Assembly (NCBI RefSeq): GCF_002900975.1
Contig: NZ_PJON01000001.1
Coordinates: 682,001 to 746,000, forward strand
Length of the DNA stretch: 64,000 nucleotides
Source: Tabrizicola aquatica
Lineage (GTDB): Bacteria > Pseudomonadota > Alphaproteobacteria > Rhodobacterales > Rhodobacteraceae
Direction: 5' to 3'
The notes beneath the pieces are model-generated. The model did no database searches, had not been told where the DNA came from, and was given only the letters and a program-made list of their open reading frames with translations. A program made the translations under genes and the position numbers. Shown here in pieces: positions 1 to 64,000 of this stretch; position 1 is the first letter of the stretch, and each line of letters opens with the position of its first letter.

Positions 1-1611
1 GTGCTTTATCCCGACGACACCACATATCAGGGCAAGGAACTGCGCCTGAAGCAGGAGTTCTTCCTGACCTCCGCCGCGCTGCAGGACATCCTGCGCCGCT
101 TCCTGTCGACGCACAGCGACCTGCGCGCCCTGCCGCGGCATGTGGCGATCCAGATGAACGACACGCACCCGGCCATCGCCGGGCCCGAACTGGTCCGGCT
201 TCTGTCCGACGACCACGGCCTGCCCTTCGACGAGGCGCTGACCATCGCGCGGGCCTGCCTGGGCTATACCAACCACACCTTGTTGCCGGAAGCCCTTGAA
301 AAATGGGCGACTTTCACCTTTGGCAACGTCCTGCCGCGCCATATGCAGATCGTCGAGCGGATCGACAGCTGGCACCGCCGCGCCTATCCGAACCGGCCGC
401 ATTACGTCGGCATCGTCAAGCACCAGGAAGTGCGGATGGGCGAGCTGGCCTTTATCATGTCGCACAAGGTCAACGGCGTCTCGGCGCTGCATTCGGACCT
501 GGTGAAGAAGAACCTCTTCCCCGAGTTGAACGGGCTGCATCCCGGCCGGATCATCAACCAGACCAATGGCGTGACGCCCCGCCGCTGGCTGCGGATGGCG
601 AACCGGCCGCTCTCCACGCTGATCACCGCGACCATTGGTGCGGGCTGGGAGGCCGACCTTGACCGGCTGAAGGGGCTGGAGCCGCATGTTCCGGACGCGG
701 GCTTCCGCGAGGCCTTTGCTGCCGCCAAGCGCGAGAACAAGGGGCACCTGTCGAACTGGATCGGTCGCGAGATGGGGATTTCCGTCTCGCCCGATGCCTT
801 GTTCGACGTGCAGATCAAGCGGATTCACGAATACAAGCGGCAGCTTCTCAACATCCTGGAAACCATCGCCCACTGGCAGCGCATCCGCGCGAACCCGACC
901 GCCGGCTGGGTGCCCCGGGTGAAGATCTTTGGCGGAAAGGCCGCGCCGGGTTATGCGGTCGCAAAGGAAATCATCCGGCTTATCAATGATGTGGCCGAGG
1001 TTGTTAACAACGACCCCGTCACCTGCGATCTGCTGAAGATCGTCTATCCGCCGAACTACAACGTCACCATGGCCGAGCGGGTCATTCCTGCGGCGGACCT
1101 GTCCGAACAGATCTCGACCGCCGGGAAAGAGGCGTCGGGCACCGGGAACATGAAGTTCATGATGAACGGCGCGCCCACCATCGGCACGCTGGACGGCGCC
1201 AATGTGGAAATCCTGCAGGAAGTCGGCGCCGAGAACTTCTTCCTGTTCGGCCTGACCGCCGACGAGGTGGCGAAGCGGCGCGAAGATCCCGAACATGCCC
1301 GCAAGGCGATCGAGGCCAGCCAACCCCTGATGGATGTGCTGCAGATGATCGCCGAGGGGCGGTTCTCGCCCGATGATCCGGGCCGCTATCACGGTCTGGT
1401 GCATCGGGTCTGGCACCACGACTACTTCCTTGTCGCTTCGGACTTCGACGCCTACCACGCCGCGCAGGGCGAGGTGGACCGTGCCTATGCCGATCCGCTG
1501 CGCTGGTGGAAGATGGCGGCCCTCAACACCGCCCGGAGCGGGTTCTTTTCATCCGACCGGACCATCCGCAGCTACATGGACGAAATCTGGCAGGCGACAT
1601 CTGCCCTTTGA
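1..1611 (+). CDS. glgP: Glycogen/maltodextrin phosphorylase, C-terminal part
   Basis: Phosphorolysis of alpha-1,4-glucan to glucose-1-phosphate (GT35, pyridoxal phosphate enzyme), cytosolic. The window opens inside the gene: 536 residues are visible of a family that is usually about 800, and the GTG at base 1 is an internal Val codon, not a start. The PLP-lysine region is visible in the segment EASGTGNMKF (around nt 1130-1155), followed by NGAPTIGTLDGANVEI. It ends with TGA 1609-1611, 21 nt before glgB, so it is the first visible gene of a glgP-glgB-glgC-glgA-glgX-pgm operon. Its place supports glycogen turnover alongside synthesis. Confidence 0.95.
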   Translation: MLYPDDTTYQGKELRLKQEFFLTSAALQDILRRFLSTHSDLRALPRHVAIQMNDTHPAIAGPELVRLLSDDHGLPFDEALTIARACLGYTNHTLLPEALEKWATFTFGNVLPRHMQIVERIDSWHRRAYPNRPHYVGIVKHQEVRMGELAFIMSHKVNGVSALHSDLVKKNLFPELNGLHPGRIINQTNGVTPRRWLRMANRPLSTLITATIGAGWEADLDRLKGLEPHVPDAGFREAFAAAKRENKGHLSNWIGREMGISVSPDALFDVQIKRIHEYKRQLLNILETIAHWQRIRANPTAGWVPRVKIFGGKAAPGYAVAKEIIRLINDVAEVVNNDPVTCDLLKIVYPPNYNVTMAERVIPAADLSEQISTAGKEASGTGNMKFMMNGAPTIGTLDGANVEILQEVGAENFFLFGLTADEVAKRREDPEHARKAIEASQPLMDVLQMIAEGRFSPDDPGRYHGLVHRVWHHDYFLVASDFDAYHAAQGEVDRAYADPLRWWKMAALNTARSGFFSSDRTIRSYMDEIWQATSAL

Positions 1612-1632
1612 CGGGCATTGGGAGGGGGAAGC

Positions 1633-3804
1633 ATGGCCGAGACGACATTGGACCGTGACGCGGCCGAAGCCATCGCCGGCGGCTGGCACGGCGACCCCTT
1701 CTCGGTGCTGGGACCGCACAAGCTGGCCTCGGGCTGGGAGGTGCGCGCCTTTGTGCCCGGCGCGGATCGGTTGTGGGTGATCACGGGCAAGGCGGAGGCC
1801 GAAGCGGTGCCCTATCCCGGGATACCCGGCCTCTTCACCTATGCCATGGGGCGGAAGGCCAACTACGGGTTCCGCGCTGAAGGGCATGGAAACACGTGGG
1901 AATTCGACGATGCCTACCGCTTTGGCCCCGTGCTTGGCGAGATGGACGAATACCTTCTGGGCGAAGGCACGCACCGCCGTCTGTGGCAGGCGCTTGGCGC
2001 GCATGTGATGGTGCATGAAGGCGTGCAGGGCGTGCATTTCGCCGTCTGGGCGCCCAATGCCGAACGGGTCAGTGTCGTCGGCGATTTCAACGTCTGGGAC
2101 GGGCGGCGCAATCCGATGCGCCGGCGCGGCGCGACGGGGGTGTGGGAGATCTTTATTCCCGGCCTGGGCGAGGGCACGGTCTACAAGTACGAACTCAAGG
2201 GCCCCGGCGGCGCGGTCCTGCCGCTGAAGGCCGATCCGGTCGGGTTCGGCTCTGAACATCCGCCGGCAAATGCCTCGGTCGTAAGGACAATCCGGGGCGA
2301 CTGGCAGGATGCGGGCTGGATGGAGACGCGCGCTGCAAAGCACGCGATTGACGCGCCGATCAGCGTCTACGAGGTGCATCTGGGGTCATGGCGGCGGGCG
2401 CCCGGCGACCGGATGCTGAGCTATCTGGAATTGGCCGAGCAACTGGTCGATTACGTTGCCGACATGGGCTTCACCCATATCGAATGCCTGCCGGTCAGCG
2501 AGTTTCCCTTCGACGGCTCCTGGGGGTATCAGCCGGTCGGCATGTTCGCCCCCACGATCCGCCACGGCACGCCCGAAGAGTTTCGCGCCTTTGTCGATGC
2601 CGCACACCGGCGCGGGCTGGGCGTGATCCTGGACTGGGTGCCGGGCCATTTCCCGACCGACCCGCACGGTCTGGGCCGCTTCGACGGCACCGCGCTTTAT
2701 GAACATGAGGACCCGCGCGAGGGGTTTCACCAGGACTGGAACACGCTGATCTACAACTATGGCCGGGTGGAGGTGAAGAACTACCTTGTCTCCAACGCCT
2801 TGTATTGGTTGGAGGAATACCACATTGACGGCCTTCGGGTCGATGCGGTGGCCTCGATGCTGTACCGCGACTACAGCCGCAAGCATGGCGAATGGATCCC
2901 GAACAAGGACGGCGGCCGCGAGAATTATGAGGCGATCGACGTCCTGCGCACGACGAACATCACCGCTTACGGCGAAGTGCCCGGCATCATGACCATCGCC
3001 GAGGAGTCGACGGCCTTTCCGGGCGTCAGCCGACCGGCGAACTGGGGCGGCCTGGGCTTTGGCTTCAAGTGGAACATGGGCTGGATGAACGACACCCTGT
3101 CCTACATGGAGAAGGACCCGATCTACCGGAAGTACCACCACGGCCAGATGACCTTTGGCCTGGTCTATGCCTGGTCGGAAAACTACATCCTGCCGATTTC
3201 CCATGACGAGGTCGTGCATGGGAAAGGCTCCATGCTGGCCAAGATGCCCGGCACCGGCTGGGAGAAGTTCGCCAACTTGCGCGCCTATTACGGGTTCATG
3301 TGGGCGCATCCGGGCAAGAAACTGCTCTTCATGGGTCAGGAATTCGCCCAGGGGGCCGAGTGGAACCACAACCAAAGCCTGGACTGGCACCAGCTGGACC
3401 TGGCCGAACACCGCGGCGTGCAGCGTCTGGTGCGCGACCTGAACCGGCTTTACCGCGAAACCCCCGCGCTTCATGTCAATGACTGCCGGACCGAGGGCTT
3501 CGACTGGATCGAGGCACATGATGCCGAGGCCGGGGTCTTTTCCTGGGTGCGCAAGGGGCGCGACGGCGACCGACCGGTGGTCGCGGTGGTCAACATGACG
3601 CCGCTGGACCGCAGCTACCGGCTGGGCCTGCCGCAAGCGGGGACCTGGCGCGAAATCCTGAACACCGATGCCGAGGTTTACGGCGGGGGCAACCGTGGCA
3701 ACCTGGGAGGGGTAGCCACGGAAAAGACGCCCTGGCACGGCCAGACGCAATCGGCGCTTGTCACGCTGCCGCCGCTGTCGGCAGTCTATCTGCAACAGGA
3801 CTGA
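1633..3804 (+). CDS. glgB: 1,4-alpha-glucan branching enzyme
   Basis: Forms alpha-1,6 branches in glycogen (GH13). 723 residues, the normal length. The reading frame is open from 1618, but ATG 1633 (MAETTLD) has a GGAGGGGG ribosome site at 1621-1627. Order: an extra N-terminal domain, a CBM48-like domain ([18 protein letters not shown], about residue 136), the GH13 barrel and a C-terminal beta domain. Catalytic residues by eye: Asp404 in [13 protein letters not shown], Glu458 in IAEEST, Asp525 in [10 protein letters not shown]. It lies 21 nt after glgP and 39 nt before glgC, with the same codon use, in the glycogen operon. Confidence 0.97.
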
Positions 3805-3843
3805 ACAGAGGCGGCGAAGGCCGCCCATCCGGGGAGGGATGCG

Positions 3844-5115
3844 ATGAAACCAAGACCGAACCAGCGGCTGTCCTCACAGGCGATGGCCTTCGTGCTGGCC
3901 GGGGGGCGCGGCAGCCGCCTGAAGGAGTTGACCGACCGCCGCGCGAAACCGGCGGTCTATTTCGGCGGCAAGACGCGGATCATCGATTTCGCGCTGTCGA
4001 ATGCGCTGAACTCGGGCATCCGCAAGATGGCCATTGCCACCCAGTACAAGGCGCACAGCCTGATCCGCCACGTCCAGCGGGGCTGGGGCTTCTTTCGGGC
4101 CGAGCGGAACGAATACCTGGACATCCTGCCCGCCAGCCAGCGGATGGACGAGGTGAACTGGTATCGCGGCACCGCAGATGCCGTGGCGCAGAACATCGAC
4201 ATCATCGACAGCTACGGGGTGAAATACGTCATCATCCTGGCTGGCGACCACATCTACAAGATGGATTACGAGGTCATGCTGCGCCAGCATGTCGAGGCCG
4301 GGGCCGACGTGACCATTGGCTGCCTGACCGTGCCGCGGATGGAAGCAACGGCCTTTGGTGTCATGCATGTCGACGCCTCGATGCGGATCACCGATTTCCT
4401 GGAAAAGCCGAAAGACCCGCCTGCCATTCCCGGCGACCCGGCCCATGCTTTGGCCAGCATGGGGATCTATGTGTTCGACTGGGCCTTCCTGCGCGACCTG
4501 CTGCTGCGCGACATGCAGGACGACAATTCCACCCACGACTTCGGCTTTGACCTGATCCCGCATATCGTGAAAAACGGCAAGGCCGTGGCGCACAAGTTCG
4601 CCGACAGCTGTGTGACCAGCGGCCTTGAGACCGAGCCCTACTGGCGCGACGTCGGCACGATCGACGCCTTCTGGCAGGCCAACATCGACCTTACGGATTT
4701 CGTGCCAAAGCTGGATATTTACGACAACGCCTGGCCGATCTGGACCTATGCCGAGATCGTACCCCCCGCCAAGTTCATCCATGACGAGGATGGCCGCCGT
4801 GGCAGCGCCGTATCCTCGCTGGTGTCCGGTGACTGTATCGTCTCGGGCTCTTCTGTCTCGAACTCGCTGCTGTTTACCGGGGTCAGGACCCACAGCTACT
4901 CCAGCCTGGAGTATGTCGTGGCCCTGCCGCAGGTGAAGGTGAACCGCAAGGCGCAGTTGAAGAACTGCGTCATCGACCGTGGGGTGGTCATCCCCGAGGG
5001 GCTGGTGGTGGGCATCGACCCCGAGGAAGATGCCAAATGGTTCCGCCGCTCGGAAGGTGGGATCGTGCTGGTCACGCAGGACATGCTGGATGCCCGCGCA
5101 AGGGCCTTGGGCTAA
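3844..5115 (+). CDS. glgC: Glucose-1-phosphate adenylyltransferase
   Basis: Makes ADP-glucose from ATP and glucose-1-phosphate, the committed and usually allosterically controlled step of bacterial glycogen synthesis. 423 residues, full length. The N-terminal nucleotidyltransferase signature [20 protein letters not shown] (about residues 17-36) is followed by [19 protein letters not shown]. The C-terminal third is the left-handed beta-helix domain. ATG 3844 follows a GGGGAGGGAT ribosome site. Gene order glgC then glgA supplies substrate and synthase together. Confidence 0.97.
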
Positions 5116-5179
5116 GGGACTGGACCCGGTCCGGGGAGTGCGTTAACTCCGGGCCGGAAGCTTCTGAAAGGCAAGGCAA

Positions 5180-6600
5180 ATGGGCGGTCGGGTTCTGTCG
5201 GTGGCCTCGGAATGTGTCCCGCTGGTCAAGACCGGGGGGTTGGCCGATGTGGTTGGTGCCCTGCCGGGCGCCCTTGCGGCGGCGGGCTGGGATATGCGGG
5301 TGCTGCTGCCGGCCTACCGTGCCTTGCGGGCCCAGGCGACGGATTGGCCGGTCGTCTGGGAAGAGGGCGACCTTTGGGGCGGGCCGGGCCGGGTGCTGGC
5401 GGGCACTGTCCAGGGCCTGCACCTTTTGCTCTTGGACGCGCCGCATCTTTATGACCGCGAGGGTGGGCCATATTCCTCACTGCAGGGAGAGCATCCCGAC
5501 AATGCCATCCGCTTCGCCGCCCTGTCCTGGATCGCCGCCCGGATCGCGCGCGAGGGGTTGGCGGATTGGAAGCCGGACGTTCTGCATGCGCATGACTGGC
5601 AGGCGGGGCTGGCCCCGGCCTATCTTGCCTATCACGGCAGCGGGGGCTGCAAGTCGGTCATCACGATCCACAACATCGCGTTCCAGGGCTGGGCGCCCGG
5701 CCATATGCTGGGCATCCTGCGCCTGCCGGGCCATGCGTTCCATCCCGATGCACTGGAATACTATGGCGGCATCTCCAGCCTGAAGGCGGGGCTGATGACT
5801 GCGGACTGGATTACCACCGTCTCGCCGACCTATGCCGCCGAACTGATGCGCGAGGAGTTCGGCATGGGTCTGCAGGGCGTGATCGCCACGCGCAGCCGGG
5901 TGGTCTCGGGCATCCTGAACGGTGTGGACACCGCGCTGTGGGACCCCATGCGCGAACAGCCGGCCTTCGGGCCGAAGGCGATGGCCGGCAAGTCCGCCGC
6001 CCGTGCCCGGCTATGCGAGGAATTCGGGCTGGAGGTGCCAGGCCCTCTGGCTATCGTCGTCAGCCGCCTGACCGACCAGAAGGGGATCGACCTTCTGCCG
6101 CAGTTGATGCCGGATTTCATCCTTGGCGGCGGCGGGCTGATCGTGCTGGGCTCGGGCGATCCGGGGATGGAAGGCGCGATGCGGCATCTGGCCGACCGTT
6201 TTCCCGGCCGGGTCGCGGTGCGCATCGGCTATGACGAGGGGCTGAGCCGCCGCCTGTTCGCCGGAGCCGACGCCGTCCTCGTTCCCAGCCGGTTCGAGCC
6301 TTGCGGCCTGACCCAGATGTATGGCTTGCGCTATGGCACGCTGCCGGTGGTCAGCCTGGTGGGCGGGCTGGCCGATACCGTGATTGGCGCCAGTCCTGCG
6401 ACGCTGGCGGCCGGGGTGGCAACAGGCGTGACCTTCCACCCGGTCGATGCGCTGGCCTTCGGGCAGGCCCTGCAAAAGCTGCTGGACCTTTACCGGCAGC
6501 CAAAGCTTTGGGCCAGGTTGCGCGCCAATGCCATGGCGCATCCCGTGGGCTGGGAATCCAGCGCCGCCGCCTATGCCGGGCTTTACGAAAGGCTGACCGC

Positions 6601-6604
<4 letters not shown>
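5180..6604 (+). CDS. glgA: Glycogen synthase (ADP-glucose type)
   Basis: Transfers glucose from ADP-glucose to the growing alpha-1,4-glucan (GT5, GT-B fold). 474 residues, typical. The ADP-glucose binding motif KTGGLADV starts at Lys17; the C-terminal domain carries VPSRFEPCGLTQMYGLRYG, the conserved nucleotide-sugar segment. ATG 5180 is preceded by GAAAGGCAAGG. The stop TGA (6602-6604) overlaps the GTG start of glgX in GTGA, so the two are probably translationally coupled. Confidence 0.97.
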
Positions 6605-10355
<3,751 letters not shown>

Positions 10356-10377
10356 CCCCTGTTTCCGCCGCGCACAG

Positions 10378-10413
10378 GTCGCAAACGGGCCAGACGACTG
10401 GCTCGTTTGCGAC
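10378..10413 (+). terminator. Hairpin closing the glycogen operon
   Basis: Two 16-nt arms (10378-10393 and 10398-10413) pair fully except for one G-T position, around a 4-nt ACGA loop. It lies 22 nt after the pgm stop. No U-run follows directly (the nearest is TTTTT at 10434), so it may be a processing or stabilising stem rather than a classical intrinsic terminator. Confidence 0.6.
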
Positions 10414-10454
10414 AAACCTGACACCCATGTCGAGTTTTTCGAGGAGGGCAAGCC

Positions 10455-11987
10455 ATGGGCGAAGTCAGGGTGCGGTCAGGCCGTCAGGCCCGCCAGGCGG
10501 AACGCGCGCAGAAGGGGCAGGGCCATGGCCGGCCCTACATCGTCCGCAACATCCCGACCTATGACGTTCTGTCGGAAGAAAACCTGATCCGCATCGAACG
10601 GGCCGCCGACCGCGTCCTGGCCGAGACGGGGATCGAGTTCCGCGACGACCCTGCCGCGCTGGACCTCTGGCGGCGGGCCGGGGCCAGGGTGGACGGGGTG
10701 CTGGTCCGCTTCGAGCCCGGGATGCTGCGCGAGATCCTGAAATCTGCCCCTTCCGAATTCACCCAGCACGCCCGCAACCCGGCGCATTCGGTGCAGATCG
10801 GCGGCCGGAACGTGGTCTTTGCGCCGGCCTATGGCAGTCCCTTTGTCATGGACCTCGACCGGGGCCGGCGGTTCGGGACGATCGAGGACTTCCGCAATTT
10901 CATCAAGCTGGCCCAGTCCAGCCCCAACTTCCACCATTCCGGCGGCACGATCTGCGAGCCGACCGACGTGCCGGTCAACAAGCGGCACCTCGACATGGTG
11001 CTGGCCCACATGGAACTGTCGGACCGGCCCTACATGGGCTCGGTCACGGCCGAGTCCCGGGCGGAGGAGTCGGTCGAGATGAGCCGGCTTTTGTTCGGGG
11101 CCGATTTCGTGGACCGGAACTGCGTGATCCTTGGCAACGTCAACGTGAACTCGCCCCTGGTCTGGGACGGGACGATGACGACCAGCCTGCGGGCCTATGC
11201 GCGGGCCAATCAGGCGGCGGTGATCGTGCCGTTCATCCTGGGCGGCGCGATGGGGCCGGTCACAAACGCGGGCGGGATCGTGCAGTCCTTGGCCGAGACG
11301 ATGGCCGGCTGCGCCCTGACCCAGCTGGAGCGGAAGGGCGCGCCGGTGATCTTCGGGAACTTTCTGTCCTCGATGAGCTTGCGGTCCGGCAGCCCCACCT
11401 TCGGCACGCCGGAACCCGCGATCGGCAGCCAGGTGATCGGCCAGCTTGCCCGCCGGCTGAACCTGCCGCTGCGCTGTTCGGGGAACTTCACCACCTCGAA
11501 GCTGCCGGACGGGCAGGCGATGATGGAGGGCACCATGTCGATGCTGGCAGCGATCCATTGCGGGGCCAATTTCATCCTGCATTCGGCTGGCTTCCTGGAT
11601 GGGCTGCTGTCGATGTCCTATGAAAAGTTCATGCTGGATGCCGACCTGTGCGGGGCCTTGCATGCCTATCTGGACGGCATCCGGATGGAGGAGGACGACC
11701 TTGCGGTCGAGGCCTTCGCCGAGGTGGGGCCGGGCAACCATTTCTTCGGCTCGGCCCACACCCTGCGGCACTATGAGACGGCCTTCTGGGACAGCGAATT
11801 GTCCGACAACGAGCCCTTCGAAAAGTGGGAGGCGGCAGGGTCCTCGGATGCGGCGACGCGGGCGAACCGGCTGTGGAAGAAGCGGCTGGCCGAGTATGAG
11901 GCGCCGGCTTTGGATGAGGGGGTCCGGGAGGGGCTGCGGGACTATGTGGCCCGGAAAAAGGCGGGGATGCCGGACGCCTGGCACTGA
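10455..11987 (+). CDS. MttB-family (trimethylamine methyltransferase-like) protein, non-pyrrolysine
   Basis: Member of the MttB superfamily, which moves a methyl group from a methylated amine to a corrinoid protein. 510 residues; conserved stretches include FHHSGGTICEPTD, GPVTNAGGIVQSLAETMAG and ANFILHSAGFLDG. The frame has no internal TAG, so this is not the pyrrolysine-containing archaeal-type enzyme. Known non-Pyl members act on glycine betaine or other quaternary amines; the substrate here cannot be read from sequence. No corrinoid-binding protein or reactivase is adjacent. ATG 10455 has GAGGAGGG at 10441-10448. It is probably its own unit, since a hairpin separates it from pgm. Confidence 0.85.
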   Translation: MGEVRVRSGRQARQAERAQKGQGHGRPYIVRNIPTYDVLSEENLIRIERAADRVLAETGIEFRDDPAALDLWRRAGARVDGVLVRFEPGMLREILKSAPSEFTQHARNPAHSVQIGGRNVVFAPAYGSPFVMDLDRGRRFGTIEDFRNFIKLAQSSPNFHHSGGTICEPTDVPVNKRHLDMVLAHMELSDRPYMGSVTAESRAEESVEMSRLLFGADFVDRNCVILGNVNVNSPLVWDGTMTTSLRAYARANQAAVIVPFILGGAMGPVTNAGGIVQSLAETMAGCALTQLERKGAPVIFGNFLSSMSLRSGSPTFGTPEPAIGSQVIGQLARRLNLPLRCSGNFTTSKLPDGQAMMEGTMSMLAAIHCGANFILHSAGFLDGLLSMSYEKFMLDADLCGALHAYLDGIRMEEDDLAVEAFAEVGPGNHFFGSAHTLRHYETAFWDSELSDNEPFEKWEAAGSSDAATRANRLWKKRLAEYEAPALDEGVREGLRDYVARKKAGMPDAWH

Positions 11988-12406
11988 TCTGTCCACAGTG
12001 GACAAATTCGGATATCATCGCGAAATCAGACGGTTGCGCGCTGACGTTAGGGGATTTTTAACCTTTGTCGGAAGGCCCTGCCGAATGGACAGAAGGGCTT
12101 CGGAGCCGGGTTGGCGCTTGCGTGGGTGAGGCTTTGGCCGAGGGATGGCTTATGGTGCGCGTGAGGCAGCGGTGGGAGCCTCCGGCGGGGATATTTGGGG
12201 ACAGAAAATGGGGCGGTGGGGGCGCTAAGGTTTGATCGGGGGGCGAGGGCTGCTGCGTCCCGCGGGCAGCGGTTTGGTGCGGGCAGAGTGTCCAGTGCGC
12301 GGGTGCGATGGGCTTGCGCCAAGGCGTCCGTGGAGTGCGGGCGCTTGGCTGTGTAGCGCCTTGTTGTGATGGGTTTGCGCTACGGGCGTCCGTGGACGGC
12401 GGGCGC
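11988..12406. other. 419-bp gene-free gap with palindrome, AT-rich patch and repeats
   Basis: No convincing CDS on either strand. It contains a 7+1+7 palindrome (11990-12004) right after the MttB-family stop, an AT-rich patch with an imperfect CtrA-like sequence (12047-12063), and two diverged ~46-bp direct repeats (12304-12349 and 12365-12411). Base composition and loose coding statistics suggest decayed sequence. No U-tract terminator is evident. Confidence 0.5.
11990..12004. promoter_or_regulatory. Palindrome TGTCCAC-A-GTGGACA
   Basis: Perfect 7-bp arms around one central base, 3 nt after the MttB-family stop codon. It could be an operator for an unseen transcript or a short stem in the 3' UTR. 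No U-run follows. Confidence 0.35.
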
Positions 12407-12411
12407 TTAGG
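12304..12411. repeat. Two diverged ~46-bp direct repeats, 61-bp period
   Basis: Copy 1 (12304-12349) and copy 2 (12365-12411) share TG(C/T)GATGGG(C/T)TTGCGC, GGCGTCCGTGGA and GCGGGCGCTT in the same order, roughly 85 % identical. Copy 2 runs over the HNH gene stop codon (TAA at 12407-12409, minus). This looks like a local duplication or a small REP-like family. Confidence 0.6.
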
Positions 12412-12991
12412 CCTCCAGCTCGGCGTCCCAGTAGAGGTAGTCCATCCAGCTGTCGTGCAGGTGGTTCGGCGGGAAGCGGCGGCCGTGGGCTTGCATCTCT
12501 TCGGCGGAGGGAACGCGGGCCGGGCGGCGCAGTGTCAGGCCGGATTGCCGCAGCGTCTTGGAGCCTTTGCGCAGGTTGCAGGGTGAGCAGGCGGCCACCA
12601 CGTTTTCCCAACTGGTGATCCCGCCGCGCGAGCGAGGCACGACATGGTCAAAGGTCAGATCGCCGCGCGCGCCGCAGTATTGGCAGCAGAATTCGTCCCT
12701 TAGAAAAAGATTGAAGCGCGTGAAGGCCACGCGCTTCTGGGGTCTTACGAATTCTTTCAGCACGACGACCGAGGGTATCCGAAACTCTTGCCGCTGGCTT
12801 CGCACGACATGGTCGTATTCGGCGACGATCTGGACCCGGTCGAGGACGGCGGCCTTGATCGCCTCTTGCCAGGGCCAGAGGCTGAGCGGGTAGTAACTGA
12901 GCGGCCGATAGTCGGCATTCAGCACCAGCGCGGGGTAGTGCTTCAGCGCGGCCGGGTCGCGCACGAACTGGGTTCTGAAATCGCCGTCCAT
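12407..12991 (-). CDS. HNH endonuclease family protein
   Basis: HNH nuclease fold protein of the kind widespread in alphaproteobacteria with no settled role. From ATG 12991 (MDGDFRTQFVRD) it is 194 residues; the frame remains open upstream to 13264, but that extension is not homologous-looking and lacks a good ribosome site. The core reads CCQYCGARGD, then FDHVVPRSRGG, then NVVAACSPCN: two CxxC zinc pairs framing the His-containing HNH motif. It lies divergent to the GST gene with 250 bp between them. No methylase or mobile gene is adjacent, so I do not call it a restriction or homing enzyme. Confidence 0.88.
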   Translation of the reverse strand: MDGDFRTQFVRDPAALKHYPALVLNADYRPLSYYPLSLWPWQEAIKAAVLDRVQIVAEYDHVVRSQRQEFRIPSVVVLKEFVRPQKRVAFTRFNLFLRDEFCCQYCGARGDLTFDHVVPRSRGGITSWENVVAACSPCNLRKGSKTLRQSGLTLRRPARVPSAEEMQAHGRRFPPNHLHDSWMDYLYWDAELEA

Positions 12992-13209
12992 TGCCGTCAA
13001 AGACTCCACGCTTTGCCCGTTGACCTTTCGGCCTTCAGGGCGGGGGAGCCCGCCCCGATCGAGGGAACTATATCTGGCGTTTGTCGCATGTCTACCCCCA
13101 AGCGCCTGACGGTGTCGTGACCAGATCTGCCCGTTTTCTGTGACCCCAGCATGACAACGCGGAAAGCCGCAGGTGGTGTCATCGGTGATTGCGAAAGCGG
13201 CGGAAAATA

Positions 13210-13225
13210 CATACCGTATGGTATG
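13210..13225. promoter_or_regulatory. 16-bp palindrome upstream of the GST gene
   Basis: CATACC-GTAT-GGTATG: 6-bp perfect arms, 4-nt centre, 17-32 nt before the GST ATG (13242). Its place in the divergent HNH/GST region suggests an operator, but no regulator gene is adjacent. Confidence 0.4.
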
Positions 13226-13241
13226 CAATGGGGATGCAAGG

Positions 13242-13898
13242 ATGGCCAAGGTTCCTGTGGTCACTGGATTTCGCCGCTCTCCTGACGGCGGGCGGGGCCT
13301 GGCGCGGGACCTGCGGGTCCGCTGGGCGCTGGAGGAGATCGGCCAGCCCTATGTCGTGGAACTGCTGGACTTTGCCGAGATGAAAGAGGCGCGGCATCTG
13401 GCGCGCCACCCGTTCGGGCAGATCCCGACCTATGAGGCCGAGGGACTGACCCTGTTCGAATCCGGCGCAATCCTTCTGCATCTGGGGCAGGCCCATCCGG
13501 TGCTGCTGCCGGTGGACCCGGCGGCGCGGGCGCGGGCGGTGCAATGGATGTTCGCGGCCGTCAGCACGGTAGAGCCGCCGATCTTCGAGTTCAGCCTGGC
13601 GACGGTGCTGGAGCGCGACACGCCCTGGTTTCAGGAACGGCAGGAGATGCTGGCCGGGCGCATCCGCGCGGTGCTGGGGCGGTTGTCCGACCGGCTGGGG
13701 CAGGGCGATTGGCTGGAGGCTGGTTTTACCGCAGGGGATCTGATGCTGGTCAGCGTGTTGCGGCGGTTGGCCGGGCACGGGATCATCGAGGATTTTCCGG
13801 GACTGGTGGCTTATGTCGCGCGGGGCGAGGGGCGGCCGGCATTTCAGCGCGCGCTGGCGGCGCAGCGGGCCGAGGCAGACGCGGCGCAGGCGGGGTGA
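13242..13898 (+). CDS. Glutathione S-transferase family protein
   Basis: 218-residue GST with an N-terminal thioredoxin-like domain (WALEEIGQPYVVELLDF; the glutathione motif FGQIPTYEAEGLTLFESGAI at about residues 57-76) and an all-helical C-terminal domain with the conserved N-capping region (GFTAGDLMLVSVLRRL). ATG 13242 (MAKVPVVTGF) is chosen; in-frame ATGs at 13173 and 13218 would add sequence unlike GSTs. Substrate unknown. It is convergent with the molybdenum hydroxylase operon. Confidence 0.88.
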   Translation: MAKVPVVTGFRRSPDGGRGLARDLRVRWALEEIGQPYVVELLDFAEMKEARHLARHPFGQIPTYEAEGLTLFESGAILLHLGQAHPVLLPVDPAARARAVQWMFAAVSTVEPPIFEFSLATVLERDTPWFQERQEMLAGRIRAVLGRLSDRLGQGDWLEAGFTAGDLMLVSVLRRLAGHGIIEDFPGLVAYVARGEGRPAFQRALAAQRAEADAAQAG

Positions 13899-13931
13899 AC
13901 CCCGCGCCCGGTGCTGCCGGACGCGGGGGTT
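13898..13931. terminator. Bidirectional hairpin between GST and CoxM-like genes
   Basis: AACCCCGCG (13898-13906) pairs with CGCGGGGGTT (13922-13931, one bulged G) around a loop that itself has CCGG repeats. It sits between convergent genes and starts within the GST stop codon. No clear U-tract, so termination strength is uncertain. Confidence 0.4.
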
Positions 13932-13934
13932 GGG

Positions 13935-14723
13935 TCAGCCTGCGGCAGCGACGGCGCGGCTGGTCAGCACCTTGACCAGGTTCGCCCGATAGGCCGGCGT
14001 GCCATGCAGGTCGGCGATCATGTGCCGGCTTTCCATCGCCAGGCCCGAGACCGCCGCCGGCGAGAAATTCGCCGACAGGGCGGCCTCGGCCTCATGCCAG
14101 CGGAAAACGCCGTCCTGCGAGGCGCCGGTCACCGCCACCCGCACGCCGCCGGCGTATTTCGCGACGAATACCCCGGTCAGGGCAAAGCGGCTGGCGGGCT
14201 GGTCGAACTTTACATAGGCGGCCTTTTCCGGGATCGGAAAGACGACGCTGGTGATGATCTCGCCATCATGGAGCGCGGTGGTGAACATGCCCTGAAAGTA
14301 GTCGTCCGCCGCGATGGTCCGGGTGTTGGTGACGATGGTCGCACCCGAGGCGAGGACGGCCGAGGGGTAGCAGGCCGCCGGGTCGTTGTTGGCAAGGCTG
14401 CCGCCGACGGTGCCCTTGTTGCGCACCGCCGGGTCGCCGATGCCGCCGGCGAGTTTGGCCAGGGCGGGGTAATGCGCCTTGGCTTCGCGCGCGACGGTGG
14501 CGTGGGGGGTGGCCGCGCCGATGTGCAGGCCGCCGTCGCCCAGGCAGACGCCCTGCATCTCGGCGATGCCGGTCAGGCTGACCAGGGTGGCCGGGGCGGC
14601 AAGGCGCTGTTTCATGGTCGGAATCAGGGTCTGCCCGCCCGAAAGCGCCTGGGCGCCCTCGTGCGAGAGGGCGGCCACGGCCTCGGCGATGGTCGAGGGT
14701 TTGACGAAGTCGAAGTTGTGCAT
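13935..14723 (-). CDS. Molybdenum hydroxylase FAD-binding subunit (CoxM-like)
   Basis: Medium, FAD-binding subunit of a xanthine oxidase/CO dehydrogenase-type enzyme, passing electrons from the iron-sulfur subunit to an acceptor. 262 residues. FAD motifs by eye: SGGQTLIP (about residue 28) and GTVGGSLANNDP (about 104). ATG 14723 has AAGGAG at 14731-14736 on the minus strand. Last gene of the operon CoxG-S-L-M, 11 nt after the large subunit. The physiological substrate is not evident. Confidence 0.92.
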   Translation of the reverse strand: MHNFDFVKPSTIAEAVAALSHEGAQALSGGQTLIPTMKQRLAAPATLVSLTGIAEMQGVCLGDGGLHIGAATPHATVAREAKAHYPALAKLAGGIGDPAVRNKGTVGGSLANNDPAACYPSAVLASGATIVTNTRTIAADDYFQGMFTTALHDGEIITSVVFPIPEKAAYVKFDQPASRFALTGVFVAKYAGGVRVAVTGASQDGVFRWHEAEAALSANFSPAAVSGLAMESRHMIADLHGTPAYRANLVKVLTSRAVAAAG

Positions 14724-14734
14724 GGTCCCTCTCC

Positions 14735-17104
14735 TTAGCCGTGCATCGCCTGCCAGACCCGCGAGGGGCTGACGGGCATGTCGATATGGGTGACATGGGT
14801 GAAGCCGCCGCGGTGCAGTGCGTCCAGCACCGCGTTGACGACGGCGGGGGGCGAGCCGATGGCCCCCGCCTCGCCGCAGCCCTTCACGCCCAGGGGGTTG
14901 TGGGTGCAGGGCGTGGCGCAGCTGTGGTCCACGCTGTAGAACGGCACGTCATCGGCGCGCGGCATGGCGTAGTCCATGAACGAGCCGGACAGAAGCTGGC
15001 CGTTTTCGTCAAAGACGCAGTTTTCCAGCATGGCCTGGCCGATGCCCTGCGCCAGCCCGCCGTGGACCTGGCCGGCGACGATCATCGGGTTGACCACATT
15101 GCCGAAGTCGTCGGCGGCGGTGAAGGAGAGGATCGTGACCTTGCCGGTGTCGGGGTCAACCTCGACCTCGCAGCCATAGGCGCCGGCGGGGTAGGTGAAG
15201 TTGGAGGGGTCGTAGAAGGCCGTCTCCTCCAGCCCCGGCTCCATGGACTCCAGCGGGTAGTTGTGCGGGACATAGGCGGCGAGGGTGATGTCGACCCAGG
15301 ATTTCTCCTTGTCGGTTCCCGCCACGGTGAATTTGCCGCCTTTCAGTTCGATGTCAGCTTCGGAGGCCTCCATCAGGTGGGCGGCGATTTTCTTGGCCTT
15401 GTTGATGATCTTGTTGGTGGCCTTGACCATGGCCGAACCGCCGACGGCCAGGCTGCGCGAGCCGTAGGTGCCCATCCCCATCGGCGAGTTCGAGGTGTCG
15501 CCGTGGACGATGTCGACCTGGGAGGCATCGATGCCGATCATCTCGGAGATGACTTGGGCGAAGGTCGTCTCGTGGCCTTGGCCGTGGCTGTGGCTGCCGG
15601 TGAAGACGGTGATCGAGCCGGTTGCGTTGACGCGGACGGTGGCGGATTCGTAAAGGCCCGCCCGGGCGCCGAGTTGGCCGACAAGGTTCGAGGGCGCGAT
15701 ACCGCAGGCCTCGATGTAATGCGCAAGGCCGAAGCCGCGGAGTTTGCCGCGGGCCTTGGACTCGGCCGCGCGGGCTTCGAACCCGGCGTGGTCGGAGAGG
15801 TCCAGCAGTTTATCCAGCGTCGCCTGATAGTTGCCGGTGTCGTAGACCACGGCGACGGGGGTCTGGTAGGGGAACTGGTCGGGCTGGATGAAGTTCTTCC
15901 GCCGGAGTTCGACGGGGCTGACCCCAAGCTCACGCGCGGCCATGTCGATCACGCGCTCTAGCTGGAAGGTCGCCTCGGGCCGGCCGGCGCCACGGTAGGC
16001 GTCGACCGGGACGGTGTTGGTGAACACGGCCTTGACGTTGGTGTAGACGAGCGGGGTCTTGTAGTTGCCGGCCAGAAGCGTGCCGTGCAGCCAGGTCGGG
16101 ATGCAGGGCGCGAAGGTGGACAGGTAGGCGCCCATGTTGGCGTAGGTTTCACAGCGCAGCGCGGTAAAGTTGTGGTCGGCGTCCAGCGCAAGCTGGATGC
16201 GGGTCAGGTGGTCGCGGCCCTGCGCGTCAGAGATGAACGCCTCGGACCGGGACGATGTCCACTTGACCGGGCGCTTCAGGATCTGGGCGGCCTTCGTCAC
16301 GAAGGCCTCTTCCGCGTAGTGGTAAATCTTCGAGCCAAAGCCGCCGCCCACATCGGGGGCCACGACGCGCAGCTTGTGTTCCGGGATCGCCAGGACGAAG
16401 GCGCCCATCAGAAGGCGGATGACGTGGGGGTTCTGGCTGGTGGTGTAAAGCGTGTGCTGGCCCGAGTGGTCCTCATAATCGCCGACGGCGACGCGGGGTT
16501 CCATCGGGTTGGCGATCAGGCGGTTGTTCACCAGGTCCAGCGTGGTGACATGGGCTGCCTTCTTGAACGCCTCGTCCACGGCGGCCTTGTTTTCCTCGAC
16601 AAAGCCCCAGTCGTAGCACAGGTTCGAGCCGATCTCGTCATGCACCAGCGGCCCGCCCTTGACGGCGGCCTTCATGTCCACGACGGCGGGAAGTTCATCA
16701 ATGTCGATCTCGACCGCTTCGGCCGCGTCGCGCGCCTGGTCCAGCGTTTCAGCCACGACAACGGCGATCGGGTCGCCGACATGGCGCACCTTGCCTTCGG
16801 CCAGGACGGGATGCTTCGGTTCCAGCATCGGCTGGCCGTCACGGCTGGTCACCTGCCAGCCGGTGGGAATCCCCCCGACGCCAGTGAAATCGGCGCTGGT
16901 GAACACCTTGACCACGCCCGGCATCGCCTCGGCGTCACGGGTGTCGATCTTGCGGATCGTGCCATGCGCGACCTGGCTGCGGATGAAATGGGCGTAAAGC
17001 TGGCCCCGGATGTTGATATCGTCGGTGTAGCGGCCCTTTCCGGTCAGGAACCGTACGTCTTCGCGCCGCTTGGTGCTGGCGCCGATGCCTCCGTCTTTCG
17101 GCAT
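14735..17104 (-). CDS. Molybdenum hydroxylase large subunit, form II CoxL type
   Basis: Molybdopterin cytosine dinucleotide-binding catalytic subunit, 789 residues. The active-site loop reads AYRGAGR (codons at 15980-16000), the signature of form II CoxL-like enzymes; authentic form I CO dehydrogenases carry AYx[24 protein letters not shown] near the C-terminus holds the conserved catalytic Glu. CO oxidation should therefore not be assumed; many form II enzymes oxidise unknown heterocycles or aldehydes. It is 20 nt downstream of the 2Fe-2S subunit gene. Confidence 0.93.
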
Positions 17105-17124
17105 GTCGTCCTCCCTTGTTCTGG

Positions 17125-17610
<486 letters not shown>

Positions 17611-17644
17611 TCCTCTCCTCCCTTGGATTTCCCTGGGTAGGGGG

Positions 17645-18169
17645 TCACCCCCCGATCATGCGTTTGAACCAGCCCTTCTTCGGGGCTGCGTCGGCCGCTT
17701 CTGCTTCGGTCGGGGCCGGCTCCTCTTCCGGGCCTTCGACCGCATCCTGGAAGCGGGTGAAGAATTCGTCGGCCAGCTTGCGGGCAAAGCCGTCGATGAT
17801 GCGGCTGCCAAGCTGGGCGATCTTGCCGCCGACCGAGGCATCGACGGTATAGGTCAGGCGGGTGCCGGCCTCGCTGGGTTCAAGCGCCATGTCGGCGCCA
17901 CCCTTGGCGAAGCCCGCGACCCCGCCCTTGCCTTCGCCCGAGATGCGCAGGGACTGGCCTTCGACGATATCGGTGATCTGCACCACGCCGGTAAAGGTGG
18001 CGCTGACCGGGCCGACCTTCTGCTTGACGACCGCCTGATAGCCTTCGGCCACCGAACCCGACAGGCTTTCGCAGCCGGGGATGCAGGCGCGCAGCACGTC
18101 GGGGTCCAGGATCGCCTGCCAGACGATGGCGGGCGGGGCGGCGATTTCGCGGCTGTCGCTCATCTGCAT
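17645..18169 (-). CDS. CoxG-like SRPBCC protein
   Basis: CO dehydrogenase subunit G family, a START/SRPBCC-fold protein often encoded with molybdenum hydroxylases; in some species it helps recruit the enzyme to the membrane. 174 residues from ATG 18169 ([20 protein letters not shown]), with AAGGGGGGAA upstream; an ATG six nt later is an alternative. The long C-terminal tail is acidic ([18 protein letters not shown]) and ends with a basic amphipathic [11 protein letters not shown], which could touch the membrane. First gene of the operon. No CoxD/E/F maturation genes are present here. Confidence 0.85.
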
Positions 18170-18353
18170 TGGACGATTCCCCCCTTCCGTATGGGCAAGA
18201 CTATGCGAAACCGCACGCAATCCAGCAGGAATTTCGCGGGTCTTTGCTCAATTTCCTGCCAGCACCGGGGAAGGGCGCGCATCGCCGGGTGGCGGTCTTG
18301 CAGGCCGGGCGCGGGCGGCCTAATCCTTGCGGCAGATCTGCCGGAGTGTCTGG

Positions 18354-18818
18354 ATGCCTGTTTCCCGTCGTCATTTGCTGCTTCTGACTGCCGCCGCCGC
18401 CCTGTCCGCCTGCGGACGCAAGCCCGCGCCCGAGGTCAGCCGTGCGCCGATGCAGCCCGGTGCCACGCCCGAGATGATGGCGCTGGTCCGACGCTCGGCC
18501 CAGGAGCATGACATTCCGGAAAGCCTGCTGCACCGGGTGATCCAGCGCGAAAGCGGCTATAATCCAGGGGCGCGGAATGGGCCGTACTATGGGCTGATGC
18601 AGATCCTGCCGCAGACCGCGCAGACCATGGGCTATCGCGGCGCGCCCGAGGGGTTGCTGGATGCCGAGACCAACCTGCGCTATGCCGGGCGCTACTTGCG
18701 CGGGGCCTGGCTGGTGGCCGATGGCAATGAGGAAGAGGCCGTGATGTGGTATGCGCGCGGCTATTACTATGAGGCCAAGCGCAAGGGCCTGTTGGAAGAG
18801 ACCGGGCTGCGGACCTGA
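18354..18818 (+). CDS. Lytic transglycosylase SLT-domain lipoprotein
   Basis: 154 residues with a lipoprotein signal ending LSACGR (lipobox Cys at residue 21) after a Leu/Ala-rich core. The remainder is a compact SLT-type lysozyme-like domain: IPESLLHRVIQRESGYNPGA holds the catalytic Glu (in QRES), then YYGLMQILPQTAQTMG and ETNLRYAGRYL. It should cleave the glycan strands of peptidoglycan from the outer or inner membrane. ATG 18354 is used; the frame extends to 18327 without support. Monocistronic between the cox-like operon and zwf. Confidence 0.88.
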   Translation: MPVSRRHLLLLTAAAALSACGRKPAPEVSRAPMQPGATPEMMALVRRSAQEHDIPESLLHRVIQRESGYNPGARNGPYYGLMQILPQTAQTMGYRGAPEGLLDAETNLRYAGRYLRGAWLVADGNEEEAVMWYARGYYYEAKRKGLLEETGLRT

Positions 18819-18879
18819 TGGTTCCGTCCGGGGCGCGGGGATGCTAGACATGGGCGGGCGCAGGCTGTAGAAGGCCGCC

Positions 18880-18891
18880 GTTAGCGCTAAC
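18880..18891. promoter_or_regulatory. LacI-family-type operator upstream of zwf
   Basis: Perfect 12-bp palindrome GTTAGCGCTAAC with the central CG typical of LacI/GalR operators, 24 nt before the zwf ATG. In Rhodobacter sphaeroides the LacI-family regulator CceR controls the zwf-pgl-pgi region and other carbon genes; assignment of this site to a CceR homologue is inference. The position so near the start suggests repression. Confidence 0.65.
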
Positions 18892-18914
18892 ACAGCGCGT
18901 CGAGGAGGTGCCCG

Positions 18915-20366
18915 ATGGTCTCGCGTGTCATTCCGGTGGATGTGTTCGATCTGGTGATCTTCGGGGGCACCGGGGATCTGGCACGGCGGAAGATCCTGCC
19001 GGGGCTATACCGGCGCTTCCTTGCGGGGCAGATGCCCGCCGAAAGCCGCATCATCGGCGCCGCGCGGGCCGACCTGACCGATGCGGCCTGGCGCGAGCAG
19101 GTGGCCGAGGCGATTGCCGAGTTCGTCCCGAAGGACCGTCAGGACAAGGCCGCCATCGCGGGGTTCCTGGAGCGGCTGCACTACGTCGCGATCGACGCGA
19201 CGGGGACCAACGGCTGGGCGGCGCTGAAGGGGCTGATGCGCGAGAACGTGGTGCGGGCCTTCTATTTCTCGGTCGCGCCCAGCCTGTTCGGCGATCTGGC
19301 CAGCCGGTTGCACGACCACAGCATCGCCGACGCCTGGAGCCGGATCGTGGTGGAAAAGCCGTTTGGCCGGGATCTTGGATCCGCGCGCGCGTTGAACGAG
19401 GTGCTGGCGCGGCATTTCACCGAAGCGCAGATTTACCGGATCGACCATTACCTGGGCAAGGAAACGGTCCAGAACCTGATGGCGGTGCGCTTTGCCAACA
19501 TCCTGTTCGAGCCGTTGTGGAAGGCCGAATACATCGACCACGTCCAGATCACGGTGGCCGAAACCGTGGGCGTGGACGGCCGTGGCGCCTATTACGACAA
19601 GTCGGGCGCGATGCGGGACATGGTGCAGAACCACCTGATGCAGCTTCTGTGCCTGATCGCGATGGAGCCGCCCTATCACTTCGACCCCGACGCGGTGCGG
19701 GACGAAAAGCTGAAGGTGATCCGCGCGCTGAAGCCGGTGGCGGCCGAGGATATCGTGCGCGGCCAATATGGCGCGGGCGGGGGCGAGGCGGGCTATGTCG
19801 CGCATTCGGAAAACCCGGCCAGCCGGACGGAAAGCTATATCGCGCTGAAGGTCGCCATCTCGAACTGGCGCTGGCAGGGGGTGCCGTTCTACCTGCGCAC
19901 CGGCAAGCGGCTGCGCGCGCGCTCCAGCGAGATCGCCATCACCTTCCGCCAACCGCCGCATGCGATCTTTGACGATGCCAAGGGCTGGCACGAGAACGTG
20001 CTGGTCATCCGGTTGCAACCGAATGAGGGCATGAACCTGATGGTGATGATCAAGGAGCCGGGGCCGGGCGGCATGCGCCTGATGCAGGTTCCCCTCGACA
20101 TGTCCTTTGCCGCCGTCCTGGGCGACGATGCCGAGGATACGCCCGACGCCTATGAACGGCTGATCATGGACGTGATCCGCGGCAACCAGACCCTCTTCAT
20201 GCGCGGCGACGAGGTCGAGGCCGCCTGGGCCTGGACCGACCCGATCATCCAGGGCTGGGAAGCGCGGGGCGACAAGCCGCAGACCTATGACCCCGGATCC
20301 TCGGGGCCAGAGGATGCGTTGATGCTGATGCACCGCGATGGGCGGCGCTGGCGGGAGATTCGCTGA
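18915..20366 (+). CDS. zwf: Glucose-6-phosphate 1-dehydrogenase
   Basis: Oxidises glucose-6-phosphate to 6-phosphogluconolactone with NAD(P)+, first step of the oxidative pentose phosphate and Entner-Doudoroff routes. 483 residues, full length. Nucleotide-binding motif FGGTGDLARRK near the N-terminus and the active-site signature RIDHYLGKETVQN (about residues 176-188). ATG 18915 has GAGGAGG at 18902-18908. Its stop shares a base with the pgl start (TGATG). First gene of zwf-pgl-pgi. Confidence 0.97.
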   Translation: MVSRVIPVDVFDLVIFGGTGDLARRKILPGLYRRFLAGQMPAESRIIGAARADLTDAAWREQVAEAIAEFVPKDRQDKAAIAGFLERLHYVAIDATGTNGWAALKGLMRENVVRAFYFSVAPSLFGDLASRLHDHSIADAWSRIVVEKPFGRDLGSARALNEVLARHFTEAQIYRIDHYLGKETVQNLMAVRFANILFEPLWKAEYIDHVQITVAETVGVDGRGAYYDKSGAMRDMVQNHLMQLLCLIAMEPPYHFDPDAVRDEKLKVIRALKPVAAEDIVRGQYGAGGGEAGYVAHSENPASRTESYIALKVAISNWRWQGVPFYLRTGKRLRARSSEIAITFRQPPHAIFDDAKGWHENVLVIRLQPNEGMNLMVMIKEPGPGGMRLMQVPLDMSFAAVLGDDAEDTPDAYERLIMDVIRGNQTLFMRGDEVEAAWAWTDPIIQGWEARGDKPQTYDPGSSGPEDALMLMHRDGRRWREIR

Positions 20367-21037
20367 TGCAGCTGGAAACCTATCCCGACCGGGAAATGCT
20401 GATGCTGGGCCTGGCGAACAAGATCGCCGGGCAGTTGGCCGATTTCCTGCGCCGGGATGGCAAGGCCACGCTGTCAGTGCCGGGCGGGACGACGCCGGGG
20501 CCGATCTTCGACACGCTGTCGGGGGTGGATATCGACTGGGCCACTGTCGCGGTGGTGCTGAATGACGAACGCTGGGTGCCCGAAACCTCGGACCGGTCGA
20601 ACACGCGGCTCTTGCGCGAAAGGCTGATCCGGGGCCGGGCGGCACAGGCGCGGCTGATCCCGCTTTATGCCCCCGCCGAGACGCCGGAGGAGATGCTGCC
20701 GGCGCTGGAGGATGGGCTGCGGCCGCATCTGCCGATCTCGGTCCTGCTTTTGGGCATGGGGGCGGACATGCATACCGCAAGCCTGTTTCCCGGTGCCGAC
20801 CGTCTGGCCGAGGCGCTGGCGCCGAATGCGCCGCTGCTTCTGCCGATGCGGGCCGAGGCGGCGGGCGAGCCGCGCGTGACCCTGACCGCGCCGGTCCTGC
20901 GCGGGGCCTTCAACACGCATATCCTGATCACCGGGGTCGAGAAGCGCGCCGCGCTGGAGCGCGCCATGACCCTGACCCCCGAGGAAGCGCCGGTGCGCGT
21001 GGTCCTTGATACGGCAACTGTGCATTGGGCGGAATGA
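20366..21037 (+). CDS. pgl: 6-phosphogluconolactonase
   Basis: Hydrolyses the lactone made by Zwf. 223 residues, DevB/Pgl type (sugar isomerase fold). Visible motifs: [30 protein letters not shown] and [18 protein letters not shown]. The last usually reads [14 protein letters not shown], so Gly is replaced by Met in the DGH position here (ADMHTAS), a mild deviation. Coupled to zwf by TGATG and 1 nt from pgi. Confidence 0.94.
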
Positions 21038-21038
21038 C

Positions 21039-22637
21039 ATGACGAAATGGGCTGAGTTGCAGCGGCTGCACGACCTGAACAAGGGTCGGCATATCCTTGA
21101 TCTCTTTGACGAAAGCCGCGCGGCGGAGTTCTCGGTCCAGGCGGACGGGATGCTGTTCGACTATGCCAAGACCAACATCGACGCGGCGACGCGCGATGCG
21201 CTGGTGCGGCTGGCCGAAGTCTCGGGCGTGGCGGAAAAGCGCGCGGCGATGTTCGGCGGCCAGAAGATCAACGACACCGAGGGGCGCGCGGTCCTGCATG
21301 TTGCGCTGCGCGCCGGGGATGGCGCGGTGATCCCGGTCGATGGCCAGGACGTGCTGCCCGAGGTGCGCCGCATCCGCGCGACCTGCGCCGCCTTTGCCCG
21401 CGACGTTCGCGACGGTGTCTTTACCGGGCAGGGCGGCCGGATCACCGATGTCGTCAATATCGGGATCGGCGGGTCGGATCTTGGCCCGGCAATGGCCTAT
21501 CTGGCGCTGGCGCCCTATGCCGACGGGCCGCGCTGTCATTTCGTCTCGAACGTGGACGGGGCGCATATCGCCGACACGCTGAAGGGGCTGAACCCGGAAA
21601 CGACGCTGGTGATCGTCGCCTCCAAGACCTTTACCACCATCGAAACCATGACCAACGCCGACACCGCGCGGCGCTGGATGGCGGAAAAGGTGGCGAACCC
21701 CGCGGCGCAGTTCGCGGCCGTGTCCACCGCCGGTGACAAGACCGCCGCATATGGCATTGATCCTGCACGGGTTTTCGGATTCGAGGATTGGGTCGGCGGT
21801 CGCTATTCGATGTGGGGGCCAATCGGCCTTGCGCTGATGATCGCCGTGGGGCCCGAGCGGTTTGACGAATTCCTGGCCGGTGGCCGGGCGATGGATGCGC
21901 ATTTCCTCGGCACGCCCTTTGCCCGCAACATGCCGGTGCTGCTCGCGCTGGTCGGCATCTGGCACAACCAGTTGTGCGGCTATGCGACGCGGGCGGTTTT
22001 GCCGTATGATCAACGGCTTGCGCGGCTTCCTGCATATTTGCAGCAGCTGGAGATGGAAAGCAACGGCAAGCGCGTGGCGGTGGACGGGTCGGACCTGGAA
22101 ACCCACTCTGGCCCCGTGGTCTGGGGAGAGCCGGGGACCAACGGCCAGCACGCCTTTTACCAGCTGATCCATCAGGGCACGCGGGTGGTGCCATGCGAAT
22201 TCCTGGTTGCCCGGCGCGGGCATGAGCCTGATCTGGCGCATCAGCATCTTTTGCTGGTGTCGAACTGCCTGGCCCAGGCCGAGGCGCTGCTGCGCGGGCG
22301 GTCCCTGGACGAGGCGCGGTCGATCATGTCGAAGAAGGGGGCCACCGGGGCCGAGTTGGAGCGTCAGGCGCGGCATCGGGTGTTCCCGGGCAACCGGCCC
22401 TCCACCGTGCTGGCCTATGACCAACTGACCCCCTTCGTGCTGGGCCAGATCATCGCGCTTTATGAGCATCGGGTGTTCGTGGAGGGCGTGATCCTGGGCG
22501 TGAACTCCTACGATCAGTGGGGGGTGGAGTTGGGCAAGGAACTGGCGCTGGCCCTGCAGCCGGTGCTGGAAGGTACGGCGGGGGTCGAGGGCAAGGACGG
22601 CTCTACCGCCGCTTTGGTCGGGTTCCTGCGGGGCTAG
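21039..22637 (+). CDS. pgi: Glucose-6-phosphate isomerase
   Basis: Interconverts glucose-6-phosphate and fructose-6-phosphate. 532 residues from ATG 21039 ([10 protein letters not shown]), one nt after the pgl stop; an upstream in-frame start inside pgl is less likely. Motifs: [34 protein letters not shown], and the C-terminal [14 protein letters not shown]. Last gene of the operon. Its stop TAG shares CTAG with the stop of the convergent glycosyltransferase-like gene. Confidence 0.97.
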
Positions 22638-23809
22638 GTCAGGGCCTGCGCTTCCTTGGCCAGGATGTGGGCCAGGGGGGCCAGGGGATCGGCTGGATGG
22701 CTGGCGCGCAGGTTGCGGGCAAGGTCGCAGGCGCGGTTGGTTAGTCTTACGTCCGAATAGGCGGCGCTGATCCGGTCGGCAAGGTCGGGGTCGCCGCGCA
22801 TGGCGTGGGTCAGGATGCCCGCGTCTGCGGCCTTGCGGGCGTTGAAAAGCTGCTCCAGGTGCTGCGGCACACCGAACTGCGCCACCCCGGCCAGCGCGGC
22901 AAGGCAGGTCGTGCCGTGCGGGGCGGCATGGACGATCAGGCGGGCATATTGCGCAATCTCGTCGGCGCTGGCGGGGCGGTCCAGAACCTCCATCCCCGAG
23001 GCGGCAAGGCGGTCACGGACCTCGGGCGCGGCGCTGGGGATGTAGCCCCGGCGTGGCTGGGGCAGGGCGGCCAAGGCTGCGACAAGGGCGGGGTCGGTCA
23101 GCTCGGCCGTGGAGAAGTAGACGAAGATGCCGTCGTCGCTGGCCAGATCGCGTGAGGCCGGGACCAGCGGCGGAATGCGGTCGTGGGCGGGGCGGGCGTA
23201 GGGGTCAAGGAAGCCGAAGGTGGTGGCCAGCGGCCGGTCCACGTCATAAAGCGCGGTCAGGCGGGGCAGGGGCGACAGGTCGGGGTCTTGGTTCAGCGTG
23301 GCGCAGGTCGCATCCTCGGCATGGGTCACGCGGCTGAAGTCGGGCAGATGCACCGGAAAACGGTCCAGGCCCGCAGGGGGCGAGGTATATCCGGTGCCAA
23401 GGGTGACGATACGGATCGCCCAGCCCTCATCTCGCAAGGCGAGGGCGGCGCGGACGGCAAGCGGGGCGAAATCGGCGATCAGAAGCGAGACGTCGTGTTC
23501 GACGATCAGGCTGCGCCAGAAGGCAAGGCCGCGGGCGACCTTGTGCGGGTCGGCCAGCCCGATCTGGGCCAGCACATCGCCCCAGGTCGCGCCGCCGAGA
23601 AGGCCAAGCGGGTGGACCATGTCCCGGGGTCGCGCAAGGAGCGGGGCCTTGACGATCGGATCGGCGAGACCCGCCAACTCATCGGCATAGATCAGGCGGC
23701 CCAGGGCGGCGAGGCACGGCATGCCCGGTGGCAGCGCGCGGGCGGCGGCGGCCAGCGTTGTGACATGACCACGCCCGCCGCCCGCCTCGTTCGCCAGAAG
23801 CGCCTGCAT
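22634..23809 (-). CDS. Glycosyltransferase-like (GT-B, GT1-type) protein
   Basis: 391 residues resembling the GT1/MurG-type GT-B fold: an N-terminal Gly-rich loop ([13 protein letters not shown]) and a C-terminal nucleotide-sugar-site-like segment ([20 protein letters not shown]). Donor and acceptor unknown. The ATG at 23809 overlaps the stop of the upstream secreted protein gene (ATGA), so the pair is coupled. It is convergent with pgi, overlapping by 4 nt. Confidence 0.65.
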
Positions 23810-24159
23810 CAGCCGGTGGCGCCGCCGTCGTCGTCATCATCGTCGTCGTCATCGCCAATCGATGCCATGCCGTCGCCGCCTTCGCCCGGTGTGACATCGG
23901 TGGCCATGGCACCGTATTTCGCCTTGGCCCAGGCCAGCGCCTTGGCGCGGTTGAAAAGGATGGCGCGGGTCAGCCCGTCCTCGCCGATCTGGTGGACGAA
24001 GGTCTGGCCGTCATGCCGGACGACCAGGACCGGGACATAGGTGCCGTCGATCAGCTGGTTCGTGCGCTTTACCGTCAGCGCCGAGGCGCCGTAGGCGGTG
24101 GAGAGGACCAGCACGCCGACAAGAAAGCTGCGGGTCAGGAGGGACGGGGGAGGGGACAT
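23809..24159 (-). CDS. Secreted/anchored hypothetical protein with Asp9 tail
   Basis: Not a family I recognise. 116 residues from ATG 24159 (MSPPPSLLTR), with AGAGG seven nt upstream; a TTG two codons earlier is possible. A hydrophobic N-terminal segment (SFLVGVLVLSTAYGASA) looks like a signal peptide or anchor, then a short beta-rich region. The C-terminus contains nine consecutive Asp, written by GAC/GAT triplets at 23827-23853, which could bind Ca2+ or cations, or vary by slippage. Translationally coupled to the glycosyltransferase-like gene. Confidence 0.65.
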   Translation of the reverse strand: MSPPPSLLTRSFLVGVLVLSTAYGASALTVKRTNQLIDGTYVPVLVVRHDGQTFVHQIGEDGLTRAILFNRAKALAWAKAKYGAMATDVTPGEGGDGMASIGDDDDDDDDDGGATG

Positions 24160-24296
24160 CTGCAAGCCTCTGGAATGTTTGCAACCAGGGGCGTGTTGCC
24201 CCCTTCGTCGGTCCTAGCGCAGGGGGCCTTCGGGGCGCATACCCCATACGGGTGAGAGGTCGGGTTTCCCCGACCCCCAAAGGTGCTTCAGCCGCC

Positions 24297-24650
24297 TTAC
24301 TTGAGGGCGGCGGTGACGATGACCTCGACCTTGTAGTCGGGGGTGGCCAGCTTCGCCTCGCCGGTGGCGCGGGCCGGGGTGTGGCCCTGCGGGACCCACT
24401 GGTCCCAGACCGAGTTCATCTCGGCGAAGGTGGCCATGTCGGCCAGCCAGATCTGCGCCGACAGGATGCGGGTCTTGTCGATGCCGGCGGCGGCAAGGAT
24501 GCGGTCGACCTCGGCCAGGCACTGGCGGGTCTGCTCGGCCACGCCGGCACCGGGCTGGCCGACCTGACCGGCAACCCAGAGGATGCCGTTGAAGGCTACG
24601 GCCTCGGACATGCGGGGGCCGGTGCCGTAGCGGGTGATGTCGCTGTTCAT
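24297..24650 (-). CDS. RidA/YjgF family protein
   Basis: 117-residue member of the RidA family, trimeric enamine/imine deaminases that clear reactive 2-aminoacrylate-type intermediates. Motifs: FNGILWVAGQVG near residue 20, then LAEVDRILAAAGIDKTRILS. The usual C-terminal RxxVGV(x)xLP is replaced by RATGEAKLATPDYKVEVIV, so Arg in ARATGEA is the probable substrate-binding Arg. ATG 24650 lies inside a larger open frame. A weak GGTCGGG/CCCGACC stem (24258-24275) lies downstream without a U-run. Confidence 0.85.
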   Translation of the reverse strand: MNSDITRYGTGPRMSEAVAFNGILWVAGQVGQPGAGVAEQTRQCLAEVDRILAAAGIDKTRILSAQIWLADMATFAEMNSVWDQWVPQGHTPARATGEAKLATPDYKVEVIVTAALK

Positions 24651-24706
24651 GGGGATGCTCCGTTGTTGCTGCTTGCCGATTAGCCGGTCGCAGGGCCGAA
24701 CGGAAG

Positions 24707-25015
24707 TCAGTTCACGCGGGCGCAGTCGAACTGGTCGCCCGTGGTGCCGGAGACCCAGGTCATGCCCGTGTCGGTGACCAACGCCAGACCGATGCGATAG
24801 CCGCCCTCGATGAACAGGGTGTAGTTGTCGGTGTCCTGATCGACGGCAAGGATGCGATAGGTCTCGGACCCGTTGTTGTAGGTGGTGTTGGTGAAGCTGA
24901 ACACCGCCACGCCGCAATCCCAGCTGCCGACGAAGGGATAGGGTTCCACGGGCGGCGCGGGTTCGGTGCAGGCCGCAAGCGGCAGAAGCATCAGAAGGGC
25001 CGGGGCAATCCGCAT
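24707..25015 (-). CDS. Small putative lipoprotein
   Basis: 102 residues beginning MRIAPALLMLLPLAACTEPA: a lipoprotein signal with lipobox LAAC (Cys16), followed by a Pro-rich linker and a small beta-rich domain (WDCGVAVFSFTNTTYNNG) with two further Cys that could form a disulfide. Function unknown. It is 56 nt upstream of ridA on the same strand. Confidence 0.7.
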   Translation of the reverse strand: MRIAPALLMLLPLAACTEPAPPVEPYPFVGSWDCGVAVFSFTNTTYNNGSETYRILAVDQDTDNYTLFIEGGYRIGLALVTDTGMTWVSGTTGDQFDCARVN

Positions 25016-25142
25016 GGTCGCGCCTTTCGCTGGGACGCCGCCTGCCTAGCAAGGCCCGAGGCGCGCGGCAAGCGGATGCGGACTTGCAATGCCCCCCGCA
25101 TCGGCGCAAAGAGTTCCCGTTTCACTCCATGGGAGCAGGACC

Positions 25143-26171
25143 ATGACCCATCGCATCGCCATCCTCGGGGCCTCGGGCTATACGGGGGCCGAGCTTGTCC
25201 GCCTGATCGCGACGCATCCGTCGATGCAGATCGTGGCGCTGTCGGCCGACCGCAAGGCGGGCATGTCGATGGCCGAGGTGTTCCCCTTCCTGCGGCATCT
25301 GGACCTGCCCCGGCTGGTGAAGATCGACGAGATCGATTTTTCGACCGTGGACCTGTGCTTTTGCGCGCTGCCGCATGCGACCACGCAAGAGGTGATCGCC
25401 AAGCTGCCGCGCAATCTGCGGATCGTGGACCTGAGCGCCGACTTCCGCCTGCGCGACCCGGCGGAATATGCCAAGTGGTATGGCCAGCCGCACACGGCGG
25501 TCGAGATCCAGAAGGAAGCGGTCTATGGCCTGACCGAGTTCTACCGCGACGAGATCAAGGCAGCGCGGCTGGTCGCCGGCACGGGCTGCAATGCGGCGAC
25601 CGGGCAATTCGCGCTGCGGCCATTGATCGCGGCGGGGGTGATCGATCTGGACGATATCCTGATCGACCTGAAGGCTGGGGTCTCGGGCGCGGGGCGGTCG
25701 TTGAAGGAAAACCTGCTGCATGCCGAGCTGTCGGGCGGCACCCATGCCTATTCGGCCGGCGGCAAGCACCGGCATCTGGGCGAGTTCGACCAGGAGTTTT
25801 CCAAGGTCGCCGGGCGGCCGGTGCAGGTGCAGTTCACGCCGCATCTTCTGCCGATGAACCGGGGCATCCTGGCGACGGTCTATGTCAAGGGCGACGCGAA
25901 GATCGTGCATCAGACCCTTGAAAAGGCCTATGAAAACGAGCCCTTCCTGCGCGTCCTGCCATTCGGCTTGCTGCCGTCCACCCGCGACATTGCCGGGTCG
26001 AACTTCTGCCATCTGGGCGTGATCGGCGACCGGACCCCGGGCCGGGCGGTGGTGGTGGCGGTGCTGGACAACCTGACCAAGGGCAGCTCGGGCCAGGCGA
26101 TCCAGAACGCGAACCTGATGCTGGGCCTGCCCGAGACCGAAGGGCTGATGCTGGCGCCGGTCTTTCCGTAA
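25143..26171 (+). CDS. argC: N-acetyl-gamma-glutamyl-phosphate reductase
   Basis: NADPH-dependent third step of arginine synthesis. 342 residues from ATG 25143 ([19 protein letters not shown], the Rossmann motif). Active-site Cys in [12 protein letters not shown] (about residue 147). The frame continues upstream to 25089 without an obvious ribosome site; GGAGCAGGACC precedes the chosen ATG. It stands apart from other arg genes except argS 1.9 kb downstream. Confidence 0.95.
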
Positions 26172-26246
26172 GGCCGGCTCGTCGTGCGTCTTCGACGTCT
26201 CCTCGCGGGGGCATCGGCGGGTGATGAAGTGATCTAGGAACGGGAC

Positions 26247-26260
26247 TTGACGCGGGTCAA
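26247..26260. promoter_or_regulatory. FNR/FnrL-type box upstream of ccmE
   Basis: TTGAC-GCGG-GTCAA, an exact fit to TTGAY-N4-RTCAA used by FnrL in Rhodobacter. Its centre (26253.5) is about 60 nt before the ccmE start. If used at -41.5, transcription would start near 26295 and CATAGG (26283-26288) would be the -10. Low-oxygen induction of cytochrome c maturation would make sense. Confidence 0.6.
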
Positions 26261-26314
26261 GGCATCCCCACCTTGGACATGGCATAGGCCGGGGAACGGC
26301 AAAGGATGCGGGCG

Positions 26315-26797
26315 ATGGTCGAGAAGAAGGAATTCCGGGGCCTGAAAGGGCTGAAGAAGCAGCGGCGCATCCAGATCGTTGCGCTGGCCGCCGTGGCACT
26401 GATCGGCGCCACGGGGTTGGTCGGCTATGCGATGCGCGACGGGATCAACTTCTTCCGCTCGCCCAGCCAGGTCCTGTCGGAACCCCCGGAAACGGGCGAA
26501 ACCTTCCGCATTGGCGGGCTGGTAGTCGAAGGCTCGATCATCCGGGGCGAGGGGACCGAGGTCGCTTTTGCTGTCACCGACACCAATGCGACGGTCCCGG
26601 TGCGCTATAACGGCATCCTGCCGGACCTGTTCGCCGAAGGGCAGGGGATGGTGGCGCTGGGACGGATGGAGGGCGAAACCTTCGTCGCCACCGAAGTGCT
26701 GGCCAAGCATGACGAGACCTATATGCCGAAGGAAGTGGTCGACGCGCTGAAAGAGCAGGGCGTCTACGTCGACCCCAACGCCCCGCCGGAAAGCTGA
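26315..26797 (+). CDS. ccmE: Cytochrome c maturation heme chaperone CcmE
   Basis: Periplasmic, membrane-anchored carrier that covalently holds heme before transfer to apocytochromes. About 160 residues: basic N-terminus, one membrane helix (IQIVALAAVALIGATGLVGY), OB-fold domain (FRIGGLVVEGSI, VPVRYNGILPDLFAEGQGMV), and the heme-binding motif LAKHDETYMP (His covalently binds heme). ATG 26315 has AAAGG nine nt upstream; ATG 26306 is the alternative. It is alone here rather than with ccmF/H. Confidence 0.95.
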   Translation: MVEKKEFRGLKGLKKQRRIQIVALAAVALIGATGLVGYAMRDGINFFRSPSQVLSEPPETGETFRIGGLVVEGSIIRGEGTEVAFAVTDTNATVPVRYNGILPDLFAEGQGMVALGRMEGETFVATEVLAKHDETYMPKEVVDALKEQGVYVDPNAPPES

Positions 26798-26819
26798 CCG
26801 CGCGCTGTGCAGAGGCCGC

Positions 26820-26832
26820 GTTAACCGCGGTT
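26820..26832. promoter_or_regulatory. CtrA half-site overlapping a 10-bp palindrome
   Basis: GTTAACC (26820-26826) is a CtrA half-site, and AACCGCGGTT (26823-26832) is a perfect palindrome over it. The spacing TTAA-N7-TTGC is a degenerate full box. It lies 34 nt before the endolysin ATG. GTA lysis genes in Rhodobacter capsulatus are under CtrA-linked control; the role here is inferred. Confidence 0.4.
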
Positions 26833-26866
26833 TGCAAGGCTGTCCCCGGGTTGAACGGGGGTGCCG

Positions 26867-27478
26867 ATGCCGGATGTTCGTCAGATTGCCGCAGAGATCG
26901 TGGGGCGCGAGGGTGGGTTTGTCGATGATCCGGACGATCCCGGTGGCGCGACCAATCACGGGGTGACGATCCACACGCTGCGGCGCCTTGGCATCGACGT
27001 GAACCGCGATACGCGGATCGATGTGGCGGACGTGAAGGCCCTGACCCGGAAACAGGCGGTCGAGATTTACCTGGAGCATTACTACACCCGCCCCGGCATC
27101 GCGGCCCTGCCCGAGGCGCTGCAGGCCAGCCTGTTCGACATGTATGTGAACGCCGGCGGTAACGCGGTGAAGATCCTGCAGCGGCTGCTGACCGACATGG
27201 GCTTTCCCTGCGACCCGGACGGGCAAATCGGGCCGCAGACGATCCGCGCGGCGCAGATGGCGCATGAGGCGGCACCGTCGCATCTGGTCGATGCCTATGG
27301 GATCGCGCGGCGGAACTACTACTACGCGATTGCCGACAAGCGCCCGGCCAGCCGCAAGTTCGCCCGCCGCAAGGATGGCGGAAAGGGCGGTTGGATCACC
27401 CGGGCCGAGGAATTCATCTCGCCGAAGTATCACCTGACCGAGGCGCAGCACCGGGCGCGGGTGGCGGCATGGGGGTGA
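26867..27478 (+). CDS. GH108 endolysin (N-acetylmuramidase), GTA-lysis type
   Basis: 203 residues. The N-terminal glycoside hydrolase 108 domain has the catalytic-Glu motif GREGGFVDDPDDPGGATNHG (about residues 14-33) and LEHYYTRPGIAALP. The C-terminal half is a peptidoglycan-binding-3-like domain (PCDPDGQIGPQTIRAAQ, YYYAIADKRPASRKFA). No signal peptide, so export would depend on the holin. ATG 26867 is preferred over GTG 26861, which sits on top of the GGGGG ribosome site. The holin gene follows 4 nt later. Such pairs serve prophage or GTA release; no other phage genes are near. Confidence 0.88.
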   Translation: MPDVRQIAAEIVGREGGFVDDPDDPGGATNHGVTIHTLRRLGIDVNRDTRIDVADVKALTRKQAVEIYLEHYYTRPGIAALPEALQASLFDMYVNAGGNAVKILQRLLTDMGFPCDPDGQIGPQTIRAAQMAHEAAPSHLVDAYGIARRNYYYAIADKRPASRKFARRKDGGKGGWITRAEEFISPKYHLTEAQHRARVAAWG

Positions 27479-27482
27479 AGGG

Positions 27483-27959
27483 ATGGGGGGAGTGATCGGC
27501 AAGCTGATCGGGACCCCGGCGGCGGTCTCGGCCCTGGGCGAGGCGGCGCAGGGTGTGGCGGAGGTGTTCATTCCTTCGGCCACCAAGCGGATGGAACTGT
27601 CGGCCGAGGCGCAGATGGCGGCCTTGCGGCAGTTGGGCGAGGAGTATCAGCATCCGGCCTTAAGCTGGTTCGACCGGATGGTGAACGGGTTGAACCGCCT
27701 GCCGCGGCCTTGCCTCGCCTTCGGGACGCTGGGGCTTTTCACCTATGCGATGGTCGATCCCGAGGCCTTTGCCAAGCGGATGGTTGGGTTGAACGCGGTG
27801 CCCGAGCCGCTGTGGTGGTTGCTGGGCGCGATCGTCGCTTTCTACTTCGGGGCGCGCGAAACGCATTACTTTCGCAACCGGGCGGTGATCTCGCCCTTTA
27901 CCGCGTCGGGGGCGGTGCCCGAGGAGAATGCGGCGCTGGACGAATGGCGGCGGGGCTGA
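27483..27959 (+). CDS. GTA-type holin (3TM holin family)
   Basis: 158 residues like the GTA_holin_3TM family. The N-terminus looks amphipathic, with KLIGTPAAVSALGEAAQGV, and two clear membrane segments follow: PCLAFGTLGLFTYAMV (about 76-91) and LWWLLGAIVAFYFGA (about 109-123). C-terminal tail soluble. ATG 27483 has little room for a ribosome site after the endolysin stop; GTG 27492 behind GGGGGG is an alternative. Likely makes membrane holes for the endolysin. Confidence 0.82.
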   Translation: MGGVIGKLIGTPAAVSALGEAAQGVAEVFIPSATKRMELSAEAQMAALRQLGEEYQHPALSWFDRMVNGLNRLPRPCLAFGTLGLFTYAMVDPEAFAKRMVGLNAVPEPLWWLLGAIVAFYFGARETHYFRNRAVISPFTASGAVPEENAALDEWRRG

Positions 27960-27982
27960 CCCCGCCGCCAAGCCTTGACCGT

Positions 27983-28024
27983 CGATCCCTGAACCCCGAT
28001 CCTTGACCCGCCGATCCTTGACCT
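27983..28024. repeat. Three near-identical 13-mers before argS
   Basis: CGATCC(C/T)TGA(A/C)CC/T occurs at 27983, 27997 and 28012 (14-15-nt spacing), with a partial CTTGACC at 27973. The group lies in the 112-nt gap between holin and argS. It may be slippage or a multi-copy binding site. Confidence 0.55.
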
Positions 28025-28071
28025 CTGAGCGGGCCTCTGGCATGGCCAAGGGGCTAAGAGGATGTGATCAA

Positions 28072-29817
28072 ATGAACCTGTTCGCCGATATCCGTGAGCT
28101 TGTGGTGGCCGAATTGCAGGCCCTGATGGCCGAGGGCGCGCTGCCCCAGGGCCTGGACCTGGCCGGCGTGGCCGTAGAGCCGCCGCGCGATGCGGGACAT
28201 GGCGACATGGCGACCAACGCGGCGATGGTGCTGGCGAAGCCGGCCGGGATGCAGCCGCGCGCGATTGCCGATGCGCTGGCGGCCCGGCTGATGGCCGATC
28301 CCCGGATCGCCGGGGCCGATGTGGCGGGGCCGGGGTTCCTGAACCTGCGGCTGGAGCCCGCCGCCTGGCAAGGGCTGGTGCGCGAAGTGCTGGTGCAGGG
28401 CACGCAATACGGCCGCTCGACCCTGGGGCAGGGGCGCCGGGTGAACGTGGAGTTCGTCAGCGCCAACCCGACCGGCCCGATGCATGTGGCCCATGCGCGC
28501 GGCGCGGTCGTCGGCGACGCGCTGGCGGCGCTGCTGGCCTTTGCGGGCTATCAGGTGACGCGCGAATACTACATCAACGACGGCGGCGGGCAGGTCGATG
28601 TGCTGGCCCGCAGCGCCTTTGAACGCTACCGCGAGGCGCATGGCCTGTCGCCCGAGATTGCCGAAGGGCTGTATCCGGGCGACTATCTGATCCCGGTGGG
28701 GACCGCGCTGAAGGACAAGTACGGCGCCAGCCTTCTGGACCAGCCGGAAAGCGTCTGGCTGGCCGATGTGCGGGTCTTTGCCACCGACATGATGATGGCG
28801 ATGATCCGCGAGGATCTGGCGGCGCTTGGCGTCGAGATGGACGTCTATTCGTCGGAGAAGGCCCTGTACGGCACCGGCCAGATCGAGGCCGCGCTGGAAC
28901 GGCTGCGGGCGCTGGACCTGATCTACTCGGGCACGCTGGAGCCGCCGAAGGGCAAGGCCCCCGAGGATTGGGAGCCGCGCGAGCAGACCCTGTTCCGCTC
29001 CACCGCCTTTGGTGATGATCAGGATCGGCCGGTGCAGAAATCCGATGGCGCGTGGACCTATTTCGCGCCCGATATCGCCTATCACTACAACAAGGTCGTG
29101 CGCGGCTTTGATGAGCTGATCAACATCTTCGGCGCGGACCATTCCGGCTATGTCAAACGGCTGAAGGCGGTGGTCAGCGCCCTGTCCGAGAACCGCGTCA
29201 CGCTGGACATCAAGCTGATCCAGCTGGTCAAGCTTCTGAAAGGCGGCCAGATCGTCAAGATGTCGAAGCGGGCGGGGACATTCGTCACCCTGCGCGATCT
29301 GATCGACGAGGTCGGGCCGGACGTGGTGCGCTTTGTGATGCTGACGCGCAAGAACGATGTGGCGCTGGATTTCGACTTTGACAAGGTGACCGAACAGTCG
29401 AAGGACAACCCGGTTTTCTATGTGCAATACGCCAATGCGCGGGTGAATTCGATCCTGCGGAAAGCGCGCAGCGACGCAAGCCTTGATGTCAGTGATGCGG
29501 CCCTGTCGGCGGCACATCTGGTGCATCTGGGGCATGAGGCCGAGCTGGAGGTGATCCGCAAGCTGGGCGAATGGCCCCGGCTGGTCGAAATCGCCGCCAA
29601 GGGGCACGAGCCGCACCGCGTTGCCTTCTATCTGTACGAGCTGGCCTCGGACTTCCACGGGCTGTGGAACAAGGGCAATGACGACGACTCCTTGCGCTTC
29701 CTGCAAGAGGATGCGGCGGTTTCGACGGCAAAAATCGCCCTCGCACGCGCTGTGGGCGTTGTTATTTGCGCCGGTCTTGGTATCCTTGGCGTTACCCCGG
29801 TCGAGGAAATGCGCTGA
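28072..29817 (+). CDS. argS: Arginyl-tRNA synthetase
   Basis: Class I aminoacyl-tRNA synthetase, 581 residues from ATG 28072 ([10 protein letters not shown]), with AAGAGGA nine nt upstream; a larger open frame starts at 28003 but adds implausible sequence. The HIGH motif is HVAH in [20 protein letters not shown] and KMSK is present in [11 protein letters not shown]. The N-terminal Arg-specific domain ([18 protein letters not shown]) and C-terminal DALR anticodon domain are complete. Confidence 0.97.
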
Positions 29818-29889
29818 CGAATGGCGACCCGCCGGGTGTGAGGCGTGAATGCAGGGACGGACGAACCGTCCCGCAGGCAGGGGCAGCAG

Positions 29890-30831
29890 ATGGCGGATGC
29901 GGATTTTGACGGGCTTCAGGGCTATGGCCGTACTGCCGGCCCGAAGGCGGCCCGGCTGGTGACCCTTGCCGGGGCCGTGGCCTCGGTGGCGCTGGTCGTG
30001 GGCATGGGGGTCTGGGGCTATCAGCTTGCGGTGCGGGATGTGCGCGGCGTGCCGGTGATCCAGGCGCTGGAGGGGCCGATGCGCATCGCGCCGGCTGACC
30101 CGGGGGGCGAGATTGCTGATCACCAGGGCCTGGCGGTGAACACCGTGGCTGCGGTCGGCGTGGCCGCACCGCCGCCGGAAAAGCTGATCCTTGCCCCGCG
30201 TCCGGTGGACCTGGCCGAAGAGGATACCGCGGGCCTGGCGGGCTTGTCGCCCTTGCCGCCCGAGCTTGCGGCTGCGACTGCTGTCGCCGCGCCAGCCTCG
30301 GCCGCCGACCTTGCCGTTGCCGCCGCCCCGCCGACCGAAAGCGCCAGCCCGACCGAGGTGGCGATCGACGCGGCCCTGGCTGAAGCTCTGGGCGAGATCC
30401 CGCCCGAGGCGTTGGAGCCGGTCGCCGCCCTGCCGGACGTGGTGCAGGACCCGGTGCCTGCGGGCGCGATGGCCGTCTCGCCCCGCCCGAAGGCGCGCCC
30501 CGGCAGCCGCGCCGCGCCTGAACCGCAACCCGCCGTGGCGTTGGAGGCCCCGAACGAGATCGACCCCGCGACGATCCCGGCCGGTACGCGGCTGGTCCAG
30601 TTCGGCGCCTTTGACACCGAGGATCAGGCGCGGGCGGAATGGGTGCGGCTGTCTGGCCAGTTCGGCGAGTTGATGGGGGGCAAGGGCATGGTGCTGCAAC
30701 CGGCCGAAAGCGGCGGGCGCACCTTCTATCGCCTGCGCGCCCACGGGTTCGACGACGAGGCCGACGCGCGCCGCTTCTGCTCGGCCTTCGTTGCGCAAAG
30801 TGCCACCTGCATCCCGGTCCCGCAGCGATGA
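29890..30831 (+). CDS. SPOR-domain protein, single-pass membrane
   Basis: About 313 residues from ATG 29890 (MADADFDGLQGYGRTAG), with AGGGGCAG before it; a GTG at 29845 is possible. A single membrane helix (LAGAVASVALVVGMGVWGY, about residues 26-44), a long Ala/Pro-rich periplasmic linker, and a C-terminal SPOR domain (LVQFGAFDTEDQARAEWVRL ... CIPVPQR). SPOR domains bind denuded septal glycan. The stop overlaps nagZ in ATGA, so this is an operon with cell-wall recycling. Confidence 0.88.
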   Translation: MADADFDGLQGYGRTAGPKAARLVTLAGAVASVALVVGMGVWGYQLAVRDVRGVPVIQALEGPMRIAPADPGGEIADHQGLAVNTVAAVGVAAPPPEKLILAPRPVDLAEEDTAGLAGLSPLPPELAAATAVAAPASAADLAVAAAPPTESASPTEVAIDAALAEALGEIPPEALEPVAALPDVVQDPVPAGAMAVSPRPKARPGSRAAPEPQPAVALEAPNEIDPATIPAGTRLVQFGAFDTEDQARAEWVRLSGQFGELMGGKGMVLQPAESGGRTFYRLRAHGFDDEADARRFCSAFVAQSATCIPVPQR

Positions 30832-31814
30832 GCCTGGGTCGCGGCGCGACCATCTTCAGCTGCGCGGGTCCGGCGCTGTTGCCAGAGGAACGCGCCTTCT
30901 TCCGTGAGGCGGACCCGTTCGGCTTTATTCTGTTCGCGCGGAATATCGAGGCGCCGAAACAGGTTGCGCGCCTGACCGCATCCTTGCGCGACGCCGTCGG
31001 CCGCGACGCGCCGATCCTGGTGGATCAAGAGGGCGGCCGCGTCCAGCGCCTGCGCACGCCCCATTGGCGCGAGTGGGAGCCGCCCCTGGACACGGTGCTG
31101 GCTGACCCGGCGACCGCTGCCGAGCGGATGCGCCGCCGGATGGCAGTCATCGGGGCGGAACTGCGCGCGGTCGGGATCGACGCGAACTGCGCACCCCTGG
31201 CCGACGTGGCGCGGGACGGCACGCATCCTTTCCTTCGCAACCGCTGCTACGGGACCGATCCCGAAACCGTCGCCCTTGTCGCCCGCGCGGTGGCCGACGG
31301 GCTGCTGTCGGCGGGCGTCCTGCCAGTGCTGAAGCACCTTCCCGGACATGGCCTGTCGCATGTCGACTCGCACCTGGACCTACCGGTGGTGGATCTGGGG
31401 CTTGAGGCGCTGCGTGCCGTCGATTTCGCGCCGTTCCGGGCGTTGAACGACCTGCCGATGGCGATGACCGCGCATCTGGTGTTCCAGGCGCTGGACCCCG
31501 ACCAGCCGGCGACGCAATCGCCCGTGATGATCCGCCTGATCCGCGAGGAGATCGGGTTTCAGGGCCTCTTGATGACCGACGACCTGAACATGCAGGCGCT
31601 GGCGGGAACGCTGGCCGACCGCACCGCGCGCAGCCTGGTTGCCGGCTGCGACATCGCGCTGCACTGCAAGGGCGACCTGGCCGAGATGCAGGAGGTCGCC
31701 GCCGCAGCGGGGCAGATGGGTCCGGCCGCCCTGGACCGCGCCCGCGCTGCGCTGGCCGCGCGACCTGCGGCGGGCCTCAGCCTGGCCCAGGCGCTGGAGG
31801 CTCTGGATGGCTGA
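30828..31814 (+). CDS. nagZ: Beta-N-acetylhexosaminidase NagZ
   Basis: GH3 enzyme that removes GlcNAc from anhydromuropeptides in wall recycling, cytoplasmic. 328 residues. Motifs: ILVDQEGGRVQRL (about residue 61), KHLPGHG with the catalytic-loop His, then DSHLDLPVVD. Catalytic Asp in LLMTDDLNMQA. ATG 30828 overlaps the SPOR gene stop (ATGA); its end overlaps scpA by 8 nt. Confidence 0.95.
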   Translation: MSLGRGATIFSCAGPALLPEERAFFREADPFGFILFARNIEAPKQVARLTASLRDAVGRDAPILVDQEGGRVQRLRTPHWREWEPPLDTVLADPATAAERMRRRMAVIGAELRAVGIDANCAPLADVARDGTHPFLRNRCYGTDPETVALVARAVADGLLSAGVLPVLKHLPGHGLSHVDSHLDLPVVDLGLEALRAVDFAPFRALNDLPMAMTAHLVFQALDPDQPATQSPVMIRLIREEIGFQGLLMTDDLNMQALAGTLADRTARSLVAGCDIALHCKGDLAEMQEVAAAAGQMGPAALDRARAALAARPAAGLSLAQALEALDG

Positions 31815-32592
31815 CCCTTGGGACCAGCCTGAACGCATCGCGCCCGAGGAACGGCTGGCGGCCGAGGCGCTGATCGTCGATGTGGACGGGTTCGAGGGGC
31901 CGCTGGACCTTCTTTTGACGCTGAGCCGCACGCAGAAGGTGGACCTGCGCAAGATCTCGGTCCTGCAACTGGCCGAGCAGTACCTGGGTTTCGTTGAACG
32001 CGCCCGGACCTTAAGGATCGAACTTGCGGCGGATTACCTGGTGATGGCGGCCTGGCTTGCGTTCCTGAAATCGCGCCTCCTGCTGCCGCCCGAACCCGGC
32101 GAGGCGGGACCAAGCGCCGAGGATCTGGCCGCGCACCTGGCCTTTCAGCTGGAACGCCTGCAGGCGATGCGCGATGCGGCGGCCCGGTTGATGGCGCGCG
32201 ACCAGAAGGGCCGCGACTTCTTTGCCCGGGGCCTGCCCGAGGACATGACGCATCACCGCAAGGTGACCTGGACGGCCACGCTTCTGGACCTGATGCGCGC
32301 CTATGCCCAAATCCGCACCAAGGATGAATTCCGCCCCTTTGTCCTGGACCGCGAGCATGTCTACACCATGGAACAGGCGCTGGACCGGATGCGGGGCCTG
32401 ATCGGCTATGCCGGCGATTGGGCCAGCCTGACCAGCTTTCTGCCCGAAGGCTGGGACGTGACGCCGATGGCCCGCCGCTCGGCACTCGCGGCGCATTTCG
32501 CGGCGGTGCTGGAGATGGCCAAGCGCGGCCAGGTCACCCTGCGTCAGGGCGAGACCTTCGCGCCCATCGAACTTCGCCGGAGGGACGCATGA
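31807..32592 (+). CDS. scpA: Segregation and condensation protein A
   Basis: Kleisin subunit of the SMC-ScpAB chromosome condensin. 261 residues; N-terminal signature VDGFEGPLDLLLTLSRTQKV (about 25-44) with KISVLQLAEQYL, an acidic middle, and the C-terminal winged-helix part contacting SMC. ATG 31807 lies within nagZ (8-nt overlap). The smc gene is not in the window. Confidence 0.95.
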   Translation: MADPWDQPERIAPEERLAAEALIVDVDGFEGPLDLLLTLSRTQKVDLRKISVLQLAEQYLGFVERARTLRIELAADYLVMAAWLAFLKSRLLLPPEPGEAGPSAEDLAAHLAFQLERLQAMRDAAARLMARDQKGRDFFARGLPEDMTHHRKVTWTATLLDLMRAYAQIRTKDEFRPFVLDREHVYTMEQALDRMRGLIGYAGDWASLTSFLPEGWDVTPMARRSALAAHFAAVLEMAKRGQVTLRQGETFAPIELRRRDA

Positions 32593-33221
32593 GCGAGGAA
32601 CAAAGCCTGTTCGACGCCCCCCCGATGGGCGAGCAGGAACGGATGGTCGAGGCGATCCTGTTTGCCAGCGCCGAGCCCGTCACCGTGGCTGAACTTGAGG
32701 CGCGGATGCCGCATGGCGCCGACCCGGCCGAGGCGCTGGTCTACCTGCGCAAGCGGTACGAGGGCAGGGGGGTGAACCTGGTCAAGGTCGGCGACGCCTG
32801 GGCCTTCCGCACCGCGCCCGACCTTGGCTTCCTGATGCAGCGCGAGACGGTCGAGACGCGGAAACTGTCGCGCGCCGCGATCGAGACCCTGGCCATCGTT
32901 GCCTATCACCAGCCGGTGACTCGCGCGGAAATCGAGGAAATCCGCGGGGTTGCGGTCAGCCGGGGCACCGTTGACCAACTGATGGAGTTGGAGTGGATTC
33001 GCTTGGGCCGCCGGCGGATGACGCCGGGCCGGCCAGTGACCTTTGTGGTCACGGAACAGTTCCTGGACCATTTCGGCCTGGAATCCGCCCGCGACTTGCC
33101 GGGCCTGAAAGAGTTGCGCGCAGCGGGGCTTCTGGACAGCCGCCCCTTGCCGGGGCAATCCGCCACCCCAGATGATGACGACGGCGTGCAGGCCGGACAA
33201 AGTGAGCTGTTCGAGGATTAG
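32589..33221 (+). CDS. scpB: Segregation and condensation protein B
   Basis: Partner of ScpA, two winged-helix domains. 210 residues; VEAILFASAEPVTVAEL (about 17-33), then LSRAAIETLAIVAYHQPVTR and IRGVAVSRGTVDQLMELEWI, diagnostic for ScpB. ATG 32589 overlaps the scpA stop (ATGA). The acidic tail (TPDDDDGVQAGQSELFED) is unusually long. Confidence 0.96.
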   Translation: MSEEQSLFDAPPMGEQERMVEAILFASAEPVTVAELEARMPHGADPAEALVYLRKRYEGRGVNLVKVGDAWAFRTAPDLGFLMQRETVETRKLSRAAIETLAIVAYHQPVTRAEIEEIRGVAVSRGTVDQLMELEWIRLGRRRMTPGRPVTFVVTEQFLDHFGLESARDLPGLKELRAAGLLDSRPLPGQSATPDDDDGVQAGQSELFED

Positions 33222-33232
33222 GAAAGACCGCA

Positions 33233-33433
33233 ATGGACTGGAATCGGCTGATCAACATGGTGACGCGGATGTTCCTGCGCAAAGCGGTGAACAAGGGCAT
33301 CGATTTCGCGGCGCGGCGCGGCAAGTCCCCGGCCACACTTACGCCCGAGGATCGCCAGCGCGCGCAATCCGCCAAGGAAATGGCCGACAAGGCCAAGAAA
33401 GCCGCGCGGATTGGCCGGCGTTTCATGAAGTAA
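33233..33433 (+). CDS. Small basic conserved protein
   Basis: 66 residues, Lys/Arg-rich, no signal peptide or membrane helix: MDWNRLINMVTRMFLRKAVN at the start and AKKAARIGRRFMK at the end. It starts 11 nt after scpB, so probably in the same transcript. Function unknown; no family recognised. Confidence 0.7.
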   Translation: MDWNRLINMVTRMFLRKAVNKGIDFAARRGKSPATLTPEDRQRAQSAKEMADKAKKAARIGRRFMK

Positions 33434-33461
33434 TTCAGGGGGTTGCGGCGATCTTCTCAGG

Positions 33462-34037
33462 CTACTGTCGCAAGATCAGCCGGTTGCCGGCAAATTCCAT
33501 GCGGAACTGGTCCAGATATTCCATCCCCAGAAGCGAGCCCTTCATCTCGCCCTCGGTCACGAAGGCGCGGAAATCCCGGTTCTCGAAGGGCCCAAGTTGC
33601 ACCAGCGGCAGCGTGACCCGCGCGGTGCGGACCACGCCATTGGCAGTAAAGGCCTCGCCCAGGAACATCAGGCTGTCGTGGGTGATCCCCAGCGCCTCGG
33701 CATCCTGACGGGCCAGAACCATGCCGCTGGCGCCGGTGTCGACCATGAAGGGGACCGGGGTGCCATTGATCGTCAGCGTCAGATAGTAATGCCCATCCGA
33801 GGCGCGCGGCACCTCGACCGTGCCGTCCTGCGCCACGGCCTGCACCGGCATCACATCATTGCGGATGTCGCCCCAAAGCCCGTAACCGGCCACGACGCCC
33901 ACGAAGATCAGGCCCCAGGCCATCGCCATGCGCAGCGCCTGGCCCATACGCTGGCGAAACTCGACCAAGACCCAGCCGCCAAGCGCGACCAGGATGATCG
34001 CCAGATAGCCCACGCGGGCCAGGGTTTCACCGTCCAT
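33462..34037 (-). CDS. Membrane-anchored retropepsin-like aspartic protease
   Basis: Clan AA (retropepsin-like) aspartic protease of the proteobacterial membrane type. 191 residues from ATG 34037 (MDGETLARVGYLAII), preceded by GGAGG. Two N-terminal membrane segments (YLAIILVALGGWVLV and MAWGLIFVGVVAGYG), then one protease domain with catalytic DTGASG (about residue 107). One such domain must dimerise to form the active site. The domain probably faces the periplasm. Physiological target unknown. Convergent with the small gene after scpB. Confidence 0.85.
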   Translation of the reverse strand: MDGETLARVGYLAIILVALGGWVLVEFRQRMGQALRMAMAWGLIFVGVVAGYGLWGDIRNDVMPVQAVAQDGTVEVPRASDGHYYLTLTINGTPVPFMVDTGASGMVLARQDAEALGITHDSLMFLGEAFTANGVVRTARVTLPLVQLGPFENRDFRAFVTEGEMKGSLLGMEYLDQFRMEFAGNRLILRQ

Positions 34038-34151
34038 CCGAACCTCCGGTTTCGCAAGATATGGGGGCAGGGCGGCGGCTTGGAAAGGGTCGGATGTCCT
34101 CAAGGCAGGCGCGGGATGCCTTGCGCCGGGATGGTTGCGGCAGGTGGGCTG

Positions 34152-36002
34152 TCAAGCCGCTGATGTTTCGAACTTTTCCTGGGCCGACAGCCACATCGCC
34201 TCGGCCTTGTCCAGCGCCTGCATCACCTCGGCATATTTGGCGTTCCAGGTGGCAAGTTCACCCTTGCGGGTGTCTTCGTACAGCGCGGGGTCCGCCAGTT
34301 TGGCCGCCAGCTTGTCGCGCATGTCGTTCAGCTTGGCCAGCCGATCCTCGCACTTGCGGACCTCGGCTTTCAGCGCAAGGATTTCATCCCGGCTGGCTTT
34401 TCTTGGTTTTTCAACGGGCTTTGAGGCGACCTTCACCTCTTCATCGCCGGCCAGCAACTGCCGGCGATAGGCCTCCAGGTCGTCGGTATAGGGCGTCACT
34501 GCGCCGTCCTTCACCAGCCAAAGCCGGTCGGCCACCAGGCCCAGAAGGTGCATGTCGTGGCTGACCAGGATGACCGCACCGGGGTATTCGGTCAGCGCCT
34601 CGACCAAAGCCTCGCGGCTTTCGATGTCCAGGTGGTTGGTCGGTTCGTCCAGGATCAGAAGGTGCGGCGCGTCAATGGTGGCCAGCAGCAGCGACAGGCG
34701 CGCCTTCTGCCCGCCCGACAGCCGAGCGACGACCGTGTCGGCCTGGTCCGCCATCAGGCCAAAGCCCGCCAGCCGCGCACGCAGTTTCGGCTGCCCTTCG
34801 GCGGGGCGCAGGCGCTTGATGTGCTGCAACGGCGTCTCGTCCAGATGCAGTTCATCGACCTGATGCTGGGCGAAATAGCCGATCCGCAGCTTGGAGGACC
34901 GGGCAATCCGCCCCTCGGCCGCCTGAAGTTTGCCCGCCAACAGCTTGGAAAGCGTGGACTTTCCTTCACCGTTGCGGCCCAGAAGCGCGATCCGGTCGTC
35001 CTGGTCGATCCGCAGGTTCAGCCGCTTCAGCACCGGCGGGCCGCCATAGCCGACCGCCGCGCCGTCCAGGTTGATGATCGGCGGGGCCAGTTCTTCGGGG
35101 GCAGGGAAGGTAAATACCACCTTCTTCGCCTCTTCCGGAGCGGTGATCGGGGTCAGCTTTTCCAGCATCTTGACGCGGGACTGCGCCTGCACGGCCTTCG
35201 ACGCCTTGGCCTTGAAACGGTCGACGAAGCTCTGCAGATGCGCGCGCCGCGCCTCGACCTTCTTCGCCTCGGCCTGCAACACGGCGCGGCGTTCGGACAT
35301 CTGGCGGGCGAACTGGTCATAGCCGCCTTGCCAGTAGGTGAGCTTGCGGTTGTCCAGATGCAGGATGCCTTGCACGGCCCGGTTCAGAAGCCCGCGGTCG
35401 TGGCTGATGATCAGGACCGTATGCGGATACTTCTGCAGATAGCTTTCCAGCCAGAGCGCGCCTTCGAGATCCAGGTAGTTGGTCGGTTCATCGAGAAGCA
35501 GGTAGTCAGGCTGCGCAAACAGCACCCCCGCCAGCGCCACCCGCATCCGCCAGCCGCCCGAGAAGGCCGAGCAGGGCATCAGCTGCTGTTCAGCATCGAA
35601 GCCCAAGCCCTTGAGAATGCTGGCGGCTCGACCCTCGGCCGACCAGGCGTCGATGTCCGAAAGCCGCGCCTGGATCTCGGCGATGCGGTGGGCATCGGTG
35701 GCGGTCTCGGCCTCGGCCATCAGGGCCGCGCGCTCGGTATCCGCTTGCAGCACCGTCTCGAGAAGCGAGGTGTCGGACGACGGCACTTCCTGCGCAACAC
35801 CGCCGATACGGGCGCGCTGGGGCAGGGTGATCGACCCGCCCTCCAGCGCCAGCTCGCCCCGGATCAGCCGGAACAGCGTGGTCTTGCCCGCCCCGTTACG
35901 ACCGACGAGGCCCACCTTGTGGCCCGTGGGGATGGTCGCGGACGCGCCCTCGAACAGGGGGCGGCCTTCGACGTTATAGGTGATGTCCTCGATCTTCAGC
36001 AT
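34152..36002 (-). CDS. ABC-F family ATPase
   Basis: Two ABC domains in one soluble chain, without membrane segments: ABC-F family (Uup/YheS-like), which acts on the ribosome. 616 residues from ATG 36002 (MLKIEDITYNVEGRP); the frame runs open far upstream but is not coding there. Domain 1: Walker A GRNGAGKTT, signature FSGGWRMRVALA, Walker B YLLLDEPTNYLD. Domain 2: GRNGEGKST, LSGGQKARLSL, LLILDEPTNHLD. The linker between domains (LQSFVDRFKAKASKAVQAQS) is the long P-site tRNA-interaction motif region. Coiled C-terminal tail. Exact subfamily uncertain. Confidence 0.92.
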   Translation of the reverse strand: MLKIEDITYNVEGRPLFEGASATIPTGHKVGLVGRNGAGKTTLFRLIRGELALEGGSITLPQRARIGGVAQEVPSSDTSLLETVLQADTERAALMAEAETATDAHRIAEIQARLSDIDAWSAEGRAASILKGLGFDAEQQLMPCSAFSGGWRMRVALAGVLFAQPDYLLLDEPTNYLDLEGALWLESYLQKYPHTVLIISHDRGLLNRAVQGILHLDNRKLTYWQGGYDQFARQMSERRAVLQAEAKKVEARRAHLQSFVDRFKAKASKAVQAQSRVKMLEKLTPITAPEEAKKVVFTFPAPEELAPPIINLDGAAVGYGGPPVLKRLNLRIDQDDRIALLGRNGEGKSTLSKLLAGKLQAAEGRIARSSKLRIGYFAQHQVDELHLDETPLQHIKRLRPAEGQPKLRARLAGFGLMADQADTVVARLSGGQKARLSLLLATIDAPHLLILDEPTNHLDIESREALVEALTEYPGAVILVSHDMHLLGLVADRLWLVKDGAVTPYTDDLEAYRRQLLAGDEEVKVASKPVEKPRKASRDEILALKAEVRKCEDRLAKLNDMRDKLAAKLADPALYEDTRKGELATWNAKYAEVMQALDKAEAMWLSAQEKFETSAA

Positions 36003-36128
36003 GGGGGCCAAGTGCCCGATCAGGCGTGAAACGTCAATGCCGGCCCACCTTTTCAAAGGCGTGCGCCCGTGATAGCAGCCCGCCATCCGAAAAGGGCCAC
36101 GCCGGCCCCAAACCCGATGGAGAGCCAC

Positions 36129-36551
36129 ATGGCCGTTGAACGTACCCTGTCGATCATCAAGCCCGATGCCACCAAGCGCAACCTGACCGGCAAGATCGTT
36201 GCCAAGTTCGAGGATGCCGGCCTGCGCGTCGTCGCATCCAAGCGCATCCACCTGACGCCCGCCCAGGCCGGCGCATTCTACGCCGAGCATGCCGAGCGCG
36301 GCTTCTACGGCGAGCTGTGCGCGTTCATGGCGTCCGAGCCGGTCGTCGTGCAGGTCCTGGAAGGCGAAGGCGCGATTGCCAAGAACCGCGAAGTAATGGG
36401 CGCGACCGATCCGGCCGCCGCTGCCGACGGCACGATCCGCAAGGAATTCGCGCTGTCCAAGGGCGAGAACTCGGTCCACGGGTCGGACAGCGAGGCTTCG
36501 GCCGCGCGCGAGATCGCGTTCTTCTTCTCGGGCCTTGAACTGGTCGGCTGA
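36129..36551 (+). CDS. ndk: Nucleoside diphosphate kinase
   Basis: Balances NTP pools by a phosphohistidine mechanism. 140 residues; catalytic His117 in NSVHGSDS, with [10 protein letters not shown] at the N-terminus. ATG 36129 ([10 protein letters not shown]) has GGAGAG upstream; the frame is open from 36069. Divergent to the ABC-F gene across 126 nt, and closed by a perfect intrinsic terminator. Confidence 0.97.
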
Positions 36552-36572
36552 TTTCGTCTGAAGTTTGCGATG

Positions 36573-36600
36573 CGGCCCGGTCGGTTGACCGGGCCGTTTT
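36573..36600 (+). terminator. Intrinsic terminator of ndk
   Basis: Perfect 10-bp stem CGGCCCGGTC / GACCGGGCCG (36573-36582 with 36587-36596), GGTT loop, followed by TTTTCGTTT. Starts 22 nt after the ndk stop. Confidence 0.92.
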
Positions 36601-36725
36601 CGTTTCGGGGTGGGGTGTCCGTCGCCGTGCCCGGATATCGCGTAATCAGTATTATGTAATGTAATGCATGCTGGAAAGGCCTTAAGCGCCGGGATATGAG
36701 GCCGCAAGCCATTGGAGCCTGCCCC

Positions 36726-37415
36726 ATGTTCGACCGTTCGATCAAGATCGCCCCGTCCATCCTTGCCGCCGATTTCGCGAACTTTGGCGCCGAGTGCCGC
36801 GCGATCGAGGCGCAAGGCGCGGATTGGGTGCATGTCGATGTGATGGACGGCCACTTCGTCCCGAACCTGACTTTCGGCCCGGCGATGTGCGCGGCGATCC
36901 GGCCGCATATCAAGGGCGTGATGGACGTGCATCTGATGATCGCGCCGGTGGATCAGTATCTTGAGGCCTATGCCAAGGCCGGTGCCGACGTGCTGACCGC
37001 CCATGTCGAGGCCGGCCCGCACATTCACCGCACGCTGCAAGCCATTCGCGGGCTTGGGAAAAAGGCCGGTCTTGCGATTAACCCCGGCACGCCCGTCGAG
37101 GCAGTCAGCGAATTGCTGGACATGGTTGACCTGATCTGCGTGATGACGGTGAACCCGGGCTTTGGCGGCCAAAGCTTCATCGAAAGCCAGGTCGCCAAGG
37201 TGACGCGTCTGCGCCAGATGATCGGCGACCGGCCGGTGCATATCGAGATCGACGGCGGCATCACGGCGGTAACGGCGCCTTTGGTGGCCAAGGCCGGCGC
37301 GGATGTGCTGGTGGCAGGCTCGGCCGTGTTCAAGGGCGGATCGGTGGACAATCCTGCGCCCTATGGCGCGAATATCCGGGCAATCCGTGCGGCGGCCGAG
37401 GCTGCGATTGCGTGA
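36726..37415 (+). CDS. rpe: Ribulose-phosphate 3-epimerase
   Basis: Ribulose-5-P to xylulose-5-P; pentose phosphate and Calvin cycles. 229 residues, TIM barrel: IAPSILAADFANFG, VHVDVMDGHFVPNLTFG (metal and Asp motifs), CVMTVNPGFGGQSFI, and VDGGI-equivalent EIDGGI. ATG 36726. The upstream 120 nt include an AT-rich patch with TATTAT near 36652. Overlaps gph by 8 nt. Confidence 0.96.
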   Translation: MFDRSIKIAPSILAADFANFGAECRAIEAQGADWVHVDVMDGHFVPNLTFGPAMCAAIRPHIKGVMDVHLMIAPVDQYLEAYAKAGADVLTAHVEAGPHIHRTLQAIRGLGKKAGLAINPGTPVEAVSELLDMVDLICVMTVNPGFGGQSFIESQVAKVTRLRQMIGDRPVHIEIDGGITAVTAPLVAKAGADVLVAGSAVFKGGSVDNPAPYGANIRAIRAAAEAAIA

Positions 37416-38100
37416 CGCGCTGAACCTGGTTTTCGACCTGGACGGCACGCTGATCCACAGCGCGCCGCAGATCCACGACGCGGCCAATAAAGTGTTCTTA
37501 GCCAAAGGCTTGCCCGGCTTTCCTTATGAAACCGTGCGCGGTTTCATCGGCAACGGCGTCGGCGTGCTGGTCCGCCGCCTGCTGGCCCATCAAGGGCTGC
37601 CACCGGAGGGCCCACTCCACGCCGAACTGGTCGCGGGTTTCATCAGCATCTATGAGGAAGCCTTTGATCTGACAACGCTTTATCCCGGCGTGACCGACGC
37701 GTTGGTGGCGCTGTCCGCGGCGGGCCATCGCCTGGCGATCTGCACCAACAAACCCCAAGGACCGACCCACGCAGTGCTGCGCCACTTCGGGCTGGACCGT
37801 TTCTTTCCCATTGTCATCGGCGGCGACAGCCTGCCGCAGCGCAAGCCCGACCCCGCGCCCCTGCGCGCGGCGCTGTCGGGGCTTCAACCGGCGCCGGCCC
37901 TCTTCATCGGTGACAGCGAGGTTGACGCCCAGACCGCGCAAGCCGCTGGCGTTCCCCTGGCGCTGTTCACCCAAGGCTACCGCACCGCCGCGCCGGAAAG
38001 CCTGGGCGCAAAGCTGGTGTTCGACGATTTCGCCGCCCTGCCCCGCCTGATCGGCCATCTGGCTGCCCGATTTCGCGTCCAGGATGCCCCGATTGCATGA
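37408..38100 (+). CDS. gph: Phosphoglycolate phosphatase
   Basis: HAD-superfamily phosphatase detoxifying 2-phosphoglycolate from RuBisCO oxygenation or DNA repair. 230 residues. Motif I LVFDLDGTLIHS, motif II ICTNKP, motif III GGDSLPQRKPDPAPL and IV LFIGDSEVD. I take TTG 37408 as start, inside rpe (8-nt overlap), because GAGG lies six nt upstream and no better in-frame ATG exists; ATG 37363 would give an odd N-terminus. Pairing with rpe is typical of proteobacteria. Confidence 0.93.
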   Translation: MRDALNLVFDLDGTLIHSAPQIHDAANKVFLAKGLPGFPYETVRGFIGNGVGVLVRRLLAHQGLPPEGPLHAELVAGFISIYEEAFDLTTLYPGVTDALVALSAAGHRLAICTNKPQGPTHAVLRHFGLDRFFPIVIGGDSLPQRKPDPAPLRAALSGLQPAPALFIGDSEVDAQTAQAAGVPLALFTQGYRTAAPESLGAKLVFDDFAALPRLIGHLAARFRVQDAPIA

Positions 38101-38111
38101 CAAGTCCCGTC

Positions 38112-38138
38112 ATGCGGGCGTTTTGGCGCCCTTCGCAT
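38112..38138. other. Bulged hairpin after gph
   Basis: ATGC and GGGCG (38112-38120) pair with CGCCC and GCAT (38127-38138) with a small bulge. It lies 11 nt after the gph stop, without a following U-run. Possible 3' end stem or terminator remnant. Confidence 0.3.
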
Positions 38139-38248
38139 GCCGCAAACTCTCGACAAGCCAAGGAAACCTGCCGTATCTCACGTCCAAGTCCTGAATGCCC
38201 CAAGGTCAGGCAAAGCTGACCGGGCCCCCCGCCAACAGGGATAGAACG

Positions 38249-39031
38249 ATGAGTGAGACCATTCTTGCCTTGCTGAACCGGATTGCCGCCGCCTCCAGCA
38301 TCGACGAGGCCTGGGAGCGGGCGACCGGACATTTCGCCAGCCTGGGCTTCAAGCGCGTGAACTACGGTTTCACCCGGTTCAAGCACCTGAAAACCATCGG
38401 CGACCCGGATGATGCGCTGTTCCTGTCGACCTGCGATGCGGATTACGTCAAGCGCTACTTCCAGGGCGGGTTCTATGCCAAGACGCCGGTCTTTCGCTGG
38501 GCGGAACGCAGCTCGGGCATTTGCAGCTGGACCTGGGTGAAAGAGGCGTTCGAGGCCGGGCGGTTGTCGGCGGAAGAGGCCGAGGCGGTGCGTCAGAATG
38601 CGGCCATGGGCGTGGTGGCGGGGATCTCGGTCAGCTTCCCCGAGGTTTCGTCCCGCTCGAAGGGCGCGCTGGGGCTGATCGCGGACCCCGGCCTGACGGC
38701 CGAGGCGGTGGATGCGATCCTGGCGCAGCGCAAGGAAGAGATCCTGGCCGTGGCGAACATGATGCACCTCACGATCGTCCACTTGCCGCAACTGTCGCGC
38801 CACCGCGCGCTGTCCCCGCGTCAGCGCGAGGCGCTGGAATGGGTGGCCGACGGCAAGACCACGCAGGATGTGGCGCTGTTGATGGGAGTCAGTCCCGCGA
38901 TGGTGGAAAAGCACCTGCGCCTTGCGCGCGAGGCGTTGGCGGTCGAGACCACGGCCCAGGCCGTCGCAAAGGGGGCGCTTTTGAACATGATCTTCCAGCG
39001 CCAGCCCGAGGTCGCCCAGGCCGCGCGCTGA
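38249..39031 (+). CDS. LuxR-family regulator with autoinducer-binding-like domain (orphan)
   Basis: 260 residues: an N-terminal autoinducer-binding-like domain (1-175) and a C-terminal LuxR helix-turn-helix (LSPRQREALEWVADGKTTQD, about 188-207, then GVSPAMVEKHLRLAREAL). ATG 38249 has CAGGGAT upstream. No luxI-type synthase is in the window, so it is an orphan (solo) here. By eye the acyl-homoserine-lactone pocket is not standard: the usual Trp-Tyr pair is Tyr66/Tyr70 and the Asp of DP is Thr79-Pro80. It may sense a different ligand or none. Confidence 0.9.
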   Translation: MSETILALLNRIAAASSIDEAWERATGHFASLGFKRVNYGFTRFKHLKTIGDPDDALFLSTCDADYVKRYFQGGFYAKTPVFRWAERSSGICSWTWVKEAFEAGRLSAEEAEAVRQNAAMGVVAGISVSFPEVSSRSKGALGLIADPGLTAEAVDAILAQRKEEILAVANMMHLTIVHLPQLSRHRALSPRQREALEWVADGKTTQDVALLMGVSPAMVEKHLRLAREALAVETTAQAVAKGALLNMIFQRQPEVAQAAR

Positions 39032-39033
39032 AG

Positions 39034-39049
39034 GTAGGGTTTTCCCTAC
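39034..39049 (+). other. Small hairpin right after the luxR-type gene
   Basis: GTAGGG-TTTT-CCCTAC, perfect 6-bp arms, starting 3 nt after the stop codon. Could stabilise the transcript or act as an operator; too short to be a sure terminator. Confidence 0.35.
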
Positions 39050-39222
39050 TCGCCTGACGTTGCGTCACCTGCCACAAAGCCCGCTACCGGAGCGGTGCAG
39101 ACTGGGCCGCCACCGGATCGTTGGTCGACCGTAAGGTCCTTAGTCCCCTTGGCCGCAATTACGGCGGCCGGCTTCGGTTCTGTCCGCCTCGTCCTATCCC
39201 CAGGGGCCCGGGCAGGGCTTTG

Positions 39223-39257
39223 CGGCGCGGTCCTTCCCCGGGACCGCGCCGTTTTCA
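39223..39257 (+). terminator. Intrinsic terminator, plus strand
   Basis: Perfect 11-bp stem CGGCGCGGTCC / GGACCGCGCCG (39223-39233 with 39241-39251), 7-nt loop, then TTTTC. It ends the transcript reading through 39050-39222, either a 190-nt luxR-type 3' UTR or an unrecognised small RNA. Confidence 0.88.
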
Positions 39258-39276
39258 TTTGCTACCTGTCGGAACA

Positions 39277-39308
39277 GGAAAAGGGCCGGCACCTTGCGGC
39301 ACCGGCCC
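39277..39308 (-). terminator. Intrinsic terminator of rpsB-tsf, minus strand
   Basis: On the minus strand an 11-bp stem (with two G-U pairs) and GCAA tetraloop (39283-39293 with 39298-39308) precede UUUUCC (complement of 39277-39282). It lies 22 nt after the tsf stop. Confidence 0.88.
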
Positions 39309-39330
39309 CCCTGCCCCGATCTTGGGGAAA

Positions 39331-40239
39331 TCAGCCCTGCAGCGCCTTGGCCACTTCCGCGGCAAAGTCTTCCTGCTTCTTCTCGATGCCTTCGCCCACG
39401 GCAACGCGCGCGTAGCCGGTGATCTCGACGCCCGCTTCCTTGGCCGCGGCTTCCACGGTCAGGTCGGGGTTGATCACGAAGGCCTGGCCCATCAGCGTGT
39501 TCTCGGCCAGGAACTTCTTCATCCGGCCCGGGATGATGTTGTTGTGGATCACCTGCTCGGGCTTCGGCTTGGCGGACGAGGCGTTCTCTTCCAGGGCCTT
39601 GGCGGTCTGTACGGCAAGCTCACGCTCGACCAGCACGGGGTCCAGGGTGGCTTCCGACAGCGACAGCGGGTTCGTCGCGGCGATGTGCATCGCGAACTGC
39701 TTGCCGATCTCTTCGGCCTTGGCCTTGTCGCCCTTCAGGGCAACGAGGACGCCGATCTTGCCCATGCCGGCAGTCGCCGCGTTGTGGACGTAGGAGACGA
39801 CGGTGTCGCCTTCCAGCACATGCAGGCGGCGGAAGGTCATGTTCTCGCCGATGCGGGCGATGGCTTCCTGGATCACGGTCTCGACGGTCTTGCCGTTCAG
39901 ATGCGCGGCCTTCACGACTTCGACCGAGTCGCCGGTGGTCAGGGCGACATTCGCCACATCACGGACCAGCGCCTGGAAGTCTTCGTTCTTGGCGACAAAG
40001 TCGGTTTCCGAGTTGATCTCGACCGCGACGCCCTTGCCGTTGGACACGGCGACGCCAACCAGCCCTTCGGCGGCGACGCGGTCAGCCTTCTTGGCGGCTT
40101 TGGCCAGGCCCTTGGTGCGCAGCCAGTCGACTGCGGCTTCCATGTCGCCGTTAACTTCGGTGAGCGCCTTCTTGGCGTCCATCATGCCTGCGCCGGTCGA
40201 CTCGCGCAGTTCCTTCACCATCTGTGCGGTGATCGTCAT
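39331..40239 (-). CDS. tsf: Elongation factor Ts
   Basis: Nucleotide exchange factor for EF-Tu. 302 residues from ATG 40239 ([15 protein letters not shown], preceded by AAGGAG). Signature [18 protein letters not shown] and later [16 protein letters not shown]-terminal repeat intact. Follows rpsB by 72 nt containing a strong stem. Ends at an intrinsic terminator. Confidence 0.97.
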
Positions 40240-40264
40240 GCCTTGCACTCCTTGGAATAGATGG

Positions 40265-40287
40265 CCCGGCGGGATAGACCCGCCGGG
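40265..40287 (-). other. Strong stem in the rpsB-tsf gap
   Basis: Perfect 9-bp arms CCCGGCGGG / CCCGCCGGG around a 5-nt loop. No U-run follows on the minus strand, so it may be a partial attenuator or RNase site that sets the S2:EF-Ts ratio. Confidence 0.5.
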
Positions 40288-40311
40288 TGAAAGTCTGGTG
40301 ACAACCGGGGC

Positions 40312-41076
40312 TCAGGCCTCGGCTTCGGCGACCGCTTCTTCCTCGGGGGCTGCTTCCAGCGCGCCCAGGTCGACGCCCGCCGCGCCCATCTGGGCCGACA
40401 TGCCATCCAGCGCCGCGCGGCTGATCAGGTCGCAGTACAGCTGGATCGCGCGGGCCGCGTCGTCGTTGCCCGGGATCACATGGGTCACGCCCTTGGGCGA
40501 GCAGTTGGTGTCGACGATACCGACGACCGGGATACCCAGCTTCTGCGCCTCAAGGATGGCGAGGTCTTCCTTGCCAACGTCGATGATGAAGATCAGGTCC
40601 GGGGTGCCGCCCATTTCGCGGATCCCGCCAAGGCTGGCCTGCAGCTTGGCCTGGTCACGCTCCATGCCCAGACGCTCTTTCTTGGTCAGGCCTTCGCCGC
40701 CCGCGCCCAGAACTTCGTCCAGCTGCTTCAGGCGCTGGATCGACTGGGAAACGGTTTTCCAGTTGGTCAGCGTGCCGCCCAGCCAGCGGTGGTTCATGTA
40801 GAACTGCGCGCAACGCTCGGCCGCTTCGGCGATCGGCTTCTGGGCCTGGCGCTTGGTGCCGACGAACAGAATGCGGCCGCCCTTGGCGACGGTGTCGCGC
40901 ACGACCTTCAGCGCCTGGTCCAACAGCGGAACAGTCTGGGTCAGGTCGATGATATGGATGCCGTTGCGGTCACCATAGATGTATTCGCCCATGCGGGGAT
41001 TCCAGCGGGCGGTCTGGTGGCCGTAGTGAACGCCAGCTTCCAAGAGCTGACGCATGGAGAACTCGGGAAGAGCCAT
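40312..41076 (-). CDS. rpsB: 30S ribosomal protein S2
   Basis: Ribosomal protein S2, 254 residues from ATG 41076 ([20 protein letters not shown]), with AAAAGGA seven nt upstream. Core signature [21 protein letters not shown] and GTLTNWKTV present. The acidic C-terminal tail ([14 protein letters not shown]) is an alphaproteobacterial feature. Operon with tsf. Confidence 0.98.
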
Positions 41077-41104
41077 ACTATATCCTTTTCCGGTTTGATC
41101 CTCG

Positions 41105-41148
41105 GTGCGGCCGTCTTCACCCCTTGCGGGGCAACCGGTGGACCGCAC
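41105..41148 (-). promoter_or_regulatory. Structured 5' leader of rpsB
   Basis: An outer stem GTGCGG/CCGCAC (41105-41110 with 41143-41148) encloses an inner GCCCC-GCAA-GGGG hairpin (41120-41131), 28 nt before the start codon. Its layout resembles autogenous S2-binding leaders known in bacteria; I infer a similar role here. Confidence 0.5.
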
Positions 41149-41195
41149 GGGATTTCTCCCCGCATCGGCCCCGACCACACCTGTGAAGTGGCGGG

Positions 41196-41224
41196 CGTAT
41201 AGACGGCCACGGGCCGGGGTGCAA
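41196..41224 (-). promoter_or_regulatory. Sigma-70-type promoter of rpsB-tsf
   Basis: Minus strand: -35 TTGCAC (41224-41219), exact 17-nt spacer, -10 TATACG (41201-41196). Predicted start near 41189, giving a ~113-nt leader. Confidence 0.6.
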
Positions 41225-41277
41225 GCCCTTCCGGGTTCCGCCCTTGCACCGCTGGCGGGTTTCGGCGATGGAAGGGC

Positions 41278-42168
41278 ATGACACCGGATATCCTTTGCAT
41301 CGGCTCGGTCCTGTGGGACATCATCGGCCGCTCGCCCACCGCGATGCGCCTTGGCTCGGACGTGCCGGGGCGGATCACCCGGCTGCCGGGTGGCGTGGCG
41401 ATGAACATCGCCATGACGCTGCGCCGCTTCGGAATGACGCCCGCGCTGCTGACCGCCATCGGCCGCGATGCCGAGGGGGCGGAGCTGGTCGCCGCCTGCG
41501 AACGGCTGGGGCTGGTGACGGCGCATGTCTACCGCTCGGACGATCTGCCGACCGACCGCTACATGGCGATCGAAGGCGCGAACGGTCTGATCGCCGCCAT
41601 CGCCGACGCCCATTCGCTGGAAGCCGCCGGCGACAAGGTCCTGCGCCCGCTGGAGGATGGCCGCCTTGGTCGCCCCGACGCGCCCTGGACCGGCCCCATC
41701 GCGCTGGACGGCAACCTGACCGAGGCGCTTCTGGCCGACATCGCCGCCTCGCCCCTGTTTGCGGCGGCCGACCTGCGGGTCGCCCCGGCCTCGCCCGGCA
41801 AGGCGGGGCGGCTTTTGCCGCTGCTCACCCATCCGTCGGCCACGCTTTATGTGAACCTGGAAGAGGCGAACATCCTGGCCCGGTCCGATGCCGCCACCGC
41901 GCCCGAGGCCGCACAGGCCCTGCTGCAACGCGGGGCGGGCCGGGTCCTGGTGACCAACGGCGGAGAGCTTGCCGCCGAAGGCCGCCGCGACGAAGGCGTC
42001 ATCATGGGCCAGCCGCCCCAGGTCCTGGTGACCCGTGTCACCGGCGCGGGCGACACGTTCATGGCGGCGCATCTGGTCGCCGAACGCCGCGGCGCCGACC
42101 GGCAATCCGCCCTGGACGAGGCGCTGCGCGCCGCCGCCACCTATGTATCCGGAGATATCGGCGCATGA
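41278..42168 (+). CDS. PfkB-family pseudouridine kinase
   Basis: Ribokinase-like carbohydrate kinase, 296 residues. PfkB signatures: N-terminal [15 protein letters not shown] (about 38-52), and C-terminal [13 protein letters not shown] with the catalytic Asp. In operon with pseudouridine-5'-phosphate glycosidase, overlapping it by 4 nt (ATGA), so pseudouridine to pseudouridine-5'-phosphate is the likely reaction (PsuK/YeiC role). The ATG is one nt from GGAAGGG, tight but usable. Divergent from rpsB. Confidence 0.87.
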
Positions 42169-43091
42169 CCCTGCCCCCCACCCTGCCCCTGATCCTGTCG
42201 CCCGAAGTGGCCGAGGCCCATGCCAAGGGCGCGCCCATCGTTGCGCTGGAAAGCACGATCATCACCCACGGCATGCCATTCCCGCAGAATGTGGAAACAG
42301 CGCGCCGGGTGGAGGCCGAGGTTCGCGCCCATGGTGCCACGCCCGCCACCATCGCGATCATGGACCGGCAGATCCACATCGGCCTGACCGATCCGCAGCT
42401 TGAAGCCCTGGGTCAGGCAAAGGCCGTGGCCAAGCTTTCGCGTGCCGACCTGGCGGCCTGCCTGGCGACTGGCGGAACCGGGGCCACCACGGTTGCCGCC
42501 ACCATGATCTGCGCGCGGCTTGCCGGGATCGGCGTCTTTGCCACCGGCGGGATCGGCGGGGTGCATCGCGGGGCCGAGACCAGCTTTGACATCTCGGCCG
42601 ACCTGCGCGAACTGGCGGAAACCCCCGTCACCGTGGTCGCCGCGGGGGCCAAGGCGATCCTCGATCTGCCAAAGACGCTGGAATATCTGGAAACCCTGGG
42701 CGTCCCCGTCATCGCCTATGGCCAGGATGATTTCCCGGCCTTCTGGTCGCGCTCCTCGGGGTTGAAGGCGCCCTTGCGGATGGACGACGCCGCCAGCATC
42801 GCCGCCGCGCAACGGATGCGCACCCGCCTTGGCCTGCCCGGCGGCCAACTCGTCGCCAACCCGATCCCGGCCAGCGCCGAGATCCCCCGCGCCGAAATCA
42901 TGCCCCAGATCGAGGCCGCCCTGGCCGAGGCCGAGGCGCAGGGTATCGCCGCAAAGGCGGTGACGCCCTTCCTGTTGCAACGCATCTTCGAACTGACCCA
43001 GGGCCGCTCGCTGGAGGCAAATATTGCGCTGGTGCTGAACAATGCCCGCCTTGGTGCCGCCATCGCCCGGGAACTGGCGGCGCAGACCTGA
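42165..43091 (+). CDS. psuG: Pseudouridine-5'-phosphate glycosidase
   Basis: Splits pseudouridine-5'-phosphate into uracil and ribose-5-phosphate, recycling modified nucleosides from RNA decay. 308 residues, full length. Conserved segments: [56 protein letters not shown], and the Mn-binding region [14 protein letters not shown] 42165 overlaps the kinase stop. With its kinase it is a complete two-step pathway. Confidence 0.95.
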
Positions 43092-43096
43092 TTTTC

Positions 43097-43124
43097 CCCC
43101 GGCCGCCATTGCGCAGGGCCGGGG
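43097..43124. other. Hairpin after psuG
   Basis: CCCCGGCC (43097-43104) pairs with GGCCGGGG (43117-43124) over a 12-nt loop, no following U-run. Lies 6 nt after psuG; could be a processing stem. Confidence 0.35.
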
Positions 43125-43162
43125 ACAGCCCCTAGATTGGGGCGGAACAGGGACAGTACCAC

Positions 43163-43846
43163 GTGACCGAACCGCATCCGCCCCACCGTCGCGGCTTTCT
43201 TGCCAGCCTGCGCGCAAGCTTCCTGACCGGCCTGGTCGTCGTCCTGCCCATCGGGCTGACGATCTATTTTGTCTGGGCCGTCATCGGCTGGATCGACGGC
43301 TGGATCCTGCCGCTGATCCCGTCCTACTGGCAGCCCGACGCCGTGATCCGCCGCTGGATCGGTCCGGACTACGAATTCCCGGTGCGCGGGGTCGGCGTCC
43401 TGGTTTTCCTGATCGTCACGATCATCGTCGGCTGGATGGCCAAGGGCCTGATCGGCCGCTCTGTCATCCGCTCGGGCGAGAACTTGGTCGAGCGGATGCC
43501 GGTCGTCCGTTCCGTCTACGGCGCGATCAAGCAGGTGGCCGAAACCTTCTTCAACAAGAAGGAACAAAGCTTCGACAAGGTCGTCCTGGTCGAGTTTCCG
43601 CGCCCCGGGTCCTGGGCGCTGGGATTCGTGTCCACGCGGCCCAGGGGCGAGTTGGCCGAGCGGTTGGCAGCCCTTGGCCCCGACATGTCCGCGGTGTTCG
43701 TCGGTCTGACCCCCTTTACCAGCGGGATGCTCCTCTTCGTGCCGACACAGGACCTGATCGTGATGGACATGGGCGTGGACGACGCGGCCAAGCTGATCGT
43801 GTCGGGCGGCCTGGTCTATCCCCTGCCGAAAGAGCCGCTGGACTAG
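43163..43846 (+). CDS. DUF502 membrane protein
   Basis: 227-residue DUF502 family protein, function unknown. Two membrane helices: FLTGLVVVLPIGLTIYFVWAVIGWI (residues 20-44, of which the central part is hydrophobic) and VGVLVFLIVTIIVGWM. Then the conserved MPVVRSVYGAIKQVAETFF and GFVSTRPRGELAE. GTG 43163 is the start; AACAGGGACAG lies upstream. Convergent with the patatin gene, sharing CTAG. Confidence 0.88.
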   Translation: MTEPHPPHRRGFLASLRASFLTGLVVVLPIGLTIYFVWAVIGWIDGWILPLIPSYWQPDAVIRRWIGPDYEFPVRGVGVLVFLIVTIIVGWMAKGLIGRSVIRSGENLVERMPVVRSVYGAIKQVAETFFNKKEQSFDKVVLVEFPRPGSWALGFVSTRPRGELAERLAALGPDMSAVFVGLTPFTSGMLLFVPTQDLIVMDMGVDDAAKLIVSGGLVYPLPKEPLD

Positions 43847-44847
43847 GCCAGCACCCCCTTCAGGTCGGCCGAGGAGTCCTGCCCGATCTTCGGCGCGCCC
43901 TCGGTCAGGAACCGCTCGGCCGCCGCGCGGCCGGCGTCCTTCAACCGGTGCAGAAGCAAGGGCGTCGGCGACAGCTTGGAATCGGCGCCAAGCTCGTTCA
44001 TCAGCGCGTCATCGGCGATCATATGGACATTCACCGCCTTCATCGTGCCCGGCTCCATCCGGCCCTCGGCGATCAGGCGGCGGACAAAGTTGATCGCCCG
44101 CAACTCGCCCAGCAGGCTGGCGTTGAAGCTGATCTCATTGATCCGGTTCTGGATATCCAGCGCGGTTTCCGGCACCTCTTCGCGCCGCATCGGGTTGATC
44201 GAGACCAGCAGGATGTCATCCGGCAGGTCAGGCTCGTACAGCGGGAACAGCGCAGGATTGCCGGCAAAGCCGCCGTCCCAATAGGCCTCGCCCTCGATCT
44301 CGACGGTCTGGAACACCGTAGGCAGGCAGGCCGAGGCCAAAAGCGCCTCGGGCGTGATCTCCTCGCCCTGAAAGACCTTGATCCGCCCGGTCCGCACATT
44401 CGTTGCGCTGACGAACAGCCGGGGGCCCTGTCGGGCGCTGACTTCGCTGAAATCCAGGTCGCGCACCACCGGCTCCAGGGGGTTCTTCCAGCTGTCGCCC
44501 CAAAGCTGCGGCGACCAGACCTGCGCGGCCAAGGCCTGCGGCGAGAACGGCAGGACGGCGGCACTTGCCGTCTGCCAGAACCGCATCGCCGGCACGAAGG
44601 GCTGCAACCAGGGCAACATGCGGAAATCGCTGATCCCGGCGATCTGGTCCCACAGCCGGTCCAACCGCGCCCGCGCGCCCGTCCGCCCGCCCTCGATCAG
44701 GCCGGCCTTCAGCGCCGCACCATTCAGCGCCCCGGCCGAACAACCCGAGATCCCGGCAATCTCCAGATCCTCGACCTGCAACAGCCGGTCCAGCACACCC
44801 CAGGTAAAGGCGCCATGCGCCCCGCCGCCCTGCAGGGCCAGGTTCAC
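43843..44847 (-). CDS. Patatin-like phospholipase
   Basis: 334 residues from GTG 44847, directly after GAGGCGG. Oxyanion loop GGGAHGAF (7-14), nucleophile elbow GCSAG (Ser37), and catalytic Asp in YWDGGFAG (about 190). No signal peptide, so cytoplasmic. It starts 6 nt after the bdhA stop, one operon. Such patatin-bdhA pairs may link to lipid or polyhydroxybutyrate mobilisation; the substrate is unproven. Confidence 0.9.
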   Translation of the reverse strand: MNLALQGGGAHGAFTWGVLDRLLQVEDLEIAGISGCSAGALNGAALKAGLIEGGRTGARARLDRLWDQIAGISDFRMLPWLQPFVPAMRFWQTASAAVLPFSPQALAAQVWSPQLWGDSWKNPLEPVVRDLDFSEVSARQGPRLFVSATNVRTGRIKVFQGEEITPEALLASACLPTVFQTVEIEGEAYWDGGFAGNPALFPLYEPDLPDDILLVSINPMRREEVPETALDIQNRINEISFNASLLGELRAINFVRRLIAEGRMEPGTMKAVNVHMIADDALMNELGADSKLSPTPLLLHRLKDAGRAAAERFLTEGAPKIGQDSSADLKGVLA

Positions 44848-44852
44848 CCGCC

Positions 44853-45626
44853 TCACAGCGCGGTCCAGCCGCCATCGACGCTGATCGTGGTGCCGGTCAC
44901 CTGTTCGGCCGCGGGGCTGCACAGATAGACCGCGGTGCCGCCGATCTGTTCCACCGTGGCGAACTGCCGGCTGGGCTGGCGCTGCAGCATCACCTCGCGC
45001 AGGACGGTCTCGCGGTCCATGTTGTGCACCTTCATCTGCTCGGGGATCTGCGCCTCGACCAGGGGGGTCAGCACATAGCCGGGGCAGATCGCGTTCACCG
45101 TGATGCCCTGCCCCGCCACTTCCAGCGCCACGGCCTTGGTCAGGCCGACAACACCGTGCTTGGCCGCGACATAGGCCGATTTGAACGGGCTTGCGGTCAG
45201 GCCATGGGCGCTGGCCACGTTGACGATCCGGCCCCAGCCGCGCGCCTTCATACCCGGCAGCGCCGCCGCCGTGGTGTGGAAGGCCGACGAAAGGTTGATC
45301 GCCAGGATTGCATCCCATTTCTCGACCGGGAAATCCTCGACCGGGCTGACGAACTGGATGCCGGCGTTGTTCACCAGGATGTCGCAGCCGCCGGCCCTTT
45401 CCACCAGCGCCCGGCAGTCCGCCGCCTTGGACATGTCTGCCGCGATATAGCGGACGGCGACGCAGTGGCGGACGCCAAGCTCGGCGGCAAGGGCGTGATC
45501 CTCGGGCCGGTCGGTGAAGCTGTTCAGAATCACCTCGGCCCCGGCCGCCGCCAAAGCCTCGGCCACGCCCAGCCCGATTCCCGAATTCGACCCGGTCACG
45601 ATCGCCCGTTTGCCCGTCAACACCAT
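44853..45626 (-). CDS. bdhA: 3-hydroxybutyrate dehydrogenase
   Basis: Short-chain dehydrogenase oxidising 3-hydroxybutyrate to acetoacetate with NAD+, in PHB breakdown. 257 residues. TGxxxGIG loop as TGSNSGIGLGVA (about 10-21), NNAG motif ILVNNAGIQFV, catalytic Tyr/Lys in SAYVAAKHG, and the family-typical VLTPLVEAQIPEQMK. ATG 45626 (MVLTGKRAIVTGS). Confidence 0.93.
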   Translation of the reverse strand: MVLTGKRAIVTGSNSGIGLGVAEALAAAGAEVILNSFTDRPEDHALAAELGVRHCVAVRYIAADMSKAADCRALVERAGGCDILVNNAGIQFVSPVEDFPVEKWDAILAINLSSAFHTTAAALPGMKARGWGRIVNVASAHGLTASPFKSAYVAAKHGVVGLTKAVALEVAGQGITVNAICPGYVLTPLVEAQIPEQMKVHNMDRETVLREVMLQRQPSRQFATVEQIGGTAVYLCSPAAEQVTGTTISVDGGWTAL

Positions 45627-45698
45627 GCTCAGACCCCTATGCTGCACCTGCAAACGGATCATAGGGCCTGTCGGTTGCAAGATTCCAGCCGAAGCGCC

Positions 45699-45727
45699 AA
45701 AAAAAACGCCGGCACAAGGCCGGCGTT
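45699..45727 (-). terminator. Intrinsic terminator of the small RNA
   Basis: Perfect 9-bp arms AACGCCGGC / GCCGGCGTT (45727-45719 with 45713-45705, read on minus), 5-nt loop, then a U8 tract (complement of 45706-45699). Confidence 0.92.
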
Positions 45728-45774
45728 AAGTCTTTGAGGCAGGTTTCATACAGGCAAGAAACCTATCGAGCAGT
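45699..45774 (-). ncRNA. Candidate ~76-nt small RNA
   Basis: Minus strand. A promoter (45809-45781) ends ~7 nt before the expected start (~45774). The RNA would hold a stem AGGTTTC / GAAACCT (45764-45758 with 45747-45741, 10-nt loop), a single-stranded stretch GCCTCAAAGACTT, then a perfect Rho-independent terminator with eight U. No ORF fits. Length and layout match Hfq-type trans-acting sRNAs. Rhodobacteraceae have several ~75-80-nt stress sRNAs; I cannot assign which, if any. Confidence 0.7.
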
Positions 45775-45780
45775 GCCTTC

Positions 45781-45809
45781 TATATAGTCCCCTCTCCGCC
45801 GATGGCCAA
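45781..45809 (-). promoter_or_regulatory. Promoter of the small RNA
   Basis: Minus strand: -35 TTGGCC (45809-45804), 17-nt spacer, -10 TATATA (45786-45781). Read as CTTGG...CTATAT it also resembles the RpoH-type promoters of Rhodobacter, so stress control is possible. Confidence 0.6.
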
Positions 45810-45818
45810 GCTAAAAGT

Positions 45819-45847
45819 TTGAATATCCACGATCACCCGCATAGGGT
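45819..45847 (+). promoter_or_regulatory. Possible promoter of the solute-binding gene
   Basis: TTGAAT (45819-45824), 17-nt spacer, TAGGGT (45842-45847). Divergent from the small RNA promoter, overlapping no genes. The -10 is weak. Confidence 0.35.
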
Positions 45848-45888
45848 TCGGGACAAAGAACAACAGCTTACACGAGGGACCCCCCGCG

Positions 45889-47709
45889 ATGCTGCGCCAT
45901 CTGACCCCGATCCTCTGCCGCCTGGTCCTGCCGTTTGGCCTGGCCCTCAGCGCCGGCACCGCCCTGGCCGAACCCACGCATGGCATAGCTATGTATGGCG
46001 AACCCGCGCTGCCCCCGGATTTTGTGTCGCTGCCGCAGGCGAACCCCGATGCCCCCAAGGGCGGCACCATCACGCTGTCGATGACCGGCAGCTTCGATAC
46101 GTTGAATCCGTTCATCACCAATGGCACCGCGGCCGAGGGCATCACTCCCTTCACCTTCGAGACGCTGATGGCCCGCAGCTTCGACGAACCCTTCTCGCTT
46201 TACGGCCTATTGGCCGAATCGATTGAAACCGACGACGCCCGGACCTTCGTCGCCTTCACCCTGCGCGAGGGGGCCCGATTCTCGGACGGCACCCCGGTCA
46301 CGGTCGAGGATGTGCTGTGGTCCTATGAGACGCTGGGCACCCTGGGTCACCCGCGCTATCACACCGCCTGGAAGAAGATCGCCAAGGCCGAGGCGACCGG
46401 CCCCCGCACCGTCCGCTTCACCTTCAACACCGAGGACCGCGAACTGCCCCTGATCCTGGGCCTGCGCCCGATCCTGAAAAAGTCGGATTTCGAGGGAAAG
46501 GATTTCGAGGCGACCTCGCTGGACCGGCTGACCGGCTCGGGGCCCTATGTCATCGACCAGGTCGATCCGGGCGTGCAGATCACCTACAAGCGCAACCCCG
46601 ATTGGTGGGGCAAGGATTTGCCCGTGAACCGCGGCCAGTGGAACTTTGACACGATCCGCTACGATTACTACTCGAACCCGGTGGCGATCTTCGAATCGGT
46701 CAAGACCGGCGCGATCTCGGCCTATCGCGAGGACAACCTTGCCCGCTGGGCCAGCCGCTACGACTTTCCCGCGCTTGCCAGCGGCGAGATGGTGAAGCTT
46801 GAGGTGCCGCATGACCGCCCCTCGGGGATCATCGGCTTCGTGATGAACACCCGCAAGCCGCAGTTCGCCGACTGGCGCGTGCGCGAAGCGATGATCGAGC
46901 TGTTCAACTTCGACTTCGTCAACGCGACCGTCACCGGCGGTGCGGCACCGCGCATCACCTCGTATTTCGCCAACAGCCCCTTCGCCGTGGAAGCTGGCCA
47001 GCCGGCCGCAGGCGGGGTGCTGGCACTGTTGGAGCCGTTCAAGGCCGACCTTCTGCCCGGCACGCTGGAAGGCTACGCCCTGCCCCAGCCCGATGGCACC
47101 GCACAGAACCGCCCCGGCCTGCGCCGCGCGCTTGCACTGCTGGAAGAGGCGGGCTGGACCGTGGGCGATGATGGCGTGCTGAAGAACGCCGACGGCACCC
47201 CCTTCGCCTTCGAGATCCTGTTGACCATCGGCCAGGATGAGGTCGCAAGCGTGGCCGCGATCTATATCGAGGCGCTGAAGGATGTCGGTATCGACGCCAA
47301 GGTCACCATGCTGGACAGCGCGCAGATGAAGGCGCGGACCGACAGCTTCGACTTCGACATGACCTACATGATCCGCACCATGTCGCTTAGCCCGGGCAAC
47401 GAGCAAAGCCTGTACTGGTCCTCGGCTGCCGCAGACACCGAAGGCTCGCGCAACTGGATGGGGGTGAAGTCGCCCGCCATCGACGCGGTCATCGCCGCGA
47501 TGCTGGCCGCCCGCAGTCAGGAGGACGCCGCCACCGCCGCCCAGGCGCTGGACCGGCTTCTGACCGCCGGTCGCTATGTCGTCCCGTTCTGGTTCGCCGA
47601 CCGCAACCTGATCGTCCACAAGGCGGAATTGAAACATCCCGACCGGGTCCAGCTTTACGGAGACTGGGCGACGTCCTATCTTCCCGCCTTGTGGTGGTTC
47701 GAAGAATGA
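45889..47709 (+). CDS. ABC transporter substrate-binding protein, family 5 (YejA-like)
   Basis: 606-residue periplasmic solute-binding protein for peptides or related compounds. Signal peptide to about residue 27 (LVLPFGLALSAGTALA), then APKGGTITLSMTGSFDTLNP and RFSDGTPVTVEDVLWSYETL typical of YejA-like family 5. ATG 45889 has CGAGGGA upstream. No permease or ATPase genes follow, so it must work with components elsewhere. Close to the entericidin gene. Confidence 0.9.
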   Translation: MLRHLTPILCRLVLPFGLALSAGTALAEPTHGIAMYGEPALPPDFVSLPQANPDAPKGGTITLSMTGSFDTLNPFITNGTAAEGITPFTFETLMARSFDEPFSLYGLLAESIETDDARTFVAFTLREGARFSDGTPVTVEDVLWSYETLGTLGHPRYHTAWKKIAKAEATGPRTVRFTFNTEDRELPLILGLRPILKKSDFEGKDFEATSLDRLTGSGPYVIDQVDPGVQITYKRNPDWWGKDLPVNRGQWNFDTIRYDYYSNPVAIFESVKTGAISAYREDNLARWASRYDFPALASGEMVKLEVPHDRPSGIIGFVMNTRKPQFADWRVREAMIELFNFDFVNATVTGGAAPRITSYFANSPFAVEAGQPAAGGVLALLEPFKADLLPGTLEGYALPQPDGTAQNRPGLRRALALLEEAGWTVGDDGVLKNADGTPFAFEILLTIGQDEVASVAAIYIEALKDVGIDAKVTMLDSAQMKARTDSFDFDMTYMIRTMSLSPGNEQSLYWSSAAADTEGSRNWMGVKSPAIDAVIAAMLAARSQEDAATAAQALDRLLTAGRYVVPFWFADRNLIVHKAELKHPDRVQLYGDWATSYLPALWWFEE

Positions 47710-47738
47710 CCGCCCGGCAGCAATGAACAGGTAGAAAC

Positions 47739-47852
47739 ATGCGCAAACTTGCCCTGATCGCAACCCTGCTGGCCCTTGCGGGCTGCAACACTGTCGCCGG
47801 CGTGGGCGAGGACGTGTCCTCGGGCGCCCGCACCGTTCAGGGGATGTTCTGA
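47739..47852 (+). CDS. Entericidin A/B-family lipoprotein
   Basis: 37-residue mini-lipoprotein: MRKLALIATLLALAGCNTVA, lipobox LAGC (Cys16), then GVGEDVSSGARTVQGMF. This is the entericidin layout (small bacteriolytic/anti-toxin-like membrane lipoproteins, often stress-responsive). It starts 29 nt after the solute-binding gene, behind AGGTAGAAAC. Convergent with the kinase gene, 4 nt apart. Confidence 0.85.
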   Translation: MRKLALIATLLALAGCNTVAGVGEDVSSGARTVQGMF

Positions 47853-47856
47853 CGCC

Positions 47857-49269
47857 TCAGACCACAGCGTCGCGCGGTTCGGGCAGGCGGATCACCGTCA
47901 CGCTGCACTGCGCCTCGGCCACCACCTGGGCCGAGACCGATCCAAGATAGCGCCGCGTGGTCGAATGGCCGCGTGCGCCCATCAGGATGTGGTCGACATG
48001 GTTCGCCCTGGCATAGTCGATGATCGCCTGGCCGGGGTCAGGGCCTTCCAGCACGGTATAGGTCAGCCGGTGGTCGGGCAGATCGATGCTGGCGGCCCAG
48101 GTTTTGAGTGCCACCAGCCGCAGCACATGCAGGTTGTTCCCCTGATCGTCCGTGCCCTGGTCCAGGCCGATCCGGTGGGTCTTGATCACGTTGACGCAGG
48201 CGATCCGGGCCTCCGGCTCGATCGTCAGCATCCGCTTTACCGCCCCGCGCAGCATTGCTGCCAGCCGCTCGCCCTCGGGCGACAGGTCCACCGCCACCAC
48301 GATCACCGGAACCGAGGCAAGCTGCGCCGCCACCGTATCCGGCGCCCGGAAGTGTTTGATCCGGCGCATGATCCGCCAGCGGTCCCAGACCTGCAGCCAG
48401 CCGTCGCGGCGCAGCTTGTGGGCGCGGGCGGTCAGAGTCACCTGCTGCGGATGGGCCAGGTCGAAGGCCATCTGCGCCGCTGTCTGGTAGCGTTGCATCG
48501 GGTCGACGACCAGGGCGCGCAGGATGATCTCTTGCAGCCATTCCGGGATCTCGGGCCGGATCGCGCGCGGCGGCTCGGGGTCGCGCCACAGCCGTTTTCT
48601 GACCCCCCGCAGCGTCTGCGGCGTGCCCCAGGGAGTGCGCCCGGTGGCCAGCGCGTACAGCATCGCGCCCAGGGCAAAAAGGTCGGATCGCAGGTCGTCC
48701 CGGCAACGCAGATACTGTTCCGGCGCGATGAAGGGGAAGGTCCCCATCGGAATGCTGAATTCCTCGGCCAGAAGGTCGGGCAACTGGCCGTGCCGACTTA
48801 GCCCGAAATCCACCAGCACCATCTCGCCGGTGCTGCGCTGCAGGAAATTCTCCGGCTTCAGGTCCAGGTGGATCACCTGCTGACGGTGCAGGTCCGCCAC
48901 CGCATCCACCATCCGCGCCGCGATCTCGATCACCTCGGACAGGGGCAGCGGCGCCTGCTGGAACAGGGGCAGGAAACTGCCGCCCGCGATCTTCTCGGTC
49001 ACGATATAGGGCATCCGGTCGAAGCCGCCGGTCCCGATGACCCTGGGCACATGCGGGCCGACAAGGCGCGGCATGATCATCTGCTCGACCTCGAAACCGA
49101 CGATCGTCGGCCCATCATCGCCGTCCAGGATCGTCGGAACCTTCATCACCAGGGGCAGGGCATGGTCGGGATGCGTCACGTCCCAGATCGTGGCGAAGCC
49201 GCCAGAGTGCAGTTTCGCGCCAAGCGTGAAGCCGTCGATCGTCAGCCCGGTCCGTGGCCGCAGCGGCAT
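47857..49269 (-). CDS. Ser/Thr protein kinase fused to a universal stress protein domain
   Basis: 470 residues. Hanks-type kinase (about 12-275): loop LHSGGFATIWDV (20-31), Lys43, HLDLKPEN (134-141), DFG (154-156), APE (182-184); HRD is written HLD. A basic linker, then a USP domain (about 320-462) with the ATP-binding motif GARGHSTTRRYLGS (431-444). No membrane helix. ATG 49269, three nt after the metallophosphoesterase stop, with GGGGAG inside that gene. The fusion implies phospho-signalling tied to stress or ATP sensing. Confidence 0.9.
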   Translation of the reverse strand: MPLRPRTGLTIDGFTLGAKLHSGGFATIWDVTHPDHALPLVMKVPTILDGDDGPTIVGFEVEQMIMPRLVGPHVPRVIGTGGFDRMPYIVTEKIAGGSFLPLFQQAPLPLSEVIEIAARMVDAVADLHRQQVIHLDLKPENFLQRSTGEMVLVDFGLSRHGQLPDLLAEEFSIPMGTFPFIAPEQYLRCRDDLRSDLFALGAMLYALATGRTPWGTPQTLRGVRKRLWRDPEPPRAIRPEIPEWLQEIILRALVVDPMQRYQTAAQMAFDLAHPQQVTLTARAHKLRRDGWLQVWDRWRIMRRIKHFRAPDTVAAQLASVPVIVVAVDLSPEGERLAAMLRGAVKRMLTIEPEARIACVNVIKTHRIGLDQGTDDQGNNLHVLRLVALKTWAASIDLPDHRLTYTVLEGPDPGQAIIDYARANHVDHILMGARGHSTTRRYLGSVSAQVVAEAQCSVTVIRLPEPRDAVV

Positions 49270-49272
49270 CGC

Positions 49273-50013
49273 CTAGCTCCCCCTCAACAACCGTAGCGCC
49301 AGGTCTTCCGGCAGCCCCGCCGCGCGCAGTTTCTCGACCGTCCGGGCCAGATCATAGGGTGTGCGGCGGAAGGTCAACTCGTTCGTGGCCGTGTCCAGTA
49401 GCGCCCAGCCCGCCTGCGCCACCCCATCTCGCGCCTGCCCGACCGAGCCTATGACCGCCAGCCAGCGCCGGCTGCGCAACAGCGGGATCGGCAGGCCCGA
49501 CTGAAACGCCTGCTCGCGCACCGCGCCGGTCGGATCGCGGCTGACCAGCAGCGGCTGATGGGTGTGGCCGCAGAAGATCAGCCGCGCCCCCGTCGCCCGG
49601 AACGAAGGCACCGCCCGCCTGTCCGAGGTGACATAGCCGAACGCCCCCGGTTCATGGGCCGAGGCATGGGCAAACAGCGCATCGCCCTCTTCCGCCACCA
49701 GCGGCAGGCCCGCCAGGAACCCGCACTGCGCCGGGGTCAACTGCGCCTTGGTCCAGTCCATCGCCCGCCGGGCCAAGGCCGACATCGGCTCGGGCGCGCC
49801 ACCGGCGGCGGAGTCGTGATTGCCCTGCACGCAAAGCGCGCCCTGCCCCACCAGCTCCGCCGCCCTGTCGCAGCACCAGCCGGGGTCCGGCCCATAGCCC
49901 ACCAGATCGCCCAGCAGGACGATCCGGTCCGCCCCCCACGCCCGGGCGTCCTCCAGCACCGCCGCGAAAGCCTCGCGATTGGCGTGGATGTCCGTCAGGA
50001 TCGCAAACCGCAC
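49273..50013 (-). CDS. Metallophosphoesterase
   Basis: 246-residue calcineurin-like phosphoesterase from GTG 50013 (AAAGGGG before it). Motifs in order: DIHAN (9-13), GDLVGYGPDP, GNHDSA, and GHTHQP, with the metal-binding Asp/His/Asn set intact. It could be a phosphatase or a nucleotide hydrolase; the tight linkage to the kinase suggests it could reverse or modify that kinase's signalling, unproven. It is 40 nt after the XRE-cupin gene. Confidence 0.88.
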   Translation of the reverse strand: MRFAILTDIHANREAFAAVLEDARAWGADRIVLLGDLVGYGPDPGWCCDRAAELVGQGALCVQGNHDSAAGGAPEPMSALARRAMDWTKAQLTPAQCGFLAGLPLVAEEGDALFAHASAHEPGAFGYVTSDRRAVPSFRATGARLIFCGHTHQPLLVSRDPTGAVREQAFQSGLPIPLLRSRRWLAVIGSVGQARDGVAQAGWALLDTATNELTFRRTPYDLARTVEKLRAAGLPEDLALRLLRGS

Positions 50014-50053
50014 CCAATTCCCCTTTGAAACCCTCGCCCGCCTGCGCGTCGGG

Positions 50054-50677
50054 TCACACCAGCGACGTGACCCACAGAAGCGTCGCGTCCTCATCCGACA
50101 GGCTGATCACATTGTGCCCCATCGCCGCATCGTAATAGGCGCTGTCGCCCCGACGCAGGTCCACGGGTTCGTAGAACTCGGTGTAAAGCCGCACGATGCC
50201 GGTCAGCACATACAGGAATTCCTCGCCGTCATGGCGCACCCAGCCGTCGAATTCCTCGAACGACCGCGCCCGGATCGTGGCGCGATAGGGCAGCATCTGC
50301 TTCTTGGTCAGACCCTGGGCCAAAAGCTCGTGTTCATAGGTCGCGGTGGCCTGCGCCAGCCCCTCGGCCGCCTTGGTCACGGCCATCCGGCCCATGACCT
50401 GCTGCTTCGACGGCGGCGTGAAGAGCTGCGGTACGGTGATCGCCAGCCCCAACGCCAGCTTCTTCAACGCCTCATAGGTCGGGCTCATCTGCCCGTTCTC
50501 GATCTTGGACAGGGTCGAGCGCGCCAGCCCCGCCCGGCTTGCCGCCTCTTCCAGCGTCCAGCCAAGGCTGCGGCGCAATTCGCGCACCCTTTCACCCAGG
50601 TTCACCGGCTCGACATGCGCCTCGCCACCCGCTTCGCGGGCGACGCGGATCATCGTCTTGGGATCGGTGGGCTGCAT
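50054..50677 (-). CDS. XRE-cupin transcriptional regulator
   Basis: 207 residues from ATG 50677. N-terminal XRE helix-turn-helix (RVRELRRSLGWTLEEAASRA, then STLSKIENGQMSPTYEALKK), then a C-terminal cupin-2 ligand domain (WVRHDGEEFLYVLTGIVRLY, LRRGDSAYYDAAMGHNVIS). Typically senses a small molecule. First gene of the minus cassette; divergent from the AMP ligase, so it may control both sides. Confidence 0.9.
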   Translation of the reverse strand: MQPTDPKTMIRVAREAGGEAHVEPVNLGERVRELRRSLGWTLEEAASRAGLARSTLSKIENGQMSPTYEALKKLALGLAITVPQLFTPPSKQQVMGRMAVTKAAEGLAQATATYEHELLAQGLTKKQMLPYRATIRARSFEEFDGWVRHDGEEFLYVLTGIVRLYTEFYEPVDLRRGDSAYYDAAMGHNVISLSDEDATLLWVTSLV

Positions 50678-50696
50678 GAGGCCCCGGATAGCCCGG

Positions 50697-50719
50697 CCGC
50701 CGGACGCTTGCAACCGGCC
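50697..50719. repeat. 23-bp direct repeat, copy 1
   Basis: CCGCCGGACGCTTGCAACCG plus GCC, identical to copy 2 at 50802-50824, 105 bp apart, with TTGCAA at its core. 20 nt upstream of the XRE-cupin start. A likely regulator-binding pair in this divergent promoter. Confidence 0.6.
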
Positions 50720-50801
50720 TGCACGGACCGCCGCACATCAAGCCTGCCTCCGACGCCGCTCGACGGACTGACCCTTAATCCCTGCCGACACACCTCCCTG
50801 C

Positions 50802-50824
50802 CCGCCGGACGCTTGCAACCGGCC
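50802..50824. repeat. 23-bp direct repeat, copy 2
   Basis: Identical to 50697-50719. It lies 25-47 nt before the AMP ligase ATG. Together they flank the divergent start region. Confidence 0.6.
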
Positions 50825-50848
50825 GGCGCAGATGCGACCCCTTGGCCC

Positions 50849-52348
50849 ATGCTTTCGGTCGTCGACACCCGCCCGCATCCGCCGCTGCCCGCCCGGCTGA
50901 ACCTTGCTGCCCATGTGCTGGCGCGGGGGCAGGCGCTGGCGGAAAAGCCCGCGCTGGTGATCCTGCACCCCGACGGCGAGGACAGCTTCACCTACGCCCA
51001 CCTCCGCGCCCTTGTCCTTGGCACGGCGACGCACCTGCTGACCCTTGGCCTTGCCCCCGGCGACCGCGTGCTGCTGCGGCTGGCGAATGGCCCCGCCTTT
51101 CCAGTGGCCTTCCTTGGCGCCATCGCCGCCGGTCTGGTCCCGGTCCCGACCTCTGCCGCGCTGACCGCGCCCGAAGTTGCCCGCCTCGCCGCCCTGGTCG
51201 CACCGCGGCTGGTGCTGGCCGACCCCGGTCTGCCCCTGCCCGACGACATCCCCGCGCTCACCCCCGAACTTCACGTGTGGGGGACGCTGCCGCCCCACAC
51301 CCCGCCCGAGACCGACCCCGATGCCGAGGCTTATGTCATCTTCACCTCCGGCACCTCGGGGCGACCTTCGGCCGTCAGCCACGCCCACCGCGCCATCCTG
51401 GCCCGCCAGCCGATGCACCAGGGATGGGAGGGGCTTGGTCCCGACGACCGCCTCCTCCACGCCGGCGCGATGAACTGGACCTACACTTTGGGCACCGGCC
51501 TGCTGGACCCCTGGACGCTGGGCGCGACCGCACTGGTCCCGGCCCCGGGCACCGTGCCCGCAGCCCTGCCCGCCCTCCTTCAGCGTGCCCAGGCCACGAT
51601 CTTCGCCGCCGCCCCCGGCGTCTTTCGCCAGATGCTGCGCGCGCCCTTCCCGGCCCTTCCCACGCTCCGCCACGCGCTCTCGGCCGGCGAGGCCCTGCCC
51701 CCCGCCACCCGCGCCGCGTGGCAGGCCGCGACCGGCACCCAGGTGCATGAGGCGCTGGGGATGACCGAGGTTTCGACCTATCTGTCCGGCTCGCCCTCGC
51801 GTCCGGCCCCGCCCGGAACGGCGGGCTATGTCCAACAGGGACGCCACGTCGCGATCCTGGACGACCAGGGCCAGCCCACCCCCCGCGGCGAACCGGGGGA
51901 ACTGGCCGTCGCCACCACCGACCCCGGCCTGATGCGCGGCTATCTGGGCACGACCCCGCCGCACGGCCCTTGGTTCCGCACCGGCGATGCGGCAAGCATG
52001 GCCCCCGATGGTGCGATAACCCATCTTGGCCGCAGGGACGACCTGCTGAACGCCGGGGGCTTCCGCGTCTCACCGATCGAGGTTGAGGCCGCGTTCCACG
52101 ACCTTCCCGGCCTGCACGCCGCCGCCGCGACCGAGGTTCAGCCCGCGCCTGGCACCCGGATCATCGCGCTGTTCTACGAAGGACCGTGCGCGATCGACGC
52201 CGCGCTTCTGCACCAGCGCGCGGAAAGCGCCCTTGCCCGCTGGAAGCAACCGCGCCACTACCAGCACATCGACACCCTGCCCCGAACCGCCACGGGCAAA
52301 CTGATCCGCCGCGCCCTGGCTGCGCTTTACCAAAAGGACGGCCCATGA
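50849..52348 (+). CDS. AMP-dependent synthetase/ligase (acyl- or aryl-CoA ligase type)
   Basis: Class I adenylate-forming enzyme, 499 residues. Phosphate loop YVIFTSGTSGRPSAVSHAH (about 164-182), ATP motif WFRTGDAASM with the hinge motif LGRRDDLLNAGG, and the catalytic Lys in RTATGKLIRRAL. Benzoate-CoA ligase-like in look. ATG 50849. Its stop overlaps the DsbA-like gene (ATGA). The real substrate is not visible. Confidence 0.88.
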   Translation: MLSVVDTRPHPPLPARLNLAAHVLARGQALAEKPALVILHPDGEDSFTYAHLRALVLGTATHLLTLGLAPGDRVLLRLANGPAFPVAFLGAIAAGLVPVPTSAALTAPEVARLAALVAPRLVLADPGLPLPDDIPALTPELHVWGTLPPHTPPETDPDAEAYVIFTSGTSGRPSAVSHAHRAILARQPMHQGWEGLGPDDRLLHAGAMNWTYTLGTGLLDPWTLGATALVPAPGTVPAALPALLQRAQATIFAAAPGVFRQMLRAPFPALPTLRHALSAGEALPPATRAAWQAATGTQVHEALGMTEVSTYLSGSPSRPAPPGTAGYVQQGRHVAILDDQGQPTPRGEPGELAVATTDPGLMRGYLGTTPPHGPWFRTGDAASMAPDGAITHLGRRDDLLNAGGFRVSPIEVEAAFHDLPGLHAAAATEVQPAPGTRIIALFYEGPCAIDAALLHQRAESALARWKQPRHYQHIDTLPRTATGKLIRRALAALYQKDGP

Positions 52349-52998
52349 TCCGCCCCGCTATCCGTCTCGACATCTTCTCGGACCCGGTCTGCCCCTGGTG
52401 CTATGTCGGCAAGGCCAACCTGGACCGGGCCCTGGCCGACGACCCCGACCACCCGTTCGCGATCCAGTGGCACCCGTTCCAGCTGAACCCCGACATGCCG
52501 GCCGAAGGCGTGGCCAAGCGCGCCTATCTTGAGGCGAAGTTCGGCGGCAAGGCCCGCGTCGATGCCATCCACGAACGCCTGCGCGAGGTCGCGCGCGCCG
52601 CCGGCGTGGACTTGAACCCCGACACGCCGCAGCTGATGCCGAACACGCTGAACGCCCACCGCCTGATCCACTGGGCCGGGATCGAGGGGCGGCAACAGCC
52701 TGTCGTCGACGCCCTGATGCGCGCCTATTGGGCCGAGGGCCGCGATATCGGTGATCTCGACACCCTTGCCGCCATCGCCGGCGAGCAGGGCATGGACGCG
52801 GCGGCGACGCTGCGCCTTTTGCACTCTGACGCCGATGCCGAGGATATCGCCGCCCGCGACGCCGACGCCCGCGCCAAGGGGGTGAACTCGGTCCCGACCT
52901 TCCTGATCGCCCAGCAATATGTCGTCAGCGGCGCCCAACCGCCCGAGCTTTGGAGCCAGGTCATCCAGGACCTTGCGAAACTGGATCAACCGAAGTGA
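52345..52998 (+). CDS. DsbA-family (FrnE-like) oxidoreductase
   Basis: 217-residue FrnE-like DsbA protein: thioredoxin fold with CPWC (SDPVCPWCYVGKANLDRAL, Cys16/Cys19), a helical insert, and cis-Pro motif VNSVPTFLI. No signal peptide, so cytoplasmic. Coupled to the AMP ligase (ATGA) and to the MFS gene (GTGA). Confidence 0.9.
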   Translation: MIRPAIRLDIFSDPVCPWCYVGKANLDRALADDPDHPFAIQWHPFQLNPDMPAEGVAKRAYLEAKFGGKARVDAIHERLREVARAAGVDLNPDTPQLMPNTLNAHRLIHWAGIEGRQQPVVDALMRAYWAEGRDIGDLDTLAAIAGEQGMDAAATLRLLHSDADAEDIAARDADARAKGVNSVPTFLIAQQYVVSGAQPPELWSQVIQDLAKLDQPK

Positions 52999-54194
52999 CC
53001 GACAAACCCCTGTCGCAGGGCGAGTTCGTCGCACTGATGGCGATGCTTTTCGCCACCATCGCACTCTCCATCGACGCGATGCTGCCCGCCCTGCCCGATA
53101 TCGCCGCCACCCTCTCTCCCGGCGCGCCGAATGCCGCGCAGCTGGTGGTGACCAGCTTCGTCCTGGGCATGGGCATCGGCACACTTTTCGCCGGACCGCT
53201 CTCCGACACCTTCGGCCGCAAGCCGGTGATTATTGCCGGCTCGGGCCTTTACGCGCTGGCCGCCGTCGCCTGCTATTTCGCGCCCACGCTGGAAACCCTG
53301 CTCATCGCCCGCGTCGTGCAGGGCCTGGGCGCCGCCGCCCCGCGCACGGTGTCCATCGCCATGATCCGCGACCTGTTTTCCGGGCGCGAGATGGCGCGGC
53401 TCATGTCCTTCGTAATGATGGTCTTTACCGCCGTCCCCGCCATCGCACCGCTTCTGGGTCAGGGGATCATCGCGCTGGCCGACTGGCACGCGATCTTCCT
53501 GGCCTATATCGCCTTTTCCGGCCTGACCATGCTCTGGCTCGGCCTGCGCCAGCCCGATACGCTGGCCCCGCAACACCGCCGCTCGCTACACCTTTCCGCC
53601 CTGGTCGCCGCCACACGCGAATTGGCCGCTCACCGGATCGTCCTGACCTCGACCCTTCTGCAAGCCCTGACCCTGGGCGCGCTGTTTGCCACCCTCTCCT
53701 CGATCCAGCCGATCTTCGAGATCGTCCACGACCGGGCGGAAAGCTTCCCGCTCTGGTTCGCGCTGATCGCCGTGGCGTCGATGTCGGGCAGCTTCCTGAA
53801 CAGCCGGATCGTGATGACCTGGGGCATGCGCAGCGTGGTGCGTGCGACCTATGCCGCGCAACTGGCCCTGACGCTGGTCGCACTGGGGCTGCTGTCGGTG
53901 CTGGAGGGTAACGCAAGCTTTGCCGTGCAAGTGATTTGGTCGATTGGCTTATTCGCGATGATGGGCCTGACGATGGGCAATCTGAACGCCCTGGCGATGG
54001 AGCCGGTGGGCCATATCGCCGGCCTTGCCGCCTCGGTCATCTCGGCGCTGGCGACGGTGGGGTCGGTCCTCTTGGCGATCCCGGTGGGATTGGCGTTCAA
54101 CGGCACCGCCACGCCGCTCCTGGTCGGGGTCGCGGTGCTGATGGGCCTGGCGCTTCTCCTGTCGCGCCGCGCCCTGGGCGACGCGCGCGCCTGA
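52995..54194 (+). CDS. MFS transporter, Bcr/CflA family
   Basis: 399 residues with about 12 membrane segments; motif A as GPLSDTFGRKPVI (about 70-82) and motif C-like AVPAIAPLLGQGI, typical of proton-driven multidrug efflux. GTG 52995 overlaps the DsbA-like stop. Last gene of the operon, ending 85 nt before the mfd stop (convergent). Confidence 0.9.
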   Translation: MTDKPLSQGEFVALMAMLFATIALSIDAMLPALPDIAATLSPGAPNAAQLVVTSFVLGMGIGTLFAGPLSDTFGRKPVIIAGSGLYALAAVACYFAPTLETLLIARVVQGLGAAAPRTVSIAMIRDLFSGREMARLMSFVMMVFTAVPAIAPLLGQGIIALADWHAIFLAYIAFSGLTMLWLGLRQPDTLAPQHRRSLHLSALVAATRELAAHRIVLTSTLLQALTLGALFATLSSIQPIFEIVHDRAESFPLWFALIAVASMSGSFLNSRIVMTWGMRSVVRATYAAQLALTLVALGLLSVLEGNASFAVQVIWSIGLFAMMGLTMGNLNALAMEPVGHIAGLAASVISALATVGSVLLAIPVGLAFNGTATPLLVGVAVLMGLALLLSRRALGDARA

Positions 54195-54279
54195 CCCCCG
54201 GGAATTCCTTCTGAACCACCTCGTACACGCGTCGGACAGGCGCGAGGAGTGGACGAAGTGCGTCGACCAGCCCGCCCGC

Positions 54280-57200
54280 TCAGCCCTTCTTGCCGGCCTT
54301 CACCACTTCGGCCAGGTCACGGGCGATGTTGAACGCGCCCTTGATCCGGTCGGCCTCGGACTTCATCTCGCCCTGCAACACGATCTTGTTGCCGTTCACC
54401 TTCGCCGCCGGACCCTGCGCCTTCAGGAAATCGACCAGCCCCGCCGGATTGGCGAACTTGTCGTTGTGGAAGGCGATCGTCGCGCCCTTCGGGCCTGCGT
54501 CCAGCTTGGAAATCCCCGCCCGTTTGCACATCGCCTTGATGCGCACGATCAGCATCAGCGTGTTCACTTCCTTGGGCAACGGCCCGAAGCGGTCGATCAG
54601 TTCAGCCGCGAACCCCTCCAACTCGACCTTCGTCGTCAGGCTGGAGAGACGGCGATAAAGCCCCAGCCGGATATCCAGGTCAGGGATATAGGTTTCCGGG
54701 ATCATCACCGGCACCCCCAGGTTCAACTGCGGGCTCCAATCATCTGAAATCGTGGACAAACCCTGCAACTCGCCGGACTTGATCCGGGCAATCGTCTCCT
54801 CCAGCATCTGCTGGTAGAGTTCATAGCCGACCTCGCGAATATGACCCGACTGCTCCTCGCCCAAAAGGTTGCCAGCGCCCCGCAGGTCCAAGTCGTGGGA
54901 AGCCAGGTTGAACCCAGCCCCCAGGCTGTCCAGGCTGCCCAGAAGGCGCAACCGCTTCATCGCCTGCGGCGTAAGCGGCGCGCGGGGCTTCGTCGTCAGA
55001 TAGCAATAGGCGCGCGTCTTGGATCGCCCCACCCGGCCCCGGATCTGGTACAGTTGCGAGAGGCCAAACATATCTGCCCGGTGGACAATCATCGTGTTGG
55101 CCGTGGGAATATCCAGCCCACTCTCAACAATCGACGTGGCCACCAGCACGTCATACTTGCCGTCATAGAACTGGTTCATCCGCTCATCCAGATCGCCGGC
55201 GGCCATCTGGCCATGGGCGACAACGTAGGACACCTCGGGCACATGGGTCTTTAGGAAGTCCTCGACCTCGGGCAGGTCGGCGATCCGGGGCACGACGTAG
55301 AACGACTGTCCACCGCGGAAGCGTTCGCGCAAAAGCGCCTCGCGGATTGTGATTGTGTCGAATTCGGAAACGTAGGTGCGGATCGCCAGACGGTCCACTG
55401 GCGGCGTCGCGATGATCGACAGGTCGCGCACCCCGGCCAGGCTAAGCTGCAAGGTCCGCGGGATCGGGGTCGCGGTCAGGGTCAGGACGTGAACCTCGGA
55501 CCGCATCTCCTTCAGCCGTTCCTTGTGGCTGACGCCAAAGTGCTGCTCTTCGTCGATGACCAAAAGGCCAAGGTGCTTGAAGCTGACCCCCTTGGCCAAA
55601 AGCGCATGGGTGCCGACGACGATGTCCACGGTCCCGTCCGCCATTGCCGCCCGCGTGGCGGCCGCGTCCTTTGCCGAAACAAAGCGTGACAAGGGTCTGA
55701 CTGAAATCGGAAATCCGCGAAAACGCTCGGCAAAGCTGCGATAGTGCTGCCGCGCCAGCAGCGTCGTCGGGCAGATCACCGCCACCTGCATCCCCGACAG
55801 CGCCGCCACGAACGCCGCCCGCATCGCGACCTCGGTCTTGCCAAAACCCACGTCGCCCACGACCAACCGGTCCATCGGGCTGCCCTTTTCCAGGTCCGCC
55901 ACCACATCGGCGATCGCCGACAGTTGGTCGTCGGTTTCCTGATAGGGGAAGCGGGCCGCAAAAGCCTCCCAGATCGAATGCGGCGCCTCCAGAATCGGAG
56001 CGTGGCGCAAGGCCCGTTCGGCCGCGATCCGCATCAGGCGGCCGGCGATCTCCTTGATCCGTTCCTTGAGCTTGGCCTTCTTCGCCTGCCAGGCCCCGCC
56101 GCCCAGACGGTCCAGCAGCCCCTCTTCATGGCCATAGCGACTGAGCAGTTCGATATTCTCGACCGGCAGGTAAAGCTTTGCGTTTTCCGCATATTCCAGC
56201 ATGACGCAGGCGTGCGGGGCCCCCAGCGCGGTGATCGTCTCGATCCCCAGATAGCGGCCGACCCCATGTTCGACATGCACCACCAGATCGCCCGGCGACA
56301 GGGTGTCGACCTCGCGCAGGAAGTTCTCGGCCTTGCGCTTGCGGCGCGGCTTGCCGACCATCCGGTCGCCCAGCACGTCCTGCTCGCTGATGACCGCCAG
56401 CCCCGGCGCGACGAACCCCGCCTCCAGCGGCCAGACCACCAGGAAGAGGCCGCCCTTCCCCTCGGGCACCGCGCGGAAATCGGCAATCTCCTCCGCGCCT
56501 TTCAGGCCGCTGTCCTGCAACAGGCCCTTCAACCGGTCACGCGCGCCATCGGACCATGAGGCAAGGACCACATGACCGTCCTTTGCCAGAACGCGAACAT
56601 GTTCCGCCAAGGCTTCGAAAAGGTTCACCTTTTCCTGCTGCCGCTCGGGCGCGAAGCTGCGACCTGCCCGTGCGCCCGCATCCAGCACGCCCGGCCCGGG
56701 GCTTTGCGGCAAGGGCGAAAGCTGCACCACCCGATGCGCGGCCACCGCCGCCTCCCAGCCCGCGTCGTCCAGATACAGCTCGCCCGGCGGAACCGGCTTG
56801 TAGACCGTGTCGATCCGGCCCTTGGCCCCCATCGCCTCGGCACGGCTGTCATAGCTGTCGTCGATCGCCTCCCACCGCGACAGGCGCGCTGGCGTGACCT
56901 GATCGTCCAGCATGACCGAGGCATCGGGCAGATAGTCGAACAGCGTCTCCAGCCGCTCATGGAAGAACGGCAGCCAATGCTCCATCCCCTGGTGCTTGCG
57001 GCCCGCGCTGACCGCCTCGTACAGCGGATCATCGGTGCCCGCCGCCCCGAACGCGATGCGGTAGTTCTGCCGGAACCGCGCAATTGCCGCCTCGTCCAGG
57101 ACGATCTCGGACACGGCCGAGAACTCCACCCGCTTCAGCTTTTCGATCGTGCGCTGGCTTTCCGCGTCGAACCGCCGCGCGCCGTCCAGCACGTCGCCAA

Positions 57201-57726
57201 AGAAATCCAGCCGGATCGGCCCCCCCGGCCCCGGCGGGAAAATGTCGACGATCCCGCCCCGCAGCGCATAGTCACCCGGCTCGGCCACCGTCGAAACCGG
57301 CGAAAACCCCATCCGCGCGAGGAACCCTTTCAGCCGCGCCTCATCGACCCGCCCGCCCACCTCGGCCCGGAACGAGGCGGCCCGCACCACCTCACGCGTC
57401 GGCACCTTCTGCGTCGCCGCGTTCAGCGTGGTCAGCAGGACCACCGGAGCCTTCAACCCATCGGCCAACACCGCCAAGGTCGCCATCCGCCGCGCGGAAA
57501 TCTCGGGGTTCGGGCTGACGCGGTCATAGGGCAGGCAGTCCCAGGCCGGAAAGTCCAGCACCGCCACCTCGGGCGCCATTACTGCCAAGGCGGCGCGCAT
57601 CGCCTCCAGCCGCTTATCGTCGCGCGCGACATGGATCACCGGCCGGCCCCGCGCCAGTTCGCGGGCCAGAAGGCGGGCGTCAAACCCTTCGGGCGCGCCG
57701 CCCAGGATGATGCGTTCGGCCGGCAT
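54280..57726 (-). CDS. mfd: Transcription-repair coupling factor
   Basis: Removes stalled RNA polymerase and recruits UvrA. 1148 residues from ATG 57726 (MPAERIILGG). UvrB-like N-terminal domain, RNAP-interaction domain (LSPGDLVVHVEHGVGRYLG), then helicase motifs GDVGFGKTEVAMRAAF (Walker A), DEEQHFGVSHKERLK (DEEQ), and the TRG region. Full length. Convergent with the MFS gene. Confidence 0.97.
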   Translation of the reverse strand: MPAERIILGGAPEGFDARLLARELARGRPVIHVARDDKRLEAMRAALAVMAPEVAVLDFPAWDCLPYDRVSPNPEISARRMATLAVLADGLKAPVVLLTTLNAATQKVPTREVVRAASFRAEVGGRVDEARLKGFLARMGFSPVSTVAEPGDYALRGGIVDIFPPGPGGPIRLDFFGDVLDGARRFDAESQRTIEKLKRVEFSAVSEIVLDEAAIARFRQNYRIAFGAAGTDDPLYEAVSAGRKHQGMEHWLPFFHERLETLFDYLPDASVMLDDQVTPARLSRWEAIDDSYDSRAEAMGAKGRIDTVYKPVPPGELYLDDAGWEAAVAAHRVVQLSPLPQSPGPGVLDAGARAGRSFAPERQQEKVNLFEALAEHVRVLAKDGHVVLASWSDGARDRLKGLLQDSGLKGAEEIADFRAVPEGKGGLFLVVWPLEAGFVAPGLAVISEQDVLGDRMVGKPRRKRKAENFLREVDTLSPGDLVVHVEHGVGRYLGIETITALGAPHACVMLEYAENAKLYLPVENIELLSRYGHEEGLLDRLGGGAWQAKKAKLKERIKEIAGRLMRIAAERALRHAPILEAPHSIWEAFAARFPYQETDDQLSAIADVVADLEKGSPMDRLVVGDVGFGKTEVAMRAAFVAALSGMQVAVICPTTLLARQHYRSFAERFRGFPISVRPLSRFVSAKDAAATRAAMADGTVDIVVGTHALLAKGVSFKHLGLLVIDEEQHFGVSHKERLKEMRSEVHVLTLTATPIPRTLQLSLAGVRDLSIIATPPVDRLAIRTYVSEFDTITIREALLRERFRGGQSFYVVPRIADLPEVEDFLKTHVPEVSYVVAHGQMAAGDLDERMNQFYDGKYDVLVATSIVESGLDIPTANTMIVHRADMFGLSQLYQIRGRVGRSKTRAYCYLTTKPRAPLTPQAMKRLRLLGSLDSLGAGFNLASHDLDLRGAGNLLGEEQSGHIREVGYELYQQMLEETIARIKSGELQGLSTISDDWSPQLNLGVPVMIPETYIPDLDIRLGLYRRLSSLTTKVELEGFAAELIDRFGPLPKEVNTLMLIVRIKAMCKRAGISKLDAGPKGATIAFHNDKFANPAGLVDFLKAQGPAAKVNGNKIVLQGEMKSEADRIKGAFNIARDLAEVVKAGKKG

Positions 57727-57737
57727 GGCTGCCCTTG

Positions 57738-58262
57738 TCAGTGAAGAATCGAAACGCTCAGGTTCTGCCAGGTGCCATACATGGCGGTCACGAAAATCGC
57801 CACCACGCCGATCCCTTGCGTCCAGCGCCGGTGGACCGTCAGGCGGCGGCACAACGCCTCGCCCTTGTTCTCGCCGGCCGCGATGCGCCGGCTGGCCCGG
57901 ACGCTGACCCAGACGACAATCGACATCGGGAACGACAGCAGAAACACGGCCTGCGCGAATTCGACGTCGTACCAGAAGGCCAGCATCCCCAAGACGGTCA
58001 GCCAGAAGAACCCCAGCCCGACCAGGATCAGCGCCCCCTGATCGACGATGTGCAAAAGCCGCCCCGTGTTGATCCGCGCCAGGTCCTCCACATCTTCCAT
58101 CGCCTGCCCGCCCTCGCGGCGGGCGCGCATGATCAGGTCATGCGGGATGCCCAGCACCCAATGGCTGGTCGAGGACCACAGCACCGCCAGAGCAATCCAG
58201 AACCACAGGTTCGAGAACGATCGCATGTCGATGACTTCGAAAACCGTATCCAGAACGTCCAC
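57738..58262 (-). CDS. Membrane protein of the Rhodobacteraceae 'SufBCD component' type
   Basis: 174 residues from GTG 58262 (VDVLDTVFEVIDMRSFSNLW); ATG 58226 is an alternative. Several membrane segments: LWFWIALAVLWSSTSHWVLG, GALILVGLGFFWLTVLGMLAFW, AVFLLSFPMSIVVWVSV, and GIGVVAIFVTAMYG. Homologues are commonly labelled 'component of SufBCD complex', a label I know of no experiment behind. It is divergent from hemB and 12 nt upstream of mfd on its strand. Confidence 0.7.
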   Translation of the reverse strand: MDVLDTVFEVIDMRSFSNLWFWIALAVLWSSTSHWVLGIPHDLIMRARREGGQAMEDVEDLARINTGRLLHIVDQGALILVGLGFFWLTVLGMLAFWYDVEFAQAVFLLSFPMSIVVWVSVRASRRIAAGENKGEALCRRLTVHRRWTQGIGVVAIFVTAMYGTWQNLSVSILH

Positions 58263-58285
58263 GAGCCGCGCCTGTCCCTTCCTTA

Positions 58286-61448
<3,163 letters not shown>

Positions 61449-61515
61449 CCGCCCCGCCTCCGTCACCGCGCAGATTCCTTCCCGCTCTCGTCGCAAGACA
61501 ATCGGCGGGAATGGG

Positions 61516-61532
61516 TTAACCGAAGCTTAACC
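61516..61532. promoter_or_regulatory. Full CtrA-type box upstream of cckA
   Basis: TTAA-CCGAAGC-TTAACC fits TTAA-N7-TTAAC exactly, 68-84 nt before the cckA ATG. In a GC-rich genome such a match is uncommon. It implies feedback of CtrA on its own kinase, inferred. Confidence 0.65.
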
Positions 61533-61568
61533 GCGCTGCGCTTTCGCGTCGAGGTTGTGATGAGCCCC

Positions 61569-62714
61569 TCAAAGTCGCGCCAGAAGCGCCAGATAAAAGC
61601 CGTCGCCCCCCTCCAGCGGGGTGAACCGGCGCTCGGCGTCCAGGCGCCAGCCGGGCGTCCGCGCCAGGAAGGCGGCCGTCTGATCGCCGTTCTCCACCTC
61701 CAAGAGCGAGCAGGTGGCATAGGCCAGCCACCCGCCCGGGGCCACCATCGCCGCCGCCCGGTCCAGGATCGCGGCCTGTACGGCCCGCAACTCGCCCAGC
61801 CGATCCGGCGTCAGCCGCCACTTCCCCTCGGGGTCGCGCCGCCAGCTGCCGGACCCGGAACAGGGCGCGTCCACCAGCACCAGATCATAGGGTGCCGTCG
61901 CCTCGGGCCGCTCGGTCAGCGTGACCTTGGCCCCGGCCCGCTTCGCGCGCTCGGGCAGGTCGGCCATCCGCCGGGGGGCCGCATCATGCGCCCATAGCCG
62001 CAGCTTCGCCCGCGCCGCCATCGCCAGCGTCTTGCCGCCGCCGCCCGCGCACTGGTCCAGGACCCGCATCCCGTCGGCCAGCGGCAGCGCCACCACCACC
62101 GCCTGGGACGAGGCATCCTGCAACTCGACCAGCCCTTCAAGATAGGCGGCCGAGGTCTGGACCTTCCGCGCGCCTGCGACCACCTCCAGCGCCGTGGGCG
62201 CCAAGGCATGCGGCCGGGCCTCGATCCCCTCACCCGCCAGCGCCGCCACTGCCGCCGCCACGTCCCCGCGCGCCAGGTTCACCCGCAGGAACACCGGCGC
62301 ACGCGCCTGCATCGCCTGCGCCACCGGGGCCAGCCGGTCGCCAAGTGCGCGTTCCATCTCGGGCAGCAGCCAGTCCGGCAGGTCCAGCGCCTCGGCTCCC
62401 ATGGGCGAACGGCCCGCCTCGTCGGGGCCAGGCGGCTGGGGCGCATGACCCTCGCCGGTGAACAGCGCCTCCTGCCCCCCTGCGCGAAGCAGCCCCAGCA
62501 CCAGCCCGCGCCCCGTCTCCGACCCACCCAGGGCCGCCGCCGACCGCCGCTGGCGCAAGGCGTCATAGACCAGATCGCGCACCGCCGCCCGGTCGCCCGA
62601 CCCGGCATAGCGGCTGGCCCGGCCCCAGTTGGTCAGCGCCTTTTCGGCGGCCTCACCGGCCAGCACCCGATCCAGGACCGCGATGGCCGCTGCAGCCCGC
62701 GCCGCCGGGGTCAT
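61569..62714 (-). CDS. rsmB: RsmB/NOP-family 16S rRNA cytosine-C5 methyltransferase
   Basis: 381 residues: N-terminal NusB-like RNA-binding region, then the Rossmann methyltransferase: VLDQCAGGGGKTLAMAA (SAM motif I), LVLVDAPCSGSGSWRRDPE (catalytic Cys in PC), ATCSLLEVENGDQ (second Cys). ATG 62714 overlaps the stop of a 32-codon upstream ORF (ATGA). Monocistronic otherwise. Confidence 0.92.
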   Translation of the reverse strand: MTPAARAAAAIAVLDRVLAGEAAEKALTNWGRASRYAGSGDRAAVRDLVYDALRQRRSAAALGGSETGRGLVLGLLRAGGQEALFTGEGHAPQPPGPDEAGRSPMGAEALDLPDWLLPEMERALGDRLAPVAQAMQARAPVFLRVNLARGDVAAAVAALAGEGIEARPHALAPTALEVVAGARKVQTSAAYLEGLVELQDASSQAVVVALPLADGMRVLDQCAGGGGKTLAMAARAKLRLWAHDAAPRRMADLPERAKRAGAKVTLTERPEATAPYDLVLVDAPCSGSGSWRRDPEGKWRLTPDRLGELRAVQAAILDRAAAMVAPGGWLAYATCSLLEVENGDQTAAFLARTPGWRLDAERRFTPLEGGDGFYLALLARL

Positions 62715-62809
62715 GTGCCTGCCCCAAAGCCGGCGTCAGCGACCAGAGGCCAGCAATACCGCAGGCCCGAATTCCCCGCATTGCGCCAGCTGTCCCGATC
62801 CATGTCCAT
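62711..62809 (-). CDS. Possible 32-residue leader ORF of rsmB
   Basis: ATG 62809 (a GTG-free start, behind AGAAGGGG with 6-nt spacing) runs 32 codons to TGA 62713-62711, overlapping the rsmB ATG as ATGA. The peptide starts MDMDRDSWRNAGNSG and ends ADAGFGAGT. Good ribosome site and coupling support translation; no homologue recognised. Confidence 0.4.
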   Translation of the reverse strand: MDMDRDSWRNAGNSGLRYCWPLVADAGFGAGT

Positions 62810-62998
62810 CCCCCGCCCCTTCTGCTGCCCCTGCCTATCGGCGAGGGCCGATCTTGTCGACACGCTACCGCCCCGGCCTCAAGGCGACCCAGCATCGCTT
62901 TCCCCTCACTGTTTCGCAAAGGGAACTTGACGCCGGGTCCGACCTGATCACACAGTCGTCCTGCAAATATCTGCATGTCATTTTTCGGAGTTTCCCTC

Positions 62999-63220
62999 GT
63001 GAACAAGACCCTGACCGCCACCCTGCTTTGCGCGCTTGCCGCCACCCCCGCCCTTGCCGGTGGCCCGGTCGTGATCGAGGATGAAACCGAGGTCGTGGCC
63101 GAACGGCCCGGAAACTCGATCCTGGTGCCGCTTCTGATCCTGCTGGCCGTGGGCGTGATCGCCAGCAGCGGCGGCGATGATACCGAGGAATGTGTGCCGG
63201 TCAGCGTCCCCTCCTGCTGA
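62999..63220 (+). CDS. Small secreted/membrane protein
   Basis: 73 residues from GTG 62999 (GGAG at 62987-62990, 8-nt spacing); ATG 62975 in frame is an alternative. Signal peptide VNKTLTATLLCALAATPALA, acidic stretch EDETEVVAERPG, one membrane helix (ILVPLLILLAVGVIA), and a C-terminal GGDDTEECVPVSVPSC with two Cys. Function unknown. Confidence 0.7.
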   Translation: MNKTLTATLLCALAATPALAGGPVVIEDETEVVAERPGNSILVPLLILLAVGVIASSGGDDTEECVPVSVPSC

Positions 63221-63242
63221 TCGCAGGGCAACAGGCCCCGCG

Positions 63243-64000
63243 ATGTCCGTAATCGACTGGGATGCGGTCTATGCCGACCGCATTCAGCCCTGTCTTGCCG
63301 TGACGGGGGGCGGCGTCTCCGCACCGCGCTGGATCTTCGTCTGCGGCCAGCAGGGCAGCGGCAAGTCCACGCTGGTCCGCGCGGTTGAGGCCGAGCTTGG
63401 CCCCGACTGCACCCAGCAGATCAGCGGGGATGCGCTGCTGGCCTTGCTCCCCGACCTGCCCAGCCTGGACCGCGACCGGCATCTGACCGCTCTGGCCGAG
63501 CGTCTGGTCCAGCACGCAACCCGCCAGCGCGCGCATATCCTGTGGGAGCTTCCGACCCCCGGCGCGATCGAGGGCCTGGCCCTTGTCGCGCGCAGTCTGG
63601 GGTATCAGGTGGAATGTCTGATCCTCAGCCTGCCTGCGCTGGACAGCTGGCTTGCCACCCTGCGCCGCAGCCTTGCCACACCAGGCGCGCAGGTCGTGCC
63701 CTGGGCCAATGTCCAAAGCACCGCCCGCCGCTGGCCCGCCCTGATCGCCCGGGCCGAGGACGCGGTCCTGTTCGACCGCCTCGCCGTGATTGACCGTCAG
63801 GGGCAGACCTGTTTTGCGAACCTGCGCACACCCCAAGGCCGCTGGGCCGAGACCCCGTTCGCCTTCGAATCCCTGGTGATCGAACGCGCCCGCGCGCGTC
63901 CAGCCGCCGAAATAGCGTCCCTGTTTGCCGACTGGCAGGGCCTGCGAAGCGACCCCGCCCTCGATGCGTTCTGCAGCTGTCGCGAAGCGGTGGATTCCCT
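63243..64000 (+). CDS. Zeta-toxin-like P-loop protein, 3' end outside window
   Basis: Open from ATG 63243 to the window end (252 residues visible, no stop). Walker A GQQGSGKST (residues 35-43), then QQISGDALLALLPDL resembling the zeta-toxin Asp loop (Asp63), and HILWELPTPGAIEGLALVAR like the zeta-toxin core. Zeta toxins phosphorylate UDP-GlcNAc. No antitoxin-like gene lies upstream; the preceding gene encodes a membrane protein. It could be another P-loop kinase. Confidence 0.65.
   Translation, partial: MSVIDWDAVYADRIQPCLAVTGGGVSAPRWIFVCGQQGSGKSTLVRAVEAELGPDCTQQISGDALLALLPDLPSLDRDRHLTALAERLVQHATRQRAHILWELPTPGAIEGLALVARSLGYQVECLILSLPALDSWLATLRRSLATPGAQVVPWANVQSTARRWPALIARAEDAVLFDRLAVIDRQGQTCFANLRTPQGRWAETPFAFESLVIERARARPAAEIASLFADWQGLRSDPALDAFCSCREAVDS

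Follow-up and report, generated by a model that had tools for sequence, protein, structure and literature searches.

An Unpaired LuxR-Type Regulator with an Altered Ligand Pocket

The luxR gene at 38249–39031 (+ strand) raises the question of which signal reaches a LuxR-type regulator that stands apart from any synthase, and which genes such a regulator controls. The sequence-only reading of the window (the whole 64 kb stretch of DNA that was analysed) had described this gene as an orphan with no synthase nearby. A luxI search of the genome confirmed this: the sole match to PF00765 was found on contig C10 (40614–41105, − strand; 43 bits, above the cut-off), where it adjoins its own LuxR of 203 aa with W, Y, D, P and W at the canonical positions, as read by eye. 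The genome thus has one complete luxI–luxR pair, and the luxR of the window stands outside it. The term LuxR solo is used here in the sense that no luxI is paired with the gene; by the strict definition (no luxI in the genome), the term would fail. Two sub-threshold PF03472 matches elsewhere in this genome were disregarded.

The product of 260 aa is a LuxR family member with an autoinducer-binding domain, as it matches Autoind_bind (PF03472) with 73.2 bits (cut-off 23) and GerE (PF00196) with 31.9 bits (cut-off 23.5). The start at 38249 was chosen with orthologues aligning from about residues 1–7; an alternative in-frame ATG lies at 38195. The AlphaFold model has a pLDDT of 83.3, with low values at residues 43–53, and its best PDB matches are TraR, RhlR, LasR and QscR.

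A profile alignment with TraR (1h0m/1l3l; residue numbering after PMC11655674 and PMC4338825) places Tyr66 at W57 and Thr79 at D70; Tyr70 (Y61), Pro80 (P71), Trp94 (W85) and Gly125 (G113) are retained. The same residue register was obtained with a second TraR by single-sequence alignment. The structure-based register is clear, and the canonical residues were not found displaced to other positions. Of the altered pocket that had been proposed from the sequence, the changes of Trp to Tyr and of Asp to Thr were borne out, and the Tyr position (Y61) proved to be unchanged. As judged from these alignments, the pocket departs from that of a canonical AHL receptor, with D70 replaced and Tyr in the place of W57.

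Asp was absent from the D70 position in all 222 homologous luxR loci (80 from named genomes and a further 30 and 112 from the same family sample, some of them paralogues). Among the 216 distinct proteins, those with at least 57% identity (n = 88) have Thr (80), Ser (6), Ala (1) or Met (1) at this position, and those with 40–57% identity (n = 114) have Ala (93), Gly (10), Ser (6), Thr (3), Val (1) or Ile (1). Below 40% identity, with paralogues counted, Ala, Gly or Ser was found in 14/14. The D70 change is a trait of the whole family, old and general. The HTH is strongly conserved across the homologous loci.

In AHL receptors, Asp70 touches the amide of the signal. Since this residue is missing, a ligand other than an AHL, or no ligand at all, is favoured. 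It could be argued that the protein still works as a normal AHL receptor in spite of the changed pocket, hearing the genome's own LuxI signal or that of neighbours. The retained Trp94, Gly125 and Pro80 and the presence of luxI on contig C10 are in line with this, and AHL-binding LuxR solos are known, as described in PMC10134790. However, we regard an AHL receptor as improbable, given the lack of Asp in 222/222 loci and the fact that the luxI on C10 already has an adjoining LuxR with canonical residues.

An Operator-like Repeat at the luxR Stop Codon

The range considered in the sequence-only reading ended with the luxR stop codon, one base short of an operator-like partial inverted repeat, AGGTAGGGTTTTCCCTACT (39032–39050, + strand; dyad centre at about 39041.5). 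The repeat, strongly conserved at or past the luxR stop, was spotted by reading the homologous loci beyond the stop codon. Based on 193 distinct sites, its consensus is RGTnnGGnnnnCCnnACT. The symmetry is partial: four of the nine position pairs are symmetric in 172–193 of the 193 sites, and the other pairs in 15–91.

A 19-column weight matrix was trained on 73 sites of the named loci (L006–L085) and tested on other luxR loci, those of the family sample. Six loci duplicating training loci were removed; the segment scored ran from −20 to +280 relative to the luxR stop, with a threshold of at least 12 bits. The operator was found at the luxR 3′ end in 116/135 test loci (115/134 without the window's own). 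The controls gave 1/135 for the luxR coding sequence, 2/135 for the 300 nt upstream and 0/135 for shuffled sequence. Before the removal of duplicates, the count was 122/141, with 1, 2 and 0 of 141 in the controls.

Three of the 19 misses do carry the site on inspection; L095 was missed with a frame that runs past the site, L102 with a site 345 nt downstream and L252 with an in-frame stop that misled the script. Two more loci score just 11.6 (L217) and 10.4 bits (L256), and in the genomes of L195 and L241, luxR lies apart from the RNA described below. Seven misses (L214, L219, L235, L274, L275, L277 and L278) are second luxR copies in genomes having another copy. L201 (genome G088) has luxR and the RNA and lacks the site, and no site was found at L172, L271, L273 and L276.

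In the window's own genome of 3.87 Mb, the pattern is matched exactly at 39032–39050 and nowhere else, and this repeat is also the best-scoring site in the window. With up to two mismatches, the same genome has 22 matches vs. 54 for the reversed control. The 198 genomes of the family sample gave 76 exact matches, spread over 65 genomes, compared with about 59 obtained with the reversed control. Of the 76 matches, 46 are located either at the 3′ end of luxR or 52 nt ahead of the RNA, and 30 fall in other places. The pattern alone is unremarkable genome-wide; its place is special.

A second short palindrome (TGACGnnGCGTCA / TTACCnnnGGTAA) was noticed by eye at 39051–39075, and such an element often seems to come after the operator in other loci as well. 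At Roseobacter-type loci, the second palindrome, again by eye, seems to overlap the operator on its upstream side.

A Predicted Small RNA Gene Between luxR and tsf

Downstream of the operator, a small RNA gene of about 172 nt was predicted at 39085–39256 (+ strand), its 5′ end being placed by homology 53 nt past the operator start. It is followed by the convergent tsf gene for elongation factor Ts (39331–40248, − strand). In the homologous loci, the RNA begins with a 5′ hairpin that starts with GTTCC(G)TGAGTGGTGGC. Its stem pattern was sought 40–110 nt from the operator start and found in 121/193 loci with the repeat; in 115 of these 121, the distance from the operator start to the stem is 53 or 54 nt. 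Further hairpins follow, one of them with a C-rich stretch. A simple search detected a terminator in 122/193 loci, with a median length to it of 209 nt. In the window, a 3′ hairpin (39177–39218, + strand) exposes the C-rich, anti-Shine–Dalgarno-like stretch GTCCTATCCCCA (39191–39202), and an intrinsic terminator with a GC-rich stem and TTTT lies at 39222–39255 (+ strand), ahead of tsf.

The predicted structure was examined in two alignments. In that of 56 loci, 6 of the 13 predicted pairs show two-sided, pair-keeping changes, and each pair of the second hairpin is broken or gapped in 11–14 of the 56 sequences. The other alignment was built for the window's clade from 28 loci; it starts 45 nt past the beginning of the repeat and reaches at least as far as the terminator. 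Its fold reaches −40.5 kcal/mol vs. −7.4 ± 2.9 kcal/mol for column shuffles, with 0/100 shuffles as low. Two-sided changes, which also occur in the 3′ hairpin, were found here in 18 of the 28 pairs; 12 of the 28 belong to the terminator, and 13 of the 16 outside it show such changes. This clade has a diverged, derived 5′ hairpin and a weak −10 element.

An Rfam 15 search of positions 37900–39500 of the window (E ≤ 1) gave no match above the gathering score, and among 18 homologous loci, a tRNA was the only match. Weak matches to sX13, ar35 and BjrC68 were rejected as far below their gathering scores.

LuxR-type activators typically act from a box centred near −43 in front of a poor −35, which is the layout of an activator-dependent promoter. 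In the homologous loci, the operator is centred at about −43 relative to the inferred start of the RNA, the −35 region is poorly conserved and the −10 element is CAnnnT-like. Because of these three features, we propose that the promoter is activated.

Distribution of the RNA and Co-Occurrence with luxR

The distribution of the RNA was assessed using R1, a covariance model of its first 86 nt. The model was trained on 56 loci, all from beside luxR, and 41 of these sequences come from the 198-genome family sample that was searched. R1 matched 119 of the 198 genomes, once each, and 112 of the 119 matches share the strand of the luxR match and follow it at a distance of 55–392 nt. It gave no match to the window's own copy of the RNA and misses the window's clade.

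Counted by genome (n = 198), luxR and the RNA occur together in 116 genomes, luxR alone in 22, the RNA alone in 3 and neither in 57. When the 41 training genomes were left out, 79 R1 matches were left, 72 of them luxR-adjacent, and the 157 other genomes fall into 76 with both, 21 with luxR alone, 3 with the RNA alone and 57 with neither (Fisher P of about 3e-21, not corrected for phylogeny). It should be noted that luxR presence was defined here as E < 1e-30 among the matches listed; at E ≤ 1e-5, 154/198 genomes match. Across the class, R1 matched 2 of 190 genomes, one of which belongs to the same family. The other match, in genome G371 (32 bits), has neither an operator nor Tsf in the surrounding 3.1 kb and is probably due to chance.

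Among the 22 genomes with luxR alone, 21 were examined (G087 was left out), and 17 of these carry an operator of at least 12 bits at the luxR 3′ end. Since the operator is kept there, part of the gap reflects divergence of the RNA. Four genomes (G041, G058, G142 and G016) have luxR and neither the operator nor an R1 match. Furthermore, a luxR whose HTH is nearly identical is retained at five Pseudogemmobacter-type loci (L063, L037, L038, L040 and L082); no operator was found at tsf in these loci and no exact site in their genomes. R1 matched 0/5 of these genomes at E ≤ 0.1, which is a weak result, since R1 also misses the window's clade.

Genomes in Which luxR Was Moved or Lost

All seven R1 matches that do not lie beside luxR were analysed as a natural experiment. 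In four genomes (G095, G056, G113 and G187), luxR is found elsewhere, in G187 at a distance of about 1.4 kb and in the other three on another contig. The operator in each of the four lies exactly 53 nt before the RNA and scores 29.8, 14.0, 24.1 and 27.8 bits, respectively. The remaining three genomes (G024, G105 and G118) have no luxR at the locus and keep the RNA beside tsf; no site of at least 12 bits was found in the 3.1–3.2 kb around the RNA in any of the three. A close luxR homologue is also missing among the matches listed for these genomes (no match for G024, a best E of 8.5e-10 for G105 and 4.0e-28 at 28% identity for G118), the assembly of G118 being only 84% complete. The Tsf proteins of G024, G105 and G118 are 69–74% identical to each other, about as distant as from that of G095. 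Because they are so divergent from one another, the three luxR losses look independent. Given that the repeat stays with the RNA in 4/4 genomes and has gone with luxR in 3/3, it belongs to the promoter of the RNA and depends on the presence of LuxR.

Based on the above results, we consider it likely that this LuxR solo, which lacks the canonical AHL contact according to its alignment, activates the adjacent trans-acting sRNA from the operator at its own 3′ end. Comparison of the loci establishes the residues, the operator, the RNA structure, the spacing, the co-occurrence and the tracking of luxR presence by the site; we infer the binding of LuxR, activation rather than repression, transcription of the RNA and its pairing with mRNAs. 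The proposed course of events is as follows. A dimer of the LuxR solo would bind the partial inverted repeat at the end of luxR; sitting in a class II position (about −43), it would activate the sRNA promoter between luxR and tsf. The transcript would include the conserved 5′ hairpin, which is derived in the clade of the window, the covarying hairpins of its middle and 3′ parts, the C-rich stretch and the intrinsic terminator. Its anti-Shine–Dalgarno-like stretch presumably pairs with mRNAs at their ribosome-binding sites. A response may also come from a few further genes that carry the operator, namely that of a DUF2269-type membrane protein and, in some species, luxR itself.

EsaR-type LuxR proteins act as repressors, and the LuxR solo could likewise repress the sRNA promoter, so that a loss of luxR would free the RNA. 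The three genomes that keep the RNA without luxR and the operator would fit such a case, and an operator centre near −43 is compatible with repression as well. Nevertheless, we find repression unlikely: the site is where the lux boxes of activators sit, the weak −35 and the CAnnnT-like −10 are as in activator-dependent promoters, and the operator–RNA distance is identical in 4/4 relocated cases.

It is quite unlikely that a different protein binds the repeat, with luxR as a mere syntenic neighbour. The conserved order luxR–RNA–tsf means that linkage alone proves little, and the Pseudogemmobacter-type genomes have luxR with neither the repeat nor an RNA match. Against another binder stand the genomes with moved or lost luxR, where the repeat stays with the RNA (4/4) or is absent along with luxR (3/3), and the repeat also occurs upstream of luxR in 5/80 loci.

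Comparison with Known Regulatory Systems

In Vibrio, the VqmA and VqmR genes are adjacent, and VqmA senses DPO via its PAS domain. The LuxR solo of the window has the Autoind_bind domain with the AHL-receptor fold in place of the PAS ligand domain, and so it is not a member of the VqmA family. Still, it probably activates its sRNA, as VqmA does VqmR. In the system described for Vibrio cholerae (PMC8284805), a receptor and transcription factor in one protein activates an sRNA gene, whereas activation is only predicted here. A wider proposal, put forward tentatively and leaning towards the doubtful, is a sensory circuit spread across the Rhodobacteraceae, a counterpart of VqmA–VqmR with a signal of its own, in which the AHL-receptor fold would have been adapted to a molecule other than an AHL and would act mainly via one dedicated sRNA. 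Another likeness is that of VtlR–AbcR in Agrobacterium and Brucella, where an alphaproteobacterial factor is described as directly activating sRNAs and, through them, affecting many genes (PMC7486931); it differs in its LysR-type protein, in its RNA and in the bacterial family concerned.

Table 4 of Subramoni et al. 2015 (PMC4338825) lists Group 1 of the unknown LuxR solos, which lie beside tsf in 25 named genera and have W57Y and D70I/G/A. The LuxR of the window shares with them the convergent tsf, the affiliation with Rhodobacteraceae, W57Y and the loss of D70, and is taken here, on the strength of these features, to belong to Group 1 and to the same orthologous group. It differs from the published D70I/G/A in having Thr. 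On account of the neighbouring aroQ, the authors of that paper suggest that the solos take part in the synthesis of aromatic amino acids; the window has a HAD hydrolase gene as a neighbour instead. The altered pocket of Group 1 solos has thus already been published, and the pairing with an sRNA and an operator seems new. Terms for small or non-coding RNA are absent from the main text of PMC4338825. A tsf-adjacent sRNA is likewise missing from the main-text passages on sRNAs of a Ruegeria paper and a Paracoccus paper (PMC5107571), and a literature search covering few subscription papers yielded no publication on this sRNA or its operator. 'Riboswitch82' near SPO1974 in the Ruegeria paper was rejected as a candidate, as it is probably the known cobalamin riboswitch of that paper.

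For LuxR solos with an altered pocket and no known target, the ligand is hard to reach. Here, with a specific operator and a conserved output RNA, a promoter reporter would allow the ligand to be sought in a simple screen. In addition, the predicted RNA would represent a conserved sRNA family that has no Rfam 15 match at the thresholds used and was found by R1 in 119/198 sampled genomes of the family.

Further Operator Sites and the GTA Neighbourhood

The sequence-only reading had also pointed to GTA lysis genes and cckA in the window, and this was supported by domain content: a GH108 endolysin gene (26861–27478), a GTA-type holin gene (27483–27959) and a CckA-like hybrid kinase gene (59397–61496, − strand) are present. 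The endolysin–holin pair (26861–27959) lies upstream of an arginyl-tRNA synthetase gene. The suggested tie of this LuxR to GTA/CtrA control was not supported: the best operator-like site of the window adjoins luxR itself (29.7 bits), and the target conserved throughout the family is the predicted sRNA gene beside tsf. Apart from the reverse reading of this site, the only other sites of at least 8 bits in the window are 59168–59186 (− strand; 17.1 bits) and 24257–24275 (+ strand; 15.6 bits). The former lies 211 nt past the 3′ end of the cckA-like gene, within the next ORF (58402–59403).

CerM, CerN and GtaR of Cereibacter and Rhodobacter are LuxR-type proteins from the same order as the window, and CerM/CerN are linked to CtrA (PMC11655674). 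According to the same paper, D70 is retained in each of the six LuxRs that it lists for C. sphaeroides WS8N, and the reported CerM site is TNT(N5)AAGACA(N2)T. Orthology of the LuxR solo with CerM/CerN or GtaR was rejected, as the pocket (D70) and the binding motif differ. Regulation of GTA production by the LuxR solo via CckA/CtrA is very unlikely: it has in its favour the CckA-like kinase and the GTA lysis genes within the same 64 kb, the link between quorum sensing and CtrA described for relatives (PMC11655674, PMC4046655) and the 17.1-bit site past the cckA-like gene, but this site falls within another ORF and is weak vs. the 29.7 bits at luxR, and the LuxR solo differs from CerM in both D70 and the binding site. 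No strong link was found, and little beyond gene neighbourhood speaks for one.

Outside the window, the second-best site of the same genome (23.3 bits) was found on contig C7 at 241804–241822 (L120, 1501–1519), just upstream of a gene for a DUF2269 membrane protein that is divergent from a xanthine dehydrogenase-type gene. For the DUF2269-type homologues, all of those found in the 198 genomes, a site lies just upstream in 6/6 (13.4–26.9 bits); that of L314 reads better on the opposite strand. In genome G175 (L154 and L313), the operator stands in an arrangement resembling the DUF2269/xanthine dehydrogenase-type locus of C7.

The background was low: at 13 bits or above, only seven sites were found when 1,768,834 positions in the surroundings of the 80 named luxR loci were scored. 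Six of these seven lie 100–140 nt upstream of luxR itself, in five of the 80 loci, which suggests self-regulation in some species. Taken with the activation of the sRNA proposed above, these sites support a small regulon of the LuxR solo, in which the sRNA would be the main member and self-regulation would be occasional.

The luxR-upstream operators were observed at loci L031, L032, L020, L023 and L058 and score 15–28 bits. A further operator, shared by genomes G134 and G133 (L140 and L145, at about position 1500), was observed upstream of an SCP2-type gene; an alpha/beta hydrolase gene comes next, and a Suv3-like helicase gene is nearby.

Follow-up and report, generated by a model that had tools for sequence, protein, structure and literature searches.

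A small RNA (sRNA) of about 76 nt, encoded between bdhA and a solute-binding protein gene in the window (the whole 64,000-nt stretch of Tabrizicola aquatica DNA analysed here), is probably an independent, trans-acting base-pairing RNA that is core to the Rhodobacteraceae and has the leader of the dcw operon, with the leader-derived sRNA UpsM, as its main conserved partner. The sRNA bears no mark in the public RNA library, yet within the family it is as universal as a housekeeping RNA and its sequence is almost frozen. The complementarity to the dcw leader supplies a concrete, testable partner and a possible reason why the unusual long mraZ leader and UpsM occur throughout a family whose marine, soil, and phototrophic members are very abundant. 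If this is true, division control in the Rhodobacteraceae would depend on three or more RNAs acting as a network: UpsM, StsR, and the new sRNA.

Architecture of the sRNA gene

A preliminary description of the window had placed on the minus strand a promoter, TTGGCC-N17-TATATA, followed by an RNA of about 76 nt in which a stem of 7 bp precedes a 9-bp terminator stem. The sequence reads as described, with the letters, spacing, and coordinates of the promoter all correct and the predicted RNA on the minus strand within 45809-45699 (Table 1). The GC stem and the U8 of the terminator are likewise both there, with the qualification that a stem counted as 9 bp takes in two of the eight T's. In order, the minus strand carries TCAAACTTTTAGC, TTGGCC-N17-TATATA, GAAGGC, and then ACTGCTCGATAGGTTTCTTGCCTGTATGAAACCTGCCTCAAAGACTTAACGCCGGCCTTGTGCCGGCGTTTTTTTT. 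By analogy, the T8 run is likely to provide an Hfq-binding 3' tail.

Table 1. Features of the sRNA locus in the window
Feature	Coordinates	Strand	Evidence or remarks
Conserved element TCAAACTTTTAG	45811..45822	-	Adjoins the -35 on its upstream side; 73-95% identity per position in 174 sequences
-35 element TTGGCC	45804..45809	-	Family consensus CTTGGAC
-10 element TATATA	45781..45786	-	Family consensus TATAA; 17-nt spacer to the -35
Small RNA gene	45699..45775	-	Start predicted at 45774 or 45775, ~76 nt; promoter spacing and terminator
5' tail CTGCTCG	45767..45773	-	Complement of site 2 (CGAGCAG) in the mraZ/dcw leader
Hairpin AGGTTTC-TTGCCTGTAT-GAAACCT	45741..45764	-	Stem arms 45764-45758 and 45747-45741; the same in almost every sequence
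Loop and 3' arm TTGCCTGTATGAAACCT	45741..45757	-	Complement of site 1 (GCAGGTTTCATACAGGCA) in the mraZ/dcw leader
Intrinsic terminator hairpin AACGCCGGC-CTTGT-GCCGGCGTT	45705..45727	-	Terminator prediction and homologue comparison
T8 run of the terminator	45699..45706	-	Sequence

The 76-nt RNA (45774-45699) folded better than all 200 of its dinucleotide shuffles (z = -4.0), and a terminator scan found its terminator to be the sole one in the region. Terminator-like hairpins alone are common, at 0.8 per shuffled 1.4 kb, and a scan for the sigma-70 consensus did not flag the sRNA promoter; the sRNA stands beyond chance because it is conserved, rather than because of its hairpin or promoter alone. 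The sRNA contains no conserved open reading frame: one ATG frame has 7 codons and a stop that is not conserved among homologues, and a small peptide product was rejected because the frame itself is not conserved. An Rfam check returned no match at the gathering threshold in the window.

Promoters of RpoHI and RpoHII in Rhodobacter sphaeroides require TTG in the -35 and TAT in the -10 (Dufour 2012, PMC3441632), both of which the sRNA promoter has. A start at the C of ACTG places TTG at -36 to -34 and an A at -12, which matches this requirement (PMC3441632); TTGGAC-N16/17-TATAA also suits a housekeeping sigma factor promoter. The promoter is compatible with RpoHI/RpoHII and not diagnostic of them, and the RpoH or stress control proposed in the preliminary description is a possibility. 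Upstream, TCAAACTTTTAG, CTTGGAC, and TATAA are 70-99% conserved in most genera; the promoter spacer is not conserved. The TCAAACTTTTAG block, conserved like the promoter in most genera and missing from some divergent ones, is possibly an UP element or an activator site, perhaps for an activator protein.

Distribution and conservation

The sRNA was present in every one of 297 Rhodobacteraceae genomes (296 genera), a sample drawn one per genus with each genome at least 95% complete, and in 124 of 125 Paracoccus genomes. A BLASTN survey of 101 genomes, comprising the same genus, other genera of the family, and 40 genomes of other families, recovered it from 29 of 31 same-genus genomes and from all 29 family genera tested outside the genus, plus one further genus listed. 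Among the 40 other alphaproteobacterial families, each represented by one genome, BLASTN gave no convincing copy; a match in one of these families (genome G078, locus L059) covers the terminator alone and so was not accepted as a homologue. Named hosts are Ruegeria, Leisingera, Sulfitobacter, Roseovarius, Paracoccus, Jannaschia, Tabrizicola, Cereibacter, and Planktomarina. Within the plasmid and phage collections, the sRNA was found only on Paracoccus chromids.

Nearly every position of nt 2-41 is constant in an alignment of 176 sequences, and the terminator hairpin is intact in 185 of 186 distinct homologues, through 65 different stem arms. A frozen front joined to a variable but paired terminator indicates an RNA selected for a fixed 5' sequence and a working 3' hairpin. 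Both stem and terminator, whose loss in related genomes would have counted against the preliminary description, are kept throughout the Rhodobacteraceae, and its proposal of an independent sRNA with its own promoter region and intrinsic terminator is supported by conservation that reaches well outside the genus. Hairpin 1 has its stem paired in 99.7% of alignment cells, yet the stem never varies and so yields no covariation evidence; its backing is energy and conservation only.

Two loci depart from the usual form. One (L336, genome G256) has its hairpin set apart from the 5' tail by ~31 extra bases, a hint that the two are separate modules. The other (L369, ~1428-1452; genome G279, C10:92426-92449) holds a second, partial copy of the core (CTTGCCTGTATGAAAACTGCCTC) that lacks the 5' tail, and may represent a decayed copy, a decoy, or chance.

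Complementarity to the mraZ/dcw leader

UpsM (RSs0682) is a 206-nt sRNA of the dcw leader, special to the Rhodobacteraceae, whose start lies 268 nt before mraZ (PMC5089854); it arises by early termination in the leader and is the most abundant Hfq-bound sRNA (PMC5089854, PMC8625941). Nearly all family genomes carry in this leader site 1, the exact complement of the sRNA loop and 3' arm, and, ~35 nt downstream of it, site 2, the complement of the 5' tail. This complementarity, the most informative feature of the sRNA, had been overlooked in the preliminary description.

Site 1 showed 13-18 matches out of 19 in 26 of 28 family leaders, where the chance level is 10-12; one further family leader had 12 matches, owing to a one-base deletion. 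Exact CGAGCAG followed 31-42 nt downstream of site 1 in 24 of the 28. Leaders from other alphaproteobacterial families (n = 28) gave 10-12 matches at site 1, none above chance, and none of the 28 contained an exact site 2. When complementarity was scored in 55 genomes, the sRNA's own leader reached a median of 39, against a median of 19.5 and a maximum of 31.5 for controls, and in 52 of the 55 genomes the own leader exceeded every control stretch of that locus. Site 1 appears in the leader alignment as a conserved island within a variable stretch, and the near-invariant part of the sRNA is exactly the 5' tail, loop, and hairpin needed for pairing and for the stem. Thirty extra genera, chosen for having the lowest-scoring sRNA, were added to the leader comparison: most keep site 1, and in the others it is shortened, shifted, or rearranged. 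A few genera (G338, G148, G355, and G233) have only partial or rearranged sites. The leader of the window's own genome (near G000:C1:1,495,600) has TTCATACAGGCAG and GCGAGCAG, with 13 and 8 nt complementary, respectively, and the 13 pairs at site 1 are contiguous.

Covariation between sRNA and leader is thin because the sRNA hardly varies. In G162, a change of TATGAA to TAGGAA in the sRNA accompanies TTCATA to TCCTA in the leader, and this leader pairs with its own sRNA at -32.5 kcal/mol vs. -29.7 kcal/mol with an sRNA of the family sequence. For the deviant genera G060 and G128, the family-consensus sRNA would pair with the leader equally well or better; a compensatory change in G060, apparent by eye, was discarded as unsupported by these energies. 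The G060 leader also contains a 10-bp match to the 5' tail at a non-homologous place, which may be due to chance. Non-systematic searches for other sRNA targets with short seeds returned scattered isolated matches at chance level only. On these sequence comparisons, pairing between the sRNA and the dcw leader is well supported.

The mraZ leaders (L275/L276 and others) also share a very conserved block, TCCGGCGCGC-GAGCGAGCAGACATCCCCCCAGGTG-GCGCGCGCAG, downstream of site 1; its conservation exceeds what sRNA pairing alone requires.

One genome of the collection (G120) is that of R. sphaeroides 2.4.1, with SorY at 1,632,645 and SorX at 2,598,225 (published positions 1,632,642 and 2,598,224; PMC6238624). 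Its sRNA ortholog occupies 1,443,993-1,444,072 on the minus strand of chromosome 1, again upstream of bdhA. Sites 1 and 2 correspond to nt 54-71 and nt 106-113 of its UpsM, and RNase E cutting of UpsM gives a 5' end mapped to genome position 694,720 (PMC6238624), which is nt 85, between the two sites. Joint folding of the sRNA with UpsM retained a long intermolecular helix at site 1. StsR rearranges UpsM, leading to the RNase E cut, and its pairing is reported to expose the RNase E site (PMC8307010, PMC8625941); since the cut is attributed to StsR, its location near the sRNA sites may be a coincidence.

Proposed mode of action

The exposed hairpin loop of the sRNA (UUGCCUGUAU) would touch leader site 1 first, as a kissing contact, after which the helix would lengthen along the hairpin's 3' arm. 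The 5' tail (CUGCUCG) would then clamp site 2, ~35 nt beyond, leaving the leader between the sites looped out and single-stranded; in R. sphaeroides this loop would include the mapped RNase E cut. Most likely, binding of the sRNA would alter RNase E cutting and leader read-through, adjusting the levels of UpsM and dcw mRNA. The sequence comparisons establish the gene, its conservation, the two complementary sites, and their placement around the cut; pairing in the cell, assistance by Hfq, and the sign of the effect we infer. Promotion of cleavage, with dcw lowered, has somewhat less than an even chance; use of UpsM as a decoy for the sRNA is a tentative option; and what likelihood is left falls to protection or other outcomes. 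A more specific reading, which we consider evenly balanced between right and wrong, is that the sRNA is a second universal partner of UpsM, undescribed and different from StsR; it would hold the dcw leader at two sites on either side of the RNase E cut and act as the ancestral switch (or antidote) of leader-controlled division in the family.

The roles of the two RNAs might also be reversed, with UpsM as the regulator: a sponge that holds the sRNA in exponential phase, the real mRNA targets being elsewhere. The share of UpsM among Hfq-bound sRNA, ~60% (PMC5089854), would suit such a sponge, and the conserved sites do not separate steering of the leader from titration by UpsM because both predict them. 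The whole complementarity, however, falls inside the dcw leader in every genus, the invariance of the sRNA is explained without any further conserved seed, and the short-seed search, non-systematic as it was, turned up only isolated short matches in place of other targets; we regard the sponge as rather unlikely.

Relation to StsR

An orthologous relationship with StsR, the UpsM-binding, RpoHI/RpoHII-dependent sRNA of R. sphaeroides, was at first inferred from the pairing with UpsM. The two would share a partner RNA (UpsM/dcw leader), StsR at 72 nt (PMC8307010) is close in length to the 72-76 nt of the sRNA, and the cut ascribed to StsR falls between the two sRNA sites. Map position led us to reject this identity. 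StsR was formerly RSs0827 (PMC8307010), and RSs/IGR numbers rise in proportion to position on the 2.4.1 chromosome, from RSs0680/RSs0682 at 692-695 kb to RSs1624 at 1,724.5 kb (PMC6238624). StsR is therefore expected near 853 kb, far from the position of the sRNA, which by the same line would be number 1365-1375. SorY (RSs1543, 1,632.6 kb) and SorX (RSs2461, 2,598.2 kb) both fit the line, and their coordinates underlie the rejection. The sRNA is thus distinct from StsR by map position, the comparison being one of location, and a small residual risk of identity is carried accordingly.

An RNA-like element with a strong terminator, and with CCATGTTA upstream, lies at ~858,050-858,140 (+) on 2.4.1 chromosome 1 (L268). 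Its TTCACTGTCCC can base-pair with the UpsM 5' end, a short match that is not significant taken alone. Sequence and place make this 858.1-kb element a good candidate for StsR. ChrR, looked for in 2.4.1 as a means of placing rpoE, was not found.

Other RNA families

Sub-threshold Rfam matches (asX2, suhB, SorX, SorY, and others) were judged to be terminator-driven or distant. Membership of the sRNA in the suhB/MmgR (alpha-r8) family or in the SorX family of stress or storage sRNAs, as a Rhodobacterales representative, is very unlikely. The covariance models of both match on the right strand and in register (24.8 bits for suhB/MmgR and 22.4 bits for SorX), the order of hairpin, linker AnACUU, and terminator is similar, and a role in PHB metabolism would fit with bdhA as neighbour; however, the gathering scores of 41 bits (suhB/MmgR, RF00519) and 46.6 bits (SorX, RF02784) are far from reached, the sRNA has no CCUCCC-type loop, and SorX is found separately in R. 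sphaeroides 2.4.1. The SorY model (RF02651) scored 19.3 bits vs. 111 bits required, and the true SorY lies elsewhere in that genome.

The literature available to the search yielded no sRNA described between a solute-binding gene and bdhA and nothing on RSs1368 or numbers near RSs1370. Earlier detection as an anonymous sRNA in RNA-seq lists is likely; it is not known to have been given a function. Base-pairing sRNAs are a known kind; this sRNA family and the relation to its partner appear new.

Independence from bdhA

The neighbours named in the preliminary description were confirmed by protein family models: bdhA, encoding 3-hydroxybutyrate dehydrogenase, downstream (TIGR01963, E 4.9e-109, above cut-off) and a family-5 solute-binding protein gene in divergent orientation (PF00496, E 1.5e-61). 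Of 101 loci whose flank was long enough, 72 had bdhA next to the sRNA and in the same direction, 8 had it more than 500 nt away, and 21 lacked it in the flank. The solute-binding gene was divergent and adjacent in 159 of 170 loci. Promoter, RNA, and terminator are retained at all loci, with bdhA adjacent or not. Being kept regardless of bdhA, the sRNA is an independent gene, and its locus is old. Proximity to bdhA and the transporter gene, to which the preliminary description had drawn attention, looks non-functional for bdhA, as the sRNA persists where that gene is gone or displaced.

The orientation of the sRNA, its frequent adjacency, and a terminator ending ~70 nt ahead of the bdhA start codon in the window might suggest that it controls bdhA in cis, as an attenuator or riboswitch leader. 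This reading is scarcely credible: a leader must always lie directly upstream, and the 29 of 101 loci with bdhA displaced or missing refute it as a general explanation, no anti-terminator partner is present, and the invariance of the loop is already accounted for by the dcw leader.

A short GCA-rich repeat, TTTGCAGGTGCAGCAT, lies past the sRNA terminator and ahead of bdhA in the window (45639-45654, minus strand). It resembles a PhaR-type site (TGCA-n-TGCA), and from this likeness bdhA may be expressed from a separate, PHB-controlled promoter. Of 157 loci, 51 had a similar pattern no more than 180 nt from bdhA, a raw count.

Comparison with known systems

StsR is the nearest counterpart, being small, terminator-ended, independently transcribed, and able to pair with UpsM and the dcw 5' leader (PMC8307010, PMC8625941); it differs in location, near 853-858 kb as opposed to 1,444.0 kb for the sRNA. 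The 858-kb element differs also in sequence and in its contact with UpsM, at nt 1-32 rather than at the two sites matched by the sRNA.

Intergenic 134 and Intergenic 60 of P. denitrificans are expressed RNAs of 80-84 nt found across the Rhodobacteraceae (Gaimster 2016, PMC5107571). They resemble the sRNA in being intergenic and Rhodobacteraceae-wide, and one of them shares its context with an R. sphaeroides sRNA; homologues are reported in Rhizobiales and Streptomyces for Intergenic 134 and in Sphingomonadales for Intergenic 60 (PMC5107571), whereas the sRNA showed none such in the BLASTN survey. The coordinates of Intergenic 134 matched no Paracoccus genome in our collection; the comparison is by description, and one of the two may prove identical with the sRNA. 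The suhB/MmgR and SorX families are alike in general layout and size, and differ in loop and linker sequences and in genomic context.

UpsM has the same family range, the Rhodobacteraceae, as its sRNA partner; UpsM is a 5'-UTR product of mraZ, whereas the sRNA has a gene of its own, 750 kb distant in 2.4.1. SroC-GcvB and ChbBC-ChiX are also sRNA-sRNA pairs; in them, as in the present one, an sRNA is complementary over a long stretch to an RNA derived from a transcript, and this RNA may act as a sponge. Unlike in those pairs, the partner here is the early-terminated 5' leader of an essential operon.
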